Shown: positions 1-64,000 of the stretch, piece by piece
How the letters are laid out: the number at the start of each line of letters is the position of its first letter
Position numbering within the stretch: the first letter of the stretch is position 1
NCBI RefSeq assembly: GCF_900182635.1
Contig: NZ_FXTD01000005.1
Location: 62,001 to 126,000, forward strand
Source of the DNA: Halorubrum cibi
GTDB taxonomy: Archaea; Halobacteriota; Halobacteria; Halobacteriales; Haloferacaceae
Direction: 5' to 3'
DNA: 64,000 nucleotides
Notes under the pieces: generated by a model
Seen by the model: the letters and a program-made list of their open reading frames with translations, nothing else
The model's database searches: none
Told to the model about the DNA's origin: nothing
Position numbers and translations under genes: made by a program

Positions 1-46
1 CGGGACGGACACGCGAGCCCACACGGAGGACATAGGTGAACAACAC

Positions 47-409
47 ATGCCAGTTTACGTAGACTACGACACCCCGGCCGACCTCGCCGAGCGATCGCTT
101 GAGGCGTTCGAGGTCGCCCGAGACACCGGTACCGTAAAGAAGGGAACGAACGAGACCACCAAGTCCGTCGAGCGCGGCAACGCGAAGCTCGTCCTCGTCG
201 CCGAGGACGTCTCGCCCGAGGAGATCGTGATGCACCTCCCCGAGCTCGCCGAGGAGAAGGGGATCCCGGTCGTCTTCGTCGACACGCAGGACGAGGTCGG
301 CCACGCCGCGGGCCTCGAGGTCGGCTCCGCCGCCGCCGCGGTCGTCGAGGCCGGCGACGCCGCCGACGACATCGAGGACATCGGCGAGAAGGTCGCGGAG
401 CTTCGATAA
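47..409 (+). CDS. rpl7ae: Ribosomal protein L7Ae
   Basis: This 120-residue acidic protein matches archaeal L7Ae, the kink-turn RNA-binding protein of the 50S subunit that is also a component of C/D and H/ACA guide RNPs and archaeal RNase P. The family signature is visible as [19 protein letters not shown] near residues 31-49, which is the RNA-contacting segment, followed by the [12 protein letters not shown] and [10 protein letters not shown] segments. The length is normal for the family. It heads an operon with S28e (gap 6 nt), L24e and Ndk, an arrangement typical of haloarchaea. The promoter probably lies before the window; only 46 nt are visible upstream and no clear TATA box is seen there. 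Confidence 0.97.
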
Positions 410-415
410 CCACCC

Positions 416-640
416 ATGAGCGCAGAAGAGGGACCCGGCGATTCGACCACCGCCGAGGTGATCGAGGTCGTCGGCAAGACCGGGATGCACGGCGAGGCCA
501 TGCAGGTCAAGTGCCGCATCCAGGAGGGATCGAACCAGGGACGGATCATCACGCGAAACGTCCTGGGTCCCGTCCGGCTGGGCGACGTGCTCCAGTTGCG
601 CGAGACCCAGCGTGACGCCGACGCCATCGGAGGCCGATAA
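416..640 (+). CDS. rps28e: Ribosomal protein S28e
   Basis: This 74-residue protein is a full-length archaeal S28e, an OB-fold component of the 30S subunit. Recognisable family features are [23 protein letters not shown] near the N-terminus and the conserved [20 protein letters not shown] block at the C-terminus, ending in a basic Arg residue. The ATG lies 6 nt after the rpl7ae stop and the stop is 3 nt before the L24e start, so the genes are cotranscribed and probably translationally coupled. Nothing unusual is seen in the sequence. Confidence 0.96.
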
Positions 641-643
641 CCC

Positions 644-832
644 ATGGTCGAGACACGCACCTGTGATTACACCGGCGAGGAGATCGAGCCCGGAACGGGC
701 ACGATGTACGTGAAGACGAACGGCCAGATCCTCCACTTCGTCGACTCGAAGGCGGAGAAGAACTACTTCCTCGGCCGCGAGGCGCGCGACCTCGAGTGGA
801 CCGAGGAAGGCCGCAACGAGGGAGGCGAGTAG
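644..832 (+). CDS. rpl24e: Ribosomal protein L24e, zinc-less variant
   Basis: This 62-residue protein is an L24e of the 50S subunit: EPGTGTMYVKTNGQILHF and the GREARDLEWTEEGR tail are family hallmarks. L24e normally carries a treble-clef zinc finger with four cysteines (CDYCG ... FCSxKCEKN). Here only Cys7 remains: the motif reads CDYTG and FVDSKAEKN, so three ligands are replaced by Thr, Val and Ala. The protein is therefore probably folded without zinc, a so-called C-minus ribosomal protein. It sits between S28e and ndk with 3-nt and 0-nt gaps. No second L24e copy is visible in this window. Confidence 0.94.
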   Translation: MVETRTCDYTGEEIEPGTGTMYVKTNGQILHFVDSKAEKNYFLGREARDLEWTEEGRNEGGE

Positions 833-1312
833 ATGAGCCACCACGACGAGCGCACCTTCGTGATGGTCAAACCCGACGGCGTCCAGCGCGGACTCATCGG
901 CGAGATCGTCTCCCGGTTCGAGGAGCGCGGGCTGAAGCTCGTCGGCGGCAAGTTCATGCGGATCGACGAGGATCTCGCCCACGACCACTACGGCGAGCAC
1001 GCCGACAAGCCCTTCTTCGACGGGCTCGTCGAGTTCATCACCTCCGGGCCCGTCTTCGCGATGGTCTGGGAGGGCGCTGACGCGACCCGGCAGGTCCGCG
1101 CGATGGTCGGCGAGACCGACCCCGCCGAGTCCGCGCCCGGCACGATCCGCGGCGACTTCGGCCTCGACCTCGGCCACAACGTGATCCACGCGTCGGACCA
1201 CGAGGACGAGGGCGCGAACGAACGCGAGATCGACCTGTTCTTCGGCGACGACGAACTCGTCGAGTACGCCCTCGACACCGCGGCGTGGGTGTACGAGGAC
1301 GAGGATCACTGA
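833..1312 (+). CDS. ndk: Nucleoside diphosphate kinase
   Basis: This 159-residue protein transfers the gamma phosphate from NTPs to NDPs through a phospho-histidine. The N-terminal [16 protein letters not shown] block and the catalytic NVIHASD motif, with His119, are intact. It is a little longer than bacterial Ndk because of an acidic extension ending EDEDH, as is usual for halophilic versions. The ATG directly follows the L24e stop codon (TAGATG), indicating translational coupling in the ribosomal operon. A plus-strand frame overlapping the start is only a shadow. Confidence 0.97.
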
Positions 1313-1508
1313 GGCCGACGACCTCATCTCGAAGCCCCGAAATTCGACTCCCCGGAACTCGACGCCCTCCTGACGGCCCATCTCACCGGTTCTCCCGTCG
1401 GAGCACCCCGACGACGACCGCATAGCGGCCGCTTCGTTGACACACCTCGTTTCCGGTGAAAACGGACCGGCATCCCGCTTCAGTCACTCGATTCTTCGAC
1501 TGGGGACG

Positions 1509-1516
1509 TATATAAG
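1509..1516 (+). promoter_or_regulatory. Orphan TATA box
   Basis: TATATAAG is a near-ideal archaeal TATA box. No start codon of an annotated gene lies downstream at leaderless distance on either strand. A plus-strand transcript would begin near 1535 and run into the hairpin at 1532-1587, antisense to the 3' end of the beta-propeller gene. Confidence 0.45.
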
Positions 1517-1531
1517 TCGACCCTCCCGGAC

Positions 1532-1587
1532 GCCACGGCTCACCGAACGTCGGCAGGCGTGATCCGTCGGGTGTCGGCAGCCGTGGC
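1532..1587 (+). ncRNA. Candidate structured RNA
   Basis: GCCACGGCT at 1532-1540 is perfectly complementary to AGCCGTGGC at 1579-1587, giving a 9-bp stem closing a 38-nt GC-rich loop that can form further pairs. The hairpin starts about 20 nt after an orphan TATA box. It might be a small RNA or a transcription terminator for the convergent genes. It overlaps no start codon; it ends just before the stop of the minus-strand gene at 1601. Confidence 0.3.
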
Positions 1588-1600
1588 TCGTCGAGTGCCG

Positions 1601-2851
1601 CTACGTCGACAGCGCCCGAACCACGCCGCGCTGGTCGACGACGAGTACCTCGTCGGTTCCGTCGTCGTCCGCGTCGGCGAACAGCGGTCCCGCGTAGACG
1701 ACCGTCTGCGGGACGCTCCCTCGGAGGACGACCTCGCCGGTGGGGGTCAATCCGAGGACCTCACCCTCCCGATTGACCGCGGCCGACTCGGACGTGTCGT
1801 CACCCGTCACCTCGCCGATACCGGGCGCGTTCACCCGCGTCTGGCCGCCGTACTGTTGTTTCCAGACGACCTCGCCGTCGAGCAGACTGACGGCCCAGAT
1901 GCTCCCGACGCCGCCGACGAGGACGCGCCCGTCGTCCGCATCGCCGACCGCGACGGGGCGGTCCTGGAGGCCGACCTCGTACCGCGAGGAGCCGTCGGCG
2001 ACCTCCAGCGCCTCGAGGTTCCCGTTGGCCCCGCCGAGCGTCAGGACGGGACCGCGGCGCGTCACCGCGGCGTTCCAGCTCACCGCCGTCACCGTCGGCG
2101 TCGCGCTCCAGCGCGTCTCGCCGGACTCGCCGAGGAAGTGGACGGTTCCGGGATCCGTTCCCGCGGTCGACACCGCGACGCCGCCGGGGATTCCTCCCTC
2201 GCGTCCGTCGGGGTCGGGGTCGGGAGCGACGACGAGCGGTCTCCGCTCGATCCGCCCGTCGATCGACGCGTCGAAGACCGGCTCACCATCGGCGTCGACC
2301 GCGAGCACGGACCCGTCCGTTGCGGTCGCGACGACGAGGTTCGATCCCTCTCCGACCGGATCGCCGATCGCGGGGGTGACGCCACCGGGGCCATCGAGGT
2401 CAACGACGAACCGTTCGCTCCCGTCGACGGCGTTCAACACGACCAGCTTCCCCGGCGCAGTCGTGAACGCGACCACCGGGTCGCCGGCGAGCGTGCCGGT
2501 CGCGAGTCGACTCACGTCGACCGGGTCGGTTCCGTTCTCGACGCTCTCGCCGGCCCTCTCGTCGGTACCGACCGGTATTCGGGTCGTCCACGCCCGACCT
2601 TCGCCCGGCGTCAGCGCGCGCACGGCGCGGTCGTCGTCCTCGACGGTCGGCTGGACGACTCTCGTCTCCCCGTCGACGACGACGGTCGCGACCCCGGTGC
2701 CGTCGTCTCCCTCCGCGGGTTCCGACTCCCAGACCACCGTCGCTTCGGTGTTCGCGTCGTCGAGGCCGACGAACGCGAACGTGGCGACACCGACGCCGGT
2801 CGCGCCGCCGGCGAACAGGATCAGGACGGCGAACAGGACTCGACGATCCAT
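1601..2851 (-). CDS. Membrane-anchored beta-propeller protein (PQQ/FG-GAP type)
   Basis: The protein has an N-terminal hydrophobic segment (residues about 3-25, ALFAVLILFAGG-like) and then repeated beta-propeller blades that should face the cell exterior. Visible blade motifs include SLLDGEVVWKQQYGG, typical of PQQ-like repeats, and FADADDDGTDEVLVVD near the C-terminus, an FG-GAP/calcium-loop-like motif. The start chosen is the ATG at 2851; an in-frame ATG at 2878 would add nine residues. It follows dabA on the same strand with a gap of about 50 nt, so it may belong to the carbon-uptake operon. Ligand and enzymatic activity cannot be deduced; no catalytic motif is seen. Confidence 0.75.
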   Translation of the reverse strand: MDRRVLFAVLILFAGGATGVGVATFAFVGLDDANTEATVVWESEPAEGDDGTGVATVVVDGETRVVQPTVEDDDRAVRALTPGEGRAWTTRIPVGTDERAGESVENGTDPVDVSRLATGTLAGDPVVAFTTAPGKLVVLNAVDGSERFVVDLDGPGGVTPAIGDPVGEGSNLVVATATDGSVLAVDADGEPVFDASIDGRIERRPLVVAPDPDPDGREGGIPGGVAVSTAGTDPGTVHFLGESGETRWSATPTVTAVSWNAAVTRRGPVLTLGGANGNLEALEVADGSSRYEVGLQDRPVAVGDADDGRVLVGGVGSIWAVSLLDGEVVWKQQYGGQTRVNAPGIGEVTGDDTSESAAVNREGEVLGLTPTGEVVLRGSVPQTVVYAGPLFADADDDGTDEVLVVDQRGVVRALST

Positions 2852-2902
2852 TGGCGTCGATTCGGCCGGCGCCGGCATACGGCTGTCGGATGCGGGCCGG
2901 GA

Positions 2903-5389
2903 TCAGTCGTCCGCGACCGCGGGAGCGTTCGCGGGCCTCTCTCGGGCCTCCGGGCGCTCGACCGGCGGCGTCCACTCGAGGTCCTCCTCGTAGTGGAACG
3001 CGCGGTGGTCCTTCGTCGGGTCGACGACGGTCAGCGAGAGCCAGTCGTTGTCGAGCAGTTCGGACAGTTCCTCGTGGTCCGCTAGGACGTCGGTGACGCG
3101 GTCGACCGGCGCGTGAACGACCGTGGAGAGCCGGAGCGGCTGGTGGTAGGGCTCGTCGTCGGCGATCATCAGCGACTGGAGGGGAAGACCGGTCATCAGG
3201 TCACCGCCGTTACCCTGGTAGACACCGACGTTGCCGACGGGGTTCTGGGTGACCTTCGAGCCGCTCCCGTACACGGCGTTATCGACCGTCGAGAAGTAGT
3301 ACTGGGCGTTTATCCACTGGGTGACGACCATCGGTCCGGCCAGGATCGCCTCGAGCGCGTCGCCGTCCGGATCGGTCGACCAGTCGTACGAGTGGAGGAA
3401 GGCGCGGCCGTCGAGGTCCAGCCCGCTGGTCAGCTCGCGCGGTCCGATCACGAACCCGGCATTGCCGGCCAGTCCCCACTCGGGACGGGCCTCAGCCCAG
3501 TCGGCGGCGCGGCGTTCGGTCTCGTCGATTCCCCCGGATTCGTCGGCCCCCATCGAAGCGAGGCGCTCTGCGGTCGCGCGCTCGCGGGCCGCGGCGAGGT
3601 CCTCGCGCAGCCGGTCGAGGTCGGCGGCGTGGCTCTCCGGGACGTGGCCGTCGTACAGCTCCACCTCGTCGGTCGTGGTGTTGTGCTGGGCGGCGAGGAA
3701 GACGGTGTCCTCGGGGACGTCGAACCCGCGGTCGAGGAGTCCGGCCTTGACCCGCTCGTCGTTACAGACGGCCGCGAGGACCCGGGCGTTCGGGCCGCCG
3801 GGGTTGCCGGCACACGCGCCGCAGTCCAGACTCGAGTCGTAGGGGTTGTTGGTCGTCTCGCTGGCGTGGCCGGTGAAGACGACGAGCCGGCCGAACGTCT
3901 CCCATCCCATCAGATCGAAGGCGGTCGCGGCGTACTCGACTCTCTCCTCGTGAGCCAGGCCGATCGGGAGCGCTCCCCCGTCGACGTGCTCGTGGTCGAG
4001 GGCGGGCTCGCAGAACTCGTGGTCGTCGGGCACCGCGTCCGTGACGCCGTCAAGCAGGTCGCGGACGCGGCCGGGAACGAGCGTACGGGCCGCGAGCGCG
4101 GCCCCGTACCCCCCGCCGGCGTTCTCGACGAAGCCGAAGGCGGTGGCGGGGTTGCCCTTCAGCGCCTCGACGATCCCGCCGGCGGCCTCGCGGAGGGTCG
4201 ACCAGCGGTCGCGACTCGCCCGGGCGTCCTCGTCCGTCGGAGTCTCGGTAATGCGGTGTTGCGGGTCGAGGATCGGTGGGCAGGCGTCGACGGACACGTC
4301 CGAACCGTACCCTCGGTACTCGATGGGCACGCCGAAGAAGCCCGCGTAGCCGTGCGTCTCGTACGCGCCGGTCTCCTCGAGGTGCCGCCGGATGACCTCC
4401 GACCGCGTGTCGATACAGAAGACCAGCTGTGCGTCCGGGCGGTCCGGAGACGAATCGCCGGCGGTAGGGGAATCGTCGTCGTCGGAGTCGGCAGTGGAGT
4501 CGGCGGCGCGGGCCTCGCTTTCGGCCGCGACGCGCTCGACGACCTCGCCGCGATAGCTCGCCTCCCACGCGCTTAAGAACGCCTCGGCGACGTCGTCGCC
4601 CGTTCCGGTCCCCGTTTCCTCGGGACCGGTCGACGGCTTGAGGTCGACGCCGAACCCGTCCGCGAGCGCGAGGCGGACGGCGAGGTAGCCCTCGAGCGTG
4701 ATCGGATACGCCGACTGCCACGCCCCGTCGTCGTCGGCACGCCGTTTGACGAGGCCGGTCCAACCGGGGAGCGCGGCGAACTGCTCCTCGAAGAGCGGCA
4801 CCCACTGGCTCTCGGGATACGGTTCCAGTACCGACGCGACGGCGTCGAGCGGCGACGCCGGGAGGTCGGCGACGACTCCCTCGTCGGGAATCCGTCCGTC
4901 GTGGGGAGCGATCGACCGGAAGGCGTCGTAGAACCCGTCCTCGCGGTTCGGCATCGACCACTTCGCGCTGCCCTCGTCGAGGAACGCCGACAGCCACTTC
5001 GTCAGGACGCGGTCGACCCGATCCTCGTCGGGATCGGCCGGTTCTTCGCCGGGATCGGCCGTCTTCACGTCGGAAACCGGCTTCCCCGCTTCCGCATCCA
5101 TGCGCTCCAACAAGGCTTCGGGACTGTCCTCCAAGCCGCGCGCGTCCAGTTCCGCCTTGAGCGTCTCGCGGTCGATCCGTCCGTCCGCTAAGGCGGCCCG
5201 GAACGTCTCCGGACTCGGATAGCCGCGGCCGCCGAAGAGGTCCGAGGCCTGGGAGACGGCCTCGTCGAACGATACGTCCTCGAAGCCCGCGAGCGGGTTG
5301 GCCGTCACGAACGAGTGGATCGGCCAGACCGATCCGACGGTGGTCGCGGCCCTCTCGATGCCGTCCTCGATGGCGAACTCAGTACTCAT
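2903..5389 (-). CDS. dabA: Inorganic carbon transporter subunit DabA (DUF2309)
   Basis: This 828-residue protein matches the DabA family, a cytoplasmic zinc protein related to beta-carbonic anhydrases that works with the membrane subunit DabB to convert and trap CO2 as bicarbonate using the proton or sodium gradient. The expected metal and active-site residues are present: Cys325 and Asp327 in FCIDTRSE, His508 in FTGHASE, and Cys523/Cys526 in DCGACAGN. The length is in the normal range of roughly 800-1000. It overlaps dabB by 11 nt (dabB stop lies inside the dabA start region), indicating coupled translation. A large open frame on the opposite strand is a codon-bias shadow. Confidence 0.93.
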   Translation of the reverse strand: MSTEFAIEDGIERAATTVGSVWPIHSFVTANPLAGFEDVSFDEAVSQASDLFGGRGYPSPETFRAALADGRIDRETLKAELDARGLEDSPEALLERMDAEAGKPVSDVKTADPGEEPADPDEDRVDRVLTKWLSAFLDEGSAKWSMPNREDGFYDAFRSIAPHDGRIPDEGVVADLPASPLDAVASVLEPYPESQWVPLFEEQFAALPGWTGLVKRRADDDGAWQSAYPITLEGYLAVRLALADGFGVDLKPSTGPEETGTGTGDDVAEAFLSAWEASYRGEVVERVAAESEARAADSTADSDDDDSPTAGDSSPDRPDAQLVFCIDTRSEVIRRHLEETGAYETHGYAGFFGVPIEYRGYGSDVSVDACPPILDPQHRITETPTDEDARASRDRWSTLREAAGGIVEALKGNPATAFGFVENAGGGYGAALAARTLVPGRVRDLLDGVTDAVPDDHEFCEPALDHEHVDGGALPIGLAHEERVEYAATAFDLMGWETFGRLVVFTGHASETTNNPYDSSLDCGACAGNPGGPNARVLAAVCNDERVKAGLLDRGFDVPEDTVFLAAQHNTTTDEVELYDGHVPESHAADLDRLREDLAAARERATAERLASMGADESGGIDETERRAADWAEARPEWGLAGNAGFVIGPRELTSGLDLDGRAFLHSYDWSTDPDGDALEAILAGPMVVTQWINAQYYFSTVDNAVYGSGSKVTQNPVGNVGVYQGNGGDLMTGLPLQSLMIADDEPYHQPLRLSTVVHAPVDRVTDVLADHEELSELLDNDWLSLTVVDPTKDHRAFHYEEDLEWTPPVERPEARERPANAPAVADD

Positions 5390-6866
5390 TGTACTCCTCC
5401 GTGGTGGTCAACAGGGTTCCCGAGGCCGGCCGGCTCGCGTTCACCAGCGCGACGTAGAGACGCCGGCTGCGTTCGTGGAGTCCGGCCTCGATCGCGACGT
5501 AGGCGGCGACGAACGCGAGCGCGACGAGTGCGTGGAGGACGCTCAGCTCGGTCGGGGCCGCGACGACCGGTAGACCGGACAGAACGCCGGAGACGGCCTC
5601 GTAGACGAGCGCGTAGACGGCGATAGCCGGAAGGAAGACGAGCGGAACCGCGCCGTACCGGGCCGCCGCCGGGAGCGAGGCGCGTTCGACGGCACCGCGG
5701 GCCGCGTGGAGCGTGGTGAGCACGACGAACGCCACGAGGAGGAGCCCGCTGTCGACGCTTGTGCCCTTCCCCGTGAGCGCCGCGAACACCACGCCGCCCG
5801 CCAGCCCGGTGGCCAGAACCACGGCGACGCCCGCGGCGGTTGCCTCGCGGGTCTCGCTTCCCGTCGGCGCGGTGCGTTCGACCCGTCCGCCCGCGCCGAG
5901 GAAGTGGTACGCCTTGTAGAAGCCGTGGAGGATGAGGTGGGTGACCGCGGCCCCGAAGAAGCCGAGACCCGCCTGCATGATCATGAATCCCATCTGTCCG
6001 ACCGTCGAGCAGCCCAGTTCGCTCTTGACGTCCGTCTGGACGGTCTTGAGCAGCTTCCCGAGCAGGGCGCTCGCCGCGCCGACGACCACGATGCCGAGCA
6101 TGAGGGTCGCGTCGACGGTCACGACGGGGGCGAATCGGATCAACAGGACGCCGCCCGCGTTGACGAACCCGGCGTGCATCAGCGCCGAGGCGGGGGTTGG
6201 GGCGGTCATCGAGGAGAGCAGCCAGCCGTGGAACGGGACGAGCGCGGACTGGATCATCGCCGCGAGGACGAGCGCGACCGCGGCGACGAGCCACACCGGG
6301 CCGCCGAGACCGTCGGCGGCCGCGGCGATGCCGGAGACCGTCGTCGCGCCGGTGGCGTGCCACAGCGTCGTCAGCGAGACGGCGAGGAGCGCGCTGCTCG
6401 CGAGGAAGTACCGCCGGGCGACGCTCGCGGCGACCCGCGCCTGGTTCCAGCCCTTCATCGTCCCGATGAGCCGCGCCATCACCAGACCCATCGTCAGCCA
6501 CGAGAGCGCGAACAGGGCGACGTGGTCGGCGGCCACGAGCCCCATCACGGCGATCGTGAAGCTGAACACGTTGCCGAAGAACTCGACCCCGTGCTCGCTG
6601 CCGGCCATGTACCGGCGCGAGTAGCTGTGAACGACGCCGCTGAAGAACGTGACGACGACCCACATCAGCGCGGTCAGACCGTCGACCCTGACCGCGCCGG
6701 GGATCTCCCAGGCGGCATCGAATCGGACTCGAGCGAGGAGGACGACGACGCTCGCGGCGAACAGCGACCACGCGATCCACGTCAGTGCGACCGGCACGAC
6801 CGGCGAGTCCGCCGTCGCGTCCGGGAGCGCTCCGACCGTCGGTTTCGAGGTGCGTCCTGACATCAT
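5379..6866 (-). CDS. dabB: Inorganic carbon transporter subunit DabB (NuoL-like)
   Basis: This 495-residue polytopic membrane protein belongs to the proton-conducting NADH-dehydrogenase/antiporter superfamily (ND5/NuoL/MrpA-like). About a dozen hydrophobic helices are visible, with family motifs such as FFSGVVHSYSRRYM near the N-terminus and the HAGFVNAGGVLL and GFYKAYHFLGAGG segments in the middle. No other Nuo or Mrp genes are nearby; direct coupling to dabA identifies it as DabB, which supplies ion-gradient energy. An alternative ATG is at 6863. The upstream 140 nt are AT-rich and hold likely promoter elements; the next gene upstream on the same strand is an Lrp regulator. Confidence 0.92.
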   Translation of the reverse strand: MMSGRTSKPTVGALPDATADSPVVPVALTWIAWSLFAASVVVLLARVRFDAAWEIPGAVRVDGLTALMWVVVTFFSGVVHSYSRRYMAGSEHGVEFFGNVFSFTIAVMGLVAADHVALFALSWLTMGLVMARLIGTMKGWNQARVAASVARRYFLASSALLAVSLTTLWHATGATTVSGIAAAADGLGGPVWLVAAVALVLAAMIQSALVPFHGWLLSSMTAPTPASALMHAGFVNAGGVLLIRFAPVVTVDATLMLGIVVVGAASALLGKLLKTVQTDVKSELGCSTVGQMGFMIMQAGLGFFGAAVTHLILHGFYKAYHFLGAGGRVERTAPTGSETREATAAGVAVVLATGLAGGVVFAALTGKGTSVDSGLLLVAFVVLTTLHAARGAVERASLPAAARYGAVPLVFLPAIAVYALVYEAVSGVLSGLPVVAAPTELSVLHALVALAFVAAYVAIEAGLHERSRRLYVALVNASRPASGTLLTTTEEYNEY

Positions 6867-6934
6867 TCGGTCCGGGGACGACCCGTACCGGTCTCGGGCG
6901 AGTCCGAATCCGGTTCCGGTCGTTTCTACCCCAC

Positions 6935-7005
6935 ACGAGAACAGAACGTCGTATAAGCCTATCTATATTCACAAACCGTTCGTAAATTGGGCATTATAGA
7001 ACGTT
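6935..7005 (-). promoter_or_regulatory. AT-rich promoter region of dabBA
   Basis: Between the Lrp gene and dabB the sequence turns AT-rich (6950-7005). On the minus strand TATA-like stretches are seen around 6953-6975. GTTCGTAA at about 6979 and TTATAGAAC further on form an imperfect inverted repeat that could bind the neighbouring Lrp/AsnC protein. The assignment is an inference from position. Confidence 0.4.
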
Positions 7006-7009
7006 ACAG

Positions 7010-7495
7010 TTATGCGTTATCTTCGGTCCGGGTTTCCGCGTCGAACTGTCCGAAGGGCGTCGTCTCGTGGGTCCGAACGAGGACCTCGTCGGCGACCGTG
7101 AGTCCCATGTCGAGGAGTTCCTGTGCGACGGACGTGATGTCGTCGTCCGTCTCGCCGACGGCCGTCACGAGGAGGTTCTGCTCGCCGGTGACCAGCTCCT
7201 GGACCGACACGACGCCGTCGATCGCGAGGACGTCGGGTATGAGGTCACCGCGTTCCGGGATCGAGGCCGTACAGTAGAGCAACATGCGGAGGGGATACCC
7301 CGACCGCTGATAATCGACGTTGGCGCTGTACCCCTTGATCACGCCGTCGGACTCGAGACGCCGGATGCGCTTTCGGACGGTGCTGTCCGAGGTGCCCGCC
7401 CGCTCCGCGATGTCCCCGGACGACACGTTTCGAGCGTCCTCCTGGAGCGCGTACAGGATCGCCCTGTCGACGTCGTCTATCTCCCTGCTGGCCAT
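7010..7495 (-). CDS. Lrp/AsnC family transcriptional regulator
   Basis: This 161-residue protein has the standard Lrp/AsnC architecture: an N-terminal winged helix-turn-helix (IDDVDRAILYALQEDARN, then TSDSTVRKRIRRLESDGVIKGY) and a C-terminal RAM/AsnC ligand-binding domain (residues about 70-150, with VLAIDGVVSVQELVTGEQNLLV). Such proteins form octamers that sense amino acids or other small molecules. It lies 143 nt upstream of dabB in the same orientation, so it may regulate the dab operon or itself. The effector is unknown. Confidence 0.93.
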   Translation of the reverse strand: MASREIDDVDRAILYALQEDARNVSSGDIAERAGTSDSTVRKRIRRLESDGVIKGYSANVDYQRSGYPLRMLLYCTASIPERGDLIPDVLAIDGVVSVQELVTGEQNLLVTAVGETDDDITSVAQELLDMGLTVADEVLVRTHETTPFGQFDAETRTEDNA

Positions 7496-7631
7496 ACGGT
7501 CGTCTCCGCGGGTGAGACACTTTACTCTTTGATGTGTTCGACCGTCCGGTTCGCCGCCCGACTCCCGCGTGTACCCCCGGTTGCGCCGAGGGATGGCCTG
7601 TCGCGCCGAGGGGAGGCGGGCGGGTCGCGGA

Positions 7632-7757
7632 TTAGATCACGAGACCGACCGCCTGGTAGATCAGCCCGACGACGAAGACGGCGATCAACGCGATCGTCGC
7701 GACGACGACGAACGGCGAGAGGTGCTCCGTCTCCTGCTCGAAGGTGAGTGCGTCCAT
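7632..7757 (-). CDS. Small single-pass membrane protein
   Basis: This 41-residue reading frame starts at ATG 7757. It has a short polar N-terminus (MDALTFEQETEHLSP) and one long hydrophobic helix (FVVVATIALIAVFVVGLIYQ) ending AVGLVI. The same pattern recurs in small haloarchaeal membrane proteins, from memory of that group, but I cannot name a family. It is divergent from the kinase gene at 7878, with a shared 120-nt promoter region. A longer upstream extension of the frame runs antisense to the kinase gene and is not real. Confidence 0.65.
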   Translation of the reverse strand: MDALTFEQETEHLSPFVVVATIALIAVFVVGLIYQAVGLVI

Positions 7758-7877
7758 GGACGAGCGGTCGCTCGGACGCGGTTTGAAGGCTTCGCTCGAT
7801 CCGTCGGGAGGACGGGAACCCCGACCGCGACGACCGAAGGGAAGGTTCATGTACGTCTCGACGGACCCTCCTCTCGA

Positions 7878-8417
7878 ATGAGTCTGGACGGATCCGGGCC
7901 GGGAGATCTCGTCGTCGTCTGCGGGCTGCCGGGCGTCGGGAAGACGACGGTCGCGGAGCGGGTAGCCGAGCACGTCGACGGACGGATCCTCCGCACGGAC
8001 GTGATCCGCAAGGAACTGTTTCCCGAGCCGACCTACGCCGCCGAGGAGACGGAGGCGGTGTACGAGGAACTCCTCGACCGCGCCCGCGCTCGCGTGGCCG
8101 ACGGGGAGTCGGTCGTCCTCGACGCCACGTTCGCGGACGAGCGGTTCCGGGCGGCCGCGAGCGAGACCGCCGAGCGCGCGGCCGCCCGGTTCGCGCTCGT
8201 GAAAGTCGAGTGCGAGGAGTCCGTCGTCGAGGAGCGGATCCGCCGCCGCGACGGGATAAGCGACGCCGACTTCGACGTCCACCTCCACTTCAAGGAGACG
8301 TTCGACCGGATCGACGCGGACGACGCCGCCCGCGGTACGGACGGAGACGTGGTCGTCGTCGACAACTCCGGCGACGAGGCGGAGACGCGCGCGCAGGTCG
8401 ACGTCGCATTCGAGTGA
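7878..8417 (+). CDS. P-loop kinase (AAA_33/zeta-toxin-like)
   Basis: The 179-residue protein has a Walker A motif GLPGVGKTT near residues 17-25, followed by [11 protein letters not shown], which is the substrate/adenylate-kinase-like motif of AAA_33 kinases, and [13 protein letters not shown], which resembles Walker B and lid elements. The length and motif order fit small ATP-dependent kinases of the family that includes gluconate kinase, polynucleotide kinase and zeta toxins. The substrate is unknown and no antitoxin neighbour is seen. ATG 7878 was chosen because the longer in-frame extension has no coding character. Confidence 0.85.
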
Positions 8418-8518
8418 ACTCGTCGACTTCGGATGAACTCCCCGACGACCCCGTTCCCGTGCCATCAGTATCCGTGACACGGAAACCCATGGTTCTCGCG
8501 CGCTCGCGTCTCCCATCA

Positions 8519-8526
8519 CTTATACG
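8519..8526 (+). promoter_or_regulatory. TATA box of aIF1A gene
   Basis: CTTATACG lies about 25-30 nt before the GTG at 8549, the distance expected for a leaderless haloarchaeal transcript. This supports the GTG start rather than the internal ATG. Confidence 0.55.
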
Positions 8527-8548
8527 GGCGTGCCTCCTACCGAACGGC

Positions 8549-8833
8549 GTGAGCGAAGAATCCGGGCGTCGGAACCTCCGAATGCCCTCAGATGACGAAG
8601 TGTTCGCCGTCGTGACCGAGCACCTCGGCGGCAACCACGTCCGCCTCCGGTGTGTGGACGGCAAGGAGCGGCTGGGGCGGATCCCCGGCCGAATGAAGTA
8701 TCGCACGTGGATCAACGAGGGCGACGTCGTCCTCGCGGAGCCGTGGTCGTGGCAGGACGAGAAGGCCAACGTCGAGTGGCGCTACACCGACGACCAGGCC
8801 GATCAGCTCCGCCGTGAAGGCCACATCGAGTAA
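8549..8833 (+). CDS. eif1A: Translation initiation factor aIF1A
   Basis: This 94-residue OB-fold protein is aIF1A, which binds the ribosomal A site region and helps initiator tRNA placement. The family core is visible as [36 protein letters not shown] and [21 protein letters not shown]. The GTG at 8549 gives the usual N-terminus [12 protein letters not shown]; the only internal ATG (8582) would remove the basic tail that contacts RNA. Haloarchaea often have two aIF1A paralogues and this one, with [13 protein letters not shown] in place of the more common GRMQKRIWIREDD, may be the less typical one. Confidence 0.9.
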
Positions 8834-8870
8834 TACGACTCGCCCGTTTCTCGAAGTCACACCGCCGTCG

Positions 8871-8918
8871 TCCGAGCGGCAGCCGTGTCCGACATCCGAA
8901 CGGCAGCCGTGTCCAACG
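8871..8918 (+). repeat. Tandem 24-bp duplication
   Basis: Two adjacent 24-nt units (8871-8894 and 8895-8918) agree at 21 of 24 positions, each containing CGGCAGCCGTGTCC. They lie between the aIF1A stop and the SLC13 promoter and do not encode anything visible. Confidence 0.8.
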
Positions 8919-8951
8919 CCCGATCGACGGTCACGCCCGGCGTGACCGAAA

Positions 8952-8960
8952 TCATATACC
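8952..8960 (+). promoter_or_regulatory. TATA box of SLC13 gene
   Basis: TCATATACC is centred about 27 nt before the ATG at 8983, which suggests a leaderless transcript. Confidence 0.5.
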
Positions 8961-8982
8961 GCCGGTCCGACTGTGGTAGGTC

Positions 8983-10827
8983 ATGCTCTTCGCCGGCGTT
9001 CCGACCGCCGCGCTCGTCGTCTTCGCGCTGATCGGCGTCGCGCTGGCGCTGTTCGTCTCCGAGGTCATCCCCAACGACGTCACCGCGATCGGGATCGTCG
9101 TCGCACTCGCGGCCTTAGAGCCGTGGACCGGCGTCGGCGCGCGCGGGGCCATCTCCGGGTTCGCGAACACCGCGACGGTCACCATCGTCGCGATGTACAT
9201 GCTGAGCGCCGGGGTCCAGCGGACTGGGCTGGTCCAGCGGCTCGGGGTCCACCTCGCGCGGTTCACTCGCGGCAGCGAGACGCGCGCGCTGGCGGCGACG
9301 ATCGGGACCACCGGGCCGATCGCGGGGATCATCAACAACACGCCGGTCGTCGCGGTGTTCATCCCGATGATCACGGACCTGGCGAGAGAGGCCGGCGTCT
9401 CGCCCTCGAAGCTCCTCCTGCCGCTTTCATACGCCGCGATCCTCGGCGGTACGCTGACGCTGATCGGCACCTCGACGAACCTGCTGGCCAGCGAGTTCGC
9501 CGCCACGCTGCTCGACCGGGGGCCGATCGGGATGTTCGAGTTCACCGCGCTCGGGACGGTGGTTCTCGTCGTCGGGCTCGCGTACCTGATGACCGTCGGC
9601 CGGTGGCTCACCCCGGCGCGGATCCCGGTCGACGCGGACCTCGTCGAGGAGTTCGAACTCGAGGACTTCCTGGCGGAACTGGAGGTGCCCACGGAGTCGT
9701 CGCTGGTCGATCGGCCGATCGAGCGGCTCGCCGACCGGACCGACGCGGCCGTGACCCCGCTCCAGGTCCGACGGAACGGGGAGACGTTCCTCGCCGCCGA
9801 GACCGACCAGCGGTTCCGGGCCGGCGACGTGGTCGTCGTCAACGGCCCGCGGGCCGCGGTGAACCGGCTTCGACGGCGGTTCGATCTGGACCGCGTCGAC
9901 CGCGGCGCGGTCACCGAGGAGACGTTCGCCGACGCGGACTCGCCCGACCGGCTCGGGAAGGCCGTGGTCCCCGAGACGTCCAAGTTCCTCGGCGAGACGC
10001 TCTCAGAGTCCCGTCTGGAGGCGTTCCACGGAATGACGGTGCTCGCGATCCGACGGGGATCCGACCTGATCCGGACGGACCTCGAGGAGGTTCCCCTGGT
10101 GGCGGGCGACCTGCTCCTGGTACAGACCACGCCCGAGTCGGGCGAGTACTTCGCCGACGGCGACGACCTCCTCGTGATCCCCGAGGACGCGCTCGACCGG
10201 CTCGACGAGGATGAGCCGGAGGAGATCGCCCCGCTCTCGCCGGAGACGCCCGTCGCGGTCGCGATCATGGTCGCCGTGGTGGGGCTGGCCGCCCTCGACG
10301 TCCTCCCCATCGTGATCGCCGCGCTCGGCGGGGTGTTCGCGATGGTCGTCACGGGCTGTCTCTCCTCGGCTGACGCCTACGACGCGGTCTCGTGGAACGT
10401 CGTCTTCCTCCTGGCCGGCGTGATCCCGCTCGGGCTCGCCATGGAGGCGACCGGCGGGGCCGCGCTCATCGCCGAGGGGCTCGTCGCGACCGGCTCCGTC
10501 CTCCCGCTCGTGGCCGTGCTGCTGTTGTTCTACGTCGTCACGGGGCTGCTCGCGAACGTGATCACGCCGGTGGCGACGGTCGTGTTGATGATCCCGATCG
10601 CGGTCGACGCTGCGGCGAGGCTCGACGCGAGCGGGTTTACCTTCCTGCTCGCCGTGACCTTCGCGTCCGCGACCTCGTTCATGACCCCCGTAGGGTACCA
10701 GACGAACCTGATGGTGTACGGCCCCGGCGGCTACGAATTCGCCGACTTCCTGCGCGTCGGCGGCCCGCTCCAACTCCTGCTCTCCGTCGTGACGACCCTC
10801 GGGATCGTCGCTCTGTGGGGGATCTGA
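8983..10827 (+). CDS. SLC13-family permease with two TrkA-C domains
   Basis: This 614-residue protein has the DASS/SLC13 layout: an N-terminal block of about five to six membrane helices, a central cytosolic region (residues about 220-420) with two TrkA-C/RCK-C-like domains, and a second block of helices. The signature INNTPVVAVFIPM near residue 116 and GTSTNLLASEFA near 165 are the substrate/sodium-binding SNT-like motifs, repeated at LLANVITPVATVVLMIP and FMTPVGYQTNLMVYGPGGY. Members transport sulfate, dicarboxylates or other anions with Na+; the substrate is not decidable here. It is monocistronic with its own TATA box. Confidence 0.92.
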   Translation: MLFAGVPTAALVVFALIGVALALFVSEVIPNDVTAIGIVVALAALEPWTGVGARGAISGFANTATVTIVAMYMLSAGVQRTGLVQRLGVHLARFTRGSETRALAATIGTTGPIAGIINNTPVVAVFIPMITDLAREAGVSPSKLLLPLSYAAILGGTLTLIGTSTNLLASEFAATLLDRGPIGMFEFTALGTVVLVVGLAYLMTVGRWLTPARIPVDADLVEEFELEDFLAELEVPTESSLVDRPIERLADRTDAAVTPLQVRRNGETFLAAETDQRFRAGDVVVVNGPRAAVNRLRRRFDLDRVDRGAVTEETFADADSPDRLGKAVVPETSKFLGETLSESRLEAFHGMTVLAIRRGSDLIRTDLEEVPLVAGDLLLVQTTPESGEYFADGDDLLVIPEDALDRLDEDEPEEIAPLSPETPVAVAIMVAVVGLAALDVLPIVIAALGGVFAMVVTGCLSSADAYDAVSWNVVFLLAGVIPLGLAMEATGGAALIAEGLVATGSVLPLVAVLLLFYVVTGLLANVITPVATVVLMIPIAVDAAARLDASGFTFLLAVTFASATSFMTPVGYQTNLMVYGPGGYEFADFLRVGGPLQLLLSVVTTLGIVALWGI

Positions 10828-10858
10828 GCCGATCGGTTCCTTGGCGGACCGTTCCGAC

Positions 10859-11455
10859 TCACGCGAACAGGACGACGATCAGCGCGATGAAGAGCAACTC
10901 GCCGCCGACCAGTAGGACCGCGATCACCCAGTCGCGGTACTCGCGGACCCACTCGACGGTCGCCGACCACCCCGACCGGACGGCCCGCCGAGCGGTCGGG
11001 GCGTTTCCGGGGTCGGAGTCGTCGCTGGCGGCGTCACCGGATCCGGTCCGATCGGCTGCCCGCGCCACCCGCCATCCCGTCTCGGGGTCGAACGCCGCTG
11101 GCACGCGCGCGCCGACGAGGTCGTCGAGGTCGAGCGGGGAGACGCCCGCGGCTTCGAGGAACCCGAGGAACTCCGTACACTCCTCGAGCGAGCCGTGTCT
11201 CGGCGCGTCGAACCGCTCGACGTGCGTCGTCTCCCCGTGTGGCGGTCGGGTCTCGACCACGACCTCGTCGCCCGCCATTCGGACCGCGGTCACGACGAGC
11301 GCATCCTCCTCGTCGTTGAGGTACGCCTCCCGGAGTCGACGCTTGAGCTCCTCGTCGACGGCGGCGTCGGCCGGGGCGGCCACCGAATCACCCGTCTCGG
11401 CCACCGAGTCCGGGGTTTTGATCGTCTGATCCTCCCTGGAGGACTGCTCGGCCAT
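10859..11455 (-). CDS. Conserved hypothetical protein with C-terminal membrane anchor
   Basis: This 198-residue protein has an acidic N-terminal region, a middle part with charged/hydrophobic alternation including DALVVTAVRMAGDEVVVETR and a C-terminal hydrophobic helix (WVIAVLLVGGELLFIALIVVLFA-like). The soluble part would face the cytoplasm or the exterior as a tail-anchored protein. The ATG at 11455 was preferred over a longer frame that runs into the promoter of the neighbouring gene. It is convergent with the SLC13 gene. I do not recognise the family and no catalytic motif is visible. Confidence 0.75.
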   Translation of the reverse strand: MAEQSSREDQTIKTPDSVAETGDSVAAPADAAVDEELKRRLREAYLNDEEDALVVTAVRMAGDEVVVETRPPHGETTHVERFDAPRHGSLEECTEFLGFLEAAGVSPLDLDDLVGARVPAAFDPETGWRVARAADRTGSGDAASDDSDPGNAPTARRAVRSGWSATVEWVREYRDWVIAVLLVGGELLFIALIVVLFA

Positions 11456-11544
11456 TCGGCCGTAGTTGGCGTCGCGGCCGCTTAAACGCACGGCACGGGC
11501 GACCACGCCCCTTTTGAGTCCGGACGGCCTACGGAAGGCAAGCC

Positions 11545-12000
11545 GTGGCGTTCACCGACAAGATATACGTGAAGAACCACCGTCAGCTCGCCTCCCAGCT
11601 GGAGACGAACGTGCCCAAGAGCGCGTTCGCGGGCGCGACGCTGGACATGCTCTTTACCGGCGACGGGCTCTCGAAGCTCGACTCGACCACCCGCGACCGG
11701 ATATTGGACTTCGCGGAGGACTTCCTCGATTGCGACTGCCAGTCGAACCCCTACTGCGGCTGTCCCGAGCGGAAGTTCATCCGGTACGTGCTCGAGTTAC
11801 GCGCGCAGGGGCTCGGTCCGGGCGCGATCGTCGACGTGATGACCGACGACTACATGGTGTACGCGTACGCGGGCGACGTGCGGTCGTTCCTCGACGACGC
11901 GGTCCGGAAGCTGGAGGCCGTCGAGACGCTCGCGGACGTCGAGGGTAACGAGGAGATGTCGTCGAAGGCACGCCGGGCTCGCAACCAGCTCTCGGGTTGA
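11545..12000 (+). CDS. Conserved haloarchaeal protein with Cys cluster
   Basis: This 151-residue protein starts with GTG. A tight cysteine cluster, DCDCQSNPYCGCPERKF near residues 62-78, could bind a metal. The rest is mainly helical (LDSTTRDRILDFAEDFL; RSFLDDAVRKLEAVETLADV). It resembles a widespread haloarchaeal family that, from memory, is related to a C-terminal domain of archaeal Ski2-like helicases (DUF5814-like), but I am not sure of this. The start is preceded by a weak TATA-like CTTTTGAG near 11512. No operon partner is evident. Confidence 0.8.
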   Translation: MAFTDKIYVKNHRQLASQLETNVPKSAFAGATLDMLFTGDGLSKLDSTTRDRILDFAEDFLDCDCQSNPYCGCPERKFIRYVLELRAQGLGPGAIVDVMTDDYMVYAYAGDVRSFLDDAVRKLEAVETLADVEGNEEMSSKARRARNQLSG

Positions 12001-12069
12001 ACGCTGACTCCCCCGATCGATAGTTGCTCCGACCGATGTCTCCCTTCTCACCGTCTCGGACCGGTCGAA

Positions 12070-12080
12070 CGGTCTAAGTA
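12070..12080 (+). promoter_or_regulatory. Probable promoter of ctaA
   Basis: CGGTCTAAGTA is a TATA-like element about 27 nt before the ATG at 12103. Confidence 0.4.
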
Positions 12081-12102
12081 CGCGCGAGCCCGATCCCGGA
12101 CA

Positions 12103-12999
12103 ATGAGTCTTCGGCCCGCGTGGCTGACGTTCCGGCGGTACGCGGCGGCGACGACGGGGATGACGCTGACGCTGTTCGCGCTCGGCGTCTACACCGCGGC
12201 GACGGGGTCCGGACTGGCGTGTCAGGCCCAGTGGCCGCTCTGTTCGGACCAGCTCATCCCCGCGATGACGATCAACCCCGACTTCATCGAGTGGTTCCAC
12301 CGCGTATGGGCCATGGTCACCGGCTTCCTGATCATCGGCGTGGCCGGGTGGAGTTGGATCGACTCGCTCGACCGGCGGACCCGGATCGCGGCGACGCTCG
12401 CGGTCGCGATCCTCCCGGTCCAGATCGCGGTCGGCGCGATCACCGTCACGATCGGCGGGCTCGTCCCCGGCGGGTACACGGTGTCGACGCACGCCGCCCA
12501 CCTGATCGTCGCGCTGTGTATCTTCACGCTGCTCGGCCTGACGACGGTGTGGGGTGGCGACCGGCCCGCGTCCGCTCGACTTCTCCGTGTCGCGCTCGGC
12601 GTCGCGGTCGCGGGGATCCTCGCGAGCGCCGTCTTCTCCCGAGCGGTGCCGCTCCTGACCTACTCGCCGGGGGGGCAGGCTGCCTTCTACATCGCCGGCC
12701 TGAGCGCGCACCTCGGGCTCGTCGCGACTCTCGTCGTCGCGACCGAGGCGAAGGAGGGGGCGGTGTCGGGGGTCGACGCCTCGACCGCGCGGACGGTTCG
12801 TCGGCTCGCGGCCAGCTCGATGGGCACACTCGTCGTCACTCTGCTTCTCGGCCGTGACCTGGTCCTGTACACCGTCGCGTGGCAGCGGGCGAACCTCGTC
12901 GCGCTCGCGCTCGCGCTCGCGCTCGCCGCGAGCGCGGCATGGGTGCTTCGAGGAGCCGACGCCACGACCGGGAGATCGACCCCGGTCGGCGGCGACTAA
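12103..12999 (+). CDS. ctaA: Heme A synthase (CtaA/COX15)
   Basis: This 298-residue integral membrane protein matches heme A synthase, which oxidises the C8 methyl of heme O to give heme A for aa3-type terminal oxidases. About eight membrane helices are visible. Conserved features include the paired-cysteine loop SGLACQAQWPLCSDQ near residue 32, EWFHRVWAMVTGF with a heme-ligand histidine, and STHAAHLIVALCIF near residue 130. The first loop with two cysteines is typical of the family. It has its own promoter; its oxidase partners are not in the window. Confidence 0.92.
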   Translation: MSLRPAWLTFRRYAAATTGMTLTLFALGVYTAATGSGLACQAQWPLCSDQLIPAMTINPDFIEWFHRVWAMVTGFLIIGVAGWSWIDSLDRRTRIAATLAVAILPVQIAVGAITVTIGGLVPGGYTVSTHAAHLIVALCIFTLLGLTTVWGGDRPASARLLRVALGVAVAGILASAVFSRAVPLLTYSPGGQAAFYIAGLSAHLGLVATLVVATEAKEGAVSGVDASTARTVRRLAASSMGTLVVTLLLGRDLVLYTVAWQRANLVALALALALAASAAWVLRGADATTGRSTPVGGD

Positions 13000-13011
13000 C
13001 GGCTGCGGCGA

Positions 13012-14097
13012 TCAGAACTCCGTGACGACCTCGACGCCACGCACGTCGTAGTCGTCCATCGCGGCGAGCCGGTCCGATACCTCCGACAACGACAGTTCCC
13101 GCGTCACGAGCGAGCCGGGATCGATCCCGGTCGCCTCGACGAGCGCGAAGAGGTCGTCGTAGTTCGTCGGCGGCATGCCGCGCGCGCCGAGAAACGACAC
13201 CTCCCAGCGTGTCATCCAGTCGGTCGGCAGCGACACCTCGCCGCGCTCGGCCTCCGTGGTCAACCCGACCTGGACGTGGGTCCCGCGCGGACGGACGGAC
13301 CGGACGGAGTTGCGACACGTCTCCGCGATCCCCAGCGCGTCGACTGAGACGTCGACGCCGCCGTCGGTGAGCGAGCGGATCCGCTCGGGGACGGACGCGG
13401 TCTCCTCCGGGTCCGTGGTCTCTCCCCCGCCCGCCAGCACCGTCTCCGACGCGCCGAGGTCCGCGGCCCGCGAGAGCGCGTCGTCGTCGACGTCGACCGC
13501 GACGACGCGCGCGCCGACGGCGGCCGCGATCTGGACCGCCGAGAGCCCGACGCCGCCGCAGCCGTGGACTGCTACCCGGTCGCCGCCGGAGATCCCGGCG
13601 CGCTCTAAGAGCGCGTGATAGGCGGTCATGTACCGACAGCCGAGCGCGGCGGCGTCGCGGGCGGGCAGCCACGCCGGCCGCTCGACGAGGTTGTAGTCGG
13701 CGCGGGGGACGGCGACCCGCTCGGCGAACGCGCCGGGCGCGTCGGGCTCGAAGCCGAGGGCGTTCCCGTCCGCACAGACGTTGCCGTGGCCGCGCCGGCA
13801 GTGCGGGCACGTCCCGTCGCCGAGCGAGAAGGGAACGACGACGCGGTCTCCGGGAGTGAACCGATCGACCGCGTCGCCGACGGCGACGACCTCGCCGGCG
13901 GGCTCGTGGCCGAGCACCTGCCCGCGCGGGACCAGGTCGTCGGCCCACTCGCCGTGGCCCTTCCAGGCGTGCCAGTCGCTCCGACAGACCCCGCAGGCGT
14001 CGACGCGGACGACCGCGTCGTCCGGCCCCGGCTCCGGCTCTGGGAGGTCTCGGATCGCCAACTCCTCGCCGTACTCGCGTAGGACGGCCGCGCGCAT
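13012..14097 (-). CDS. Zinc-dependent alcohol dehydrogenase (MDR superfamily)
   Basis: This 361-residue protein is a medium-chain dehydrogenase/reductase. The catalytic zinc site is seen as VCRSDWHAWKG (Cys and His) and GHEPAGEVVAVG; a structural lobe reads GDGTCPHCRRGHGNVC, with three cysteines and a likely Asp ligand. The Rossmann motif VHGCGGVGLSAVQIAAAVGARV binds NAD(P)+. The ATG at 14097 gives the usual MRAAVLREYGEEL start; an upstream in-frame ATG lacks coding character. Substrate specificity cannot be read from the sequence. It is convergent with ctaA. Confidence 0.93.
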   Translation of the reverse strand: MRAAVLREYGEELAIRDLPEPEPGPDDAVVRVDACGVCRSDWHAWKGHGEWADDLVPRGQVLGHEPAGEVVAVGDAVDRFTPGDRVVVPFSLGDGTCPHCRRGHGNVCADGNALGFEPDAPGAFAERVAVPRADYNLVERPAWLPARDAAALGCRYMTAYHALLERAGISGGDRVAVHGCGGVGLSAVQIAAAVGARVVAVDVDDDALSRAADLGASETVLAGGGETTDPEETASVPERIRSLTDGGVDVSVDALGIAETCRNSVRSVRPRGTHVQVGLTTEAERGEVSLPTDWMTRWEVSFLGARGMPPTNYDDLFALVEATGIDPGSLVTRELSLSEVSDRLAAMDDYDVRGVEVVTEF

Positions 14098-14325
14098 GGT
14101 GGGAGGTCGTCGTCCGGTGTGATACGTGTTGTGTCCCCGGCGCGGATCGATCCCGCCGTCCGCTCCGACGCGACCGCGATCGACCGACACGTCTAACGGA
14201 TCGGAGAGGTCCGCCGTCGAACGTCGTCCCCGTTCAACTGCGACATCCCGGAAATTCCGGAGAGAAGACCGTTAATCCTACGTTCTCTGTCAGTGAGATA
14301 TCCGTCCGATACATGTTGTTCAGAC

Positions 14326-14337
14326 AAACTTTATGTC
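14326..14337 (+). promoter_or_regulatory. TATA box of histidine kinase gene
   Basis: AAACTTTATGTC is centred about 30 nt before the ATG at 14363. Confidence 0.45.
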
Positions 14338-14362
14338 GGTTCACGAATGAACCCCGTGACAC

Positions 14363-15523
14363 ATGTCTCCTCGAGCCGACCCGCGACCGGGAGTCGCCTA
14401 TCGACGATCGGAGGGCGATCCCGCCCGAGTCGTGCTCGAGTCCTCCGGGGACCCGGAGCTTCCGGTCGAGGACCTCCCGCTCGAGTCGTGGCTCGAGGCG
14501 GTCCACCCCGAGGATCGCGATCGCCTGCGTGAGGAGCTCGTCGACGGCGACGTCGACGTCGCCTACCGCATCGTCCGCGATGGTACCGATCCCACGTGGA
14601 TCCACGAGCACGGTCGACGCACCGAGGCGGGGGACGTGATCGGTTACCTGTTCCCCGCCTACGAGCGGATCGAGAGACAGCGCCGGCTCGAACAGCAGCG
14701 CGAGCGGCTCGAGGAGTTCGCGAGCGTCGTGAGCCACGACCTCCGAAACCCGCTTTCGGTCGCGGTCGGCAACCTCGAGTTGGCCCGCGAGTTCGACGGG
14801 GACGACGCGGTCGAACGGATCGATCGCGCCCACGACGCGCTGGACCGGATGGACGACCTCATCTCCGACCTGCTCTCTCTCGCCCGCGAGGGGCGCTCCG
14901 TCGAGTCGACCGCCGAGACCGACCTCCGGATCGTCGTCGACCGGGCGTGGGCGACGGTCGGGCGGGCGGCGAACGCGGGGCTGGTCGTCGAGGACCCGCT
15001 GCCGCGGATCGAGTGCGACCACAGTCGGCTTCGACAGGCCCTCGAGAACCTCTTTCGGAACGCGATCGAACACGGCTCTGACGCCGAGGTCGACCCGGAC
15101 CCGGACACGGCGCCCCGCGACGGGGACGAGACCGGCGATCGTCGAGCCGCCTCCGACGGCGTCCGCGTCTTCGTCGGCCGGACCGACGACGGGTTCTACG
15201 TCGCCGACGACGGACCGGGAGTACCCGAAGACGACCGCGAGCTGGTGTTCGAACCCGGCCACACGACCGCGGAGGAGGGAACGGGATTCGGGCTCGCCAT
15301 CGTCGAGCGGATCGCCGAGGCGCACGGCTGGTCCGTCTCCGTGGCCGAGAGCCGCGCCGGCGGTGCCCGATTCGAGTTCACCGGCGTCGAAACGCACGAG
15401 GAGACGGGAGAGACCGCGTGCGACGAGGATACGGGGGGTGAGGATACGGGCGACGAGGCCGCAGACGACGGAACCGCGAGCGGGGCGACGGCCGGCGATA
15501 CGACCCCACGCTCCGTCGACTAA
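14363..15523 (+). CDS. PAS-like sensor histidine kinase
   Basis: This 386-residue soluble protein begins with a short PAS-like fold (about residues 1-105; LEAVHPEDRDRLREEL and HEHGRRTEAGDVIGYLF), then a HisKA dimerisation domain with the phospho-accepting His in VVSHDLRNPLSV, and an HATPase domain with N box LFRNAIEHG, G1 box VADDGPGVPEDD and G2 box GTGFGLAIVER. The acidic C-terminal tail of about 40 residues is low complexity. There are no membrane helices, so the signal is probably cytoplasmic. It ends in a 4-nt overlap with the convergent rfcL. No dedicated response regulator is adjacent. Confidence 0.9.
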   Translation: MSPRADPRPGVAYRRSEGDPARVVLESSGDPELPVEDLPLESWLEAVHPEDRDRLREELVDGDVDVAYRIVRDGTDPTWIHEHGRRTEAGDVIGYLFPAYERIERQRRLEQQRERLEEFASVVSHDLRNPLSVAVGNLELAREFDGDDAVERIDRAHDALDRMDDLISDLLSLAREGRSVESTAETDLRIVVDRAWATVGRAANAGLVVEDPLPRIECDHSRLRQALENLFRNAIEHGSDAEVDPDPDTAPRDGDETGDRRAASDGVRVFVGRTDDGFYVADDGPGVPEDDRELVFEPGHTTAEEGTGFGLAIVERIAEAHGWSVSVAESRAGGARFEFTGVETHEETGETACDEDTGGEDTGDEAADDGTASGATAGDTTPRSVD

Positions 15524-17043
15524 ACGAAGTCGCTCAGCCCCGACTGGCCGTCGTCGTCTTCGGCGTCGACGTCCTCGTCGGCGGCACTTCGGTCGTTCGG
15601 TCCTCCACCGTTCGGTCCGCCGTCGTCCGCCGTGCCGTCGGCGGCCGATCCGGCTTCGCGCCCCTCGCGGTCGGGGGCGGCATCGTCGCCCGCGTCGAGC
15701 GAGTCGTCCGCGCGTGCCGCCCCGCCGGCGAACGCCCCCTCCGCGTGATCGGCCATGCGCTCCTCGCGGCGTTCCCGCGCGTCCTCGACGATCGACTCCA
15801 CCTTGTTCGTCGACTCCCCGGAGCCGGTGACGAACGCCACGCCGGCCTCGTCGAGGTCGTAGGCGGCCGCCATCGCCACGGTCAGATCGCGTGGTTTACA
15901 GTGGTGAGTGACCGCGGAGAGGAACGGTAACACCTCGCGGCGGGCGGTCGCGACGCTACAGCCGCTCGCCTCGGCGATCTTCCCCACTACCTCGTCGGCG
16001 GTCGAATCGGAGGAGGGCCAGAACTGCGGGCGGCCGTACCGGGTCCACCCGCCCTTGGTCCCGTCGCGGGCGGCGGCGACGCCCGCGGCCGCGTTGTCGG
16101 TGGCGTACCGCCAGTAGGAGTAGTTCTGGCTGGCGCGCACGCGACCCAGCCAGACGTCGGCGTTCGCGAGGAAGTCGTACGCGCGGGTCGCCTCGCCGGC
16201 GTCGTACACGTCGAGCATGTTGTCCTCGATCCACTTCGTGAGGTCGTCCGGCGTCTCGTCGACCGCGTACGCCGACCGGAGCGACTCCTCCGCGGACTCC
16301 TCTTTGAGGACCGCATCGAGGAACGGGAAGATCCCCATCGCCTTGTCGCGATCGGCGGTGACGACGTCCTCGACCGCGATCGACGACCGGCCCTCGCAGG
16401 CGGCCTGGAGGTCGTTTATCGCGCCGCGAAGGTCGCCGCGGTTTCGCTCGGCGATCCGCTGGAGCGCGTCGGACTCGAACTCGATCCCCTCCTTGCGGCA
16501 GACGTCGCGCAGGACGGGAACGATGGAGCGCGCGGAGACGTCGCGGAACTCGATGTCCCGACACGCGTTCCGCAGCCCGCGCGAGATGTCGTAGAACTCG
16601 TTGGCGATGAGCACGATGGGCTGGCCCGACTCCTTGACCAGCTTCGTGATCGCGGAGGCTCCGCCCCGGTCGTAGTTGCCGTGGATGTTGTCGGCCTCGT
16701 CCAAGATCACGAGCTGTCTGGAGGCCGTGTCGCCGCCGCTCGCGCCGCCGCCGGCCGCGCTCCCGCCGAGCGTGGCGTTGCGCGCGGCCCGCCCGGCGAA
16801 CCGCTCTATCACGTCGGCGGTCCGCTGGTCGGAGGCATTCAGCTCCACCGTCTCCCAGCCCATGTCGCTCGCGAGCGCGTGCGCCGCGCTCGTCTTCCCG
16901 ACGCCGGGGCTTCCGTGGAGGATGACGGCCTCGCGGTGGTCGTCCCACGAGCGCGCCCACTCCGCGAAGGCGTCGCGGGCCTTGTCGTTGCCGCGGACCT
17001 CCGAGAGCGTGCTCGGGCGGTACCGCTCCGTCCAATCGGCCAT
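15520..17043 (-). CDS. rfcL: Replication factor C large subunit
   Basis: This 507-residue protein is the archaeal RFC large subunit, the clamp-loader component that opens PCNA. The N-terminal AAA+ domain carries Walker A HGSPGVGKTSAAHA near residue 43 and Walker B LVILDEADNIHGNYDRGG. The C-terminal half has the RFC collar helices followed by a long acidic linker. The last eight residues, QSGLSDFV, form a PIP box (Q-x-x-L-x-x-F-V) for binding PCNA, a feature known for archaeal RfcL. It lies among signalling genes and shares a 4-nt stop overlap with the kinase gene. Confidence 0.96.
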   Translation of the reverse strand: MADWTERYRPSTLSEVRGNDKARDAFAEWARSWDDHREAVILHGSPGVGKTSAAHALASDMGWETVELNASDQRTADVIERFAGRAARNATLGGSAAGGGASGGDTASRQLVILDEADNIHGNYDRGGASAITKLVKESGQPIVLIANEFYDISRGLRNACRDIEFRDVSARSIVPVLRDVCRKEGIEFESDALQRIAERNRGDLRGAINDLQAACEGRSSIAVEDVVTADRDKAMGIFPFLDAVLKEESAEESLRSAYAVDETPDDLTKWIEDNMLDVYDAGEATRAYDFLANADVWLGRVRASQNYSYWRYATDNAAAGVAAARDGTKGGWTRYGRPQFWPSSDSTADEVVGKIAEASGCSVATARREVLPFLSAVTHHCKPRDLTVAMAAAYDLDEAGVAFVTGSGESTNKVESIVEDARERREERMADHAEGAFAGGAARADDSLDAGDDAAPDREGREAGSAADGTADDGGPNGGGPNDRSAADEDVDAEDDDGQSGLSDFV

Positions 17044-17085
17044 TACCGGAGGGAGGCGCGAGCGCCGTTTAGTGGTTGCGGAGCG

Positions 17086-18123
17086 TTACTCCTCGTCGGC
17101 GTCGACCTCGTCGAGACGCGGGAGCGCGAGTGTCACGCGGGTCCCGCCGCCTTCGCGCTCCTCGATCGAGACGGACCCGCCGAGCGACTCGGTACAGCGC
17201 TTGATGAGCCAGAGGCCGAGCCCCTGGCCGTGGTCCACGCTCGAGACGCCGCCCTCGAGCGCGTTCAACTCCATCTCCGGGATCCCCGGTCCGTCGTCGA
17301 GGACGTGGACGTGGACGTACGAACCGCTCGAGTCGACGCTCGTCCGCACCGTTACGTGAGCCGCGTCCGAACCGTTGTGTCGGACCGCGTTGTCGAGGGT
17401 GTGTTCGACCGCGAGTTTCAGCCCCTCGTCGGCGCTGATCCACAGCCCGTCCGCCAGCTCCGTCTCGACCGCCGCCTCCGGGTACTTCCGTCGGACGTTC
17501 TCGATCGCCTCGGTGACGAGGTCGGCCACGTCGATCCGCCGCCGTTCCGTCGCGTCCTCCTCGATGAGCCGTTCGAGGTACGCCACCGACTCGCTGAACC
17601 CGCCGACCTTCGCGGCGGTCCGTCTGATCACCTGGATCTGCTCCTCGAGGTCGTCCGCCTCGATGGCTCGCTCCAGGTTCGATGCGTACCCCTGGATCAC
17701 GCTCATGTCGTTTCGGAGGTCGTGACGGAGCACCCGGTACAGCAACTGGAGCCGGCGACCGCGGGCCTTGTACTCGGTCAGGTCGCTGAGTTCGACGAGG
17801 ACCGAGGCGGGGCGGTCCGAGAAGCGGGCCGGGCTCAACGTGGCCGACACCCACCGGTGTTCGCCGTCGGCGCGTCGTATCTGCCACTCGAAGGAGACCG
17901 TCTTCCCGTCACGGACGCGCGTCAGCGCGTCCCGGACGTCATCGGCCGTGATCGCGGTCCGTCCCGGGATCAGGGTCGCGAGCGTACACTCCTCGAGTCG
18001 CTCGTGGGAGTAGCCGAGGAAGTCCGCGGCGGCGGCGTTCTGATCGGTCGGATCCCCGTTCGGATCGAGCAACAGCACGCTCCTCTCGAGGTCGTCGAAC
18101 GCGGCTGGGAGCTCCCCGGTCAT
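17086..18123 (-). CDS. PAS sensor histidine kinase
   Basis: This 345-residue kinase has an N-terminal PAS domain (residues about 10-120; DPNGDPTDQNAAAADFLGYS, and DGEHRWVSATLSP), a HisKA domain with the phosphorylated His in RVLRHDLRNDMSV, and an HATPase domain with N box LDNAVRHNG, DDGPGIPE and GQGLGLWLIKR. It has no membrane helices. It lies 42 nt upstream of rfcL on the same strand but is probably unrelated in function. Transcription with the HTH regulator upstream (18220-18888) is possible, gap 96 nt. Confidence 0.92.
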   Translation of the reverse strand: MTGELPAAFDDLERSVLLLDPNGDPTDQNAAAADFLGYSHERLEECTLATLIPGRTAITADDVRDALTRVRDGKTVSFEWQIRRADGEHRWVSATLSPARFSDRPASVLVELSDLTEYKARGRRLQLLYRVLRHDLRNDMSVIQGYASNLERAIEADDLEEQIQVIRRTAAKVGGFSESVAYLERLIEEDATERRRIDVADLVTEAIENVRRKYPEAAVETELADGLWISADEGLKLAVEHTLDNAVRHNGSDAAHVTVRTSVDSSGSYVHVHVLDDGPGIPEMELNALEGGVSSVDHGQGLGLWLIKRCTESLGGSVSIEEREGGGTRVTLALPRLDEVDADEE

Positions 18124-18219
18124 ACGCGGCCTTCGCCGCCGACGTTTGAATAGGATCGGTATGCGGCTGGTATGTGATCGTCTCGGGTCGGCGACCGGTT
18201 CTCGCGGACGATCGACCGA

Positions 18220-18888
18220 TCACGAGAGCAGGGAGACGACGTCCTCCGAGAACGACGGAACGCGGACGTCGTGGTCGTTCTCGAAGGATATCATCACCCG
18301 CTGACCGTCGCCGTACAACACCTTGAGAACGGAGAAGCTCCCGAAACGCATGACCTCCGACCAGCACTCCTGATCGGACAGCTCCAGCGTCTCTATCGAG
18401 TGCTCCAAGAGGAGGTTTCGCGCCCCTCGTTCGAACTCCTCGTCGGAGTAATCCGCGAGCACGTCGTCCTCGTCGTGGAGGATCCGCACCGTCTCGCCGT
18501 CGAACGCGACGACGAGCCGCAAGTAGTCCCCGAACTCCTCTCGGGCCAACTCGACCACGGACCGCATCGCCGGACCGGACGGCTCCGCGGAGAACCACTC
18601 GATCGACTCCGCGTTCTCTCGGATTACGGACCAGACGTCTCTCCCTCGCTCCGTGAGACCGTAGTATCGTTTGACCCGCCGCGACTCCGAGACGCGGAGT
18701 TCGACCACGTCGCGGTCCTCGAGTTCCGAGAGCGCCCGCGAGACGTGGGGCTGCCTGACGTCGGCGCGTTCGGCGATCTCCGTCGGCGTCGCGTCCCCCC
18801 GATCGAAGAGGTGTTCGAGGACGGTGAGTCGATATTTCGAACTCCGGATATATGCCCGGATGTCCGACATCTCGTCGGTATCGCCCAT
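18220..18888 (-). CDS. Winged-helix (MarR/ArsR-like) transcriptional regulator
   Basis: The 222-residue protein has a typical winged helix at residues about 5-90: YRLTVLEHLFDRGDATPTEIAERADV, a recognition helix in RQPHVSRALSELEDRDVVE and a wing with SRRVKRYYGLTERGRDVW. The C-terminal 130 residues are a mixed alpha/beta domain I do not recognise, perhaps for ligand sensing. The start was set at ATG 18888; a further in-frame ATG (18870) gives MSDIRAY. It is divergent from the REC-PAS-kinase gene at 18986, sharing an AT-rich spacer (18890-18985), so it may control that gene. Confidence 0.85.
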   Translation of the reverse strand: MGDTDEMSDIRAYIRSSKYRLTVLEHLFDRGDATPTEIAERADVRQPHVSRALSELEDRDVVELRVSESRRVKRYYGLTERGRDVWSVIRENAESIEWFSAEPSGPAMRSVVELAREEFGDYLRLVVAFDGETVRILHDEDDVLADYSDEEFERGARNLLLEHSIETLELSDQECWSEVMRFGSFSVLKVLYGDGQRVMISFENDHDVRVPSFSEDVVSLLS

Positions 18889-18985
18889 CTGTGAGGGTAG
18901 GGTCTCGACGGAAATGTAGCTGCTGTTATATACCAACTACATACCACCATTTTTTTGAATCGTCGTTCTCGAAATCTCGTGCATC

Positions 18986-20380
18986 ATGTGTGCCAGCGAC
19001 CGCGATCGGCCGATCCGGATCCTCTGTGTCGACGACGATCCGTCGATGCGAGAGCTGGTCTCGACGTACCTCGAACGGATCGACTCCCGTTTTTCCGTCG
19101 CGACGGAACCGTCGGCGGAGGCGGGCATCGATCGCCTCGAGAGCGCGCCGTTCGACTGCGTCGTCAGCGACTACCGGATGCCGGGGATCGACGGCGTCTC
19201 CTTTTTGCGGGCAGTCCGTGAGGTGTATCCGAACCTCCCTTTCTTCCTCTTCACGGGAGAGGGTAGCGAGACCGTCGCGTCGAAGGCCGTCGACGCGGGA
19301 GCGACCTCCTACGTTCGAAAGGGCGGATCGGAGGTGTACGAGCGGCTCGCGAACCGAGTCCAGCACGCGGTCAAGCGGCGACGATCGGCACGACAGGCCC
19401 GGGTCACCCGCGAGCGACTCCTCGAGTTGTACGAGCGGGTCGACGGGTTCTACCTCGTGGACGAGGACTGGACGGTCCGGTACTGGAACCACGAGATGGT
19501 CGATCGAACGGGCACGCCGGTCGAGGACGTCCTCGGTGAATCGCTCTGGGACGTCTTTCCCGAGGCCGTCGGGACGGAGGCGTACGAGCGGTACCGCGAG
19601 GCGATGGCGTCGCGAGAGCCCGCGGAGTTCGAGACCCGGAGTCCTCCGCCGTACGACTACTGGGTCGAGGTTCGCGCCTATCCGACCGACGAGGGGCTGT
19701 CCGTCCACTCGCGGGACGTCACGAAGTCGAAGGAGCGCGAACAGCAGCTACAGTACCGAAACGAGCTGTTGGAGTCGTTCGCGAGCACCGTCTCACACGA
19801 CCTCCGGAACCCGCTCACCGTCGCCGAGGGAAACCTCCGGTTGGCCCAGGAAACGGGAGACTTCGACCACCTCGAGGAGGTCGCACAGGCGCACAACCGG
19901 ATGCGGAACCTCATCAACGAACTGCTTCACGCCGCCCGCGGCGACGAGTTGGACCTGTCGACGGTCTCCCTCCGGGAGATCGCGACCGACTCTTGGGAGA
20001 CGGTCACCGACGACGGAGCGACCCTCGAGATCGACGACGACGTCCTCCTCCGGGCGTACGAGAGCCAGCTTCAGCGGCTGTTCGAGAACCTGTTCTGGAA
20101 CGCCCTCGACCACGGCGACGCCGACGAGGTCCGCGTCGGTCGTCTCGAGGGCGGGTTCTTCGTCCAGGACGACGGGAGCGGGATCTCGCCCAAACACCGG
20201 GAGGACGTGTTCGAGTCCGGCTTCTCGACCGACATCGACAGCCCCGGATACGGCCTCTCCATCGTCGACGGGATCGTCGACGTCCACCGGTGGGAGATTC
20301 GCGTCGTCGAGGGCGCGGACGGCGGAGCCAGGTTCGAGGTCACCGGCGTGGAGACGGAGGAGTCGCCGCGGGCGGGGTGA
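18986..20380 (+). CDS. REC-PAS-histidine kinase
   Basis: This 464-residue protein starts with a receiver domain (residues about 8-130): acidic pair in CVDDDPS, phospho-acceptor Asp in CVVSDYRMPG, and conserved Lys in SYVRKGG. A PAS domain follows (about 150-250; VDEDWTVRYWNHEMVDRTG), then HisKA with ASTVSHDLRNPLTV and an HATPase with LFWNALDHG, VQDDGSGISPKH and GYGLSIVDGI. Receiver-first sensor kinases like this are common in haloarchaea and can pass signals between phosphorelays. The upstream AT-rich spacer is shared with the divergent winged-helix regulator. Confidence 0.92.
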   Translation: MCASDRDRPIRILCVDDDPSMRELVSTYLERIDSRFSVATEPSAEAGIDRLESAPFDCVVSDYRMPGIDGVSFLRAVREVYPNLPFFLFTGEGSETVASKAVDAGATSYVRKGGSEVYERLANRVQHAVKRRRSARQARVTRERLLELYERVDGFYLVDEDWTVRYWNHEMVDRTGTPVEDVLGESLWDVFPEAVGTEAYERYREAMASREPAEFETRSPPPYDYWVEVRAYPTDEGLSVHSRDVTKSKEREQQLQYRNELLESFASTVSHDLRNPLTVAEGNLRLAQETGDFDHLEEVAQAHNRMRNLINELLHAARGDELDLSTVSLREIATDSWETVTDDGATLEIDDDVLLRAYESQLQRLFENLFWNALDHGDADEVRVGRLEGGFFVQDDGSGISPKHREDVFESGFSTDIDSPGYGLSIVDGIVDVHRWEIRVVEGADGGARFEVTGVETEESPRAG

Positions 20381-20401
20381 GCTCTCGGACGACGGTCCGC
20401 G

Positions 20402-20430
20402 GTTTCACGCCCACCGCTCCGGCGTGAAAC
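20402..20430. terminator. Perfect 10-bp stem-loop between convergent genes
   Basis: GTTTCACGCC (20402-20411) pairs with GGCGTGAAAC (20421-20430) around a 9-nt loop. It lies just after the kinase stop and before the prs stop on the other strand, so a transcript-end role is plausible. It has no T-run typical of many archaeal terminators. Confidence 0.45.
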
Positions 20431-20497
20431 TCCGCTCACTGCCCCACCGTGAAACTCCGCTCACTGCCCCACCGTGAAACTCCGCTCACCGCTCCCG
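20423..20497 (+). repeat. Three 25-bp tandem repeats
   Basis: Three units begin at 20423, 20448 and 20473. Each begins CGTGAAACTCCGCTCAC; units one and two agree almost perfectly and unit three diverges at its end and runs into the prs 3' end. Each copy of CGTGAAAC can pair with the single upstream GTTTCACG at 20402, so alternative hairpins of different loop size are possible. Confidence 0.85.
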
Positions 20498-21361
20498 TGT
20501 GAGCGCCCCGGCGGCGAGCGCCTCCGCGATGACCGGCGCGGCGCTGACGACGCTACAGCCTCGCTCGATCGTGTCGGTGCCGACGATCCGGTCGACGCCG
20601 GCGGCCCGCAGCTTCGTCACCGCGTTCGCAGCCAGCATGGGGTGGACGCAGGCGGCGACGACCCGCTCGGCGCCGCGCGCTCGCAACACGTCGACCGCCT
20701 CGCTCATCGTCGATCCGGTGGCGACGATGTCGTCGACGACGACGACGTCGCGGTCGGCGGCGGAAGCGTCGGAGGGAGACACCTCGACGTCGCCCGTCCC
20801 GCGGTCGCGGTGCTTCTCGAAGTGGTCCGTCTCGCCGCCGCCGTACGCGTCTCTGACGGTCTCGGCGATCCCGATCGCTCCCTCGTCGGGCGCGAGAAAG
20901 AGCGGATCTCGCAGATCGGAGAGCGGGGCGGCGAGGACGCCCGCCGCGTCGACGGTCTCGACCGGCACGTCGTAGAAGTCGGCCACGGTCGGCTCGTGCG
21001 GATTGACGAGCACCACGCGGTCGGTCCCGGTCGACACCGACCGCGCCATCGCCCGAGCGGAGACGGGTTGGCCGTCCCGGAACGACTCGTCCTGTCTAGC
21101 GTATCCCATGTACGGCACCACGGTCGTCACGCGCTCCGCGCCGGCCTCGCGGACGGCGTCCTGTAACTGGAGGAGCTCGACCCACGCCTCGTCGGAGTCC
21201 GTCGACGCGACGACGACCGCCTCCTCGCCGTCGAAATCCGGGACTGCGGCGAGGCCCTCGCCGTCCGGGAAGCGGTCGTACGTCGCGGTCGCGAGCGGGC
21301 GACCCGTCTCCTCGGCGAGCGCGGCCGCGAGCAGTTGCGAACTCGATCCGGGTACGATCAT
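20486..21361 (-). CDS. prs: Ribose-phosphate pyrophosphokinase
   Basis: This 291-residue protein makes PRPP from ribose 5-phosphate and ATP for nucleotide, His and Trp synthesis. Family features are the N-terminal MIVPGSSSQLLAAALAE, the ATP-binding FRDGQPVSARAMAR region and the PRPP-binding loop DVVVVDDIVATGSTMSEA near residue 205. It is near the length of the archaeal class. The ATG at 21361 is preferred, giving the standard MIVPG start over an upstream GTG/ATG extension. Its 3' end lies in the 25-bp tandem repeat tract. Confidence 0.95.
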   Translation of the reverse strand: MIVPGSSSQLLAAALAEETGRPLATATYDRFPDGEGLAAVPDFDGEEAVVVASTDSDEAWVELLQLQDAVREAGAERVTTVVPYMGYARQDESFRDGQPVSARAMARSVSTGTDRVVLVNPHEPTVADFYDVPVETVDAAGVLAAPLSDLRDPLFLAPDEGAIGIAETVRDAYGGGETDHFEKHRDRGTGDVEVSPSDASAADRDVVVVDDIVATGSTMSEAVDVLRARGAERVVAACVHPMLAANAVTKLRAAGVDRIVGTDTIERGCSVVSAAPVIAEALAAGALTRER

Positions 21362-21408
21362 ACGCGCCCGTTCCGCCGACACCGGTAAACCAGTTTCTGT
21401 ACTCCGCC

Positions 21409-21456
21409 GCCGATCTGCCGATCCACCGATCCACCGATCCGCCGATACGCCGACGC
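21409..21456. repeat. Six 8-bp tandem units upstream of prs
   Basis: Six units of the form (G/A)CCGATNN run head to tail from 21409 to 21456, about 50-95 nt upstream of the prs start. The 240-nt interval between prs and serS contains no other feature. The tract could affect transcription or be length-variable. Confidence 0.7.
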
Positions 21457-21602
21457 GTGACCGGTATCCCTCGGGACGTACACGGCCGGCACGTACACGA
21501 GAGAGCCGCTCGCGAGAACCCCACGACGAACGCGGTGGCCACGTCGATCGCGACCGGAACCGACCCGCAGACTACGGAGGAGTTCGGCGGGACCCGATCG
21601 GT

Positions 21603-22973
21603 CTACCCGTCGCCGAGTTTGCTCTCGCCGACCGCGTCGTGACCTTCGATGACCTCCGTGCCGCCCATGTACGGCCGCAGCGGTTCGGGGACGGTCACGG
21701 TGCCGTCGTCGTTCTGGTAGTACTCCAGAATGGCGACGACGATCCGCGGGACCGCGAGCCCGGAGCCGTTGAGCGTGTGGAGGAACTCGGCGGACTCGTG
21801 GTGCTCCTCGCGGAACCGAATCCGAGCGCGGCGCGCCTGGAAGTCCTCGAAGTTCGAGACGGAGGAGACCTCGAGCCAGCGGCCGCCCTCGGCGGGACCC
21901 TCGTCCATGTCGTCGGCGGGCGCCCACACCTCGAGGTCGTACTTCTTCGCCTGCGTGAACCCGAGGTCGCCGGTACACATCTCCAGGACGCGGTAGGGCA
22001 ACTCGAGCCGCCGGAGCACCTCCTCGGCCTCGTCGACGAGTCCCTCGAATCGTTCGTAGCTCTCCTCGGGCCGCACGAAGTTCACCATCTCCACCTTGTT
22101 GAACTGGTGGACGCGGACGATCCCGCGGGTCTCCGTGCCGTGTTCGCCCGCCTCCTGTCTGAAGTTCGGCGTGTATGCCTGGTACTTGAGAGGGAGGTCC
22201 TCGCCGAGTAAGATCTCCTCGCGGTGGAGGTTCGTGACGGGGACCTCGGCGGTCGGGAGCAGCCAGAGGTCCTCGTCGTCGTAGGCGTCCTCGTTCGTCC
22301 CCTCGACGCGGTAGGCGTCCTCGGTGAACTTCGGGAGCTGGCCGGTCCCGCGCATCGACGCGGAGTTGACCGGGATCGGCGGGAAGACGTCGGTATATCC
22401 CTGCTCGCGGTGAACGTCGAGCATGAACTGGATCAGCGCGTGTTCCAAGCGCGCGCCGTCGCCCTTCGCGACGTAGAAGCCGCCGCCGGCGACCTTCGCG
22501 CCGCGCTCGAAGTCGAGGATCTCCAACTCCTCGCCCAGGTCGTAGTGGGGCTCGACCGACTCGGGAAGCTCACGCAGGTCGTCGAAGCCCTCCCGGCGCA
22601 CCTCCTCGTTCTCCGACTCGTCCGCGCCGACCGGGACCGATTCGTGGGGGATCTGCGGGAGTTCGAGCAGCGACTCCTCGAGCTCGGCCTCCAACTCCTC
22701 TGCGCGCTCCTCGATCCCCTGAAGCTCCGATTTGAGCGCCCCGGAGCGCTCGATCGCCTCCTGGGCCGCCTCCTCCTCGCCGTCGGCCTTGAGGTCGCCG
22801 ATCCGCGAGGAGACCTCGTTGCGCTCGTGGCGCAGGTCATCGCCGCGGCGTTTGAGCTCGCGCCACTCCTCGTCGACGTCGAGTATCCGGTCGAGGTCCA
22901 CGTCGACGCCCTTGTTCTCGAGCGCCTCGCGGACGGTCTCGGGGTTCTCCCGGACGAACTGTCGGGACAGCAT
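21603..22973 (-). CDS. serS: Seryl-tRNA synthetase
   Basis: This 456-residue class II synthetase charges tRNA-Ser and tRNA-Sec-type acceptors. The N-terminal coiled-coil arm (residues about 30-105, rich in Glu/Arg/Lys) grips the long variable arm of tRNA-Ser. The catalytic core shows motif 2 in [25 protein letters not shown], seen in pieces, and motif 3 near [20 protein letters not shown]. The length is normal for bacterial-like SerS, which haloarchaea use. It is transcribed alone or with the small upstream frame at 23116-23220. Confidence 0.97.
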
Positions 22974-23115
22974 CTACCGGTCGTTCCGGCGGCCGGGCCA
23001 AAACCGTATCGGAGCGTCGCGGGCATCCCGTCGGAACACCCGGAACGATCTACCGATACCGAAAGGCGTCGGAGGACCGTTCTCATGGGTGAGTGAATCG
23101 TTCAGTAAAGAGGGC

Positions 23116-23220
23116 TCACAGCGCACGAGAATTCTTCAGCAATCGTAGCAGCATAGCTAAAGTCAGCATCATCACAACGGTGAACGTAATTGCGATAATA
23201 AGGGTTCCTGTACCGATCAT
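23116..23220 (-). CDS. Candidate 34-residue membrane microprotein
   Basis: On the minus strand an ATG at 23220 opens a 34-codon frame that is almost one hydrophobic helix: MIGTGTLIIAITFTVVMM followed by LTLAMLLRLLKNSR and a short polar tail. It ends at TGA 23116-23118. The codons are AT-rich at third positions, unlike the neighbours, suggesting recent acquisition. It lies in an otherwise gene-free AT-richer interval between serS and the DUF1328 gene. No family is recognised, and a chance frame cannot be excluded. Confidence 0.4.
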   Translation of the reverse strand: MIGTGTLIIAITFTVVMMLTLAMLLRLLKNSRAL

Positions 23221-23397
23221 GCCTGTTTTCAAGTGTACAACCTGAATAACACATCGGCTCAAAGATCCCTCTGGGACTGCGCGGGCCGATCAGTTCGCAT
23301 GGACGCTATGACGACCGTTTCACGTCGTTTCATATCCGAAAAAGAGGGTTTCAACGGAACCACGGTTTCCATAGGATCCACCTCGACCGGTTCCGGC
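23221..23397. other. AT-richer intergenic spacer
   Basis: No convincing gene or structure is seen in this stretch. It includes the promoter region of the microprotein on the minus strand and the 3' flank of the DUF1328 gene. Its composition is lower in GC than the surroundings. Confidence 0.4.
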
Positions 23398-23607
23398 TCA
23401 GAGAACGAACGTGACGATGGCGAGCACGATGAAGACGATGACGAGCCACTTCGCGATGTTCATACTCAGCCCGGCGACTCCGCTGGCACCGGCGACCGCC
23501 GCGATGATCGCGAGGACGAGAAAGAGGATCGCCAGTTCGATCAGATCCCCGCCGAACTGTAGGGGGACGCTTAGAGCTCCGTCGTAAACCGTCTGGGTGA
23601 TTCCCAT
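23398..23607 (-). CDS. DUF1328-like small membrane protein
   Basis: This 69-residue protein has two hydrophobic helices, [18 protein letters not shown] and [19 protein letters not shown], separated by the loop SGVAGLSMN. The pattern of helix, GxxGxAG-like loop and second helix matches the DUF1328/UPF0391 family of small bacterial and archaeal membrane proteins, linked in bacteria to stress responses; that role is from family knowledge. ATG 23607 is chosen; an upstream ATG (23631) would overlap the TATA-like TAACTAAG near 23630. Confidence 0.75.
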
Positions 23608-23663
23608 GTCCGACCCTTCCTTCCCACCCACTTAGTTAGGGGATCCGTATCGGTCGATCGTTG

Positions 23664-23677
23664 GACACCCCGGTGTC
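23664..23677. promoter_or_regulatory. Palindrome upstream of DUF1328 gene
   Basis: GACACC and GGTGTC flank a 2-nt centre, giving a short perfect dyad about 35 nt upstream of the TATA-like element of the DUF1328 gene. It might be an operator or the hairpin ending the upstream gene. Confidence 0.35.
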
Positions 23678-23729
23678 TAAGGGTGATTATAACGGCTCGT
23701 GGCCGTAAACGAAGATCCTCTCGACGCCC

Positions 23730-24215
23730 TCAGTACCCGCCGGGCAGTGCCATCCCGATCGCGAGCGCGACCAGCGGCACTGCGGCGACGACCGCGTACC
23801 ACAGCCCGGCCGCGACGAGCAACGCCCACGTCGAGGGGCCGTACCCCGTCGGGTCCCAGTCGACGCCGAGCCGAGGCAGTCCGACCACGGCGAGCGTCGG
23901 TGCGACGAACGCGACGGCGATACCGCCGAACAGCGCGGTGTCCATGAATCCCTCGCTCCACCCGGGACCCGCCGAGTCGACGAGGCCGACGGTGAGCAGG
24001 AGGCCAGCGAGATACGGGATCGAGAGCGTCAACGCGACGCCGACGTACGAGGGAACGAGCCGTCCACGCGGCGGCAACGCGAGAAACAGCGCCCGAAACC
24101 GTGCCGAGATCGGGAACGGGGACCAGAGGAGCGCGGCGACGAGTCCGGGGAGCGCGAACAGCACGAGCGTCCAGAGCCAGCCGACCGCGCCGTCGACGAG
24201 GGAGGGGAGGGCCAT
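23730..24215 (-). CDS. Four-helix membrane protein of unknown function
   Basis: This 161-residue protein begins MALPSLVDGAVGW and shows four to five hydrophobic stretches (for example LVLFALPGLVAALLW, YVGVALTLSIPYLAGLLL, GIAVAFVAPTLAVVGL and WALLVAAGLWYAVVAAVPLVA). A charged loop FRALFLALPPRGRLVP lies between the first two. I do not recognise the family. ATG 24215 is used; an earlier in-frame ATG at 24242 is possible. It is divergent from pyrC. Confidence 0.7.
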   Translation of the reverse strand: MALPSLVDGAVGWLWTLVLFALPGLVAALLWSPFPISARFRALFLALPPRGRLVPSYVGVALTLSIPYLAGLLLTVGLVDSAGPGWSEGFMDTALFGGIAVAFVAPTLAVVGLPRLGVDWDPTGYGPSTWALLVAAGLWYAVVAAVPLVALAIGMALPGGY

Positions 24216-24298
24216 GTCTCGAACGGCTACCGGGCGAGGCAAACGCTTTGTGGTCGGTCGACTCGGACCGCCGCCATCCCGGTGACGGCCGGACCACC

Positions 24299-24309
24299 AC
24301 GGTTTAACC
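24299..24309 (+). promoter_or_regulatory. TATA-like box of pyrC
   Basis: ACGGTTTAACC lies about 27 nt before the pyrC ATG at 24332, consistent with a leaderless mRNA. Confidence 0.45.
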
Positions 24310-24331
24310 GGCGCGACGCGAGCGCGTAGGC

Positions 24332-25660
24332 ATGCTCATCACAGGCGCGGAACTCGCCGACGGGCGGGTCCGGGACGTCCGGGTCCGAGACGGGACGATC
24401 GTCGCGGTCGAGGAGGGGCTCGACCCGGTCGCGGGCGAGCGCGTCGTCGACGGCCGCGGGCGACACCTGCTTCCGGGGGCGATCGACGTCCACGTCCACT
24501 TCCGGGAGCCCGGCGGGAGCCACAAGGAGACGTGGGAGACCGGCTCGAGGAGCGCGGCCGCCGGCGGCGTCACGACCGTGGTCGACCAACCGAACACCTC
24601 GCCGCCGACCGTCGACGGCGACGCCTTCGATCGGAAGGCCGATCTCGCGGCCGCCTCGCACGTCGACTACGGGATCAACGGCGGCGTCACCCCCGAGTGG
24701 GACCCGGACGCGCTGTTCGACCGGCCGCTGTTCGCGCTCGGCGAGGTGTTCCTCGCGGATTCGACGGGGGAGATGGGGATCGACGCCGACCTGTTCGCCG
24801 AGGCGGTCGAGGCGGCCGCCGCCAGAGACGTCCCGGTGACGGTCCACGCCGAGGACGCGACCCTGTTCGACGAGTCGGCGCTCGACGGCGACCTCGGCGG
24901 GGTCGGTACCGCCGCGAACGCGGACGCGTGGTCGGCCTACCGCACGGCGGCGGCGGAGGCGGCGGCCGTCGAGCGCGCCCTGGAAGTCGGCGACGACGCC
25001 GGGGGGCGGATCCACGTCGCGCACACGTCGACGCCTGAGGGGATCGACGCGGTTCGGGCGGCCGACGACGGAGGCGTGGACGCCACCTGCGAGGTCACCC
25101 CGCACCACCTCTTCCTCTCGCGGGAGAACGCCGGCCGGCTCGGCACGTTCGGCCGGATGAACCCGCCGCTCCGGTCGGAGGAGCGCCGGGCCGGCGTCTT
25201 CGAACGCCTCCGCGACGGCGACGTCGACGTGGTCGCCACCGACCACGCGCCCCACGCGGTCGACGAGAAGCGGACCGGACTCGCGGACGCGCCGAGCGGG
25301 GTGCCGGGCGTCGAGACGATGTATCCCCTCCTCCTGGAGTCGGTCCGAACGGGCGAGCTGTCGCTCGAGCGCGTCCGCGACGTGGTCGCCGCCAACCCGG
25401 CGTCGATCTTCGGGCTCGACCGGAAGGGACGGATCGCGGAGGGAGCGGACGCCGACCTCGTCCTCGTCGACCTGGCGAACCCGCGGGAGATCGAGGCGGG
25501 CGCGCTCCACTCGAAGTGCGGCTGGACGCCCTTCGAGGGCTCCCGCGGTGTGTTCCCCGAGATGACCGTCGTCCGCGGCGAGCCGGTGTACGAGCGCGAC
25601 CCGATCACCGGCGCGGAGGAGTTCGGCGACCCGGTCGGCTGGAACGTCCGGGAGCGATAA
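24332..25660 (+). CDS. pyrC: Dihydroorotase
   Basis: This 442-residue amidohydrolase cyclises carbamoyl-aspartate to dihydroorotate in pyrimidine synthesis. The metal site is visible: GAIDVHVHFREPG with the HxH pair near residue 55, CEVTPHHLFLS and ATDHAPHAVDEK with the catalytic Asp. The substrate-contacting DQPNTSPPT segment is also present. The length is as expected for class I dihydroorotases. It is a single gene; no other pyr genes are adjacent. An allantoinase cannot be fully excluded on motifs alone but is less likely. Confidence 0.93.
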   Translation: MLITGAELADGRVRDVRVRDGTIVAVEEGLDPVAGERVVDGRGRHLLPGAIDVHVHFREPGGSHKETWETGSRSAAAGGVTTVVDQPNTSPPTVDGDAFDRKADLAAASHVDYGINGGVTPEWDPDALFDRPLFALGEVFLADSTGEMGIDADLFAEAVEAAAARDVPVTVHAEDATLFDESALDGDLGGVGTAANADAWSAYRTAAAEAAAVERALEVGDDAGGRIHVAHTSTPEGIDAVRAADDGGVDATCEVTPHHLFLSRENAGRLGTFGRMNPPLRSEERRAGVFERLRDGDVDVVATDHAPHAVDEKRTGLADAPSGVPGVETMYPLLLESVRTGELSLERVRDVVAANPASIFGLDRKGRIAEGADADLVLVDLANPREIEAGALHSKCGWTPFEGSRGVFPEMTVVRGEPVYERDPITGAEEFGDPVGWNVRER

Positions 25661-25897
25661 CAACGTCGGCGGCGTCAGCGGGGGAACCGGATGTCGGCAG
25701 CGTCAACGAAGGCACCGGACGCCATCGGGAGAACGTGCGAGCGCGTCGACTAGTCGGCGACGCCGCGTCGCCGGCGGAACGCCTATGCCGTTCCTGCCCT
25801 TACGATCGTGTACGAGACACATCATGCGTCGTGTTCACATAGTTCATTACGGTCGGGGAGCGAGCGTCGTCGCGACGACGGGGGACGTCGGAGACCG

Positions 25898-26959
25898 ATG
25901 AACGACTCGCCCGACGCGACCGGCGTCGACGACGCGGCCGACGTCGACGACCCCACGACAGCCGCCGATTCCGCGACCGCCGGCGACGACGCGGTCGGTC
26001 CGGGGGACTCGAACCCGGATCTCGCGGATCGACCCGCGCTGGACGTCGACGCCGCGGCCGACCTGGTGGACCGGCTCGTCGAGAACGTCGAGTCGGTGAT
26101 CGTCGGGAAACGCGAGGCAGTCGAACACGTCCTCGTCACGGTGCTCGCGCGCGGGCACCTGCTCGTCGAGGACGTCCCCGGCGTGGGCAAGACCACGCTG
26201 GCGAAGGCGGTCGCCCGCTCCGTCGACGCCTCCTTCAAGCGCGTCCAGTTCACGCCGGACCTCCTCCCCTCCGACGTCACCGGCGTCAACGTGTTCAACC
26301 AGCGCACCGACGAGTTCGACTTCCGGCCCGGTCCGGTGTTCGCGAACGTCGTGCTCGGCGACGAGATCAACCGTGCCCCCCCGAAGACCCAGTCGGCGCT
26401 TCTCGAGGCGATGGAGGAGAACCAGGTGACGACGGACGGCGTCACCCGGGCGCTTCCGGACCCCTTCTGCGTGATCGCGACCCAGAACGACGTGGAGCCG
26501 GGTCGGACCTACGAGCTGCCGGTCGCCGAGGTCGACCGGTTCACGAAGAAGATCCGGCTCGGCTACCCCGACGTCGAGGCGGAGGCGGCGATCCTCGACC
26601 GGACCGTCGGCGACCACCCGATCGACGCGGTCGAGCCGGTCGCGACCCTCGAGGACGTCCGACGGGCCCGCGCGACCGTCGCGGCCGTCGAGGTCAGGGA
26701 GCCGGTTCGGAACTACGTCGCCCGGCTCGCGGAGTACACGCGCCGAAACGCGGCACTCGGCGTCAGCCCGCGCGGGAGCCTCGCGCTGTTGCGAACCGCA
26801 CAGGTCAGGGCCGTCCTCGACGGTCGCGGCTACGTGGTCCCCGACGACGTCCAGACGGAGGCACCGACGGTGCTCGCCCACCGGATCCGAACCGATGCCG
26901 GCGCGGCCGGCGGCGACGACGTCGTCGCGGAGGCGCTCGACCGCATCCCGGTGGAGTGA
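25898..26959 (+). CDS. moxR: MoxR-type AAA+ ATPase
   Basis: The 353-residue protein has an acidic, low-complexity N-terminus (about 50 residues) and then a MoxR AAA+ core: Walker A in VPGVGKTTLAKAVAR, Walker B in LGDEINRAPPKTQSALLEAMEE, and sensor region VIATQNDVEPGRTYELPVAE. MoxR ATPases act as chaperones that insert cofactors or assemble complexes, usually with a DUF58/VWA partner. The DUF58 gene starts 4 nt after the stop and a transglutaminase-like protein follows. ATG 25898 was chosen; an upstream in-frame start lacks coding bias. Confidence 0.93.
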   Translation: MNDSPDATGVDDAADVDDPTTAADSATAGDDAVGPGDSNPDLADRPALDVDAAADLVDRLVENVESVIVGKREAVEHVLVTVLARGHLLVEDVPGVGKTTLAKAVARSVDASFKRVQFTPDLLPSDVTGVNVFNQRTDEFDFRPGPVFANVVLGDEINRAPPKTQSALLEAMEENQVTTDGVTRALPDPFCVIATQNDVEPGRTYELPVAEVDRFTKKIRLGYPDVEAEAAILDRTVGDHPIDAVEPVATLEDVRRARATVAAVEVREPVRNYVARLAEYTRRNAALGVSPRGSLALLRTAQVRAVLDGRGYVVPDDVQTEAPTVLAHRIRTDAGAAGGDDVVAEALDRIPVE

Positions 26960-26963
26960 GGTG

Positions 26964-28130
26964 ATGTTCGACGCCTCGCTCACCCGTCGCGGTCGAGTCG
27001 TCCTCGCGGTCTGTCTCGCCGGCGCGGTCATGGCCGTCGCTGTCGGGGGGCGGTCGCTCAACGCCGTCGTCCTCCCCGGCGTCGTCGCGCTCGCGGCCGG
27101 CTACGTCCAGATGTCGCGGCTGGAGACGCCGGGAGCCCGCCGGTCGGGGCTCGTCGACGGGTTCGCCGGCGAGGTGCGCGAGGTCCGCGTCGACTTCGAC
27201 GGCGGCGCGCCGGGCGCGCCCGTCGACCGCCCCTTCGTCGCGGACGTCCGCGACCGCCTCGAGGACGGGCTGACCGCCGAACACGCGACGGGCGACGCGG
27301 TCCGGGCCGCCGTGGGAGTCGAGCCGGCGACGTACCGTCTCCGGCTTCTCGAGCGAGGCGAGCGGCGGCTCGGACCGATCGAGGTCCGGGCGACCGACGT
27401 GTTCGGGCTGTTCGAGAGACGTCTCGTCGTCGACGAGCGCGACCGGGTCGTCGTCTACCCCGCGATCCGCGCGATCCCCGCGTGGTTCCGGCGGGGGCTG
27501 TACGCCGACGAGACGCTCGGGTCCAGTCGCCAGCGAGAGGAGTTCGACCGGCTCCGCGAGTACGCGCTCGGGGACTCGCTCCGGGACGTCCACTGGCCGG
27601 CGACGGCCAAACACGACGAGATCGTCGTCAAGGAGTTCGCCGCCGAGACCGACCACCGCCGGGTGTCGATCGCGGGCGAAACGCGCTACTCGGCCGACGC
27701 GGACGCGGCCGACGCGCTCGCGACCGCGACCGCGAGCCTCGCGTGCTCGCTCCTCGACGACGGCGTCCCCGTCGACGTGCGGCTTCCCGCCGGCGAGGTC
27801 GCCGCCGAGCCCGGTCCCCGCGGGCGACGCGAACTCCTCGAGCTCGCCGCACGCACCGGTCCGGGCTCGATCGACGGCGATGCTGACGTCCGGGTCGTCG
27901 CCGGGCGCGACGACGCTCGGATCCTGACCGAGGACCGAACGGTCCGGTTCTCGGAGATGGCGGCCGCGTCGAGCGGATCGAGCGGGAGAGGTCGCGCCCC
28001 GAGCGCCTCGACGGGCTCGAAGGGTCCGGCGGGCTCGACCCCCAGCGACCGCGACGGGGGTCGAACCGGCCGGCGGTCCGAAGCCGTGGCCGGCGACGGA
28101 GGGATCGGCGGCGGAGGGGCCGGGCGATGA
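26964..28130 (+). CDS. DUF58 membrane protein (MoxR partner)
   Basis: This 388-residue protein has two N-terminal membrane helices (residues about 8-45: VVLAVCLAGAVMAVAVGG and LNAVVLPGVVALAAGYV) and a soluble DUF58 domain with the hallmark EFDRLREYALGDSLRDVHW near residue 195, followed by AKHDEIVVKEF. DUF58 proteins carry a degenerate VWA-like fold and act with MoxR and TgpA-like proteins. The C-terminal 60 residues are Gly/Ser-rich. ATG 26964 follows the moxR stop by 4 nt and the stop overlaps the next start by 4 nt, so the three are one operon. Confidence 0.92.
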   Translation: MFDASLTRRGRVVLAVCLAGAVMAVAVGGRSLNAVVLPGVVALAAGYVQMSRLETPGARRSGLVDGFAGEVREVRVDFDGGAPGAPVDRPFVADVRDRLEDGLTAEHATGDAVRAAVGVEPATYRLRLLERGERRLGPIEVRATDVFGLFERRLVVDERDRVVVYPAIRAIPAWFRRGLYADETLGSSRQREEFDRLREYALGDSLRDVHWPATAKHDEIVVKEFAAETDHRRVSIAGETRYSADADAADALATATASLACSLLDDGVPVDVRLPAGEVAAEPGPRGRRELLELAARTGPGSIDGDADVRVVAGRDDARILTEDRTVRFSEMAAASSGSSGRGRAPSASTGSKGPAGSTPSDRDGGRTGRRSEAVAGDGGIGGGGAGR

Positions 28131-30400
28131 CGCGCCGAACGCCCGACGAGTCGACCAGGACGCCCCCCGATACCGGGCCGTTCGACGCGATCCCGGGCGG
28201 CCTCACGGAGCCCGCCGCGCTCGGAGTCGCCGTCGCCGCCGTCGCGTACGTGAGCGCGTTCGCCGCGGTCACGAACGTGGTCGGCGGAACGGCGAGGCTG
28301 CTGGCGGTCGTCGCGGTCGCCGCCGTCTGCGGGGCGACGCTGGCGCGGACCGTCTCACCGCGGAGCGCGATCCGGCTGACGGTCGCGCTCTTCGTCGCCG
28401 GGCTGGTCGGGTACTACCTCACGATCCCCGGCAGCCGCGTCGCGCTCGGCTCGCTCGGGGCCGTCGCCCTCGACGTGGTCTCGCTCCTGACCGGGCTCTC
28501 CGTGCTCCGGCTCGTGGCGGTCGACGTGTGGGTACTCGTGATCGCGCCCGTCCCGACGTTCCTCGTGGCGTACCTCGCCGGGCGCGGCCGTCACGTCGCC
28601 GCCGTCACGGTGGCCGGCGGGACCCTCGGGTTCTTCGTGCTCACCGGCGACGCGGGCGACGCGGTGACGCTCGCGGGGGTCGTCGGCGTCGCGCTCGCGG
28701 TCGGGCTCTCGACCGTGTCGGTCCCCGGCGGGATCCGGAGCCACGGCGGGACCCTCGCGACGGTGCTCGCGGTGATGGTGCTCGCGAGCGCGACGGTGAC
28801 CGTGTTGCCGGCGGGCGCCGCACAGCCGTGGGCCGTCGACCGAGGCGCGCCGGGACTGGAGTCGAGCGTCGTCGGCGGCGACGAGCTCGATATCGTGGGG
28901 ACGACGCAGCTCTCGCCCGAGGTGCGGTTCACGATGGAGAGTCCGGTCGAGCGGAACTGGCACGTGGCGTCGTACGACACCTACACCGGCGACGGGTGGG
29001 TCAGGTCGGGCGAGGAGCGGCCGCTCGACGGGCGGCTGTCGGGGCCGCCGGGGGACGCGAAGACGGTCGAGTCGACGTTCACGGCCGAGACCGACCTGGA
29101 GACGATCCCCGCGCCGTGGCAGGCGGTCGCCGTCGGCGGGGTCATCGGGGAGGCGGCCCAGGTCGACGAGCGCGGGACGATCCACCCCGGCGGACCGATA
29201 CTCGAGGGCGACCGGGTCGCCGTCGAGAGCCGGGTCCTCGACGCCTCGCCGGCGGAGCTCCGGAACGCGAGCACCGACTACGACCCGGCGATCGAGGAGC
29301 GGTACACCCAGCTCCCCGAGAGCACGCCCGACCGCGTGGGCGAGCGGACCGCGGAGATACTCTCTGACGCGGACGCCGAGAATCCCTACGACCAGGCGAC
29401 CGCGATCGAGTCGCACCTGATCGAGGAGTACGACTACTCGCTGACGATAGACCGCCCCGAGGGCGACATCGCGGACGCGTTCCTCTTCGAGATGACGGCC
29501 GGCTACTGTACGTACTTCGCGACGACGATGGTCGCGATGTTGCGCTCACAGGACATGCCCGCGCGGCTCGAGACCGGCTACACGAGCGGCCAGCAGGTGG
29601 GTTCCGACGAATACGTGGTCCGGGGACAGAACGCCCACACGTGGGTGTCGGTGTACTTCCCGGAGCACGGGTGGGTCGAGTTCGACCCGACGCCGGGCGC
29701 GGAGCGCGACCTCGCCCGCTCGATCAGGCTCGCGGAGGCCCGCTCGGACGGCGTCGAGGGGATCGACACCAACAGCTCCGGCTTCGAGATCTCCACCGTC
29801 GTCCAGGAGGAGCCGACCCGCTTCCCGGACGCGAACGCAACCGAGAACGGGACGGTCGACGACGGGAACGCGTCGTTCGACGGGACGAGCTCGACCGTGA
29901 ACGATTCCGTGTCGGAGGAGGCGCGTCCCGACCGGGGCACGTTCGACACCGCGGCCGCCGATGACGGCGGCCCCTCGCTCCCCTCGCGGGAGGTCCTCGG
30001 ATACTGGCTCCTCGTCGCGATCGTCGCGACCGCGGGCGCGCGCCACGTCGGCGCGACCGACCGGGCGTACCGCGCCGCGCGGATACGACTGCCGGGTCGG
30101 TCGCGGACGCCGCGTTCGGACGCGAAACGCGCCTTCGCGGACCTCGAGCGGATCCTCTCGCGGCGGTACCGCGAGCGTCGCGCGGGCGAGACGCCGCGAG
30201 CGTACCTCGAGGCGCTCCGCGAGCGCGGCGTCGACGATCGGGTCCACGCGGTGGGCGAGGCGTACGAGCGGGCGGCGTACGCCGGGGACGTGACCCGCGA
30301 GGAGGCCGACGCGGCGAGGCGGGCGGTGCGACGGATCGCGCTGGAGTCGACCCCTCTCGTCGGCCGGTTCTTCGAGGAGGAGTCGACCACTGAGGAGTGA
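28127..30400 (+). CDS. TgpA-like transglutaminase-domain membrane protein
   Basis: This 757-residue protein has an N-terminal block of about seven membrane helices (DUF3488-like), then an external transglutaminase-like cysteine peptidase domain with the triad in AGYCTYFATTMVAML (Cys), NAHTWVSVYF (His) and WVEFDPTPG (Asp), a low-complexity acidic linker, another membrane helix (residues about 620-640), and a cytosolic DUF4129-like C-terminus with GETPRAYLEALRERGVDD. It is the third gene of a moxR-DUF58-tgpA operon, overlapping the DUF58 gene by ATGA. The physiological substrate is unknown. Confidence 0.93.
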   Translation: MTRRTPDESTRTPPDTGPFDAIPGGLTEPAALGVAVAAVAYVSAFAAVTNVVGGTARLLAVVAVAAVCGATLARTVSPRSAIRLTVALFVAGLVGYYLTIPGSRVALGSLGAVALDVVSLLTGLSVLRLVAVDVWVLVIAPVPTFLVAYLAGRGRHVAAVTVAGGTLGFFVLTGDAGDAVTLAGVVGVALAVGLSTVSVPGGIRSHGGTLATVLAVMVLASATVTVLPAGAAQPWAVDRGAPGLESSVVGGDELDIVGTTQLSPEVRFTMESPVERNWHVASYDTYTGDGWVRSGEERPLDGRLSGPPGDAKTVESTFTAETDLETIPAPWQAVAVGGVIGEAAQVDERGTIHPGGPILEGDRVAVESRVLDASPAELRNASTDYDPAIEERYTQLPESTPDRVGERTAEILSDADAENPYDQATAIESHLIEEYDYSLTIDRPEGDIADAFLFEMTAGYCTYFATTMVAMLRSQDMPARLETGYTSGQQVGSDEYVVRGQNAHTWVSVYFPEHGWVEFDPTPGAERDLARSIRLAEARSDGVEGIDTNSSGFEISTVVQEEPTRFPDANATENGTVDDGNASFDGTSSTVNDSVSEEARPDRGTFDTAAADDGGPSLPSREVLGYWLLVAIVATAGARHVGATDRAYRAARIRLPGRSRTPRSDAKRAFADLERILSRRYRERRAGETPRAYLEALRERGVDDRVHAVGEAYERAAYAGDVTREEADAARRAVRRIALESTPLVGRFFEEESTTEE

Positions 30401-30796
<396 letters not shown>

Positions 30797-30928
30797 CCGC
30801 CACCTGAGTACCCGTCGTCGAGCGCTTTTCACCGTTTTTCACGTTCGGCGAGCCGTGCGGCCGTTCCCCCTAGGGGCCGGTCGTCATCGGTGCGACGACC
30901 GTTCTCGGGAGGAGAGAGACGATCGCAT

Positions 30929-31792
30929 TCAGAACAGGAGCGCCGCGCGCCCGACGACGAACGCCGCCGTCGCGAGGAAGGTCCCGTACTTGAAGCGGCT
31001 CTGTGCGGTGGTCGGGTCCGAAAAGCCCTCGTAGCAGGCGTACAGCATCACCGCGTCCGCGACCGCGACGACGACGAGGTAGATAGCACCGAAGGTGCCG
31101 AGGAGGTACGGGAGCGGGCTGACAGCGACGGCGACGGCGAGGGTTCCGGCCCCGACCCACAGCGCTCGGCGCTCGCCGATCGCGACGGGAAGCGTCCGGA
31201 GCCCCTCCTCGCGGTCGCCGGCGAGGTCCTCGACGTCCTTTATCACTTCGCGGGTGAACGTCGAGAGCGCGGCCAGCGCGGCCAGCGCAAACGGGGCCTC
31301 GAGGCTCCCGACGGCCGCCCCGCCGAAGAGGAACGTCGAGCCGACGAGGTAGGAGACGAGGGCGTTCCCGAGCCCCGGCGTTCCCTTGAACACCGTGGTG
31401 TAGGTGACGAGCGCGACCAGGTTGACCGCGGCGATGGCGAGGGCCGCGACCGGCAGCAGCGCGGCGAGACCGATCGCGAGGCCGAAGAGCGCCACCGAGA
31501 ACGCGAACGCGCCACGCGGGGAGACCGCGCCGCGCGGTATCGGGCGGTCCGGTCGGTTGATCGCGTCGATCTCGCGGTCGAAGTAGTCGTTGATCGCGTT
31601 GCCGGCGGCGACCGCGACCGCGGTCGTGACCACCGCCACCGCCGCGACGAGCGTCGCGTCGCCGATCCCGGCCACGAACGCGCCGGTGGCCGTCAACACG
31701 CCGGCGGCGACGCAGTTCCCCGGCCGCGTCAGCTCCAGTAGCCCGCGTAACGTGTCTTTCAACTCGTTTCCGTCCACCGGCGCACGCGACAT
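30929..31792 (-). CDS. Digeranylgeranylglyceryl phosphate synthase (UbiA family)
   Basis: This 287-residue membrane prenyltransferase adds the second geranylgeranyl chain to geranylgeranylglyceryl phosphate in archaeal lipid synthesis. UbiA signatures are the first Asp-rich motif [17 protein letters not shown] with the following DRPIPRGAV, and the second [17 protein letters not shown]. About eight membrane helices are seen. The ATG at 31792 gives [15 protein letters not shown]; a longer upstream frame is less likely. It is divergent from the actin homologue with a 120-nt spacer. Confidence 0.92.
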
Positions 31793-31884
31793 AAACGACG
31801 CGGGATCGGTCCGGCCACCGACGACGCGGGCTCCGGTCACTCGACGAACGGGTCGACGGGGATTCGATCCCCCTGGCGCTCACT

Positions 31885-31896
31885 AACGTTTATGCC
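31885..31896 (+). promoter_or_regulatory. TATA box of actin-homologue gene
   Basis: AACGTTTATGCC is centred about 28 nt upstream of the ATG at 31919, which selects this ATG over two upstream in-frame ATGs that overlap the promoter. Confidence 0.55.
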
Positions 31897-31918
31897 ATGT
31901 GGAATGAAACGGACGCAC

Positions 31919-32962
31919 ATGGCTAAAGGCCTGGACGTCGGTACGATGAACATCCTCTCGGGGCGACAGGAGGGCTCCGAGACCGTGTTCGTACAGCAGC
32001 GCAACTCGTTCGTCGAGATCGAGTACAGCGATATGGCCGAACAGATGCTCTCCCGAAGCGAGGTCCTCCACATCCGGAAGGACGACAAGGTGTACGTCGT
32101 CGGCGACGACGCGCTCAACTTCGCGAACATCTTCAACAAGGAAACGCGGCGGCCGATGCAACACGGGATCTTATCGAGCGACGAGTCCTCGGCGATCCCG
32201 ATGATCAAACTCATCACCGAGCAGGTCGTCGGCGAGCCCTCCCGCCCCAACGAGCGGCTGTTCTACTCCAGCCCCGCCGACCCGATCGACTCGCCGCTCA
32301 CGACGCTGTATCACGAGAAGACGCTCGAGTCGATGCTCGGCGACATGGGATACGACCCCGAGCCGATCAACGAGGGGATGGCCGTCATCTACTCCGAGCT
32401 CGCCGACAACAACTTCACGGGGCTCGGGATCAGCTTCGGCGCGGGGATGACGAACGTCTGTCTCGCCTACTACGCCGTGCCCGTGATGAAGTTCTCCATC
32501 GCCCGCGGGGGCGACTGGGTCGACGAGCAGACCGCGCAGGCGACCGGGACGCCCGTCGACAAGGTCACGAGCATCAAGGAGGACGACTTCGAGCTCGACT
32601 TCCGCACGGACGTCGGCGGCGTCGAGGGCGCGCTCGCCATCTACTACGAGAACTTACTCGATTACGTCATCGAGAACATCACGCGCGAGGTCGACGAGGA
32701 GGACGTCGAGGAGGGCCTCGACGTGCCCGTCGTCGTCACCGGCGGCACCTCCAGCCCGAACGGCTTCGAGGACCTCTTCGCCGACCACCTCGCGGACGCG
32801 AACATCCCGTTCTCGATAAGCGGCGTCCGCTCGCCCGACGAGCCGATGTACAGCGTCGCCAGCGGCGCACTGGTGGCGGCCCGCTCCGAGGAGGGCGCGG
32901 ACGGCGACGCCGGCTCCGCGGAGACGGAGGCGGCCGAGGCGTCCCCCGAGTCCGAGGACTGA
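31919..32962 (+). CDS. Actin-superfamily protein of the salactin/volactin group
   Basis: The 347-residue protein begins [15 protein letters not shown], an actin/ParM-like phosphate 1 loop (D-x-G-T). Further family features are the second phosphate loop [18 protein letters not shown] near residue 180 and an adenosine-site segment [17 protein letters not shown] near residue 275. This matches the haloarchaeal actin homologues described as salactin in Halobacterium and volactin in Haloferax, which form dynamic filaments and affect cell shape or division; I infer orthology from the N-terminal and Gly-rich motifs. The C-terminal tail is acidic and low complexity. It is a single gene next to the DGGGP synthase. 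Confidence 0.9.
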
Positions 32963-33128
32963 CCGGGACGACCGTCCTCGCCCGCCCTCGCCCGCGCCCT
33001 TCCGATCGGTTCCCGGTTTCACCTCCCGTGAGCCGAGGCCACGCCGACGTCGTTCACGTATCGACGGCGTTCGTGCGGCGGCAACGTTCGAAACTACACG
33101 AACAATTATTAAGGATAGTGGCCTAGGA

Positions 33129-33363
33129 GTGAGTGTGGCATCCGTAGTACACGACTGATCGGCGATCGGAACCCGACCCGGCGGGTGCGGTTCCCGTCGG
33201 GCGCGGAGATCACGAGACGGACGACACGGACGACGAACTACCGACGGCGGCCGAGGCGGTCGCGCGGGCGGCCGCGACGTTCGACCCGACGGACACGCGA
33301 CGGATCCCGAACGGGACCGACGAGTGGAACGGGTACGCGGGGTCGTGTCACGTGGAGGAGTGA
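33129..33363 (+). pseudogene. Possible degraded small acidic protein gene
   Basis: A TATA-like AATTATTAAGG (33103-33113) precedes GTG codons at 33129/33135, but the frame they open ends after nine codons at 33158. From 33148 another frame runs open for 71 codons with strong haloarchaeal coding bias and ends EWNGYAGSCHVEE, yet has no ATG, GTG or TTG. A single frameshift between about 33150 and 33205 would join them. It could also be a functional small gene with an unusual start. I do not recognise the product. Confidence 0.3.
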
Positions 33364-33413
33364 CCTCACGTCGGACCCTTTTAGACGCCCGAACGAGTAG
33401 CGCCGAACGGCCG

Positions 33414-33497
33414 ATGACGATCCACCGCTCCGAGCCGGACTCGGCACCCGGCCACGACGAGCCCTATGAGTGCCGAGGCCGCCATTTTCGACGGTAG
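33414..33497 (+). pseudogene. Truncated small rubrerythrin-like protein remnant
   Basis: An ATG at 33414, about 30 nt after TTTTAGACGCC, opens a 27-codon frame ending DEPYECRGRHFRR. The PYEC segment resembles the first half of the CxxC knuckle in small haloarchaeal rubrerythrin-like zinc proteins, but no second CxxC follows. The frame is broken off inside the 15-bp direct repeat at 33467-33481, and a matching ECRGR sequence continues at the second repeat copy (34386). It may therefore be a gene split by the VapBC-bearing insert. This is an inference. Confidence 0.3.
33467..33481. repeat. 15-bp direct repeat, left copy
   Basis: TGAGTGCCGAGGCCG occurs here and again at 34386-34400. The two copies enclose the toxin-antitoxin pair; the spacing start-to-start is 919 nt. 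It looks like a target-site or recombination duplication. Confidence 0.7.
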
Positions 33498-33608
33498 AAG
33501 GGATTTCTGAGGACATCTGGTTGTGGCCACGGTAGACCTAAGCCCCAGTCAGGTTCTCGCCGAACAGGCAGACACGGATTTAAGAACGTTGCCGAGCAAT
33601 CGTGTTTC

Positions 33609-33860
33609 ATGGCCGCCGAAATTTCCGACCGGGTTCGAGAAATCGCTGAGGCTCGCGGCCTTCCGGAGTCCGAGGTATTCGAGCGGGCACTCGAACGCGG
33701 TCTCGAAGACCTGTTGGAGGACCTCGTTCTCGCGCGGTACCTCGACGGCGAGCTCGATCGCGAGGAGGCCATCGATCGCGTCGGTCGGACGAAAGTCGAG
33801 CGAGCGGACCGAGAGCGCGAGGTCGTCGAGGAAGACGTCGACTGGGGCCTGAACGCGTGA
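33609..33860 (+). CDS. VapB-like antitoxin
   Basis: This 83-residue acidic protein starts MAAEISDRVREIAEARGLPESEVFERALERGLEDLLEDL, a short helical antitoxin layout, and ends in an extended charged tail that would wrap the toxin (DREREVVEEDVDW). Antitoxins of this type pair with DUF3368/PIN toxins. The stop overlaps the toxin start by 4 nt (GTGA at 33857-33860). Codon use is less GC-rich than that of the neighbours. DNA-binding autoregulation is likely but no operator is obvious. Confidence 0.75.
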   Translation: MAAEISDRVREIAEARGLPESEVFERALERGLEDLLEDLVLARYLDGELDREEAIDRVGRTKVERADREREVVEEDVDWGLNA

Positions 33861-34325
33861 CGCTTGCGGCTGTCTCGGACGCTGGACCGCTCATTCACCT
33901 CGCCGAAATCGGTTCACTCGAACTCCTCGCGACGTTCGACACACTCCTCGTTCCAGAAACGGTGTACGAGGAGATCGACGCCGGTGGTGTTCCAGACGGG
34001 TTGGCCGACCTCTCGTACGAACTCGTCGAAGCCGACGAAAGCCGAGTCGGAACTGAAGAACTGGACGCCGGAGAACGCGCCGCGATCGCGGTCGCTGAAG
34101 GGGGGAATTGTTCTCCTAACCAACGACCTCGCCGCCCGAGAGACGGCATCCGACGCAGGCGTCGAAGTGCGCGGTTCTATCGGCGTCATCGCGCTCGGTT
34201 ACGGCCGCGGATCGCTCGACAGGGACGAAGCGGCATCGCGTATGCGAGCACTCCAGCGTGAGACGAGTCTCTTCGTGACCGAAGCGGTTGTGGAGCGCGG
34301 CATCCAGATGCTGGACGACCAGTAG
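33857..34325 (+). pseudogene. Frameshifted VapC/PIN-domain (DUF3368) toxin
   Basis: The gene starts with GTG overlapping the antitoxin stop. The first 83 codons give a PIN N-terminal half, with the catalytic Asp in AAVSDAGPLIHLAEIG and a Glu in VYEEIDAG. At the run of six G (34100-34105) the frame shifts; the remaining half continues in the next frame as IVLLTNDLAARETA, with the second acidic site, GVEVRGSIGVIALGY and a C-terminal helix ending MLDDQ at 34325. Removing one G restores a single PIN protein of about 155 residues. PIN toxins are Mg-dependent RNases that usually cut tRNA or rRNA. The gene is inactive as written unless frameshifting occurs or the G-run is a sequencing error. Confidence 0.8.
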
Positions 34326-34385
34326 CGGGACGAGCGGCTCTATAGACGCGCTAAACACATTCACTAATGGATAGATCGTGAGTCG

Positions 34386-34400
34386 TGAGTGCCGAGGCCG
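34386..34400. repeat. 15-bp direct repeat, right copy
   Basis: This is the second exact copy of TGAGTGCCGAGGCCG (first at 33467-33481). After it the sequence reads GACGAGTGTAG, so the codons Glu-Cys-Arg-Gly-Arg-Arg-Val-stop are open in the frame corresponding to the left remnant. Confidence 0.7.
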
Positions 34401-34425
34401 ACGAGTGTAGGACCACCGTTCGTCC

Positions 34426-34465
34426 TTTGACATCCACCCGCGCCTGAAGACGTGGGAATCCCACG
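34426..34465. mobile_element. Possible end of an IS200/IS605 (TnpB-type) element
   Basis: The sequence TTTGACATCCACCCGCG followed by CCTGAAGACGTGGG and the hairpin CGTGGG-AAT-CCCACG (34451-34465) resembles the ends left by TnpB-carrying elements in haloarchaea. No transposase gene is present, so it would be only a remnant. Recognition is from memory and uncertain. Confidence 0.35.
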
Positions 34466-34469
34466 GCAC

Positions 34470-34679
34470 CGCGCCGATAACTCTCGGAAAGCGCGTTTAG
34501 AGGACGTTTTTCCCGGCGAGTCACGGAGTCGTCTCTCGTTCGTTCAACTGGCTTGGAAGGTATCCATTCCGCCGGCGACGTATGGTCCGTCCAACCTTCT
34601 TTTGAGAGCACAACATATAAATATGCTAGCGGATAACAATAGATTAGATGAGTCTAATTAATATATTCGGCGCCATTAT
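34470..34679. other. AT-rich spacer upstream of znuABC
   Basis: There is no gene of note here. The last 70 nt are very AT-rich and hold two TATA-like elements (34615-34624 and 34655-34667) and a palindrome, described separately. Confidence 0.5.
34615..34667 (+). promoter_or_regulatory. Promoter and candidate metal-responsive operator of znuA
   Basis: Two TATA-like elements (ATATAAATAT at 34615 and TTAATATATT at 34658) precede the ATG at 34680. Between them lies the inverted repeat ATTAGA-TGAG-TCTAAT (34643-34658), placed at the transcription start expected from the upstream TATA box. This location and form fit a repressor site of a DtxR/MntR-like or Fur-like metal regulator; the regulator itself is not in the window. 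Confidence 0.5.
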
Positions 34680-35756
34680 ATGACACACGGAAAGGGCGCC
34701 GGACGAGCAGTCACGCGACGGGACGCGCTACGCGCCGGCGGTGCCGCGACAGTCGTGGGGTTATCCGGTTGTACGGCACTGCCGAGCGCTCCGGGACAGG
34801 CCGGAGGCGAGGACGGCAGCGACGGGCCGGTCGCCGTGGCCTCGTTCTTCAGCTTCTTCGACTTCGGACGGCAGATCGCCGAGGGTACCCCGCTGACGGT
34901 GGAGAACCTCGTTCCGACGGGGCTACACGGTCACGGTTGGGAGCCCAACGCCAGCATCACCCGGCGCGTCATCGAGGCGGACGCGTTCGTTCACGTCGGG
35001 GAAGACTTCCAACCCTGGGCCGATCGCGCCATCCGAACGATCGAAGGTGACGACGTGGACACGGCGCTCATCAACGCCCGGGAGGGAATCGACTTGGTGG
35101 ATCTCGCCGCGTCCCTCGATCGTGAGGAGGAAGGTGTCGGCGCTCAACGCGGGAAGGACCCGCACTTCTGGCTGGATCCTCGACGCGCGATGGCGTCCGT
35201 CGACAACATCGCCGACGGGTTCGCCGAGGTCTTCCCGGAACACGCCGACGCCTTCCGCGAGAACGCCGAGACGTACAACTCCGAGGTGCTCGAACGGATC
35301 GACTCGGACTACGAGGCCGTCTTCGACCGAGCCGAGCGCGACGTCGTCCAGTTGGCCGCGCACAACGCCTTCCAGTACATCGGGGTGCGTTACGGCGTGC
35401 GAATGCGACCGCTGGTGACGAGTCTCGCGGCGAGCGGCGACGTCAAGCCCGCGGACATCCGGGAAGCGGAGGCGGTCATCCGCGAGAACGACATCGAGTA
35501 CATCGCCAACGGAGTCTTCGAGTCCCAGCGCCCGGCCCAGCAACTCGTCCGCGAGACGGGCGTGAAGGCGTACTTCCCCGTGACGCCGTATGCCGGCGTC
35601 CGCGAGGAGTGGGTCGAGGAGAACTGGGGGTACGAGGAGATCGCGTACAACATCAACATGCCCACGTTCGAGATCGTCCTCGGCAACGAGACGCCCGAGG
35701 ACGCGGCCCCGACCGACGGCTGGGTCGAACAGTGGCGGAACTTCGAGCCGGTATGA
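34680..35756 (+). CDS. znuA: Zinc/manganese ABC transporter substrate-binding lipoprotein (ZnuA-like)
   Basis: This 358-residue secreted protein carries a twin-arginine signal with lipobox: TRRDALRAGGAATVVGLSGC near residues 12-31, so it is a Tat-exported lipoprotein. The family is cluster A-I/ZnuA: metal-site residues are His in GLHGHGWEP, His in KDPHFWLDP and His in AAHNAFQYIG, plus an acidic ligand near the C-terminus. The protein lacks the long His-rich loop of bacterial ZnuA. It overlaps the ATPase gene by ATGA. The metal may be Zn, Mn or Fe; the sequence does not decide. Confidence 0.92.
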   Translation: MTHGKGAGRAVTRRDALRAGGAATVVGLSGCTALPSAPGQAGGEDGSDGPVAVASFFSFFDFGRQIAEGTPLTVENLVPTGLHGHGWEPNASITRRVIEADAFVHVGEDFQPWADRAIRTIEGDDVDTALINAREGIDLVDLAASLDREEEGVGAQRGKDPHFWLDPRRAMASVDNIADGFAEVFPEHADAFRENAETYNSEVLERIDSDYEAVFDRAERDVVQLAAHNAFQYIGVRYGVRMRPLVTSLAASGDVKPADIREAEAVIRENDIEYIANGVFESQRPAQQLVRETGVKAYFPVTPYAGVREEWVEENWGYEEIAYNINMPTFEIVLGNETPEDAAPTDGWVEQWRNFEPV

Positions 35757-36562
35757 GCGCGAACGACGCGGACCGCGCGACCGTCGCCGGACGCGCAGAG
35801 GGCGAGACCGCCACCTCCGAGGACGGGCCGGTCGTCGACCTCTCCGGCGTCACGTTCGGCTACACGGCGACGCCGGTCGTCGAGGACGTGTCGCTGACCA
35901 TCGATCCGGGTGAGTACGTCGCCGTCGTGGGGCCGAACGGCTCGGGAAAATCGACGCTGATGCGACTGATGTTGGGTCTGCTTGAGCCCGACGCGGGCAC
36001 GGCACGGCTGTTCGGCGAACGTGCCGATCGCTTCGACGACGGCGAGCGGATCGGCTACGTCGCCCAACAGGCCAGCGCCGCGAAGGGGATGCCCATCACC
36101 GTCCGCGAGGTGGTGAAGATGGGGCGATTCCCGCACGTCAGGTTCGGCCGACTGTCGAGCGAGGACTGGGCCATCGTCGACGACGCGCTCGCGACCGTCG
36201 GGATGAGCGCGTTCACCGACCGACGCGTCACGCAGCTCTCCGGGGGCCAACGTCAACGCGCGTTCATCGCGCGGGCACTGGCGAGCGAGGCCGACCTGCT
36301 CGTGCTGGATGAGCCGACCGTCGGCGTCGACGCCGAGTCGGTCGACGCCTTCTATAACCTGCTGGCGGCGCTCAACGCCGAGGGGATCACTATCATCCTC
36401 ATCGAGCACGACCTCGGGGCGGTCGTCGAGCACGCCGACCGCGCCGTCTGTCTGAATCGCGAGATCTACTTCGACGGTTCGACCGACGAGTTCGTCGAAA
36501 GCGACGCGCTGGTCCGAGCGTTCGGGGCCGAAGCACGGCTTCTCACGGGGGTGAGAGAATGA
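35753..36562 (+). CDS. znuC: Metal ABC transporter ATP-binding protein (ZnuC-like)
   Basis: This 269-residue ABC ATPase powers the metal importer. Walker A is VGPNGSGKSTLMRLML, the signature is QLSGGQRQRAFIARAL, and Walker B is LLVLDEPTVGVD, followed by the H-loop IIEHDLGAVV. An N-terminal extension of about 25 residues is acidic. The start overlaps the binding-protein stop and the stop overlaps the permease start (both ATGA), giving a tightly coupled operon. Confidence 0.94.
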   Translation: MSANDADRATVAGRAEGETATSEDGPVVDLSGVTFGYTATPVVEDVSLTIDPGEYVAVVGPNGSGKSTLMRLMLGLLEPDAGTARLFGERADRFDDGERIGYVAQQASAAKGMPITVREVVKMGRFPHVRFGRLSSEDWAIVDDALATVGMSAFTDRRVTQLSGGQRQRAFIARALASEADLLVLDEPTVGVDAESVDAFYNLLAALNAEGITIILIEHDLGAVVEHADRAVCLNREIYFDGSTDEFVESDALVRAFGAEARLLTGVRE

Positions 36563-37635
36563 GCGCAGGCGTGGTGGCCGTGCTCGCGGCGAGCGGCCTC
36601 GCCACCGCGGATCCGGCGCTCGTACTCCCCCTTCAGAGCGGACTCGGCGACTCGGTGTTCGGGATCCTCCTGTGGTTCCTCGATCAGTGGTACTGGCTGA
36701 TGGACTGGGTGTACTACTTCACCGGACTGGAGATGCTGAACCCGCGCTACCGGTTCATGCACCGGGCGATACTCGTCGGGCTCTGTGTCGGCGTGATGGC
36801 GCCGCTCATCGGGACGTTCCTCGTTCATCGACAGCTCGCGCTCATCGGCGACGCGCTGGCTCACACCGGGTTCGCTGGGGTCGCCATCGGGCTGTTCTTG
36901 AACGCCGTCTTCGATCTGGGTGTCTCGCCCTATCTCACCGCCGTCGTCGTGGCGATGATCGCCGCGCTGTTCATCGAACTCATCTCGGAGGTCACGGACG
37001 CCTACAACGACGTCTCGATGGCGATCGTCCTGTCGACCGGGTTCGCGTTGGGAACGACGCTCATCAGCCTCAACGCGGGTGGGCTCGCCGTCGGCGTCAA
37101 CCAGTTCCTCTTCGGCAACCTCGCCACGGTGTCGCCCCAGAGTGCGGCCATTCTCTTGGTGTTGTTCGTCGTCATCGTCGGGACGGTGGCCGTGACGCGC
37201 AACCAGCTCCTGTACGTGACGTTCGACGAGACCGCGGCCGCCGTCTCCGGAATCTCCGTCAACTGGTACAACCGGGTGATGGTGATGCTGACGGCGATGG
37301 TCGTCGTCGGCGCGATGCAGATCATGGGGGTCATCCTCGTCGCGGCGATGCTCGTGGTTCCGGTCGCGGGCGCGACCCAGGTGTCCCGTAGTTTCTCCGA
37401 ATCGCTCGTCGTCTCGGTCGTCCTCGCGGAGCTCGCGGTGTTGCTGGGCATAGCCGTCGCCTACTACGGCGGCGTCACGGCCGGAGGCATCATCGTCCTC
37501 GTCGCCGTGGGGATCTACGTCTGCGCCGTCGCGCTGGGCAAGGTCCAGTCCGCCCGCGGCGAACGGGACGCGCCCGAGATGGGTAGCATCGAGGCAGATA
37601 GCGTCGATGTCGGCACCGAGACGGGGGACGACTAA
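36559..37635 (+). CDS. znuB: Metal ABC transporter permease (ZnuB-like)
   Basis: This 358-residue protein belongs to the ABC-3 permease family. About eight to nine hydrophobic helices are visible (LVGLCVGVMAPLIGTFLVHRQ, and GDALAHTGFAGVAIGLFL with the family GDALAHxxF motif, and others to residue 320). The N-terminal extension of about 60 residues, including WFLDQWYWLMDWVYYF, is longer than in bacterial ZnuB and is seen in haloarchaeal versions. The acidic C-terminal tail faces the cytosol. It forms the channel of the importer encoded by the two genes upstream. Confidence 0.93.
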   Translation: MSAGVVAVLAASGLATADPALVLPLQSGLGDSVFGILLWFLDQWYWLMDWVYYFTGLEMLNPRYRFMHRAILVGLCVGVMAPLIGTFLVHRQLALIGDALAHTGFAGVAIGLFLNAVFDLGVSPYLTAVVVAMIAALFIELISEVTDAYNDVSMAIVLSTGFALGTTLISLNAGGLAVGVNQFLFGNLATVSPQSAAILLVLFVVIVGTVAVTRNQLLYVTFDETAAAVSGISVNWYNRVMVMLTAMVVVGAMQIMGVILVAAMLVVPVAGATQVSRSFSESLVVSVVLAELAVLLGIAVAYYGGVTAGGIIVLVAVGIYVCAVALGKVQSARGERDAPEMGSIEADSVDVGTETGDD

Positions 37636-37717
37636 CGGGAACCGTCAGTGAGGGCGATTCGCCGAGCGACGGCCACGAGCGGGTATCGACCCCTCGCGAT
37701 CGGCGCGTTCCCCTCCG

Positions 37718-38395
37718 TTACTCCCCCTGGCTCGGCATCCGCCGCGCGAGCACCGACACCAGCGCGTCCATGTCGCGCGTCTGGTACCAGGCCGTCCCCG
37801 GCCCGGAGAACTCGAAGACGAGCCCCTCGCCGCCGAGGAGGCTCGATTTGAGGCCGCCGACGCGCTCGATCGAGTAGTCGATCGTGTCGTCCCAGGCGAC
37901 CAGGTGTTGGTTGTCCAGGACGTACGACTCGCCGGCGTCCAGTTCGATCGTCTCGAGGCCGCCGTAGGAGTCGACGAAGACCGTGCCGGTTCCCTTCAAC
38001 GCCAGCGGCGTCAGGCTGGCCTCGCCGAGCATCGACTTGAGGCCGCCGATCTCGGAGTCGATGTCGATCCCGTCGGTCGCCGCGAGGAACGCGCCGTCGA
38101 CCGTGTAGAGGGTCTCATCGCGAAGCTCGTGGGCCGCGACGTCGCCCGGCGACGGCGGAGCGAACGTCACCGTCCCCGTCCCGCCCTCGGCGGTGAACTC
38201 GTTGGCGAAGGCGGACTCCCCGCCCAGGAGCGACTTCGCCGAACTGAGCAGGCCGTCCCGGCTCGTACCGGTGTCCATCGAGACGGTCGCGGAGTGGCCG
38301 ACCATCGCGCCCGGCTCGGCGACGATCGACTCTCCGGGCTCCAGCGTGACGATCAGGTGCGTGTACGACGGCTTGTGGGTAAAATCGTACTCCAT
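37718..38395 (-). CDS. AIM24-like/TIGR00266 family protein
   Basis: This 225-residue beta-rich protein matches the AIM24/TIGR00266 family, whose members have a TNF-like or jelly-roll fold and unclear function. Recognisable blocks are ESIVAEPGAMVGHSATVSM near residue 24, SLLGGESAFANEFTA, and VDSYGGLETIELDAGESYVLD later. The C-terminal half has a short repeat of the glycine-rich SLLGGE motif. The ATG at 38395 follows the TATA-like AATTTAAGTA (38426-38435) and two palindromic 8-mers. It is divergent from the M20 peptidase gene. Confidence 0.85.
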   Translation of the reverse strand: MEYDFTHKPSYTHLIVTLEPGESIVAEPGAMVGHSATVSMDTGTSRDGLLSSAKSLLGGESAFANEFTAEGGTGTVTFAPPSPGDVAAHELRDETLYTVDGAFLAATDGIDIDSEIGGLKSMLGEASLTPLALKGTGTVFVDSYGGLETIELDAGESYVLDNQHLVAWDDTIDYSIERVGGLKSSLLGGEGLVFEFSGPGTAWYQTRDMDALVSVLARRMPSQGE

Positions 38396-38402
38396 GGGGA
38401 TC

Positions 38403-38437
38403 TCCGCGGATGAATTCCGCGGATTAGTACTTAAATT
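38403..38437 (-). promoter_or_regulatory. Promoter with duplicated palindrome, AIM24-like gene
   Basis: TCCGCGGA occurs at 38403-38410 and 38416-38423, spacing 13 nt, between the AT-rich TATA-like AATTTAAGTA (38426-38435) and the ATG at 38395. The 8-mer is self-complementary, so the pair could be a dimer or tetramer binding site. Confidence 0.45.
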
Positions 38438-38487
38438 GATGCCTCGGCGGCCCGATGGGTCCCGCTCCGAAACGGTTCCGCCCGCCG

Positions 38488-38498
38488 GTCGATTTATG
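38488..38498 (+). promoter_or_regulatory. TATA box of M20 peptidase gene
   Basis: GTCGATTTATG is centred about 30 nt before the ATG at 38523. Confidence 0.45.
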
Positions 38499-38522
38499 AC
38501 CGCCCGATCGCAGTGATCTGGC

Positions 38523-39839
38523 ATGACAACGGATGTCTCACGAGAGGCGATCGGCGAGCACGTCGAGGAGAACCGAGATCGATTGGTGGCGTTTCTGGAG
38601 GAGCTCGTCTCCGCCCGATCGCTTCCCGGCGAGGAGAGGCCGGCACAGGAGGTGATGAAGGCGAAGTTCCGCGATCTCGACCTCGCCGTGGACGCCTGGG
38701 AACCGGACGCCGACGCCCTCCAGGAGCATCCGGGGTTCTTCGAGACGACGGCGTATCGGGAGTACGGATACGAGGGTCGTGAGAACGTCGCCGCGGTCGA
38801 CGAGGCGGCCGGCGAGGGGGGCCGCTCGCTCGTGATGAGCGGCCACGTCGACGTCGTCAATCCGGATCCCGTCGGCGACTGGACGTACGATCCGTGGGAT
38901 CCCACGGTCGAGGACGGGCGAATGTACGGTCGGGGGACGATGGACATGAAGGGCGGCATCGCCGCATTCGTCCACGCCTACGAGTGTCTCCGTGACCTCG
39001 GCATCGACCTCGCCGGCGAACTGACGCTCCAGACGACGATCGAGGAGGAGGCCGGCGGGGTCGGCGGCGTCCTCTCGGCGCTGGAGCGTGGCTACCGTCC
39101 CGACGCCGCGATCGTCGCCGAGCCCTCGGGCGTCCCGAGGGTCGGCGTCGCCAGCGCGGGCGTGCTGTACTTCCGCGTCATCGTTCCCGGAAAGACGGCA
39201 CACACCGCCTACAAGTTCCTCGGCGTCGACGCCGTCGGGAAGGCGTTCGAGGTGTACCGGGCGCTTGAGGCGTACCACAACGAACTCAACGGCCGGATCG
39301 AGGACTACGGCCCCGCGCTCAACCAGTACCCCGAGGCGGCGGGCAGCACCGCCAACCTGAGCCTGACGAACGTCGAGGTCCCGGGATCGTGGACGTCGAC
39401 CGTTCCCGGCGAGGCGGTCATGGAGTTCCGGGTCGGGTGGCCGCCGAGTGCGAGGATGGACCGCCACGCGGTCCGCGAGGAGGTGGAGGAAGTCGTCGCG
39501 GAGGTCGCGGCCGGGGACGAGTGGCTGAGCGAGCATCCCCCGGAGATCGAGTGGTTCGGCTGGAGCACGGACCCGCACGAGATCGACTTCGAGACCGACT
39601 TCTACCGCCTCGTGTGCGAGGAGACGGAGGACGTCACCGGTGGGAGCGTGGAACACCGGGGCGGTCTCGGCGGCAACGACGAGCGGTTCTACAACCGATA
39701 TTACGGGATCCCGACGCCGAGCGTCGGTCCGGAGGGAGGAAACGGGCACGGGGCCGACGAGTTCGTCGAGATCGACTCGCTGGTGGAGACGGCCGAGATC
39801 CACGCGCTCACGATGATCGATTGGTGCGGGGTGGCCTGA
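38523..39839 (+). CDS. M20 family metallopeptidase/deacylase (ArgE/DapE-like)
   Basis: This 438-residue protein belongs to the M20 di-zinc hydrolases that cleave N-acyl amino acids or dipeptides (ArgE, DapE, CPG2). Metal ligands are seen in MSGHVDVVNPD (His), TMDMKGGIAAF (bridging Asp) and EEEAGGVGGVL, where Glu is catalytic. The dimerisation/lid domain occupies about residues 210-330, and the C-terminal GPEGGNGHGADEF carries the last zinc His. The true substrate cannot be fixed from sequence. Confidence 0.92.
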   Translation: MTTDVSREAIGEHVEENRDRLVAFLEELVSARSLPGEERPAQEVMKAKFRDLDLAVDAWEPDADALQEHPGFFETTAYREYGYEGRENVAAVDEAAGEGGRSLVMSGHVDVVNPDPVGDWTYDPWDPTVEDGRMYGRGTMDMKGGIAAFVHAYECLRDLGIDLAGELTLQTTIEEEAGGVGGVLSALERGYRPDAAIVAEPSGVPRVGVASAGVLYFRVIVPGKTAHTAYKFLGVDAVGKAFEVYRALEAYHNELNGRIEDYGPALNQYPEAAGSTANLSLTNVEVPGSWTSTVPGEAVMEFRVGWPPSARMDRHAVREEVEEVVAEVAAGDEWLSEHPPEIEWFGWSTDPHEIDFETDFYRLVCEETEDVTGGSVEHRGGLGGNDERFYNRYYGIPTPSVGPEGGNGHGADEFVEIDSLVETAEIHALTMIDWCGVA

Positions 39840-39916
39840 GTCGAGGTGATTCGGGGTGACGTGAAATGGCGTCGGTTCCGCGGAGTCCGTCGGCGCGCCG
39901 ATCAGCCGGTCCGAGC

Positions 39917-40567
39917 CTACCAGGCGGACCAGGCGGTCAGGCTCTCATCGCGGCCGTACATCCGCTTGAGGTCCTTCGCGTACGCCATGTCGCCGGCGTG
40001 ATCGAGTTTCTCGTGGCGGTACTCGGGGGCGTCCTCGCGGATGTGGAGCCCCTCGATCGTGAACTCCTCGTCGCCGAACTCGACGGTCTCGCCGACGACG
40101 AACTCCATGTCGCCGGGGACGTTCACGCGAACCGATCGGGTCCTGTCGGCGTCCCCGTCCTTCGGGTGGAGCGTGACGTCGACGGCGACGTTGTCGACTG
40201 CGCGGGTCCACAGCGTCTCGACGCTGGTGATCGCGGCGTCTTCGACGCGGTGTTCGGGGCCGAGTTCGATGCCGGTGATCCGGACCTGCATCAGCGCGTC
40301 CTCGGTGTCGACGACGAACTCCTCGCCGGTCTCGACGCCGCCCTCGGCGGGAACCTCCATCTCGGTGGTGAAGGAGTCGCCGCCCTGCGAGACGACGATC
40401 GTGAGGTCGATGGTCTCCGTTTCGGGGATCTCGGCTTTGTGCGTGTGGCCGCAGTCGGTACACCGGACGGTGGCCTGGCCGCCGGGTTTCAACACCTCGT
40501 GGACGGTCTCCTCGCCCGGCGAACACGACGGGCAGACGAGACCGACTCGGTCTCCGGTTTCGGTCAT
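39917..40567 (-). CDS. HVO_0476-type zinc-finger protein
   Basis: This 216-residue protein has an N-terminal zinc ribbon made of CPSCSPGEETVHEV and CTDCGHTHKAE (two CxxC pairs near residues 12-40), followed by a domain rich in beta strands (residues about 50-200) with EYRHEKLDHAGDMAYAKDL at the end. It matches a haloarchaeal family that, from memory, is annotated as an HVO_0476 family zinc finger protein. The role is not known; the zinc ribbon suggests RNA, DNA or protein binding. It is convergent with the M20 gene. Confidence 0.85.
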   Translation of the reverse strand: MTETGDRVGLVCPSCSPGEETVHEVLKPGGQATVRCTDCGHTHKAEIPETETIDLTIVVSQGGDSFTTEMEVPAEGGVETGEEFVVDTEDALMQVRITGIELGPEHRVEDAAITSVETLWTRAVDNVAVDVTLHPKDGDADRTRSVRVNVPGDMEFVVGETVEFGDEEFTIEGLHIREDAPEYRHEKLDHAGDMAYAKDLKRMYGRDESLTAWSAW

Positions 40568-41280
40568 TACGGCGTCGTTCCCGCCGCGCGCGTAAATATC
40601 CGCTCCCCTAGGTCCCGTGTGCGTGCCACTGCCAGCCGTGTACGGGAGAGTGTCATAGGAGATTTTCTACCCAAACAGGAATCGCTCAGTACAGCCACCT
40701 TTTTCATCGTCGGGTGCCCTCGCTCACTGCGTTCGCTTCGGGAACCACTCCTCGAAAAAACCTGGAGGGAAAAAGCCGACTCCGCCGTCTTCGACGGCTC
40801 CGTCGGTGAACCGTTCGCTTCGCTCGCGGATGCTCACTACAGATGAAAGAACGAGCGATCGTGGTGGCGCGCCTGCGAGCGCCCCGCGGGCGCGAGCAGT
40901 CCGTGAGGGACGCGGTGAGCGCTCGGAGAGCGCGAACCGCGAGGCTGGGGAGGTCTGAGGTGCTGGGCGGTTGCGGCCGGGTGGGACTCAAAGGGGCAGT
41001 CGGCTCCGGGAAGACGGCCGACGTAAGGACCGCAGGAGCGAACATAGTGAGCGACGAGGACCGCAGCGAGGCCCTCAACCGGAGCCGACTGGGGCTTTGG
41101 AGATGTTCTCCGCGATCGTGATCACCGCCCCAGCAACGATCTCTTTTTTATTACCTCTAGAATTCACGAAACGCCCGCTCTATAGGCATCCAACTCATAC
41201 AGATGGTTCACAATTCAGACACGAAACGAGATCAGGATCCTCACGTCTCGTTCCCGAGTGCGTGACGCCACGATCACGCT
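40568..41280. other. Long intergenic region with structured repeat sequences
   Basis: This 713-nt region lacks protein genes. It contains an imperfect dyad near 40705-40780 flanked by A-runs, a GC-rich segment (40860-40985), and the strong inverted repeat at 40989-41099. The AT-rich end (41140-41220) shows no recognisable promoter for the minus-strand GNAT gene. Similar segments occur between genes in haloarchaeal genomes, from memory, suggesting a repeated element. Confidence 0.6.
40989..41099 (+). repeat. Inverted-repeat element, possible structured RNA
   Basis: CAGTCGGCTCCGG (40997-41009) is complementary over 13 bp to CCGGAGCCGACTG (41079-41091). A symmetric 3x3 G internal loop and a further 5-bp stem CAAAG/CTTTG (40989-40993 with 41095-41099) extend it. 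The 69-nt loop carries two copies of GGACCGCAG. The structure suggests an RNA or transposon-like repeat. Strand is arbitrary. Confidence 0.5.
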
Positions 41281-41754
41281 CTACTCTCGGCGCAACACGA
41301 GCGCGTCGCCGTCGGCGTACGCGTCCTTCCGCCGATCGACCACGTCGAACCCGCACGTCTCGTAGAGCGCGAGTGCGGCGTCGTTTCCCGGATGTGCCTG
41401 GAGCGTCACGGGGCCGGACACGTCGTCGACGACCGCTGCGAGGAGCCCGCGGGCACGACCCTCTCGTCGGAAGTCGGGATCGACGACGAGTTCCGCGAGG
41501 TGACAGCCGGGACGGGTCGCCGCGTCCACCGGGAGCGCGTAGCCGACGACCGAACCACTCCCCGCGATCGAGCCATCTCCCGCGACCGAATCAGTTTCGG
41601 AGACGCTCACGAATCCCGACCCGATCGCGACCCCGTACTCCAGCAGGTCCGAACTCGGCTCACGGAGGTGTTGCTGGAGGGATCGAACACGGCCGGCGTC
41701 GGCGGGGCGGATCCGCCGAACGCGCGGGTCGGAGTGGGCGTCGAGATCGGTCAT
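41281..41754 (-). CDS. GNAT family N-acetyltransferase
   Basis: This 157-residue protein shows the GNAT fold: an N-terminal acceptor-binding part, the beta-4 strand and motif A region HLAELVVDPDFRREGRARGLLAAV (acetyl-CoA pyrophosphate binding, R-x-x-G-x-A), and the C-terminal NDAALALYETCGFDVVDRR typical of RimI-like enzymes. The serine-rich insert SVSETDSVAGDGSIAGSGS is unusual. ATG 41754 is favoured because GGTGA upstream spaces it as a ribosome-binding site; a GTG at 41763 overlapping the DUF92 stop is the alternative. It is coupled to the DUF92 gene. Confidence 0.85.
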   Translation of the reverse strand: MTDLDAHSDPRVRRIRPADAGRVRSLQQHLREPSSDLLEYGVAIGSGFVSVSETDSVAGDGSIAGSGSVVGYALPVDAATRPGCHLAELVVDPDFRREGRARGLLAAVVDDVSGPVTLQAHPGNDAALALYETCGFDVVDRRKDAYADGDALVLRRE

Positions 41755-41759
41755 CCGGG

Positions 41760-43163
41760 TCACCAGAGCGCGACGCCGACCGCGACGCCGACCGCGACGC
41801 CGACGCCGACGCCGACCGCGAGGGCCGCGCCCGAAAGCGTCGCGAGGAAGTTCACGGCCTGGTTACCGATCCGATCTCCCTCGATCAACGCGCCGAGGGC
41901 GCTGTCGACGGTCATACCGAACACGCCCGCGAGAACGACGACTCCGCCGGGGCGGAGGACGCCGCCGCCGACGACGGGGGCGACCGCCGGGAAGGGAGCC
42001 GTGGCGAGGACGGCGATCAGCGCCGCCCCGACGAGGCCGGCGACCTCGCCCTGCCACGTCACGGCGCCGTCTGTCCCCGGTTCCACCGGCCGGAGCGTCG
42101 TGATCAGCCGCGGATCGTCGAAGAGCCCGCCGATCTCCGAGGAGAGCGTGTCCGACATCGCGGTGGCGATCGCGCCTGCGAACGCGAGCCGGAAGACCGA
42201 TTCGGGGACGGCGACGTGCGGGGCCGCGGCGTAGCCGAGGAGCGCGACGAGCGCGACCGCGGAGTTGGCGAGGACGTTCCCCGTCCCGCGCGCGCCTTGG
42301 TTCTCCTGGGCGACCCCGCGGTCGGCCTTCTCGTCGAACCGGTACTTCGAGGCGAGCCCGCCGACGGCGTAGAAGGCCATCAGCGTGAGGAACCAGGCCA
42401 CGCCGCCGAGCACGACGGTGAGAAGCGAGAGCAGGACTCCGGTGAGCATCCCCGGCACCGAGGCGGCCCCGAGCGCGTAGGAGGCGTAGCCGAGCGCGGC
42501 CGTCACGGCGAGCGCCGCGACGACGCCGACGGCGGTCACGGTCGGGTCGAGCGCAGTGAATCCCCACGCGATCAGCGCGACGACGACGACCGTGATGTGG
42601 GCGTCCCGCGCGTACACGAGCGAGCGGACCAGCGCCGCCGTCAGCACCGCGACGGCGCCGAGGAACGCGAACTCTGGGAGCGAGCCAACGAGCGAGCCGA
42701 TGAGCGCGCCGAACCCGCTCCCGGAGACGATCAGTTCGGCCGTCCCGTCGGAGACGACCTGTCCGGCGACCGCGGCGACGCCGCCGGCGACGAGGTAGCC
42801 GGCGACGAGCCGGAACTCGTCGTCGGAGCGAGTCCGGACGAGTTCGCGACCGAGACGGCCGCCGCCGACCGCGAGCGCGGCCGACGCGAACGCTCCGGCG
42901 GGCAGCGGAACGGGTGGAAACGTGGCGACGGCGGCGAGCCCGGCGAGCGCGAGCGAGAACGCGCCGACGCCGTAGAGTCGCTCTTCCTCCCTGTCGCCCG
43001 GGAGTGCGAGGGTCTCGAACCACTCGCCGTCGCGGATGGCGAGGAGGAACACGGCGGCTGCCAGAAGGAACGGGACGACGGCGGCGGTGCCGACCGCCGG
43101 CGAGAACGCCGCGAGCGCGGCCACCGCGGCGAACACGCTCGCTCGCCTGACCCTCCGATACAC
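41760..43163 (-). CDS. DUF92 family membrane protein
   Basis: This protein of about 467 residues has around ten to twelve membrane helices and matches the DUF92/TIGR00297 family, related to the plastid phytyl-phosphate kinase VTE6. The cytosolic loop DPRLITTLRPVEPGTDGAVTW and SDTLSSEIGGLFDDPRL fit the family, whose active site lies in such loops. It may act as a CTP- or polyprenyl-phosphate kinase, which is inference. The GTG at 43163 lies about 27 nt after TTAAGT on the minus strand; an upstream frame extension is unlikely. The C-terminus is a Val/Gly repeat. Confidence 0.82.
   Translation of the reverse strand: MYRRVRRASVFAAVAALAAFSPAVGTAAVVPFLLAAAVFLLAIRDGEWFETLALPGDREEERLYGVGAFSLALAGLAAVATFPPVPLPAGAFASAALAVGGGRLGRELVRTRSDDEFRLVAGYLVAGGVAAVAGQVVSDGTAELIVSGSGFGALIGSLVGSLPEFAFLGAVAVLTAALVRSLVYARDAHITVVVVALIAWGFTALDPTVTAVGVVAALAVTAALGYASYALGAASVPGMLTGVLLSLLTVVLGGVAWFLTLMAFYAVGGLASKYRFDEKADRGVAQENQGARGTGNVLANSAVALVALLGYAAAPHVAVPESVFRLAFAGAIATAMSDTLSSEIGGLFDDPRLITTLRPVEPGTDGAVTWQGEVAGLVGAALIAVLATAPFPAVAPVVGGGVLRPGGVVVLAGVFGMTVDSALGALIEGDRIGNQAVNFLATLSGAALAVGVGVGVAVGVAVGVALW
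41769..41822 (-). repeat. GC-rich in-frame tandem repeat in DUF92 gene
   Basis: Units of CGACGCCGACCG and the shorter CGACGC run in tandem at the 3' end of the DUF92 gene and encode alternating VG/AV residues in the last transmembrane stretch. Length variation would change the tail without frameshift in steps of 6 or 12 nt. Confidence 0.7.
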
Positions 43164-43331
43164 ACCGACGAGTATCCGCGACGACCACTTAACCCTCCCG
43201 ACAGCGGGGCGGCGCGATCCGGCGGCGGCCGGCTGAACGACGGGAGCGGACGGAGAACGCGAGAGACGACGGCTCGGCCGACTCGAGGAACTCACACCGG
43301 AGAACGGAAATACGAACGGACTCCCCGCGGC
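43164..43331. other. Short intergenic spacer
   Basis: No coding or structural feature is seen apart from the DUF92 promoter element TTAAGT (minus strand, near 43185) and the 3' flank of the 37-residue gene. Confidence 0.4.
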
Positions 43332-43445
43332 TCAGTACCGGTACTCGTTGAACTGGACCGCGTGACCCTCGATGACCCGGATCTCGTTTTCGGAATCGGG
43401 CTCGTCGTCGTCCGCGGTCGCGTCGTGTGAGTCAACCGCTGTCAT
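43332..43445 (-). CDS. 37-residue acidic microprotein
   Basis: ATG 43445 to TGA 43332-43334 (minus strand) encodes 37 residues, MTAVDSHDATADDDEPD at the N-terminus and RVIEGHAVQFNEYRY at the C-terminus. The codons have strong haloarchaeal bias. A TATA-like CATAGTTTAT (43471-43480) lies about 30 nt upstream, giving independent support for expression. The family is not recognised; the conserved-looking C-terminal half could be an interaction motif. The gene is too short for most annotation pipelines. Confidence 0.6.
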   Translation of the reverse strand: MTAVDSHDATADDDEPDSENEIRVIEGHAVQFNEYRY

Positions 43446-43507
43446 ACTTCGGTAGTTACCGTACTCCTACATAAACTATGCGGAAATAACGACCGGTTCC
43501 GGCGCGG

Positions 43508-44284
43508 TCAGAGCACCCGGTCGATCTCGCCGAGGTGGTCGAGGACGTGGTCGGGTTCGACGTCGCTCGCCGCGAGGTCGTTCTCGTTAGTGACGCCCGA
43601 CAGCACGAGGACGGTGGTCATGCCGGCGCGCGCGCCGAGCGCGACGTCGGTATCGAGGCGGTCGCCGACGACGAGACACTCCTCGGGCGGGTACGGGAGC
43701 CGCTCTCGAATTGTCTCGATGGCGGGATCCGAGGGCTTTCCGAGGACGACGTCCGGGTCGCGCCCGGCGACGGCCGCGACCGCCCGGATCACCGCGCCGG
43801 ACCCGGGAACGTCCCGCTCGGCCGCGGGGATGACCACGTCGGGGTCCGTGCCGATGAAGGGGATCCCCCGATCGAGCGCCCACAGCGCCGCACAGAGGTC
43901 GTCGTAGTCGAACGACCGGTCGATCGAGGCGACGAGCGCGTCCGCGGCGTCGACGTCGTCCGTCGTCGAGAGCCCCGCGTCGGCGAACTGCTCGAGCAGG
44001 CCGGGCGCGCCGAGACAGAGCAGATCGTCGCGAGCGTGGTGCTCGCGGAGGTACGCCGTGGTCACGCTCCCGGCGGTGATCACGTCGTCCGCGGTCGCGT
44101 CGTACCCCGCCGCACCCAGCCGATCGACGTACGCCGGCGGCGCCTTCGTCGGGTTGTTCGAGACGAACAGGATCTCGACGCCGGCATCGCGAAGCCGGCG
44201 GTAGCCCGACGGTGCGCCGGGTATCGGGTCGTCACCGCGCACGACCGTCCCGTCGACGTCGAGGACGGCACCGGAGAAGTCCAT
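43508..44284 (-). CDS. HAD-IIA family phosphatase (NagD-like)
   Basis: This 258-residue protein shows the HAD motifs: AVLDVDGTVVRGDDP near residue 6 (nucleophile Asp), FVSNNPTKAPPAY (motif II), GKPSDPAIETI near residue 180 (motif III Lys) and VVGDRLDTDVALGARAGM (motif IV). The cap domain between motifs II and III identifies the IIA subclass (NagD, glycerol-1-phosphate or 4-nitrophenylphosphatase-like). Substrate is not determined. ATG 44284 was chosen. It is divergent from the GTP cyclohydrolase gene with a 156-nt spacer. Confidence 0.9.
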   Translation of the reverse strand: MDFSGAVLDVDGTVVRGDDPIPGAPSGYRRLRDAGVEILFVSNNPTKAPPAYVDRLGAAGYDATADDVITAGSVTTAYLREHHARDDLLCLGAPGLLEQFADAGLSTTDDVDAADALVASIDRSFDYDDLCAALWALDRGIPFIGTDPDVVIPAAERDVPGSGAVIRAVAAVAGRDPDVVLGKPSDPAIETIRERLPYPPEECLVVGDRLDTDVALGARAGMTTVLVLSGVTNENDLAASDVEPDHVLDHLGEIDRVL

Positions 44285-44403
44285 GTCCGTCCCTGGGCCG
44301 CCGTCGCCGTATGGGTTGCGCTCGGCGGCGCGTTGGGGCCGTCGACCGGCCGAGTGGCAGGTTCGTTCCAATATCGTGATCGGTCGCACTCACGGGATAA
44401 CGG

Positions 44404-44414
44404 AAGGGTAAAGC
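44404..44414 (+). promoter_or_regulatory. Probable promoter of GTP cyclohydrolase III gene
   Basis: AAGGGTAAAGC is TATA-like and sits about 30 nt before the GTG at 44441. The match is weak. Confidence 0.35.
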
Positions 44415-44440
44415 GGCGGCGGTCCGAATCGAGGTGTACT

Positions 44441-45214
44441 GTGACGACGACTCAGGTGACCCTCGTCCAGATCGACAACTACGGGCCGTGGACGGTGACG
44501 CCGGAGCCCCGCCGGGAGATGGACCTCCAGAGCCTCCAGTCCCGGCTCTTCGCCGACATCGCCGAGTTCCTCGGCCACCGCGACGGGTACGCCTTCTTCA
44601 CCCGCTTCGACAACATGATCGCGGTGACGAACGGGGTCGACGGCGACGCCCACGCCACGCTCCAGGAATCGATCGGCAACCGCTACCCGGTGACCGTCAG
44701 CCTCGGGACGGCCGTAAGCGATCGGCCGATCGACGCCCTCGAGGCGGCCAACGCCCGGCTCCAGACCGAGGGAAGCGCGCAGGACGAGGGCCGGACCGAG
44801 GTGCTCGCCGGCGAGTACCTGACCGAGAGGAGCCCCGGAGACGTCCAGATCGCCCACTTCGACGTGGTGAACGTGACCGGCAAGTACACCGACCGGCTCA
44901 ACGAGTTCGACACGTTCATCGACATCGAGCGAGCGTACGCCTCGCTGATGCGGCACCTCCGACGGGAACACGGCGCACTCTCCTTCTTCGTCGGCGGCGA
45001 CAACGTGATCGCCGTCTGCCCGGACATGCCCGAGGCCGCGTTCGCGGACGCGGTCGACCACGTCGTCGCCGACGTCGACGTGGAGCTCCAGGTCGGCGTC
45101 GGGAGAGGAGAATCCGCCCACGAGGCGGGCTTCGCCGCCAAACACGCGCTGGAGGACTGCCGCCACGCGGGGACCGCGGTCGAACTGTTCGGCGCGCCGG
45201 CGGCGAGCGACTGA
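44441..45214 (+). CDS. gch3: GTP cyclohydrolase III
   Basis: This 257-residue protein is a GTP cyclohydrolase III (IIa), which converts GTP to a formamidopyrimidine product in archaeal riboflavin/F420 biosynthesis. The duplicated adenylyl-cyclase-like fold is reflected by two similar halves: FTRFDNMIAVTNGVDGD near residue 64 and FFVGGDNVIAVCPDMPE near residue 185. The QVTLVQIDNYGPWTVTPEPRRE N-terminus, with the characteristic IDNYGPW segment, is conserved. GTG start at 44441. The next gene, a glycosyltransferase, starts 2 nt after the stop. Confidence 0.93.
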   Translation: MTTTQVTLVQIDNYGPWTVTPEPRREMDLQSLQSRLFADIAEFLGHRDGYAFFTRFDNMIAVTNGVDGDAHATLQESIGNRYPVTVSLGTAVSDRPIDALEAANARLQTEGSAQDEGRTEVLAGEYLTERSPGDVQIAHFDVVNVTGKYTDRLNEFDTFIDIERAYASLMRHLRREHGALSFFVGGDNVIAVCPDMPEAAFADAVDHVVADVDVELQVGVGRGESAHEAGFAAKHALEDCRHAGTAVELFGAPAASD

Positions 45215-45215
45215 G

Positions 45216-46409
45216 ATGGACGGTCGGGGCGGCGGCCCCGATCCCGGCCGCGTCGACGCCGGGAGCGACACGGACGCCCCCCGCGTCGGGATCGTCGTCT
45301 ACGGCGATCTCGATTCCCGCTCCGGGGGATTCCTCTACGACCGCCGGCTCGCCGACCACCTCGCGGACCGAGGTTGGACGGTCGAGGTCGTCTCGCTGCC
45401 CGAGCGATCCTACCGGCGGTCGCTTCTCACGAACCTCGCACCCGGACTCGTCGACCGGCTCGAACGCTTCGACGTCGTCCTCGAGGACGCCTACTGTGGC
45501 CCCTCGCTGTTCCTCGCGAACCGCCGAGTCGAAACGCCGGTGGTCGCGTTGGTCCACTACCTCCGGTCGGCGGTCGTCGGCGAATCCGTCGGCGACCGGG
45601 CGGTTCGGGCGATCGAACGCGACTACCTCCGGACCGCGGACGCGTACGTGTTCAACAGCCGCCCGACGCGGGAAGCGGTCGCCGATCTGTGCGGGCTTGA
45701 GGTCGTGGAGTGGACCGAGGGAACGGCCGGAACATCGCTCCCCGGCGTCGTCGCGCCTCCCGCCGGCGATCGACTCGGGACGGCTCCGGCGCTCTCGGGG
45801 GACCGGCTGACCCGAGACCCGTTCCGGGTGATCGCGGTCGGTAACGTCACCCCGCGGAAGGGGATCGCGACCCTGATACGGGGGCTATCGCGTCTCGACG
45901 ACGGGATCGACTGGCGGCTCCGCGTCGTCGGCGACACCGACGTCGCGCCCGATCACGTCGCGTCGCTGCGGGCGCTCGCGGACCGACACGGAGTCGCGGA
46001 CCGCGTCGCGTTCGCCGGCCGCGTCGACGACGACGCCCTCCGGGAGGAACTGCGCTCGGCGCACGTTCTCGCGGTCCCGTCCCGGTACGAGCCGTTCGGG
46101 ATCGTGTATCTGGAAGGGATGGCCTTCGGGTTGCCGGCGATCGCCTCGGCGAACGGCGGCGCGAGCGACTTCGTCGGCGACCACAACGGCGCGCTCGTCC
46201 CCCCCGGCGACGCCGGGGCGGTCGCGAACGCGATCGAGCCGCTCGCGCGCGACCGCGACCGCCTTCGCCGGTCGAGCGAGGCGGCCCGCGAGACCTTCCG
46301 AACGCACCCCACCTGGGAGGAGACCTGCGATCGCGTCCGGCGGTTCCTCCGCGGGATCGTCGACGGACAGACGCGTTCCGGGTCGCTCGAGACCTCCGGG
46401 CCACACTGA
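45216..46409 (+). CDS. Family 4 glycosyltransferase
   Basis: This 397-residue GT-B enzyme has an N-terminal acceptor domain with GDLDSRSGGFLYDRRLADHL near residue 28 and a C-terminal nucleotide-sugar domain with AVGNVTPRKGIATLIRGL and the E-x7-E motif in RYEPFGIVYLEGMAFGLPA. It probably transfers a sugar in glycan or glycolipid synthesis; donor and acceptor are unknown. It starts 2 nt after the GTP cyclohydrolase III gene, implying cotranscription though their roles seem unrelated. Confidence 0.92.
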   Translation: MDGRGGGPDPGRVDAGSDTDAPRVGIVVYGDLDSRSGGFLYDRRLADHLADRGWTVEVVSLPERSYRRSLLTNLAPGLVDRLERFDVVLEDAYCGPSLFLANRRVETPVVALVHYLRSAVVGESVGDRAVRAIERDYLRTADAYVFNSRPTREAVADLCGLEVVEWTEGTAGTSLPGVVAPPAGDRLGTAPALSGDRLTRDPFRVIAVGNVTPRKGIATLIRGLSRLDDGIDWRLRVVGDTDVAPDHVASLRALADRHGVADRVAFAGRVDDDALREELRSAHVLAVPSRYEPFGIVYLEGMAFGLPAIASANGGASDFVGDHNGALVPPGDAGAVANAIEPLARDRDRLRRSSEAARETFRTHPTWEETCDRVRRFLRGIVDGQTRSGSLETSGPH

Positions 46410-46435
46410 TCTCACGACTGATAATTCGCATGTGA

Positions 46436-46448
46436 GGTTTTTATATTC
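46436..46448 (+). promoter_or_regulatory. TATA box of small zinc-finger gene
   Basis: GGTTTTTATATTC is centred about 28 nt before the ATG at 46471. Confidence 0.55.
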
Positions 46449-46470
46449 ATGCGGGAAACGGCCGGATAGC

Positions 46471-46701
46471 ATGTCAGAAGAGATAGTTTTCGTCTGTACG
46501 GCGGAGGGGTGTGACGCCGGACCGTGGGAGGGCGCTCACGACGCCATGGCTCACTGTGAGGAGACCCCGGACCACGGCTACACCGGTCGCCCTCGATCGG
46601 AAGTGGACGGAGTGATCCCCGCGACCGCGGTCGAGAAGCGAGACAACCGGAACCTCCAGCACAAGGGTCACCCCGAGGGCGCGCTGGCGAACGACGACTG
46701 A
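46471..46701 (+). CDS. Small C2H2-like zinc-finger protein
   Basis: This 76-residue protein begins MSEEIVFVCTAEGCDAGPW and has a likely zinc site Cys9-x4-Cys14 with His28 and His35 (AMAHCEETPDH). The tail is basic-acidic mixed (VEKRDNRNLQHKGHPEGAL). Small haloarchaeal zinc fingers of this type act in regulation or RNA/protein binding in some cases. It is convergent with a second small zinc-finger gene, 24 nt apart, which also begins MSSEE. A TATA box lies upstream. Family not named. Confidence 0.75.
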   Translation: MSEEIVFVCTAEGCDAGPWEGAHDAMAHCEETPDHGYTGRPRSEVDGVIPATAVEKRDNRNLQHKGHPEGALANDD

Positions 46702-46724
46702 GTCCGAGCCTCGCGGCGTCGGTC

Positions 46725-46931
46725 TCAGCCCTCCTCGAACAGCCCGAGGTCGTCGGCGACGAGGTCGGCCAACTGGTCTTTGAGCCCCGGATCGACCTCG
46801 GCCACCTCTTCGCCGCCGTGTTTCCCCTCGTTATGTCGGGAGAGCGCGTCGGCAACGTCCGAGAGCGGGACTCGCGTCTCCGTCTCGCAATCGGTACACA
46901 CGATCGGGACGGTCGGCTCCTCGGAAGACAT
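46725..46931 (-). CDS. Small CxxC/HxxxxH protein
   Basis: This 68-residue protein carries VCTDCETETRV with Cys12 and Cys15 and later SRHNEGKHGG with His33 and His38, spaced like a compact C2H2 finger. The remaining sequence is acidic and helical (DPGLKDQLADLVADDLGLFEEG). It is convergent with the zinc-finger gene at 46471-46701. Function unknown; a regulatory or adaptor role is inference only. Confidence 0.7.
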   Translation of the reverse strand: MSSEEPTVPIVCTDCETETRVPLSDVADALSRHNEGKHGGEEVAEVDPGLKDQLADLVADDLGLFEEG

Positions 46932-47004
46932 CGCTCGGAGAGTGGCGGGTGCCCGGTATAGTCCTTCGGGGACGCGTCGACGTGAGGCGATTCCGCCGGG
47001 ACGC

Positions 47005-47463
47005 TCACCGGAAGAGCCGGAACGAGCCCTGCCCGACGACGACCTCCGAGGAACCGTTCTCCGTCGTGCTCGTCACCGACATCTCGCTGACACCGATGGA
47101 CCCGCCCGACCGGACGACGGTCGCTTCCGCCTCGAGGTCGCCGTTCGCGGGCCGGAGGTAGTTCGTGTTGAGATTCACCGTCGCTACGCCGCCCGAGAGC
47201 GGATCCTCGAAGGCGGTCCGTTGAGCGAGTCCGCCCGCCGTGTCGATCAGCGTCGCCGCGACGCCGCCGTGGATCGTCCGTCCGTCCGCGTTCGTCAGTT
47301 TCGAATCGAACGGGATCGACAGCACCATCCGCCCGCGCTCGACGACGTCGACCGACGTGTTGAGCCACGAGAGGTAGCCGTGCTCCTCCTCGATCCGGCG
47401 TTTCATGACCGACACCGCCTCCGCGGAGAGCGGATCCATCTCCGAGACGTCCTCTTCGTCCAT
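47005..47463 (-). CDS. PaaI-type hot-dog thioesterase
   Basis: This 152-residue protein has the hot-dog fold signature TIHGGVAATLIDTAGG near residue 73 (HGG motif, catalytic acidic residue following) and a second block, NLNTNYLRPANGDLEAEATV. PaaI-like thioesterases cleave acyl-CoA thioesters, often phenylacetyl-CoA intermediates or short acyl groups. The ATG at 47463 was chosen, since the upstream extension overlaps the adjacent gene's region and is not conserved in character. No paa genes are nearby. Confidence 0.88.
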   Translation of the reverse strand: MDEEDVSEMDPLSAEAVSVMKRRIEEEHGYLSWLNTSVDVVERGRMVLSIPFDSKLTNADGRTIHGGVAATLIDTAGGLAQRTAFEDPLSGGVATVNLNTNYLRPANGDLEAEATVVRSGGSIGVSEMSVTSTTENGSSEVVVGQGSFRLFR

Positions 47464-47695
47464 GCCCGGAGATCGCCACCGGTCCGTTTGTATCCCCGGA
47501 TCCGTGCCAGCGACCCGTCGATTCATATCCGATCCCGAACCAGCCTCCCCGTGACCTGACGAACCGTCCGCGGCGGCCGAGACGGGAGCCCGGCGCACCG
47601 CCGCGGAACACGACTCCGAGCGCCGGCTGTTCGCCCGACACGTTCTCTCGAAGTGCGGCCGGAATCCGTACCATCACCCGCCGGACGCCGCCACT

Positions 47696-48589
47696 TCACC
47701 CGACGCCGAGTCGGATCGGGTCGTCGCTCGCCGCGAGGTCGATCGAGACGTGGTCGCCGATCGCGAACTCGTGGCCCAGACAAACCACCTTCGCGCCGTA
47801 ATCGGCGTCTCGAGCCGCGAACAGCGACAGTCCGGTGACGCGCTCCCCGTTCGCGGTCACGTCGATGGGCTTCCACTCGATCCCTCGGTCGGTGGCGACG
47901 CCGGTTCGAGTTCCCCACAGCGACACGCTCTCGCCGGCGTCGAGCGTCGCGAACGCGCCGCCGCCCGCGTAGTGCGCGAGCCCGCCGTCGAGCGGGACGC
48001 CCTCGTCGCTCCCGATCGCCGCGAACCGCTCGCCCGGATCCGGATGTGCCGGTCCGTCCAGCGTGACGTGGCTCGGCCCGCACTCGACGACCACCCCGGT
48101 GCCGTCCCAAGGGACGCTGGTGACGTTCACGTCCACGCCGATCGGGAGCGATCCGCTCGCTCGGAGCGCGTTCGTCCCGGGCGACCGGAACTCGAGGTGG
48201 ACGTGATCGTCGACCCACCGACCGAAGAAGCCGGATCGCGTCATCGGTCCGAGAGCGTCGCCGACTTCGACCCGATCGCCCGGTTCCACGCTCGGAGTCA
48301 CGTGAAGGATCCGCGCGAGCGTTCCCGGTTCAGCGTCGGTCCGCCGACACCACTCCTCGTCAAGGTCGACGACGATCAGGTGGTCCTCGGACGCGGCGTA
48401 CGATCGCTCCGGACAGCCGACGGTGTGCGTCTCCCGGACGATGCCGGCGACGGGTGAGATACCGTCCCCGCCGGGAGGATAGAGATCGACCGCACACCCG
48501 GTGTCGTGTGCTGGGTACGGGGAGTTGAACCGCGAGAACCGCCGGTAACGGGAGACGACCTCCGCGGGGATCCGAATCGGTGCGGTCAC
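47696..48589 (-). CDS. M23/LytM-like metallopeptidase-fold protein
   Basis: This 297-residue protein has the M23 (LytM) metal motif: His28 and Asp35 in AHDTGCAVDLYPP and His129/His131 in DDHVHLEFRSP, plus LHVTPSVEPGDRVEVGDALG, the usual strand before the second motif. There is no signal peptide or membrane helix, which is unusual for an enzyme of cell-wall type and suggests a cytoplasmic or regulatory role. The GTG at 48589 overlaps the stop of the upstream 7TM histidine kinase. The C-terminal 150 residues are an additional beta-rich domain. Catalytic activity in a pseudomurein-free archaeon is doubtful. Confidence 0.8.
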   Translation of the reverse strand: MTAPIRIPAEVVSRYRRFSRFNSPYPAHDTGCAVDLYPPGGDGISPVAGIVRETHTVGCPERSYAASEDHLIVVDLDEEWCRRTDAEPGTLARILHVTPSVEPGDRVEVGDALGPMTRSGFFGRWVDDHVHLEFRSPGTNALRASGSLPIGVDVNVTSVPWDGTGVVVECGPSHVTLDGPAHPDPGERFAAIGSDEGVPLDGGLAHYAGGGAFATLDAGESVSLWGTRTGVATDRGIEWKPIDVTANGERVTGLSLFAARDADYGAKVVCLGHEFAIGDHVSIDLAASDDPIRLGVG

Positions 48590-50262
48590 TTCGGAGCGAC
48601 CTCGATCCCGTCGATCTCGAAGCACGCCCCTCCGTCGGCCTCGTCGACGACGCGGACCGACCAGCCGTGCGCGTCGGCGATGTCGCCGACGATCGCGAGT
48701 CCGAGACCCGTGCCGTCGTCGAGCGAGACGCCGCGCTCGAAGACGCGGTCCCGTTCGTCGGACGGGATTCCGGGCCCGTCGTCGGCGACCCGGAGCGCGA
48801 CACCGCCGTCGCTCCGCTCCGTACGAACGCGAACGGTCACGTCCTCGCCGGCGTGCTCCACGGCGTTACGGAACAGGTTGGCCGCGAGCTGTCGGAGCCG
48901 ATCGGCGTCGGCCAACACCGTCTCGTCGCCGTCCTCGACGAGAAGCGTCGCCGAACCCGTCTCGAGCCGCGACCAGACGGTTCGAACCGTCGCGTCGACC
49001 GAGACGGGTTCGACCCCGTCGACCGCCCGGCCGGCGGTGGCGAGCGAGAGGAGTCCCTCGATCAGATCGTCCATCCGTTCGTGTGCGTCCGCGGCCCGTT
49101 CCAACGCGTCGTCGTCGCCGTCGCCGTGACGCGCCAACTCGACGGCCGCGGTCGCGGCCGCGAGCGGGTTCCGGAGATCGTGACTGACCACGCCAGCGAA
49201 GTCCTCGAGCCGCTCGTTCTGCCGCTCGAGCTGTCGCTCTCGGCGCTCCAACGCCGCCTGTCGGCGCTCCCGTTCCGTCACGTCCCGAAGGAGGAAGACG
49301 TGGCCGCGGTCCGTCCCGCGCGGGTCCGTGATCGGGTCCTCCTGGATGTCGAACTGGCGGCCGTCGATGGTGATCGGGTGTTCGTCGCCGGACTCCAGAT
49401 CGGGGAACGCCGTCGAAAGCGACTCACCGACCGCATCATCCGGAAGGATCCGCTCCGCGGCGGGGTTGAGGTCGCGGATCCGCCCGTCGGAGCCGGCCAC
49501 GATCACGGGGTCCTGCATGACCTCGACCGCCGTGTCCCGCGCGACGACCGAGGCGTCGAGGGTACCGAGCCAGAACACCACGCCGTACAGGAACACGCCG
49601 TGGACGACGAACGCCGCGGGAGTCCAGTCGACCGTCGGATAGCTTCCGAAGTCGAAGACGGTCGCGATGCCGGCGAGAAGTGGAAACAGCGTTCCGAGCA
49701 GGGCGACGAACGTCTGGAGTCGGTAGCGGTTCCCGGTTCGACGGTAGAGGTCGACGATCACGAGGATACCAGCGACGTACAGCCCGTAGGCGTACGCGAG
49801 GAAGGCGAGTCCCGCCGGACCGAGTCCGGTCTGTACGAGCGTGAACGGCCCCTCGACGATCGGATCGAAAGACGACCGAGCCAGTCCGTGCGTCCGACTC
49901 GACCACGCCAGGAGGACCCAGATGAACGCCGGCGTCGCGAGCCCGATCAGCCGGCGCTCGGTCCGCCACTCGTCGCGGCCGGCGTACGCGAACGCGAACG
50001 CGACCCAGAGCGCGGGCATCGCGGCGAAGAACGGCGTCGCGGTCTGGAGCGCGCCGATCATCACGAGCGGGTTCGGGCTCGCGACTCTGAGCGCGTACAG
50101 CACGGCGACGACGCCGCCACAGCCCAGGTAGAGTGAGACTTCGAGCCCGCCCGGCTCGTCGCGCTCACGCCATGCGACCCGCCCGAGAAAGAGCCCGACG
50201 ACTCCGGAGAGCAGACAGGCGAGGAGATACGCCTGGACCGGGAGCGCGGTCGGGTCGCTCAT
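48586..50262 (-). CDS. 7TM-PAS histidine kinase
   Basis: This 558-residue protein has an N-terminal block of about seven membrane helices (residues 5-220), a PAS domain (about 225-330; VAGSDGRIRDLNPAAERIL), and a HisKA domain with FAGVVSHDLRNPLAAAT, then an HATPase with LFRNAVEHAG, VADDGPGIPSDER and GTGLGLAIVGDI. This is the haloarchaeal 7TM-sensor kinase layout. It is coupled by a GTGA overlap to the M23-like gene downstream. The signal sensed and the response regulator are unknown. Confidence 0.93.
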   Translation of the reverse strand: MSDPTALPVQAYLLACLLSGVVGLFLGRVAWRERDEPGGLEVSLYLGCGGVVAVLYALRVASPNPLVMIGALQTATPFFAAMPALWVAFAFAYAGRDEWRTERRLIGLATPAFIWVLLAWSSRTHGLARSSFDPIVEGPFTLVQTGLGPAGLAFLAYAYGLYVAGILVIVDLYRRTGNRYRLQTFVALLGTLFPLLAGIATVFDFGSYPTVDWTPAAFVVHGVFLYGVVFWLGTLDASVVARDTAVEVMQDPVIVAGSDGRIRDLNPAAERILPDDAVGESLSTAFPDLESGDEHPITIDGRQFDIQEDPITDPRGTDRGHVFLLRDVTERERRQAALERRERQLERQNERLEDFAGVVSHDLRNPLAAATAAVELARHGDGDDDALERAADAHERMDDLIEGLLSLATAGRAVDGVEPVSVDATVRTVWSRLETGSATLLVEDGDETVLADADRLRQLAANLFRNAVEHAGEDVTVRVRTERSDGGVALRVADDGPGIPSDERDRVFERGVSLDDGTGLGLAIVGDIADAHGWSVRVVDEADGGACFEIDGIEVAPK

Positions 50263-50366
50263 CGATACCGGAACCAGCCCAAGGACCGGCAAAACCTTTG
50301 CGCCATTCCGCACGGCGACCGCCTCCGGACGCAAGCCGTTTGTCGGTCCGCTCCGTCGCGGGTCAC

Positions 50367-51089
50367 ATGAGAGTGCTTCGGGGACGGGAGGCGACCATTC
50401 GGGCCGACCGCGAGCACACGGCCCGGCTTCTCGCGGACGCGGCTGACGGCCGTCCCGGCGTGCGGGTCTGGACGCCTCCCCGGCAGGTCGCGTTCGGTCG
50501 GCGCGATGCGCGGGAACCCGGGTACGACCGGGCGCGCCGAGTCGCCGAGTCGGCCGGGTTCACTCCGTACGAGCGCGACGTCGGCGGCAGGGCGGTCGCG
50601 CACACCGGAGAAACCCTCACGTTCGCGGTCTCGATCCCGCTCGATCGGGACCGCGGGCGCATCGACGAGCGGTACTCGCGGGTGACCCGTGCGGTTCGAT
50701 CGGGTCTCGAGGGGATCGGAGCCGCGGTTTCGCGCGGCGAGCCATCCCGGTCGTTCTGTCCGGGGGACCACTCCCTTCGCGTCGGCGACGGCGGGAAGCC
50801 GGGAGGCGGAAAGCTGGCGGGGATCGCCCAGCGAGTCCGCGCCGACGCCGCGCTCGTCGCGGGCTGTCTGGTGGTCTCGCGGTCTGACGCGGCGGCGTTG
50901 GCGACCGTCCTCGAATCGGTGTACGACGCGCTCGACGTTCCGTTCGACCCGGGCTCGATCGGGAGCATCGCGGAGGCCGGGGGTCCCGCTGACGCCGAAC
51001 GAGTCGCGCGAGGCGTCGAGAGGGCGTTGATCGACCGGTCGAACGCCGACTCCTGGCGAACCGAGCGGGTCGGCGTCGAACCGTGGTGA
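50367..51089 (+). CDS. lplA: Lipoate-protein ligase A family protein
   Basis: This 240-residue protein matches the BPL_LplA_LipB superfamily. Features are VRVWTPPRQVAFGRRDAREP near residue 34, RDVGGRAVAHTGETLTF, and the catalytic Lys in GGGKLAGIAQRVRADAAL near residue 150. These enzymes attach lipoyl or octanoyl groups to E2/H proteins. The short length and absence of the LplA C-terminal domain suggest a LplA-N-type half enzyme or a LipM/LplJ-like protein. It is divergent from the 7TM kinase gene; the next gene S6e has its own promoter. Confidence 0.85.
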   Translation: MRVLRGREATIRADREHTARLLADAADGRPGVRVWTPPRQVAFGRRDAREPGYDRARRVAESAGFTPYERDVGGRAVAHTGETLTFAVSIPLDRDRGRIDERYSRVTRAVRSGLEGIGAAVSRGEPSRSFCPGDHSLRVGDGGKPGGGKLAGIAQRVRADAALVAGCLVVSRSDAAALATVLESVYDALDVPFDPGSIGSIAEAGGPADAERVARGVERALIDRSNADSWRTERVGVEPW

Positions 51090-51158
51090 GCCGAAACAGG
51101 CCACGATCGCGGCGAGAGGACGGTTCGACGCGCTCTCGGCGTGTCGCGCTTTCGACGT

Positions 51159-51168
51159 GCTTTTTATT
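51159..51168 (+). promoter_or_regulatory. TATA box of rps6e
   Basis: GCTTTTTATT is centred about 27 nt before the ATG at 51190, suggesting a leaderless transcript. Confidence 0.55.
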
Positions 51169-51189
51169 CGCGGGCGTCTCGGTCTGCGC

Positions 51190-51573
51190 ATGGCCGAATT
51201 CAAAGTCGTCGTCGCCGACCCCGAGACCGGCGAGACGTTCCAGCGAGAGGTCGACGGACAGGACGCGAACCGGTTCCTCGGTCGAGACGTGGGCGACGAG
51301 ATCGGCGGCGACGCCGTCGGACTCCCGGACCACACCGTCGAGGTCACCGGCGGCTCGGACGAGACGGGCCGACCGATGCGCGAGGACGTCTCCGGAACGC
51401 GCCTGAAGGAACTGCTCTTGGAAGGCGGCGTCGGATTCAAGCCGTCCCGCGAGGGCGAGCGCAAGCGGATCACCGTCCGCGGTCGCGAGATCGCCGACGA
51501 CGTGGCCCAGATCAACGTCTCCGTCGTCGACGGCGAGGGCGACGTCGCCGCCGCGTTCGAAGACGACGAGTAG
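51190..51573 (+). CDS. rps6e: Ribosomal protein S6e
   Basis: This 127-residue protein is archaeal S6e of the 30S subunit. Family blocks are MAEFKVVVADPETGETFQREV at the start, FLGRDVGDEIGGDAVGLPD, GSDETGRPMREDV and RKRITVRGREIADDVAQINVSV. The short archaeal length lacks the C-terminal phosphorylation tail of eukaryotic S6. It is followed at 9 nt by a small hypothetical gene. Confidence 0.96.
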   Translation: MAEFKVVVADPETGETFQREVDGQDANRFLGRDVGDEIGGDAVGLPDHTVEVTGGSDETGRPMREDVSGTRLKELLLEGGVGFKPSREGERKRITVRGREIADDVAQINVSVVDGEGDVAAAFEDDE

Positions 51574-51582
51574 TCGCCCTTC

Positions 51583-52050
51583 ATGCCCCGCGTTCCTTCC
51601 GACGACGAGAGCGTCGCGTCCGTCCGCGTGACGCTCGCCCGCAGCGGCGGCACCCGACGCCCCTGCGTCCGCCTCCCGGACGACGCCGACCTCGAGGGAC
51701 GCGTCGAGTCGGGATCGTGTACGTCGCTTTCGCTCGCGGACGGGGACGTCGTCAGGGTCGTCATCGACCGCGAGGAGTACCACGCGCGGGTCATCGCGGA
51801 CGCGACGGGCCGGTTGCTCCGCGGAGCGTACGACAACCGGCGGCTCGCGCGCGATCCCGGCGCGGGCGAGAACCGGATCGCCGAGTGGCTCGCCGCCAAC
51901 GACCGCGAACCGGGCGAGAGCGTCGTCCTCGACGTCGTGGTTCCCGGCGAGCTGTACGGCCTCCGGATCCCCGGCGAACGCGCGGTCTACGACGCGAACC
52001 GCGGTCCCCGATCCTCGCTTTCGGACATCGCACGCGACCTCGACGGCTGA
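51583..52050 (+). CDS. Conserved haloarchaeal protein (DUF7112-like)
   Basis: This 155-residue protein has no recognised catalytic motif. Notable blocks are SVASVRVTLARSGGTRRPCVRLP near the N-terminus, DGDVVRVVIDREEYHARVIADATGRLLRGAYDNRRLAR in the middle, and ESVVLDVVVPGELYGLRIPGE near the C-terminus, suggesting a beta-rich domain. It follows rps6e by 9 nt; adjacency to S6e recurs in haloarchaea from memory, hence the DUF7112 label, which I hold with low certainty. Its role may be linked to translation or ribosome assembly. Confidence 0.75.
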   Translation: MPRVPSDDESVASVRVTLARSGGTRRPCVRLPDDADLEGRVESGSCTSLSLADGDVVRVVIDREEYHARVIADATGRLLRGAYDNRRLARDPGAGENRIAEWLAANDREPGESVVLDVVVPGELYGLRIPGERAVYDANRGPRSSLSDIARDLDG

Positions 52051-52101
52051 GTCGCGACCGCGACCGACCGAGCGCGGCCCCGATCGACGCGGGCCGGATC
52101 C

Positions 52102-52110
52102 CTTATTCTC
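52102..52110 (+). promoter_or_regulatory. TATA-like box of heme operon
   Basis: CTTATTCTC lies about 26 nt before the ATG at 52132, the first gene of the ahbAB-sirC-hemA operon. Confidence 0.4.
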
Positions 52111-52131
52111 TCGCGACCCCGACCCCCGTAC

Positions 52132-53217
52132 ATGAAGGAGGTCGACGCGGATCTGACGGCGCTCGACCGGGCGATCATCAATGCGTTCCAGGGTGGGTTC
52201 CCCGTGACCGCGCGCCCGTTCGAGCCCGCCGCGGCCGCGCTCCGTGAACGCGGGCTGGAGGTCACCGGCTCCGAGCTCTGCGAGCGCGTCCGGGAGCTCG
52301 ACGAGTCGGGTGTGCTCTCGCGGTTCGGCGCGCTCGTCAATGCCGAGGAGATCGGCGGCGCGGCCTCGCTCGTCGCGATGCACGCGCCCGAGGAGCGCTA
52401 CGAGGAGGTCGCGGAGACGGTCAACAACTTCACCGCGGTGGCGCACAACTACGAGCGCGAGCACCCGCACCTCAACATGTGGTTCGTCGTGAGCGTCGCC
52501 GACCACCCAGACCCCGACAAGGACGGGGGAGACCGGGTGGAGGAGGTGCTCGCGGAGATCGAGGCGGCCACCGGCCAGGAGACGTACAACCTCCCCAAAC
52601 TCCGGGAGTTCCACGTCGGCGCGAGGTTCCTCGTCGACGGGCCGGTCTCGGACGGTGACGTGGACCTCTCGGATCTGGCCCCCAACGTCGAGCCGTCCGG
52701 CCGGTCGACGCTTTCGCCCGCGGAGCGCGACCTCGTCGTCGAGATCCAGGGCGGGCTGCCCGTCACGGAGACGCCGTACGCCGACGTGGCGGCGGCGATC
52801 GGCGCCGACGTCGACTGGGTGGTGGAGACGATAGAGCGGTTCCGATTGGAGGGGAAGGTTCGCCGGGTCGGCGTCATCCCCAACCACTACGCGCTCGGGT
52901 ACACGGAGAACGGGATGACCGTCTGGGACGTTCCCGAGGAGGTCTTAGAGGAGGTCGGTCCCGCGGTCGCGAAACTGGACTTCGTCACCCACTGCTACCA
53001 GCGCCCACGGCACGCGGGCGTCTGGGAGTACAACTTCTTCGCGATGACGCACGGCCGGACCGAGACCGAGAGCGAGCGTCGGGTCGCGGAGGTGAGAGAG
53101 ACGATGGCCGACCGCTGGGACGTCGGTCCCGACGACTGGGACACGCTGTTCTCGACCCGAATCTTGAAGAAGACCGGTATCCGGATCGAGGAGCGCGCCG
53201 ACAGCAACACGGCCTGA
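52132..53217 (+). CDS. ahbAB: Fused siroheme decarboxylase AhbA-AhbB
   Basis: This 361-residue protein consists of two Lrp/AsnC-like halves. The N-terminal half (residues about 1-170) has a winged helix LTALDRAIINAFQGGFPVT and the AhbA-like AHNYEREHPHLNMWFVVS; the second half (about 190-355) has LSPAERDLVVEIQGGLPVTE, RRVGVIPNHYALGYTENGM and FVTHCYQRPRHAGVWEYNFF, typical of AhbB. AhbA/AhbB decarboxylate siroheme to didecarboxysiroheme in the alternative heme pathway of archaea. In Desulfovibrio and Methanosarcina the subunits are separate. It is followed at 26 nt by sirC and then hemA, which supports this role rather than transcription control. Confidence 0.9.
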   Translation: MKEVDADLTALDRAIINAFQGGFPVTARPFEPAAAALRERGLEVTGSELCERVRELDESGVLSRFGALVNAEEIGGAASLVAMHAPEERYEEVAETVNNFTAVAHNYEREHPHLNMWFVVSVADHPDPDKDGGDRVEEVLAEIEAATGQETYNLPKLREFHVGARFLVDGPVSDGDVDLSDLAPNVEPSGRSTLSPAERDLVVEIQGGLPVTETPYADVAAAIGADVDWVVETIERFRLEGKVRRVGVIPNHYALGYTENGMTVWDVPEEVLEEVGPAVAKLDFVTHCYQRPRHAGVWEYNFFAMTHGRTETESERRVAEVRETMADRWDVGPDDWDTLFSTRILKKTGIRIEERADSNTA

Positions 53218-53243
53218 TCCGCCGTGGAGACGGCATTCACCCA

Positions 53244-53930
53244 ATGATCCCGTTGTACCACGACCTGTCCGAGGAGACCGTCCTCGTCGTCGGCGGCGGC
53301 GCGGTCGGCCGGCGGAAGGCCCTGAACTTCGTCGAGGAGGCGCGCGTCGTCGTCGTCAGTCCGGCGTTCGACGACCGGCTGATCGAGGCCGCCACCGGGA
53401 ACGACGGGAGCGGCGGCGACGACGCCCCGCCGTCGATCGAACTGGTCCGTGCCGCCCCGGACGCCGAATCGGTATCCGAGTGGATCGACCGAGTCGCGCC
53501 CGCGCTCGTGGTCGCTTCGACCGACGACCGGGCGGTGAACGCGGCCGCGGAGGCGACGGCGCTCGACTCCGGGCTCTTGGTCAACCGCACGGACGTCTCC
53601 GGCGGTCGCGATCCGGGGAGCGTCGTCGTCCCGGCGACGGTCGCGGACGACCCGGTCAGGGTGGCGGTCTCGACGGGCGGGCAGAGCCCCGCGCTCTCGA
53701 AGGCGCTCCGCGAGCGGATCAGTGCTGAGATCGAGGGTGCTGGCGCGATGGCCGAACTCACGGGAGAGCTGCGCGAGGAGCTCTCGACGGCCGGCGTCGC
53801 CCCCGAGATCCGTCGGGAGGCGATCCGTCAAGTCGTGCGATCCGAGGGGGTTTGGAAGGGTTTACAAAAGGGGAGATCCAAGGCTCGAACCGAGGCAAAT
53901 AACGTGATCGAGGAGGTCGTCGACCGATGA
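53244..53930 (+). CDS. sirC: Precorrin-2 dehydrogenase / sirohydrochlorin ferrochelatase (SirC/Met8-like)
   Basis: This 228-residue protein has an N-terminal Rossmann domain with LVVGGGAVGRRKALNFVEEA near residue 11 and a C-terminal dimerisation/helical region. SirC/Met8 oxidises precorrin-2 to sirohydrochlorin with NAD+ and in some cases inserts iron. The conserved catalytic Asp region is in the expected place (VVASTDDRAVN). It sits between ahbAB and hemA and overlaps hemA by ATGA (53927-53930), so the three form a heme-precursor operon. Confidence 0.92.
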   Translation: MIPLYHDLSEETVLVVGGGAVGRRKALNFVEEARVVVVSPAFDDRLIEAATGNDGSGGDDAPPSIELVRAAPDAESVSEWIDRVAPALVVASTDDRAVNAAAEATALDSGLLVNRTDVSGGRDPGSVVVPATVADDPVRVAVSTGGQSPALSKALRERISAEIEGAGAMAELTGELREELSTAGVAPEIRREAIRQVVRSEGVWKGLQKGRSKARTEANNVIEEVVDR

Positions 53931-55273
53931 ACGAGCCGGGTGCCATCACGGGTGTGAGCGTCGCTCACGGGTCCGCGACGATCGACGAGATCGACGCCGC
54001 CGGCGGCGAGAGCGTCCGAGGAACCGTCTCGGATCTCCTCGCGCGCGACGGGGTCGAGGAGGCGTTCGCGATCCGGACGTGTAACCGTTCGGAGGCGTAC
54101 GTCGTCACCGACCGGACCACGGAGGGACGGGACGCGCTGGAGTCGTTCGCGCCGTCGGTCCGCGGCGCGGCGGTTCGTCGACTCGACCACGAGGGGAGTC
54201 TGGAACACCTGATGCGAGTCGCCTCCGGGCTCGAGTCCCTCGTCCTCGGCGAGGACCAGATCATCGGCCAGATGCGGGAGGCGTACGAGGAGTCCCGGTC
54301 GGCCGGCGGGATCGGCCCGGTCTTAGAGGACGCGATCACGAAGGCGCTCCACGTCGGCGAGCGCGCCCGCACGGAGACGTCGATAAACGAGGGCGTCGTC
54401 TCGCTCGGTTCGGCGGCGGTCCGGCTCGCGGCGGGCGAGATCGACCTGAGCGACGGCACCGCGGTCGTCATCGGGGCCGGCGAGATGGGGACGCTCGCGG
54501 CGCGGACGCTCGACGCTACGGCAGTCTCGGAGATCGTCGTCGCGAACCGGACGGTCCCGAACGCGCGGTACGTCGCCGAGGAGGTCGACACCGACTCCTC
54601 GGTCGTCCACCTGAGCGACCTCCCCGCCGTGGTCCCCGACGCGGATCTGGTGATCGCGGCGACCGGCAGCCCGGAGCCGGTGCTCGACCAGACGACCTTC
54701 GCCGGCACGGATCGGGTCGTGTGTATCGACATCGCCCAGCCGCGCGACGTCGACCCCGAGGCCGGCGATCTGTCGGGCGTCTCGCTGTACGACATCGACG
54801 CGCTCGAGGACGTCACCCGCGAGACCCGTGAGCGGCGAGAGACGGAGGCCCGCGAGGTGGAGTCGATCATCGACGAGGAGCTCGACCGGATCCTCCGGTC
54901 GTACAAGCGCAAGCGCGCGGACGACGCCATCTCGGCGATGTACGCCGGCGCGGACCGGGTCAAGGCCCGCGAGCTCGACCGCGCGCTCACGAAGCTCGAG
55001 GCGCAGGGGGGGCTGACCGACGACCAGCGCGAGACCGTCGAGGCGATGGCGGACGCGCTCGTCGGCCAGCTGCTCGCGGCCCCGACCCGGTCGCTCCGGG
55101 ACGCCGCCGGCGAGGACGACTGGGAGACGATCCGGACGGCGCTCGAGCTGTTCGACCCCGAGTTCGACGCGCTGCCGGAGACGCCCGGCGGCTCCGAGGA
55201 CGACGTCGAGGCCCCCGCCGGCGCGCCGCTGGGCGCGGTCCCCGACTCGGCGACCGAGGAGCTCGACGACTGA
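53927..55273 (+). CDS. hemA: Glutamyl-tRNA reductase
   Basis: This 448-residue protein reduces glutamyl-tRNA to glutamate-1-semialdehyde, the first step of tetrapyrrole synthesis. The catalytic Cys is in FAIRTCNRSEAYVVTD near residue 51, the tRNA/substrate region has HLMRVASGLESLVLGEDQIIGQ, and the NADPH-binding site VIGAGEMGTLAARTLDA lies near residue 180. The dimerisation helical domain follows. The C-terminus has an extra acidic extension of about 30 residues. It is the last gene of the heme operon; the next 480 nt are gene-poor. Confidence 0.95.
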   Translation: MNEPGAITGVSVAHGSATIDEIDAAGGESVRGTVSDLLARDGVEEAFAIRTCNRSEAYVVTDRTTEGRDALESFAPSVRGAAVRRLDHEGSLEHLMRVASGLESLVLGEDQIIGQMREAYEESRSAGGIGPVLEDAITKALHVGERARTETSINEGVVSLGSAAVRLAAGEIDLSDGTAVVIGAGEMGTLAARTLDATAVSEIVVANRTVPNARYVAEEVDTDSSVVHLSDLPAVVPDADLVIAATGSPEPVLDQTTFAGTDRVVCIDIAQPRDVDPEAGDLSGVSLYDIDALEDVTRETRERRETEAREVESIIDEELDRILRSYKRKRADDAISAMYAGADRVKARELDRALTKLEAQGGLTDDQRETVEAMADALVGQLLAAPTRSLRDAAGEDDWETIRTALELFDPEFDALPETPGGSEDDVEAPAGAPLGAVPDSATEELDD

Positions 55274-55754
55274 CGCTGGGTGCGTTTTCGACCGGAACCC
55301 ACTTCTTACGGACGAGGTGGAGTCCCCGCTCTGGACGGCACGTACGCTGGACGTTCTCGGCTTCCACGTCGAGGCGGGTTTCGTACGCTGTGAGGATGAA
55401 ACCGGACCGCGACTCGTTCACGTTGAACCCTTTCGAGAGGCGGAGTTGACCGTGCGTGTCTCCGAGAGGAGGAGTCGGCCGTGCTTACGATCCATTCCGC
55501 GCCCAAAGATGGGATACTCCCTCGATTTTACAGGTGGGCGGAAGACGGTTTAGCGGTCGAGACCCTCGAGATCCGGCCTGTCGTGAGTTCGCCAACTAGT
55601 GTGACATGACGAGCAGCTCTTGTCGGATTTCCGCAAGTCACTCTTCGGATTCTTTTCTCTGGCGACCGTCCAACCGGCACGAGCGCGACGCCGGTAGGTG
55701 TGGGCACGCTCGTCCGGGACGGTGCGAACCGAAAAGAAGGCCAGACGGCTGACC
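55274..55754. other. Gene-poor region downstream of hemA
   Basis: No gene can be supported. Short open frames occur on both strands, including one from GTG 55481 to 55609 with fair coding character, but none resembles a family and none has a clear promoter. The region marks the change to lower GC that continues through the pot cluster. Confidence 0.5.
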
Positions 55755-56648
55755 CTACTCGTCGGGTCCGCCGGCGACGTACTGGGTGACGTTTCCGAGG
55801 TTCATCGCCACTGCGAGAAGGATCGCGATCACGAGGACGATGAAGGCGGAGATCGCGTTCATCTTCGGCGCGGCGCCGTACTTGATCATCGAGAACATCG
55901 CTGTCGTCAGCACGTCCATCGTGCCCTTGGTGAAGAACGCACGGATGAAGTCCTCAAACGATCGGATCCACGCGAACAGGAAGCCCGCGCCGACCGCCGG
56001 GGCGATGATCGGCAGCGTCACATCCCGGAAGGTCTCCAGCGGACTCGCACCCAAGTCCCGCGCAGCCTCCTCCAACTGTTCGTCGAAGGTGTACAGCCGG
56101 GCGGAGACGATGAGAAGGACGAACGGGAACCCGTACACGGAGTGAGTCAACACGAGGGTCAGGAACCCAGGGACGAACAGGTCACCCACTACTGGGATCG
56201 CAGACAGCAGCGTCCGGAAGTAGATCAGGAGCGCGATACCCAGAACGACGCCGGGAACGATCATCGGTAGGATGCCGAAGGTCCGGAACGCGGACTTCAG
56301 CGGGAACTCCCGGCGTGCGAGGGCGAACGAGGCCAGCACGCCGAGCACCGTTGCGATACACGCCGCAACCGTCGCGACCTGGGCGCTATTAAACAGCGCC
56401 ATCATCAGTCCGGGATCGGAGAACGTCGCGGCGTAGTGCTGGAGGGTGAACCCCTCGAACGGGAACAGGGTGCTCGCGTTCTGTGCAACCGAGAGGAATA
56501 CCATCACTGCGAGCGGGATCCACAGGAACACGAGCAACAGCCCCGCAATTCCGTAGAGTCCCCGGCGCAGCCAGCGCTCGCGGGTCCGGTGGTCAAAGAA
56601 CCGTTCGACGGTCGTCACGTCAGTCGTGTTTTCCGTGTTAGTCGCCAT
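55755..56648 (-). CDS. potC: ABC transporter permease (PotC-like)
   Basis: This 297-residue protein is a binding-protein-dependent permease of the spermidine/putrescine type with about six membrane helices. The EAA-like loop EEAARDLGASPLETFRDVTLP lies near residue 195, which contacts the ATPase. A GGAGGTG sequence about 6 nt before the ATG at 56648 is a good Shine-Dalgarno site within the upstream permease stop region. It is the third gene of the operon potD-potB-potC on the minus strand. Third positions are less GC-rich than in neighbours. Confidence 0.9.
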   Translation of the reverse strand: MATNTENTTDVTTVERFFDHRTRERWLRRGLYGIAGLLLVFLWIPLAVMVFLSVAQNASTLFPFEGFTLQHYAATFSDPGLMMALFNSAQVATVAACIATVLGVLASFALARREFPLKSAFRTFGILPMIVPGVVLGIALLIYFRTLLSAIPVVGDLFVPGFLTLVLTHSVYGFPFVLLIVSARLYTFDEQLEEAARDLGASPLETFRDVTLPIIAPAVGAGFLFAWIRSFEDFIRAFFTKGTMDVLTTAMFSMIKYGAAPKMNAISAFIVLVIAILLAVAMNLGNVTQYVAGGPDE

Positions 56649-56649
56649 C

Positions 56650-57573
56650 TCAGACACCTCCCAGTTCGTCGACGTCGACGTAGCGGAAAGCCAGGGCGAA
56701 CGCGACGACGATGGTCAAGACGATGAACATCGAGCCAGCGCTACCGTAGCCGATCGCGTACAGTGAGTTGATGCGCTCCTCGATCAGTTGGCCGATCATC
56801 AATACCTTCCCCTGTCCGAGGAAACGTGGCGTGATGAAGGCCCCGAGGGAGGGGACGAACACGAACAGGCTCCCGCTGATGATTCCCGGTAACGCGAGCG
56901 GGAGAATGACGTCTTTCAGTACTGCCGGACGCGACGCACCGAGATCACGGGCCGCCTCGACGAGTGAGAAGTCGATGCCGTCGAGGCTCGCGTATAGCGA
57001 CAGTAGCATGTACGGGAAGTATGCGTGCGTCAGACCGACGATGATCGCCGGGACCCCGAAGTTGAACACGGCTAGAGGCTCGGATATCATCCCGAGTTTG
57101 AGCAGCGTCGCGTTGAGAACCCCGTTCGGACCGAACATCAACAGCCACGAGTAGGCCCGCACGAGGTACATCGTGAAGAACGGGAGGAGCACGAGGAAGA
57201 TGACGATCTTGAACACCCGCCCGCCTTTCCGTGCGAGCAGATAGGCGAGGGGGAAGGCAAGCGAGAAACACATCACGGTTGTCACTATGGCGATCACATA
57301 CGAGAGCAGCAGCGATTCCATGAACGCGGTGTTCCAGAACGAGCTCTCCCAGGGTAGACCGGGGCCGGTAAGTTGCCCGTAGTTGTCCAGCGACGGCTGC
57401 CAGACGATGTTGTACGCCTCGTTGATGTTCATGAAACTCACTGTCACCATGAACGTCAGCGGCGCCAACAGCAATAGGCCAAGCCAGATCGTCGAGGGTC
57501 CGGCGGTCAGAGCGAGCTTGCCTCTGGCCGTCCGGAGCAGCGATCTGTTGTTGGTGTCTGTGCTTGCGGCCAT
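56650..57573 (-). CDS. potB: ABC transporter permease (PotB-like)
   Basis: This 307-residue protein is the partner permease, with an N-terminal helix (KLALTAGPSTIWLGLLLLAPLTF) and about five further helices. The EAA loop VEAARDLGASRPAVLKDVILPLALPG is present near residue 205. It is located directly after the potD stop and before potC (overlap of the start with potD is one nucleotide away), implying coordinated expression. Its substrate is polyamine or another cationic or amino-acid-like solute. Confidence 0.9.
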   Translation of the reverse strand: MAASTDTNNRSLLRTARGKLALTAGPSTIWLGLLLLAPLTFMVTVSFMNINEAYNIVWQPSLDNYGQLTGPGLPWESSFWNTAFMESLLLSYVIAIVTTVMCFSLAFPLAYLLARKGGRVFKIVIFLVLLPFFTMYLVRAYSWLLMFGPNGVLNATLLKLGMISEPLAVFNFGVPAIIVGLTHAYFPYMLLSLYASLDGIDFSLVEAARDLGASRPAVLKDVILPLALPGIISGSLFVFVPSLGAFITPRFLGQGKVLMIGQLIEERINSLYAIGYGSAGSMFIVLTIVVAFALAFRYVDVDELGGV

Positions 57574-57574
57574 C

Positions 57575-58630
57575 TTACGCGGACTTGATCTCCTCCCACG
57601 CAGTGAGCCAGGCGTCTTCGTTCTCGACAGACTTGAACGGGATCATCGACTCCAGCTGTGAGGGATCGATCGCTCCGAACATCTCGTTTTGCTCGTCGCT
57701 CAGGTGCTCCTGGGTCTTGGGATTGACCGACGGGGAGTACCCGGTCTTCGCCAGGGACGCACCGTTCTGGGGCGAGATATACTCGTTGATGACCTTCCAC
57801 GCGGCCTCTTTGTTGTCTGACGCCTTCGAGACGACCGCGGATTCGAACCACGCCAGCGATCCCTCCTTCGGTGCCGCCATCTTGGGCCAACTCTTGCCGT
57901 TCGACCACATCTCGACGATCTCGTTGCGACCGGACTGGCCGATGACGAAGTTCCCTTGATTGAACTGCTTAATGTAGGTCGGGTCGGCGGCGATGTACCC
58001 TTGAAGCATGTCCTTCTGGTCGATCATCGTGTTCTTCACTTCCTCGATCTGGTCTTCCGAGAGGCTGACCGACGATCCCTCGAATGCGTCGCGGTACCCG
58101 AGGTACAACGCGGCTCCCGACATGGCTTTGAAGTGGTTGTCGTACATGATGATGTTCCCCGAGTACTCGTCGTTGAACAGCATGTCGTAACTCTGCTCGT
58201 GGTCCTCGGAGATCTCCCGCGAGTCGTAGGAGTAGCCGTACCACCCGAAGCGGATCGGGACACCGTACGTGTTACCGCCGCTGGTGAACTGCGACTCCTG
58301 GAACCCCTTGAACACCTCGTAAATGTCCCCGCTATTGGTCATCACGTCCTCGTTGACCGGCGCGGCCAGGTCCGCGTCCATCATCTTCGGCACGTAGTTG
58401 TTGTTCGGGATCGCGATGTCGTACTGCTCGTTTTGACCCGAGTTCCACGAAGAGAACATCTTCGAGGAGGAGGTCGACTTCGTGATCTCCAGCGTGACTC
58501 CCACCTCGTCTTCGATCCTGGATTTGATGTCCGGGTCCGCGTATTCCTCCCACGTCAGGATATTGATCGTCTGTGAGCCACTGCCACCACCGAGACCACC
58601 GAGACAGCCTGCGGTCCCCGTGAGTCCCAC
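57575..58630 (-). CDS. potD: PotD/PotF-type substrate-binding protein (start lost by amber codon)
   Basis: This 351-residue region encodes a PotD/PotF-type periplasmic-binding-fold protein, starting after the lipoprotein signal: GSGSQTINILTWEEYADPDIKS, typical of spermidine/putrescine-binding proteins, and FGWYGYSYDSREISEDHEQS later. The first in-frame start in the reading frame as written is GTG 58630 (VGLTGTAGCLGGLGG), which keeps the lipobox Cys but loses the twin-arginine. Upstream the same frame continues (see 58631-58717) with TVSRRTYIAGAGAVGLT and an ATG, but an in-frame TAG interrupts it. Export would be impaired if the stop is real. Confidence 0.85.
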   Translation of the reverse strand: MGLTGTAGCLGGLGGGSGSQTINILTWEEYADPDIKSRIEDEVGVTLEITKSTSSSKMFSSWNSGQNEQYDIAIPNNNYVPKMMDADLAAPVNEDVMTNSGDIYEVFKGFQESQFTSGGNTYGVPIRFGWYGYSYDSREISEDHEQSYDMLFNDEYSGNIIMYDNHFKAMSGAALYLGYRDAFEGSSVSLSEDQIEEVKNTMIDQKDMLQGYIAADPTYIKQFNQGNFVIGQSGRNEIVEMWSNGKSWPKMAAPKEGSLAWFESAVVSKASDNKEAAWKVINEYISPQNGASLAKTGYSPSVNPKTQEHLSDEQNEMFGAIDPSQLESMIPFKSVENEDAWLTAWEEIKSA

Positions 58631-58717
58631 CGCACCGGCACCCGCTATGTAGGTCCGCCGCGAGACCGTACTGTTACCGCTCGATGCCTGATCGCCGTCA
58701 GTCTAACTGTCAGACAT
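58631..58717 (-). pseudogene. Interrupted N-terminal Tat signal of potD
   Basis: In the frame of potD, ATG 58715-58717 is followed by Ser, Asp, Ser and then TAG at 58703-58705. After the stop come 24 codons, TDGDQASSGNSTVSRRTYIAGAGA, in two parts a polar stretch and SRRTYIAGAGA, which is a twin-arginine motif leading straight into the lipobox region of the binding protein. No ATG, GTG or TTG occurs between the TAG and the GTG at 58630. A single T in place of C (CAG to TAG on the coding strand) would explain it. Confidence 0.75.
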
Positions 58718-58741
58718 ATCAACTGCGTAGTTTTTACTACC

Positions 58742-58752
58742 CTTTTATAAAA
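58742..58752 (+). promoter_or_regulatory. TATA box of potA
   Basis: CTTTTATAAAA lies in the 100-nt divergent spacer between potD and potA and is suited to the plus-strand potA transcript. Confidence 0.45.
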
Positions 58753-58818
58753 TTATGTATCATGACATTCGATCCTTCAGTCGGTAAGTTTATACTCGAA
58801 TCTTGGAAACGCCGTGCC

Positions 58819-59916
58819 ATGGCATCGCAAGGGAAGACCGCTACAAGTGATGAGACACTCGTGGAATTGGACGACGTCCGCAAGGAGTTCGGTGACCTCG
58901 TCGCGGTCGAGGGCATCGATTTCACCGTTCGACAGGGCGAGTTTTTCACGCTCGTCGGTCCCTCGGGCTGTGGCAAGACGACCACCCTCCGGATGATCAG
59001 CGGCTTCGAACATCCCACCGACGGGGAAGTCCGCATCGGCGGACAGTCAATGGCGTCAGTCCCGCCGGAGGCGCGAGACACCAACCTCGTTTTTCAGCAT
59101 CTGTCGCTGTTCCCGCATTTGACTGTCGCCGAGAACACCGGCTACGGACTGAAAAAGAAAGGCCTTCCCGGAACCCACGACGACGACAGGTCGGAGGAGA
59201 AAATCCGCGAGGAGCGTATCTCGGAATACCTCGATCTCGTGGATCTCTCGGGATTCGAGGACCGCAACCCCACGGAGCTGTCCGGCGGGCAGCAACAGCG
59301 GGTCGCACTTGCGCGTGCGTTGGTCAACGAACCCGCCGTGTTGTTGCTTGACGAGCCGCTCTCCTCGCTCGACCGGAAGCTGCGGAAGCTAATGCAAGTC
59401 GAGCTCCGGAAGATACACGAGAAGACGCAGGGTGCCTTCTTCTATGTGACCCACGACCAGGAGGTCGCGATGACGCTCTCCGACCGTATCGCCGTGATGA
59501 ATGAGGGTCACATCGAGCAGATAGGCAGTCCCGAAGAGATCTACCGCGAGCCCGCCACCCCCTTCGTCGCCAATTTCATCGGGGACACGAACCTCTTCGA
59601 CGCTGAGATCCGCGAGCAGGATGGAGCCATGGTCGCCGAGGTCGGGGGCGAGGAAGGGTTCACCGTCCCAGCATCCGGATCGGCGAGGGAGACCACCGTC
59701 TCGATCCGCCCCGAGGACTTCGAGATCGGCGAGTCGGGAGCGATCAGCGGCACGGTCCGGGAACGATACTTCCAGGGCGATCAGACGAACTACGTCGTCG
59801 AACCTGACGCCGCCATTGACGAGATCCAAGCCGTGATTCAGGGGCGACAGACTGACATCTCCGTCGGCGATCGGACGGCTCTAGAGATCGTCGAAGGGGC
59901 GCCCGTAGTCTTCTGA
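58819..59916 (+). CDS. potA: ABC transporter ATP-binding protein (PotA-like)
   Basis: This 365-residue ATPase energises the potBCD importer. Motifs: Walker A VGPSGCGKTTTLRMIS, Q-loop in NLVFQHLSLFPHLTVAENT, signature ELSGGQQQRVALARALV, Walker B VLLLDEPLSSLD and H-loop FYVTHDQEVAM. The C-terminal TOBE-like domain (residues about 240-365) is present. ATG 58819 is preferred as the downstream start; ATG 58762 in the same frame would sit only about 15 nt after the TATA box. It is transcribed divergently from potDBC. Codon use resembles the pot cluster rather than the surrounding genes. Confidence 0.92.
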   Translation: MASQGKTATSDETLVELDDVRKEFGDLVAVEGIDFTVRQGEFFTLVGPSGCGKTTTLRMISGFEHPTDGEVRIGGQSMASVPPEARDTNLVFQHLSLFPHLTVAENTGYGLKKKGLPGTHDDDRSEEKIREERISEYLDLVDLSGFEDRNPTELSGGQQQRVALARALVNEPAVLLLDEPLSSLDRKLRKLMQVELRKIHEKTQGAFFYVTHDQEVAMTLSDRIAVMNEGHIEQIGSPEEIYREPATPFVANFIGDTNLFDAEIREQDGAMVAEVGGEEGFTVPASGSARETTVSIRPEDFEIGESGAISGTVRERYFQGDQTNYVVEPDAAIDEIQAVIQGRQTDISVGDRTALEIVEGAPVVF

Positions 59917-60067
59917 ACGACTGCGGGTCAGGAGCCCGGCTGAAGTCGTTGGCTTCCCCCGTACATCTCCGTGAATCGGTCGTTGTTCATGCGGATGGCG
60001 AACAGCGGTCGCTGCTGCCGGTAAAGACGAAACACGAAGGCGATCCAGCTACTGGCCTGAGCGTACC

Positions 60068-61192
60068 CTACGGACTCCCACCACTGTCGTCGTATACCGA
60101 AAGAAACCGCCGGATGTCGGATTCGGTATTGAACGCGTGAATCGAGAGGCGGATCGCATCTGGCTCGGAGATCGACCGTACCTGAACGTCGTGGTTTGCC
60201 AATCGTTCGACGGTTCGTTCTGGCGTGTCATCATCGACCGCGACCAATCCCGACTCGAACGTACGCGGTGACAAGAGCGCTGACGCCGGCAGTTCGTCCT
60301 TCAGAAGCGTGGTTAGCGACTCTATCCTGCTTTCGATGGTTTCCATGCCGATCGAGGAAACTCGATCAAGTGCCGTTCGAAGCCCGACGTACGGTGCGGC
60401 GGATCTCGTCCCCACCTCCAGACGGCGCGCGTCAGGATGGAGTGTAAACTCTTCCGAGTCTCTATCGACGCCACGATAGCTGCGGTGTCTGGGACGCAAG
60501 TCCGAGACGACGTCCTCGGAGGCGTACAGGAACCCGGCCCCCCACGGCCCGACCAGCCACTTGTGACTCGCTCCAGCGACGTAATCTGCCCCCCAGTCGG
60601 TCACGTCGACTGGAACCTGTCCGACGGACTGGACGGCGTCTACCAAGACTTCTGCTTCCGCATCGTGGGCAATTTCGGTGATCGTCTCGACCGGGAGTCG
60701 AGTCCCGTAGTTACGCGTGACGGAACTGAGGCACACGAGTCGCGCGTCCGCGACGGCGTCCTTCACATCGTCCAAGTCGACGTGTCCATCGGTCGTCTCT
60801 ACGACCGTCGTGTTGATGCCGAAATCCCGTTCGAGAGCACTCCACGGGACGGCGAAGGAGGGATGTGCGAGGTCGGTTCGAACGACCGTGTCGCCATCGT
60901 TCCACTGGATGGCGTTCGCGACCCGACTGATGCCGTCGCCTGTACTCTGTGTCAGGGCGACCTCCTCAGGTCGGGCATTTAGGAAGGTGGCTACGTCCTT
61001 CCGTGTCTTCTCGAAGACTTCGTACACGGGCGAGTACATGCCTGGGCCGGTCGGTGATTCGTAGCCGTGATACTCGAGGAAGTCCTGCATCGACTCGACG
61101 ACATCGACGCTGTTCGGGCTACTCGACCCGGTGTTTAGATACGTCACGTCGTTCACTGATGGAATCGTCGCTCTGAACTCGTTGAGATTCAT
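60068..61192 (-). CDS. Class V PLP-dependent aminotransferase-like protein
   Basis: This 374-residue protein matches the class V (SufS/CefD-type) fold. The PLP Lys is in VAGASHKWLVGPWGAGFLY near residue 206 and the cofactor-contacting LTQSTGDGISRVANAIQW occurs near residue 78. Class V members include cysteine desulfurases, isopenicillin-N epimerases and alanine-glyoxylate or phosphonate aminotransferases; no decisive residue lets me choose. It shares the AT-richer codon style of the pot genes and may process the transported substrate, which is inference. The ATGA overlap with the gene upstream suggests cotranscription. Confidence 0.88.
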   Translation of the reverse strand: MNLNEFRATIPSVNDVTYLNTGSSSPNSVDVVESMQDFLEYHGYESPTGPGMYSPVYEVFEKTRKDVATFLNARPEEVALTQSTGDGISRVANAIQWNDGDTVVRTDLAHPSFAVPWSALERDFGINTTVVETTDGHVDLDDVKDAVADARLVCLSSVTRNYGTRLPVETITEIAHDAEAEVLVDAVQSVGQVPVDVTDWGADYVAGASHKWLVGPWGAGFLYASEDVVSDLRPRHRSYRGVDRDSEEFTLHPDARRLEVGTRSAAPYVGLRTALDRVSSIGMETIESRIESLTTLLKDELPASALLSPRTFESGLVAVDDDTPERTVERLANHDVQVRSISEPDAIRLSIHAFNTESDIRRFLSVYDDSGGSP

Positions 61193-61701
61193 CTATCTCC
61201 CTCGGTTTGGTTTGAGACGTCGATCGACGCCGAAACCACGTGCTCGCTCACGTCCCGTCCCGCGACCCGTTCGCCGATGAACTCCTCGATATATTCATCG
61301 GATCCGACCGATGCGAATTCCGTCAGGACGTGTGATGTGGTGTCGCACTCTCTGTCCGGGCGGGGCGATTCGTCCTGGCTCGAGAAGGACAACTGCCAGC
61401 TCATTTCAGGAGTTTCTAACACTATAGCTTGCTCGTATAACTGTTCCGCAGCCCGTGAGAGTCGCGTTAAGCTAGAGAATGTGCCGCTCGACTTCGGAGC
61501 GTCTATGACCGAGACCAAACGCCTCAGGGAACGTATCGCGTAGATCGACTCCGCTGTCGACACGTGGCTATTACTGAGATGCTTCTCGTCTGGGTACATG
61601 CCGAAACTACCGATCGTTCGATAAGAGACCCTCTGGGGCCCGTTTAGACGTTCATGATAACGTGGGTTGGTGTCTGTATCGGGAGAACTGGATCCGTCCA
61701 C
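61189..61701 (-). CDS. Orphan hypothetical protein upstream of aminotransferase
   Basis: This 170-residue frame begins with GTG 61701 and ends with TGA overlapping the aminotransferase start by 4 nt. The N-terminal third is polar; the middle contains ASLTRLSRAAEQLYEQAIV-like helical sequence, and the C-terminal third EYIEEFIGERVAGRDVSEHVVSAS. It has no recognisable domain. Codon bias is weak and could reflect an acquired gene or a pseudogene. A start at ATG 61599 is an alternative. The operon-like overlap is the main support. Confidence 0.45.
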   Translation of the reverse strand: MDGSSSPDTDTNPRYHERLNGPQRVSYRTIGSFGMYPDEKHLSNSHVSTAESIYAIRSLRRLVSVIDAPKSSGTFSSLTRLSRAAEQLYEQAIVLETPEMSWQLSFSSQDESPRPDRECDTTSHVLTEFASVGSDEYIEEFIGERVAGRDVSEHVVSASIDVSNQTEGDR

Positions 61702-61837
61702 GAGTGTCTCATTGTTCGGTTTTGTTCCTCGAGTGGCACCCGTCTCGTCTGGTCTATACCACGTCTAAACTAGGCGGAGTCGCCGTACGTCGCGGGCCGA
61801 CGGGAACGCTTTTTTCCCGGAGTCCGTACGGGCGCGT

Positions 61838-62602
61838 ATGGAGCTACGGACCTTCGTCGACCGGCTGGACGACCGGCTTGACACCGGCGCGTACGCCGAC
61901 GTCGACGCCAGCGCGAACGGCCTCCAGGTCGGCCCGGAGACGGGATCGGTCGATCGCGTCGCGTTCGCGGTCGACGCCGCGGCGGCGACGATCGAGGCGG
62001 CGGCCGACGCCGGGGCGGACGTCCTCGTCACCCACCACGGGATCTCGTGGGGCGGGATCGACCACGTGACCGGGAAGACGTACGAGCGGATCGCCGCGCT
62101 CGCGAAGAACGACCTCGCGTTGTACGTCTCACACCTCCCGCTGGACGGGCATCAGGAACTGGGGAACGCCGCCGGCGTCGCCGAGGCGATCGGGCTCGCG
62201 GAGCGGGAGCCGTTCGGGACGCTCGGGCCGGTCGCGATCGGGACGGTCGGCGAGACGGGCGAGCCGCTCCCGCCGGCGACGATCCGCGACCGGCTCGACG
62301 GGTTCGAGGGAGCCACGAACGGGACCCGCGTCCTCGAGTTCGGTCCGGACCGGATCGAGCGGGTCGCGGTCGTCACCGGTTCCGGGGCCGACTGGCTCGA
62401 CGAGGCGGCCGCGGCCGGGGCGGACGCGCTCGTCACCGGCGAGGGGAAACAGCAGGTCTACCACGACGCGCGGGAGGCAGGGGTCACGGTCTTTCTCGCC
62501 GGGCACTACGCGACGGAGACGTTCGGGGTTCGCTCGCTCCAGTCACTCGCCGAGGAGTGGGGGCTGGAGACGACGTACGTGAGCCACCCGACGGGCCTCT
62601 AG
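61838..62602 (+). CDS. Nif3-like dinuclear metal center protein
   Basis: This 254-residue protein matches the Nif3/NIF3-like (YbgI, DUF34) family of proteins that bind two metals between two domains. The metal-binding blocks VLVTHHGISWGGIDHVTG near residue 64 and LYVSHLPLDGHQELGNA near residue 97, plus GHYATETFGVRSL near the C-terminus, are present. The function in archaea is unclear (GTP cyclohydrolase I-like or other amidohydrolase claims exist for relatives). It has its own promoter region and is divergent from the orphan gene at 61189. Confidence 0.9.
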   Translation: MELRTFVDRLDDRLDTGAYADVDASANGLQVGPETGSVDRVAFAVDAAAATIEAAADAGADVLVTHHGISWGGIDHVTGKTYERIAALAKNDLALYVSHLPLDGHQELGNAAGVAEAIGLAEREPFGTLGPVAIGTVGETGEPLPPATIRDRLDGFEGATNGTRVLEFGPDRIERVAVVTGSGADWLDEAAAAGADALVTGEGKQQVYHDAREAGVTVFLAGHYATETFGVRSLQSLAEEWGLETTYVSHPTGL

Positions 62603-62709
62603 CGAGGTCTAACGGGTTCCGGCGGGCCGCTGAGTAGTCCGACCCGATCGGACAAGCGGTTCTTTGTGTATTCGCTACGTTATAGCTCTCTCCCGCCGTC
62701 TCCGACGGT

Positions 62710-63480
62710 ATGGCACGACAGAGACGACACCTCGCCGGACTCGGGATCGCGCTTCTCGTCCTCATGGCCGGCTGTTCGGGCGTATCGGGGACCTTGACCG
62801 ACGGCGACGCGGGATCGCCGGAGGTGACGGAGACGAACGACCTCGAGCGGTCGATCGAGGTGGCTACGCAGGGCGAGGCGTCCGCGGAGCCCGACCGCGC
62901 GACCGTGCTGGTCGCGGTCGAGTCGAGCGCTGACGACGCGCGAACCGTCCGCGGAGACCTCGCGGAGAGCGACGACGCGCTCCGGAGCGCCCTCTACGAC
63001 TGGGGGCTGAGCGAGGACGACGTCCGCACCGAGCGCTACGACATCCGGCAGACGCGCGAGACGCGCCCGGACGCGAACCGCAGCGAGTACGTCGGCGTCC
63101 ACGTCTACGCCGTCAGCGTCGACGACGTGGACGCGGTCGGCGAGGTCATCGACGTCGCGGTCGACGCCGGCGCGGACGGCGTCCAGCAGGTCCGCTTCGG
63201 GCTCTCGGACGAGCGCGCGGACGAACTGCGCTCGGAGGCGCTCGGCGACGCGATGGACAACGCCCACGCCGAGGCCGACACGCTCGCCGCCAACGCCGAC
63301 CTCGAAGTGACCGGCGTCTACACCGTCTCGACGACGAACGTCCGGACCAGCCCGTACGCGACCACGGCCCTCGCGGCCGAGGCCGGAGACGCCGGCGGCG
63401 CGCCTCGGACCGGGATCGAGGTCGGTGACGTCGACGTGACCGTCTCGGTCCGGGTCGTGTTCGGCGCGGAGCAGGCGTAG
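62710..63480 (+). CDS. SIMPL-domain lipoprotein
   Basis: This 256-residue protein starts MARQRRHLAGLGIALLVLMAGCSG, a Sec/Tat-like lipobox with a modified Cys near residue 22. The mature part is a SIMPL (DUF541) domain, with TQGEASAEPDRATVLVAVES and ALYDWGLSEDDVRTERYDIRQT, the periodic alternating beta/alpha pattern of the family. It is exported and anchored to the membrane; SIMPL proteins are found on many cell surfaces and their role is unclear. The gene has its own TATA-like region. Confidence 0.9.
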   Translation: MARQRRHLAGLGIALLVLMAGCSGVSGTLTDGDAGSPEVTETNDLERSIEVATQGEASAEPDRATVLVAVESSADDARTVRGDLAESDDALRSALYDWGLSEDDVRTERYDIRQTRETRPDANRSEYVGVHVYAVSVDDVDAVGEVIDVAVDAGADGVQQVRFGLSDERADELRSEALGDAMDNAHAEADTLAANADLEVTGVYTVSTTNVRTSPYATTALAAEAGDAGGAPRTGIEVGDVDVTVSVRVVFGAEQA

Positions 63481-63666
63481 GGCGGACCGGTCGACTCCCC
63501 TCTTTTTGTAGCGATCCCTCGCCGGATCGCCGTGAGACGACGGAGCGAGCGGAGGGAGTGAGACGAGTGGCTGAGCCGTTCGCTGACGTGTCTCTCGGTA
63601 CCGTGATACATACACTGTGGGCATAATTCATCGACTATTTATGCTTCAAAGGCATACCTGGAGTCG
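63481..63666. other. Intergenic region with NhaC promoter
   Basis: No gene is seen. A GAGCGAGCGGAGGGAGTGAG motif typical of haloarchaeal spacers lies near 63544-63563, and the AT-rich end contains the promoter and half-sites described separately. Confidence 0.5.
63621..63656 (+). promoter_or_regulatory. Promoter with three GCATA half-sites, nhaC
   Basis: The TATA-like ACTATTTATG (63635-63643) precedes the ATG at 63667 by about 28 nt. GCATAA (63621-63626) and TTATGC (63639-63644) form an inverted repeat with a 12-nt spacer, and another GCATA is at 63652-63656. The half-sites straddle the TATA box, as expected for a repressor operator. Confidence 0.45.
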
Positions 63667-64000
63667 ATGACACGATCGTTCACGCCCACGACGATCGAGG
63701 ACCTCGATCCGGAGCGGCGCCCGTCGTTCGCGGCGGCGCTGGTTCCGGTCCTCGCGGTCGTGGCGTTTCTCGGCATCGGGTCGGCGGTGCTCGGGTTGGA
63801 CCCGCACCCGCCGCTTCTGTGGAGCATCGTCTCCGTCGGCGCGTTCGGCCTCTGGCTCGGGTACGACTGGGACGAGCTGTTCGAAGGGGTCGCCAACGGA
63901 CTCGTGATGGGACTCCAGGCGATCCTCATCCTCTTCGTCATCTACGGGCTGATCGCGACGTGGGTGAGCGCCGGCACGATCCCCGGACTGATGTACTACG
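63667..64000 (+). CDS. nhaC: NhaC-type Na+/H+ antiporter, 5' part
   Basis: The gene starts at ATG 63667 and runs off the window. The 111 visible residues include MTRSFTPTTIEDLDPERRPS, then hydrophobic helices (FAAALVPVLAVVAFLGIGSAVLG, and GLVMGLQAILILFVIYGLIATWV) and the loop GYDWDELFEGVANG, similar to the N-terminus of NhaC-family Na+/H+ or malate/lactate antiporters. The assignment rests on this short stretch. Halophiles use such transporters for sodium export. The rest of the gene is outside the window. Confidence 0.8.
   Translation, partial: MTRSFTPTTIEDLDPERRPSFAAALVPVLAVVAFLGIGSAVLGLDPHPPLLWSIVSVGAFGLWLGYDWDELFEGVANGLVMGLQAILILFVIYGLIATWVSAGTIPGLMYY

Follow-up and report, generated by a model that had tools for sequence, protein, structure and literature searches.

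A strongly self-complementary stretch in an intergenic interval of Halorubrum cibi raises the question of whether it is peculiar to one locus, one copy of a dispersed element or a member of an RNA family. The window (the whole 64,000-nucleotide stretch of DNA that was analysed) had been read, from its letters alone, as holding a structured repeat here, possibly a noncoding RNA, in a gene-free interval of about 700 nt. The flanking ORFs are indeed about 713 nt apart (one ends at 40567, and the next starts at 41281), and the longer ORFs listed across the interval look spurious by judgement. The hairpin was found as described, with a perfect 13-bp stem (40997-41009 with 41079-41091), a symmetric G internal loop, which is GGG/GGG, and a 5-bp outer stem, which is the collar CAAAG/CTTTG; its arms are 40989-41009 and 41079-41099. 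Overlooked in that reading was a ladder within the hairpin, made up of short Watson-Crick steps with small loops between them and GA/GA near the tip. The further dyads that it placed upstream (about 40700 to 40850) are real, but they belong to a second repeat (element A) and not to the hairpin repeat (element B). The parts of the locus are as follows.

40681-40694, + strand: left fringe of B, ending in CAGTACAG and severed by insertion of A; recognized by eye from the uninterrupted left end in the orthologue of genome G044.
40687-40842, - strand: element A, a second dispersed repeat, bounded by CAGTACAG (40687-40694) and CACTACAG (40835-40842).
40843-41188, + strand: element B, one dispersed copy of a structured repeat, with approximate outer limits and a core at about 40861-41114, from own-genome BLASTN and covariance-model matches.
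40867-40960, + strand: 5' structured domain, from a consensus fold of 17 copies.
40912-40940, + strand: hairpin GCGGT-GA-GCGCTC-GGA-GAGCGC-GA-ACCGC, from the sequence and from covarying pairs in columns 62-69/86-93.
40979-40988, + strand: conserved GGGTGGGACT, directly 5' of the collar and largely kept in 111 aligned copies.
40989-41099, + strand: main hairpin, with collar (40989-40993/41095-41099), GGG/GGG loop, 13-bp stem and ladder (41010-41078).
41001-41184, + strand: gene-conversion tract of 184 bp, in common with the copy at G000:C6:145046 (L005) except for a single mismatch at 41128.
41100-41188, + strand: 3' module, running from GAGATGTTC to CACCGCCCCAGCAACGATC, with a T6 run at 41144-41149 and then CACGAAACGCCCGCTCTATA; common to many own-genome copies.

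Many own-genome alignments of B stop near 41114 or 41188. Within the 5' domain, GCGCGCC (40867-40873) is predicted to pair with 40952-40957, where the window copy has a single C-C mismatch. The domain encloses two GA-loop hairpins, both of which carry compensatory changes among the 17 copies, as well as a conserved GAGGCTGGGGAGG..TGAGG. When the window copy is folded as a single sequence, this arrangement is not reproduced. At the site of GGGTGGGACT, many copies from other genera have GGGTGGGACTGAAAGG. A GNAT-like gene (41281-41763) adjoins the element; among 29 orthologous Halorubrum loci, two truncated ones included, none was found to have a full-length match to it next to the zinc-protein gene. 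Elsewhere in the window, positions 33409-33480 match the C/D box snoRNA sR-tMet (Rfam RF02163, 74.5 bits).

The suggestion that the hairpin belongs to a dispersed element was borne out by matches well outside the locus. With 40 of 202 initial candidates scored, BLASTN gave at least 43 matches in the own genome; it also gave matches in at least 18 of 20 genomes (the own genome and relatives) and at least 39 matches in each of the 12 Halorubrum genomes of that set. The CAAAGGGGCAG block that the sequence-only reading had named recurs across Halorubrum. An exact 19-base block was present in at least 117 stretches, and the 80 matches listed were all from Halorubrum. A covariance model built from 21 own-genome copies (R1) yielded at least 79 own-genome matches at E <= 0.001, of which at least 53 scored over 80 bits; the weakest, at about 31 bits, may be due to chance. 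Across the order, R1 reached at least 79 of 117 genomes and 35 of 48 genera, and a model built from 57 copies of many genera (R2) reached at least 87 of the 117 sampled genomes and at least 37 of the 48 genera, with none in the other 30 genomes among the matches listed. In a phylum-wide sample that included the order itself, 43 of 294 genomes were positive, and all 43 belonged to the window's order. In genera other than Halorubrum, copy numbers reached at least 96 (G037); they were at least 91 in G109, 71 in G018 and 41 in G013, and several genomes had 1. Element B is one scattered copy of a repeat spread across salt-loving archaea.

The core was also present in 23 plasmid records, those named being from Natrinema, Halobaculum, Natribaculum, Halorussus, Haloarcula and Halobacterium sp. 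DL1. In the 20 plasmid records with annotation, for which the gene table is incomplete, the core match overlapped no annotated feature, and it was intergenic in both of the records inspected. Phage records gave no match to a 281-base Halorubrum query. Element B shares with the families of Rfam 15 the kind of evidence on which they rest, a covariance model; it has no match there at gathering scores, and five copies searched up to E = 5 gave nothing over the core, with one chance-level match (E = 2.8) touching the left fringe of the L010 copy. Near that same copy, at positions 205-390 of the locus, lies the sense-overlapping transcript RNA sot0042 (RF02656, 171 bits). No paper in the open-licence PMC literature, supplements aside, was recognized as describing the repeat, and the available parts of PMC10927574 and PMC9067536 hold nothing on it. 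In the portion of PMC7002113 available, a halite metatranscriptome study, conserved Halobacteria small RNAs with no reported function are described, as is a 209-nt itsRNA of Halobellus limi. The repeat appears to be a previously undescribed family of genomic repeats that are structured and may give rise to RNA.

Base changes in the stems are compensated, a point on which the sequence-only reading had said that it could fail. In an alignment of 21 own-genome copies (A2), made by sequence only and with its pair list drawn from its own consensus, 95.9% of cells were paired and 127 carried double changes, compared with 45 in shuffles. Sliding the 3' partner by 1 to 3 columns left at most 40% paired; further pair types, one of five measures, did not exceed the shuffles (93 of 500). 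An alignment of 57 copies from many genera (A3), which was fitted to the covariance model and hence leans toward it, had 97.1% of cells paired, 476 double changes (128 in shuffles) and a covariation score of 0.639 (0.176 in shuffles); slid versions reached 38%. Both alignments thus contained compensatory changes beyond chance, the mark of a structured RNA family, and the fold of B is kept by compensatory change while its sequence varies.

The small loops of the ladder are conserved along with the pairs. GA/GA lay between two ladder steps in 101 of 105 scorable rows, with covarying neighboring pairs; the collar loop was GGG/GGG in 105 of 111 rows, and a further loop had AA with GCA or ACA in 98 of 111. 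The window copy has ATA as its tip loop; of the 111 aligned copies, 53 have a GNA triloop (GAA, GGA, GCA or GTA) there. The main hairpin ranges from about 105 to 230 nt because extra perfect hairpins sit in some of the loops; in L030, L153, L160, L211 and L092, the inserted hairpins are about 20 to 25 nt long.

These loops bear on a reading that involves no selection, namely, that palindromes are tidied by template switching in replication together with gene conversion. Gene conversion is real in this family (see below), and in one copy (L067) the GGG/GGG loop has been closed to CCC/GGG, as expected of template switching. Under such a process, however, mismatched loops should vanish, yet GA/GA and GGG/GGG persist beside covarying pairs, and a mutational process gives no reason for an asymmetry between strands. 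Pure template switching was rejected on the persistence of these loops, and we consider the absence of selection very improbable.

The asymmetry between strands was seen in several measures. As RNA, the + strand of the window hairpin folded at -56 kcal/mol (z = -5.9), with none of 200 shuffles as good; the - strand as RNA had z = -4.7, also with none of 200 as good. As DNA, the + strand had z = -3.5 (one shuffle as good) and the - strand z = -4.3 (none). Over 111 copies read on the + strand, G-U cells outnumbered A-C cells, 98 to 37; when pairs with more than 10 G-U cells were left out, the counts were 46 and 30, and, taken per pair, G-U was favored in 13 and A-C in 9. When copies were folded singly (12 of the 111 were excluded because of Ns, length or missing pairs), the fraction of inner consensus pairs recovered was 0.85 for the RNA + strand, 0.51 for RNA -, 0.42 for DNA + and 0.35 for DNA -. 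Mean pair probability was higher on the + strand in 97 of 99 copies folded as RNA and in 62 of 99 folded as DNA. Single-copy folding leans to the RNA + strand because the structure, alignments and consensus were fitted with RNA rules and models; even with that leaning, it speaks for one strand in single-stranded form and against a plain double-stranded palindrome. The RNA half of the sequence-only reading is plausible in this strand-specific form.

A strand-specific fold could belong to the end of a neighboring transcript, and the gene setting of 160 Halorubrum copies, some of them orthologues, was classified with genes called by a crude acidity rule. Three copies lay inside a predicted gene, 11 had no called neighbor and 146 were classified: 49 between convergent genes, 20 between divergent genes and 37 and 40 in the two orientations relative to co-directional neighbors. 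The excess of convergent over divergent settings (p = 0.0006) and the T6 run after the window copy would suit a cis-acting 3'-end element, such as a terminator, mRNA stabilizer or attenuator. Such an element should hold one orientation relative to co-directional neighbors, but that orientation is unbiased (37 versus 40) despite a strand-specific fold. A cis-regulatory UTR element was rejected on this lack of bias, and a 3'-end role of any of these kinds seems quite improbable.

Orthologous sites differ in whether they hold a copy. In G044, the zinc-protein gene (97% identical) adjoins a B that is 73% identical to the window's, and at 25 other Halorubrum loci a short spacer, not B, lies beside this gene, with a separate B about 1.1 kb further off in two of them. 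In G130, a contig end cuts into the locus and the B there is partial; in the flank from G011, no B was found. More broadly, 35 own-genome copies were compared with 800 kb of G044. Both flanks mapped consistently for ten, of which six had B by pattern and four did not (L009 was dropped for inconsistent flanks). On alignment, two of the four (L006 and L010) were clean absences. Of the others, L020 was rejected as an empty site, since its alignment shows a B copy without the main hairpin, and L017 aligned poorly and was not counted. The intergenic DNA was too diverged to yield a clean insertion boundary at base level, and the absent sites could partly be losses rather than sites that were never occupied.

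This distribution bears on whether B could be a family of free-standing host genes for a noncoding RNA, its many paralogues being retained because they serve the host. Such a family would be expected to occur across the order, to covary, to prefer one strand and to keep its fold at orthologous loci, as B does. Against it, copy number runs from 1 to at least 96, with the 30 genomes lacking a listed match; sites differ between close species; and the window copy has no evident promoter. We regard a host gene family as doubtful.

In three orthologous pairs, the hairpins were 80 to 83% identical and the near flanks 92 to 97%; each of the six hairpins still forms the collar, the stem and the ladder, two of them with small departures. 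A fourth pair (L022 and L092; flank 99.7%) had hairpins that were 99% identical, and its two copies differ by a 67-bp insertion in the 5' domain. The tract at 41001-41184 begins within one arm of the hairpin, and in the copy at G000:C6:145046 it leaves a C-A mispair; it is a clear gene-conversion break. Element A adds another kind of change. It was assigned to the - strand because its GA-ladder hairpins are on that strand, and in the own genome it has 11 matches, itself among them; the other 10 are 86 to 97% identical. Of the 11, eight adjoin a B that the model detected and one adjoins a B remnant recognized by eye, and for the most part A occupies the left end of B copies. In the window, A sits inside the left end of B, and it is absent from the orthologous B of G044; from this comparison, A is the younger of the two and has inserted into B.

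Comparison with known repeats starts with REP, BIME and REPIN sequences and their RAYTs. As described in the available parts of PMC2817692 and PMC6006769, these resemble B in being intergenic and of high copy number, with imperfect hairpins, compensatory stem mutations and, for B at some loci outside Halorubrum, inverted pairs. REPs are given there as 20 to 40 bp with a GT[AG]G foot 0 to 2 nt from the stem and a tie to a Y1 transposase, whereas the B hairpin is 105 to 230 nt and its GTGG lies about 4 nt from the collar. Y1 (PF01797) had no match in six of nine copy-rich genomes (G000, G044, G055, G109, G037 and G018, the last 81% complete) and had matches in the other three (three in G126, three in G013 and one in G038), as well as in two of five copy-poor genomes. 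Copy-rich and copy-poor genomes thus occur both with and without Y1, and there is no association either way. Because Y1 was not found in six copy-rich genomes, the own genome included, B was not filed as a REP, and REP/RAYT membership was rejected.

A related possibility is that B, like REP/BIME sequences or PATEs, is folded single-stranded DNA that serves in trans as the substrate of a Y1 transposase of the IS200/IS605 or RAYT type. Mostly intergenic hairpins in dozens of copies, a conserved G-rich 5' foot and the preference for convergent over divergent settings are consistent with this, as are the Y1 matches in G126, G013 and G038 and the head-to-head, BIME-like hairpin pairs at five loci outside Halorubrum (L307, L319, L320, L114 and L116); inverted pairs are not the usual arrangement in the own genome. 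The six copy-rich genomes with no PF01797 match and the length of the hairpin argue the other way, DNA energies predict the ladder poorly, and no long same-strand domains were seen along three chromosomes (21 to 22 top copies each). On balance, a Y1 substrate is unlikely.

The PATEs and SMR-A of Haloquadratum (PMC3119063) are, like B, haloarchaeal, noncoding, palindromic and dispersed, and the insertion of A into B parallels that of SMR-A into PATEs as told in the part of that paper available. PATEs are related there to IS605-type transposon ends, and in description they differ from B; the available text mentions no conserved interior fold, and the string "covari" is absent from it. MITEs share with B their noncoding, dispersed nature, and some Halorubrum copies of B have long imperfect inverted flanks; most copies, the window's included, have no recognizable ends, and the conserved part of B is its interior fold.

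The window copy has no long terminal repeats that could be seen and, upstream of its core, no TATA-like box. Flanks of other Halorubrum copies resemble imperfect inverted repeats, and a TATA-like box lay somewhere in 75 of the 162 upstream flanks and in 98 of the 162 downstream ones; the boxes are concentrated 12 to 15 nt ahead of the core and, past the collar, at about 30 and 63 nt. The TTATAA-like box at -15 to -12 is sharply placed and part of the inverted flank, and it may not be a promoter. Ends of the AGCGGGAGTG type lie further out, with at least one end in 21 of 106 copies and both in 11. Ends that we take to be IS6-like were found on the left in 11, on the right in 14 and on both sides in 6 of 165 copies, with a background of about 1.6% per 500-bp stretch; the six copies with both had 1, 2, 4, 4, 4 and 5 mismatches of 8 in the target duplication, for a best of 7 of 8. 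With three copy-rich genomes having Y1 and a few copies having such ends, some of the spread may be due to ordinary DNA transposition. Neither an autonomous copy nor a recurrent neighboring gene was found; the largest cluster of neighbors covered 8 loci and had a generic response-regulator domain, and an element carried with a linked gene was rejected on the size of that cluster.

From the fold, its strand preference and its distribution, we read B with middling confidence as a nonautonomous dispersed element with a conserved + strand fold, one that most likely works as RNA. Having no protein gene of its own, B would spread rarely to new intergenic sites by an insertion route that we infer, and its copies are remodeled in place by gene conversion between them. 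We propose that it survives because its + strand folds into one specific structure. That strand would be copied into a transcript comprising the 5' domain, a G-rich linker and the long hairpin, in which the collar with its GGG/GGG loop would be followed by a ladder of covarying Watson-Crick steps with small purine-rich loops, and a host or element protein would recognize the fold. A bolder version probably goes too far: that there are order-wide selfish or domesticated archaeal elements whose unit is a large tandem-GA-ladder RNA, with up to about 90 copies per genome, spreading without a Y1 DNA transposase and perhaps in an RNA-guided or RNA-templated manner.

Dispersed palindromes fill much haloarchaeal intergenic DNA and are easily overlooked or misread as spurious ORFs. 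A strand-specific fold across at least 37 sampled genera makes it testable whether such repeats are RNAs, transposition substrates or debris. The covariance model of B can be used for annotation, and B provides a case of gene conversion remodeling a structured element. A further variation concerns the 3' module: in L190, L209, L204, L168 and L193, all from other Halorubrum genomes, a 3' module starting with CTGGGGCTTTGG follows the hairpin as two or three tandem units, and a TTATAA-like box is often present in every unit.
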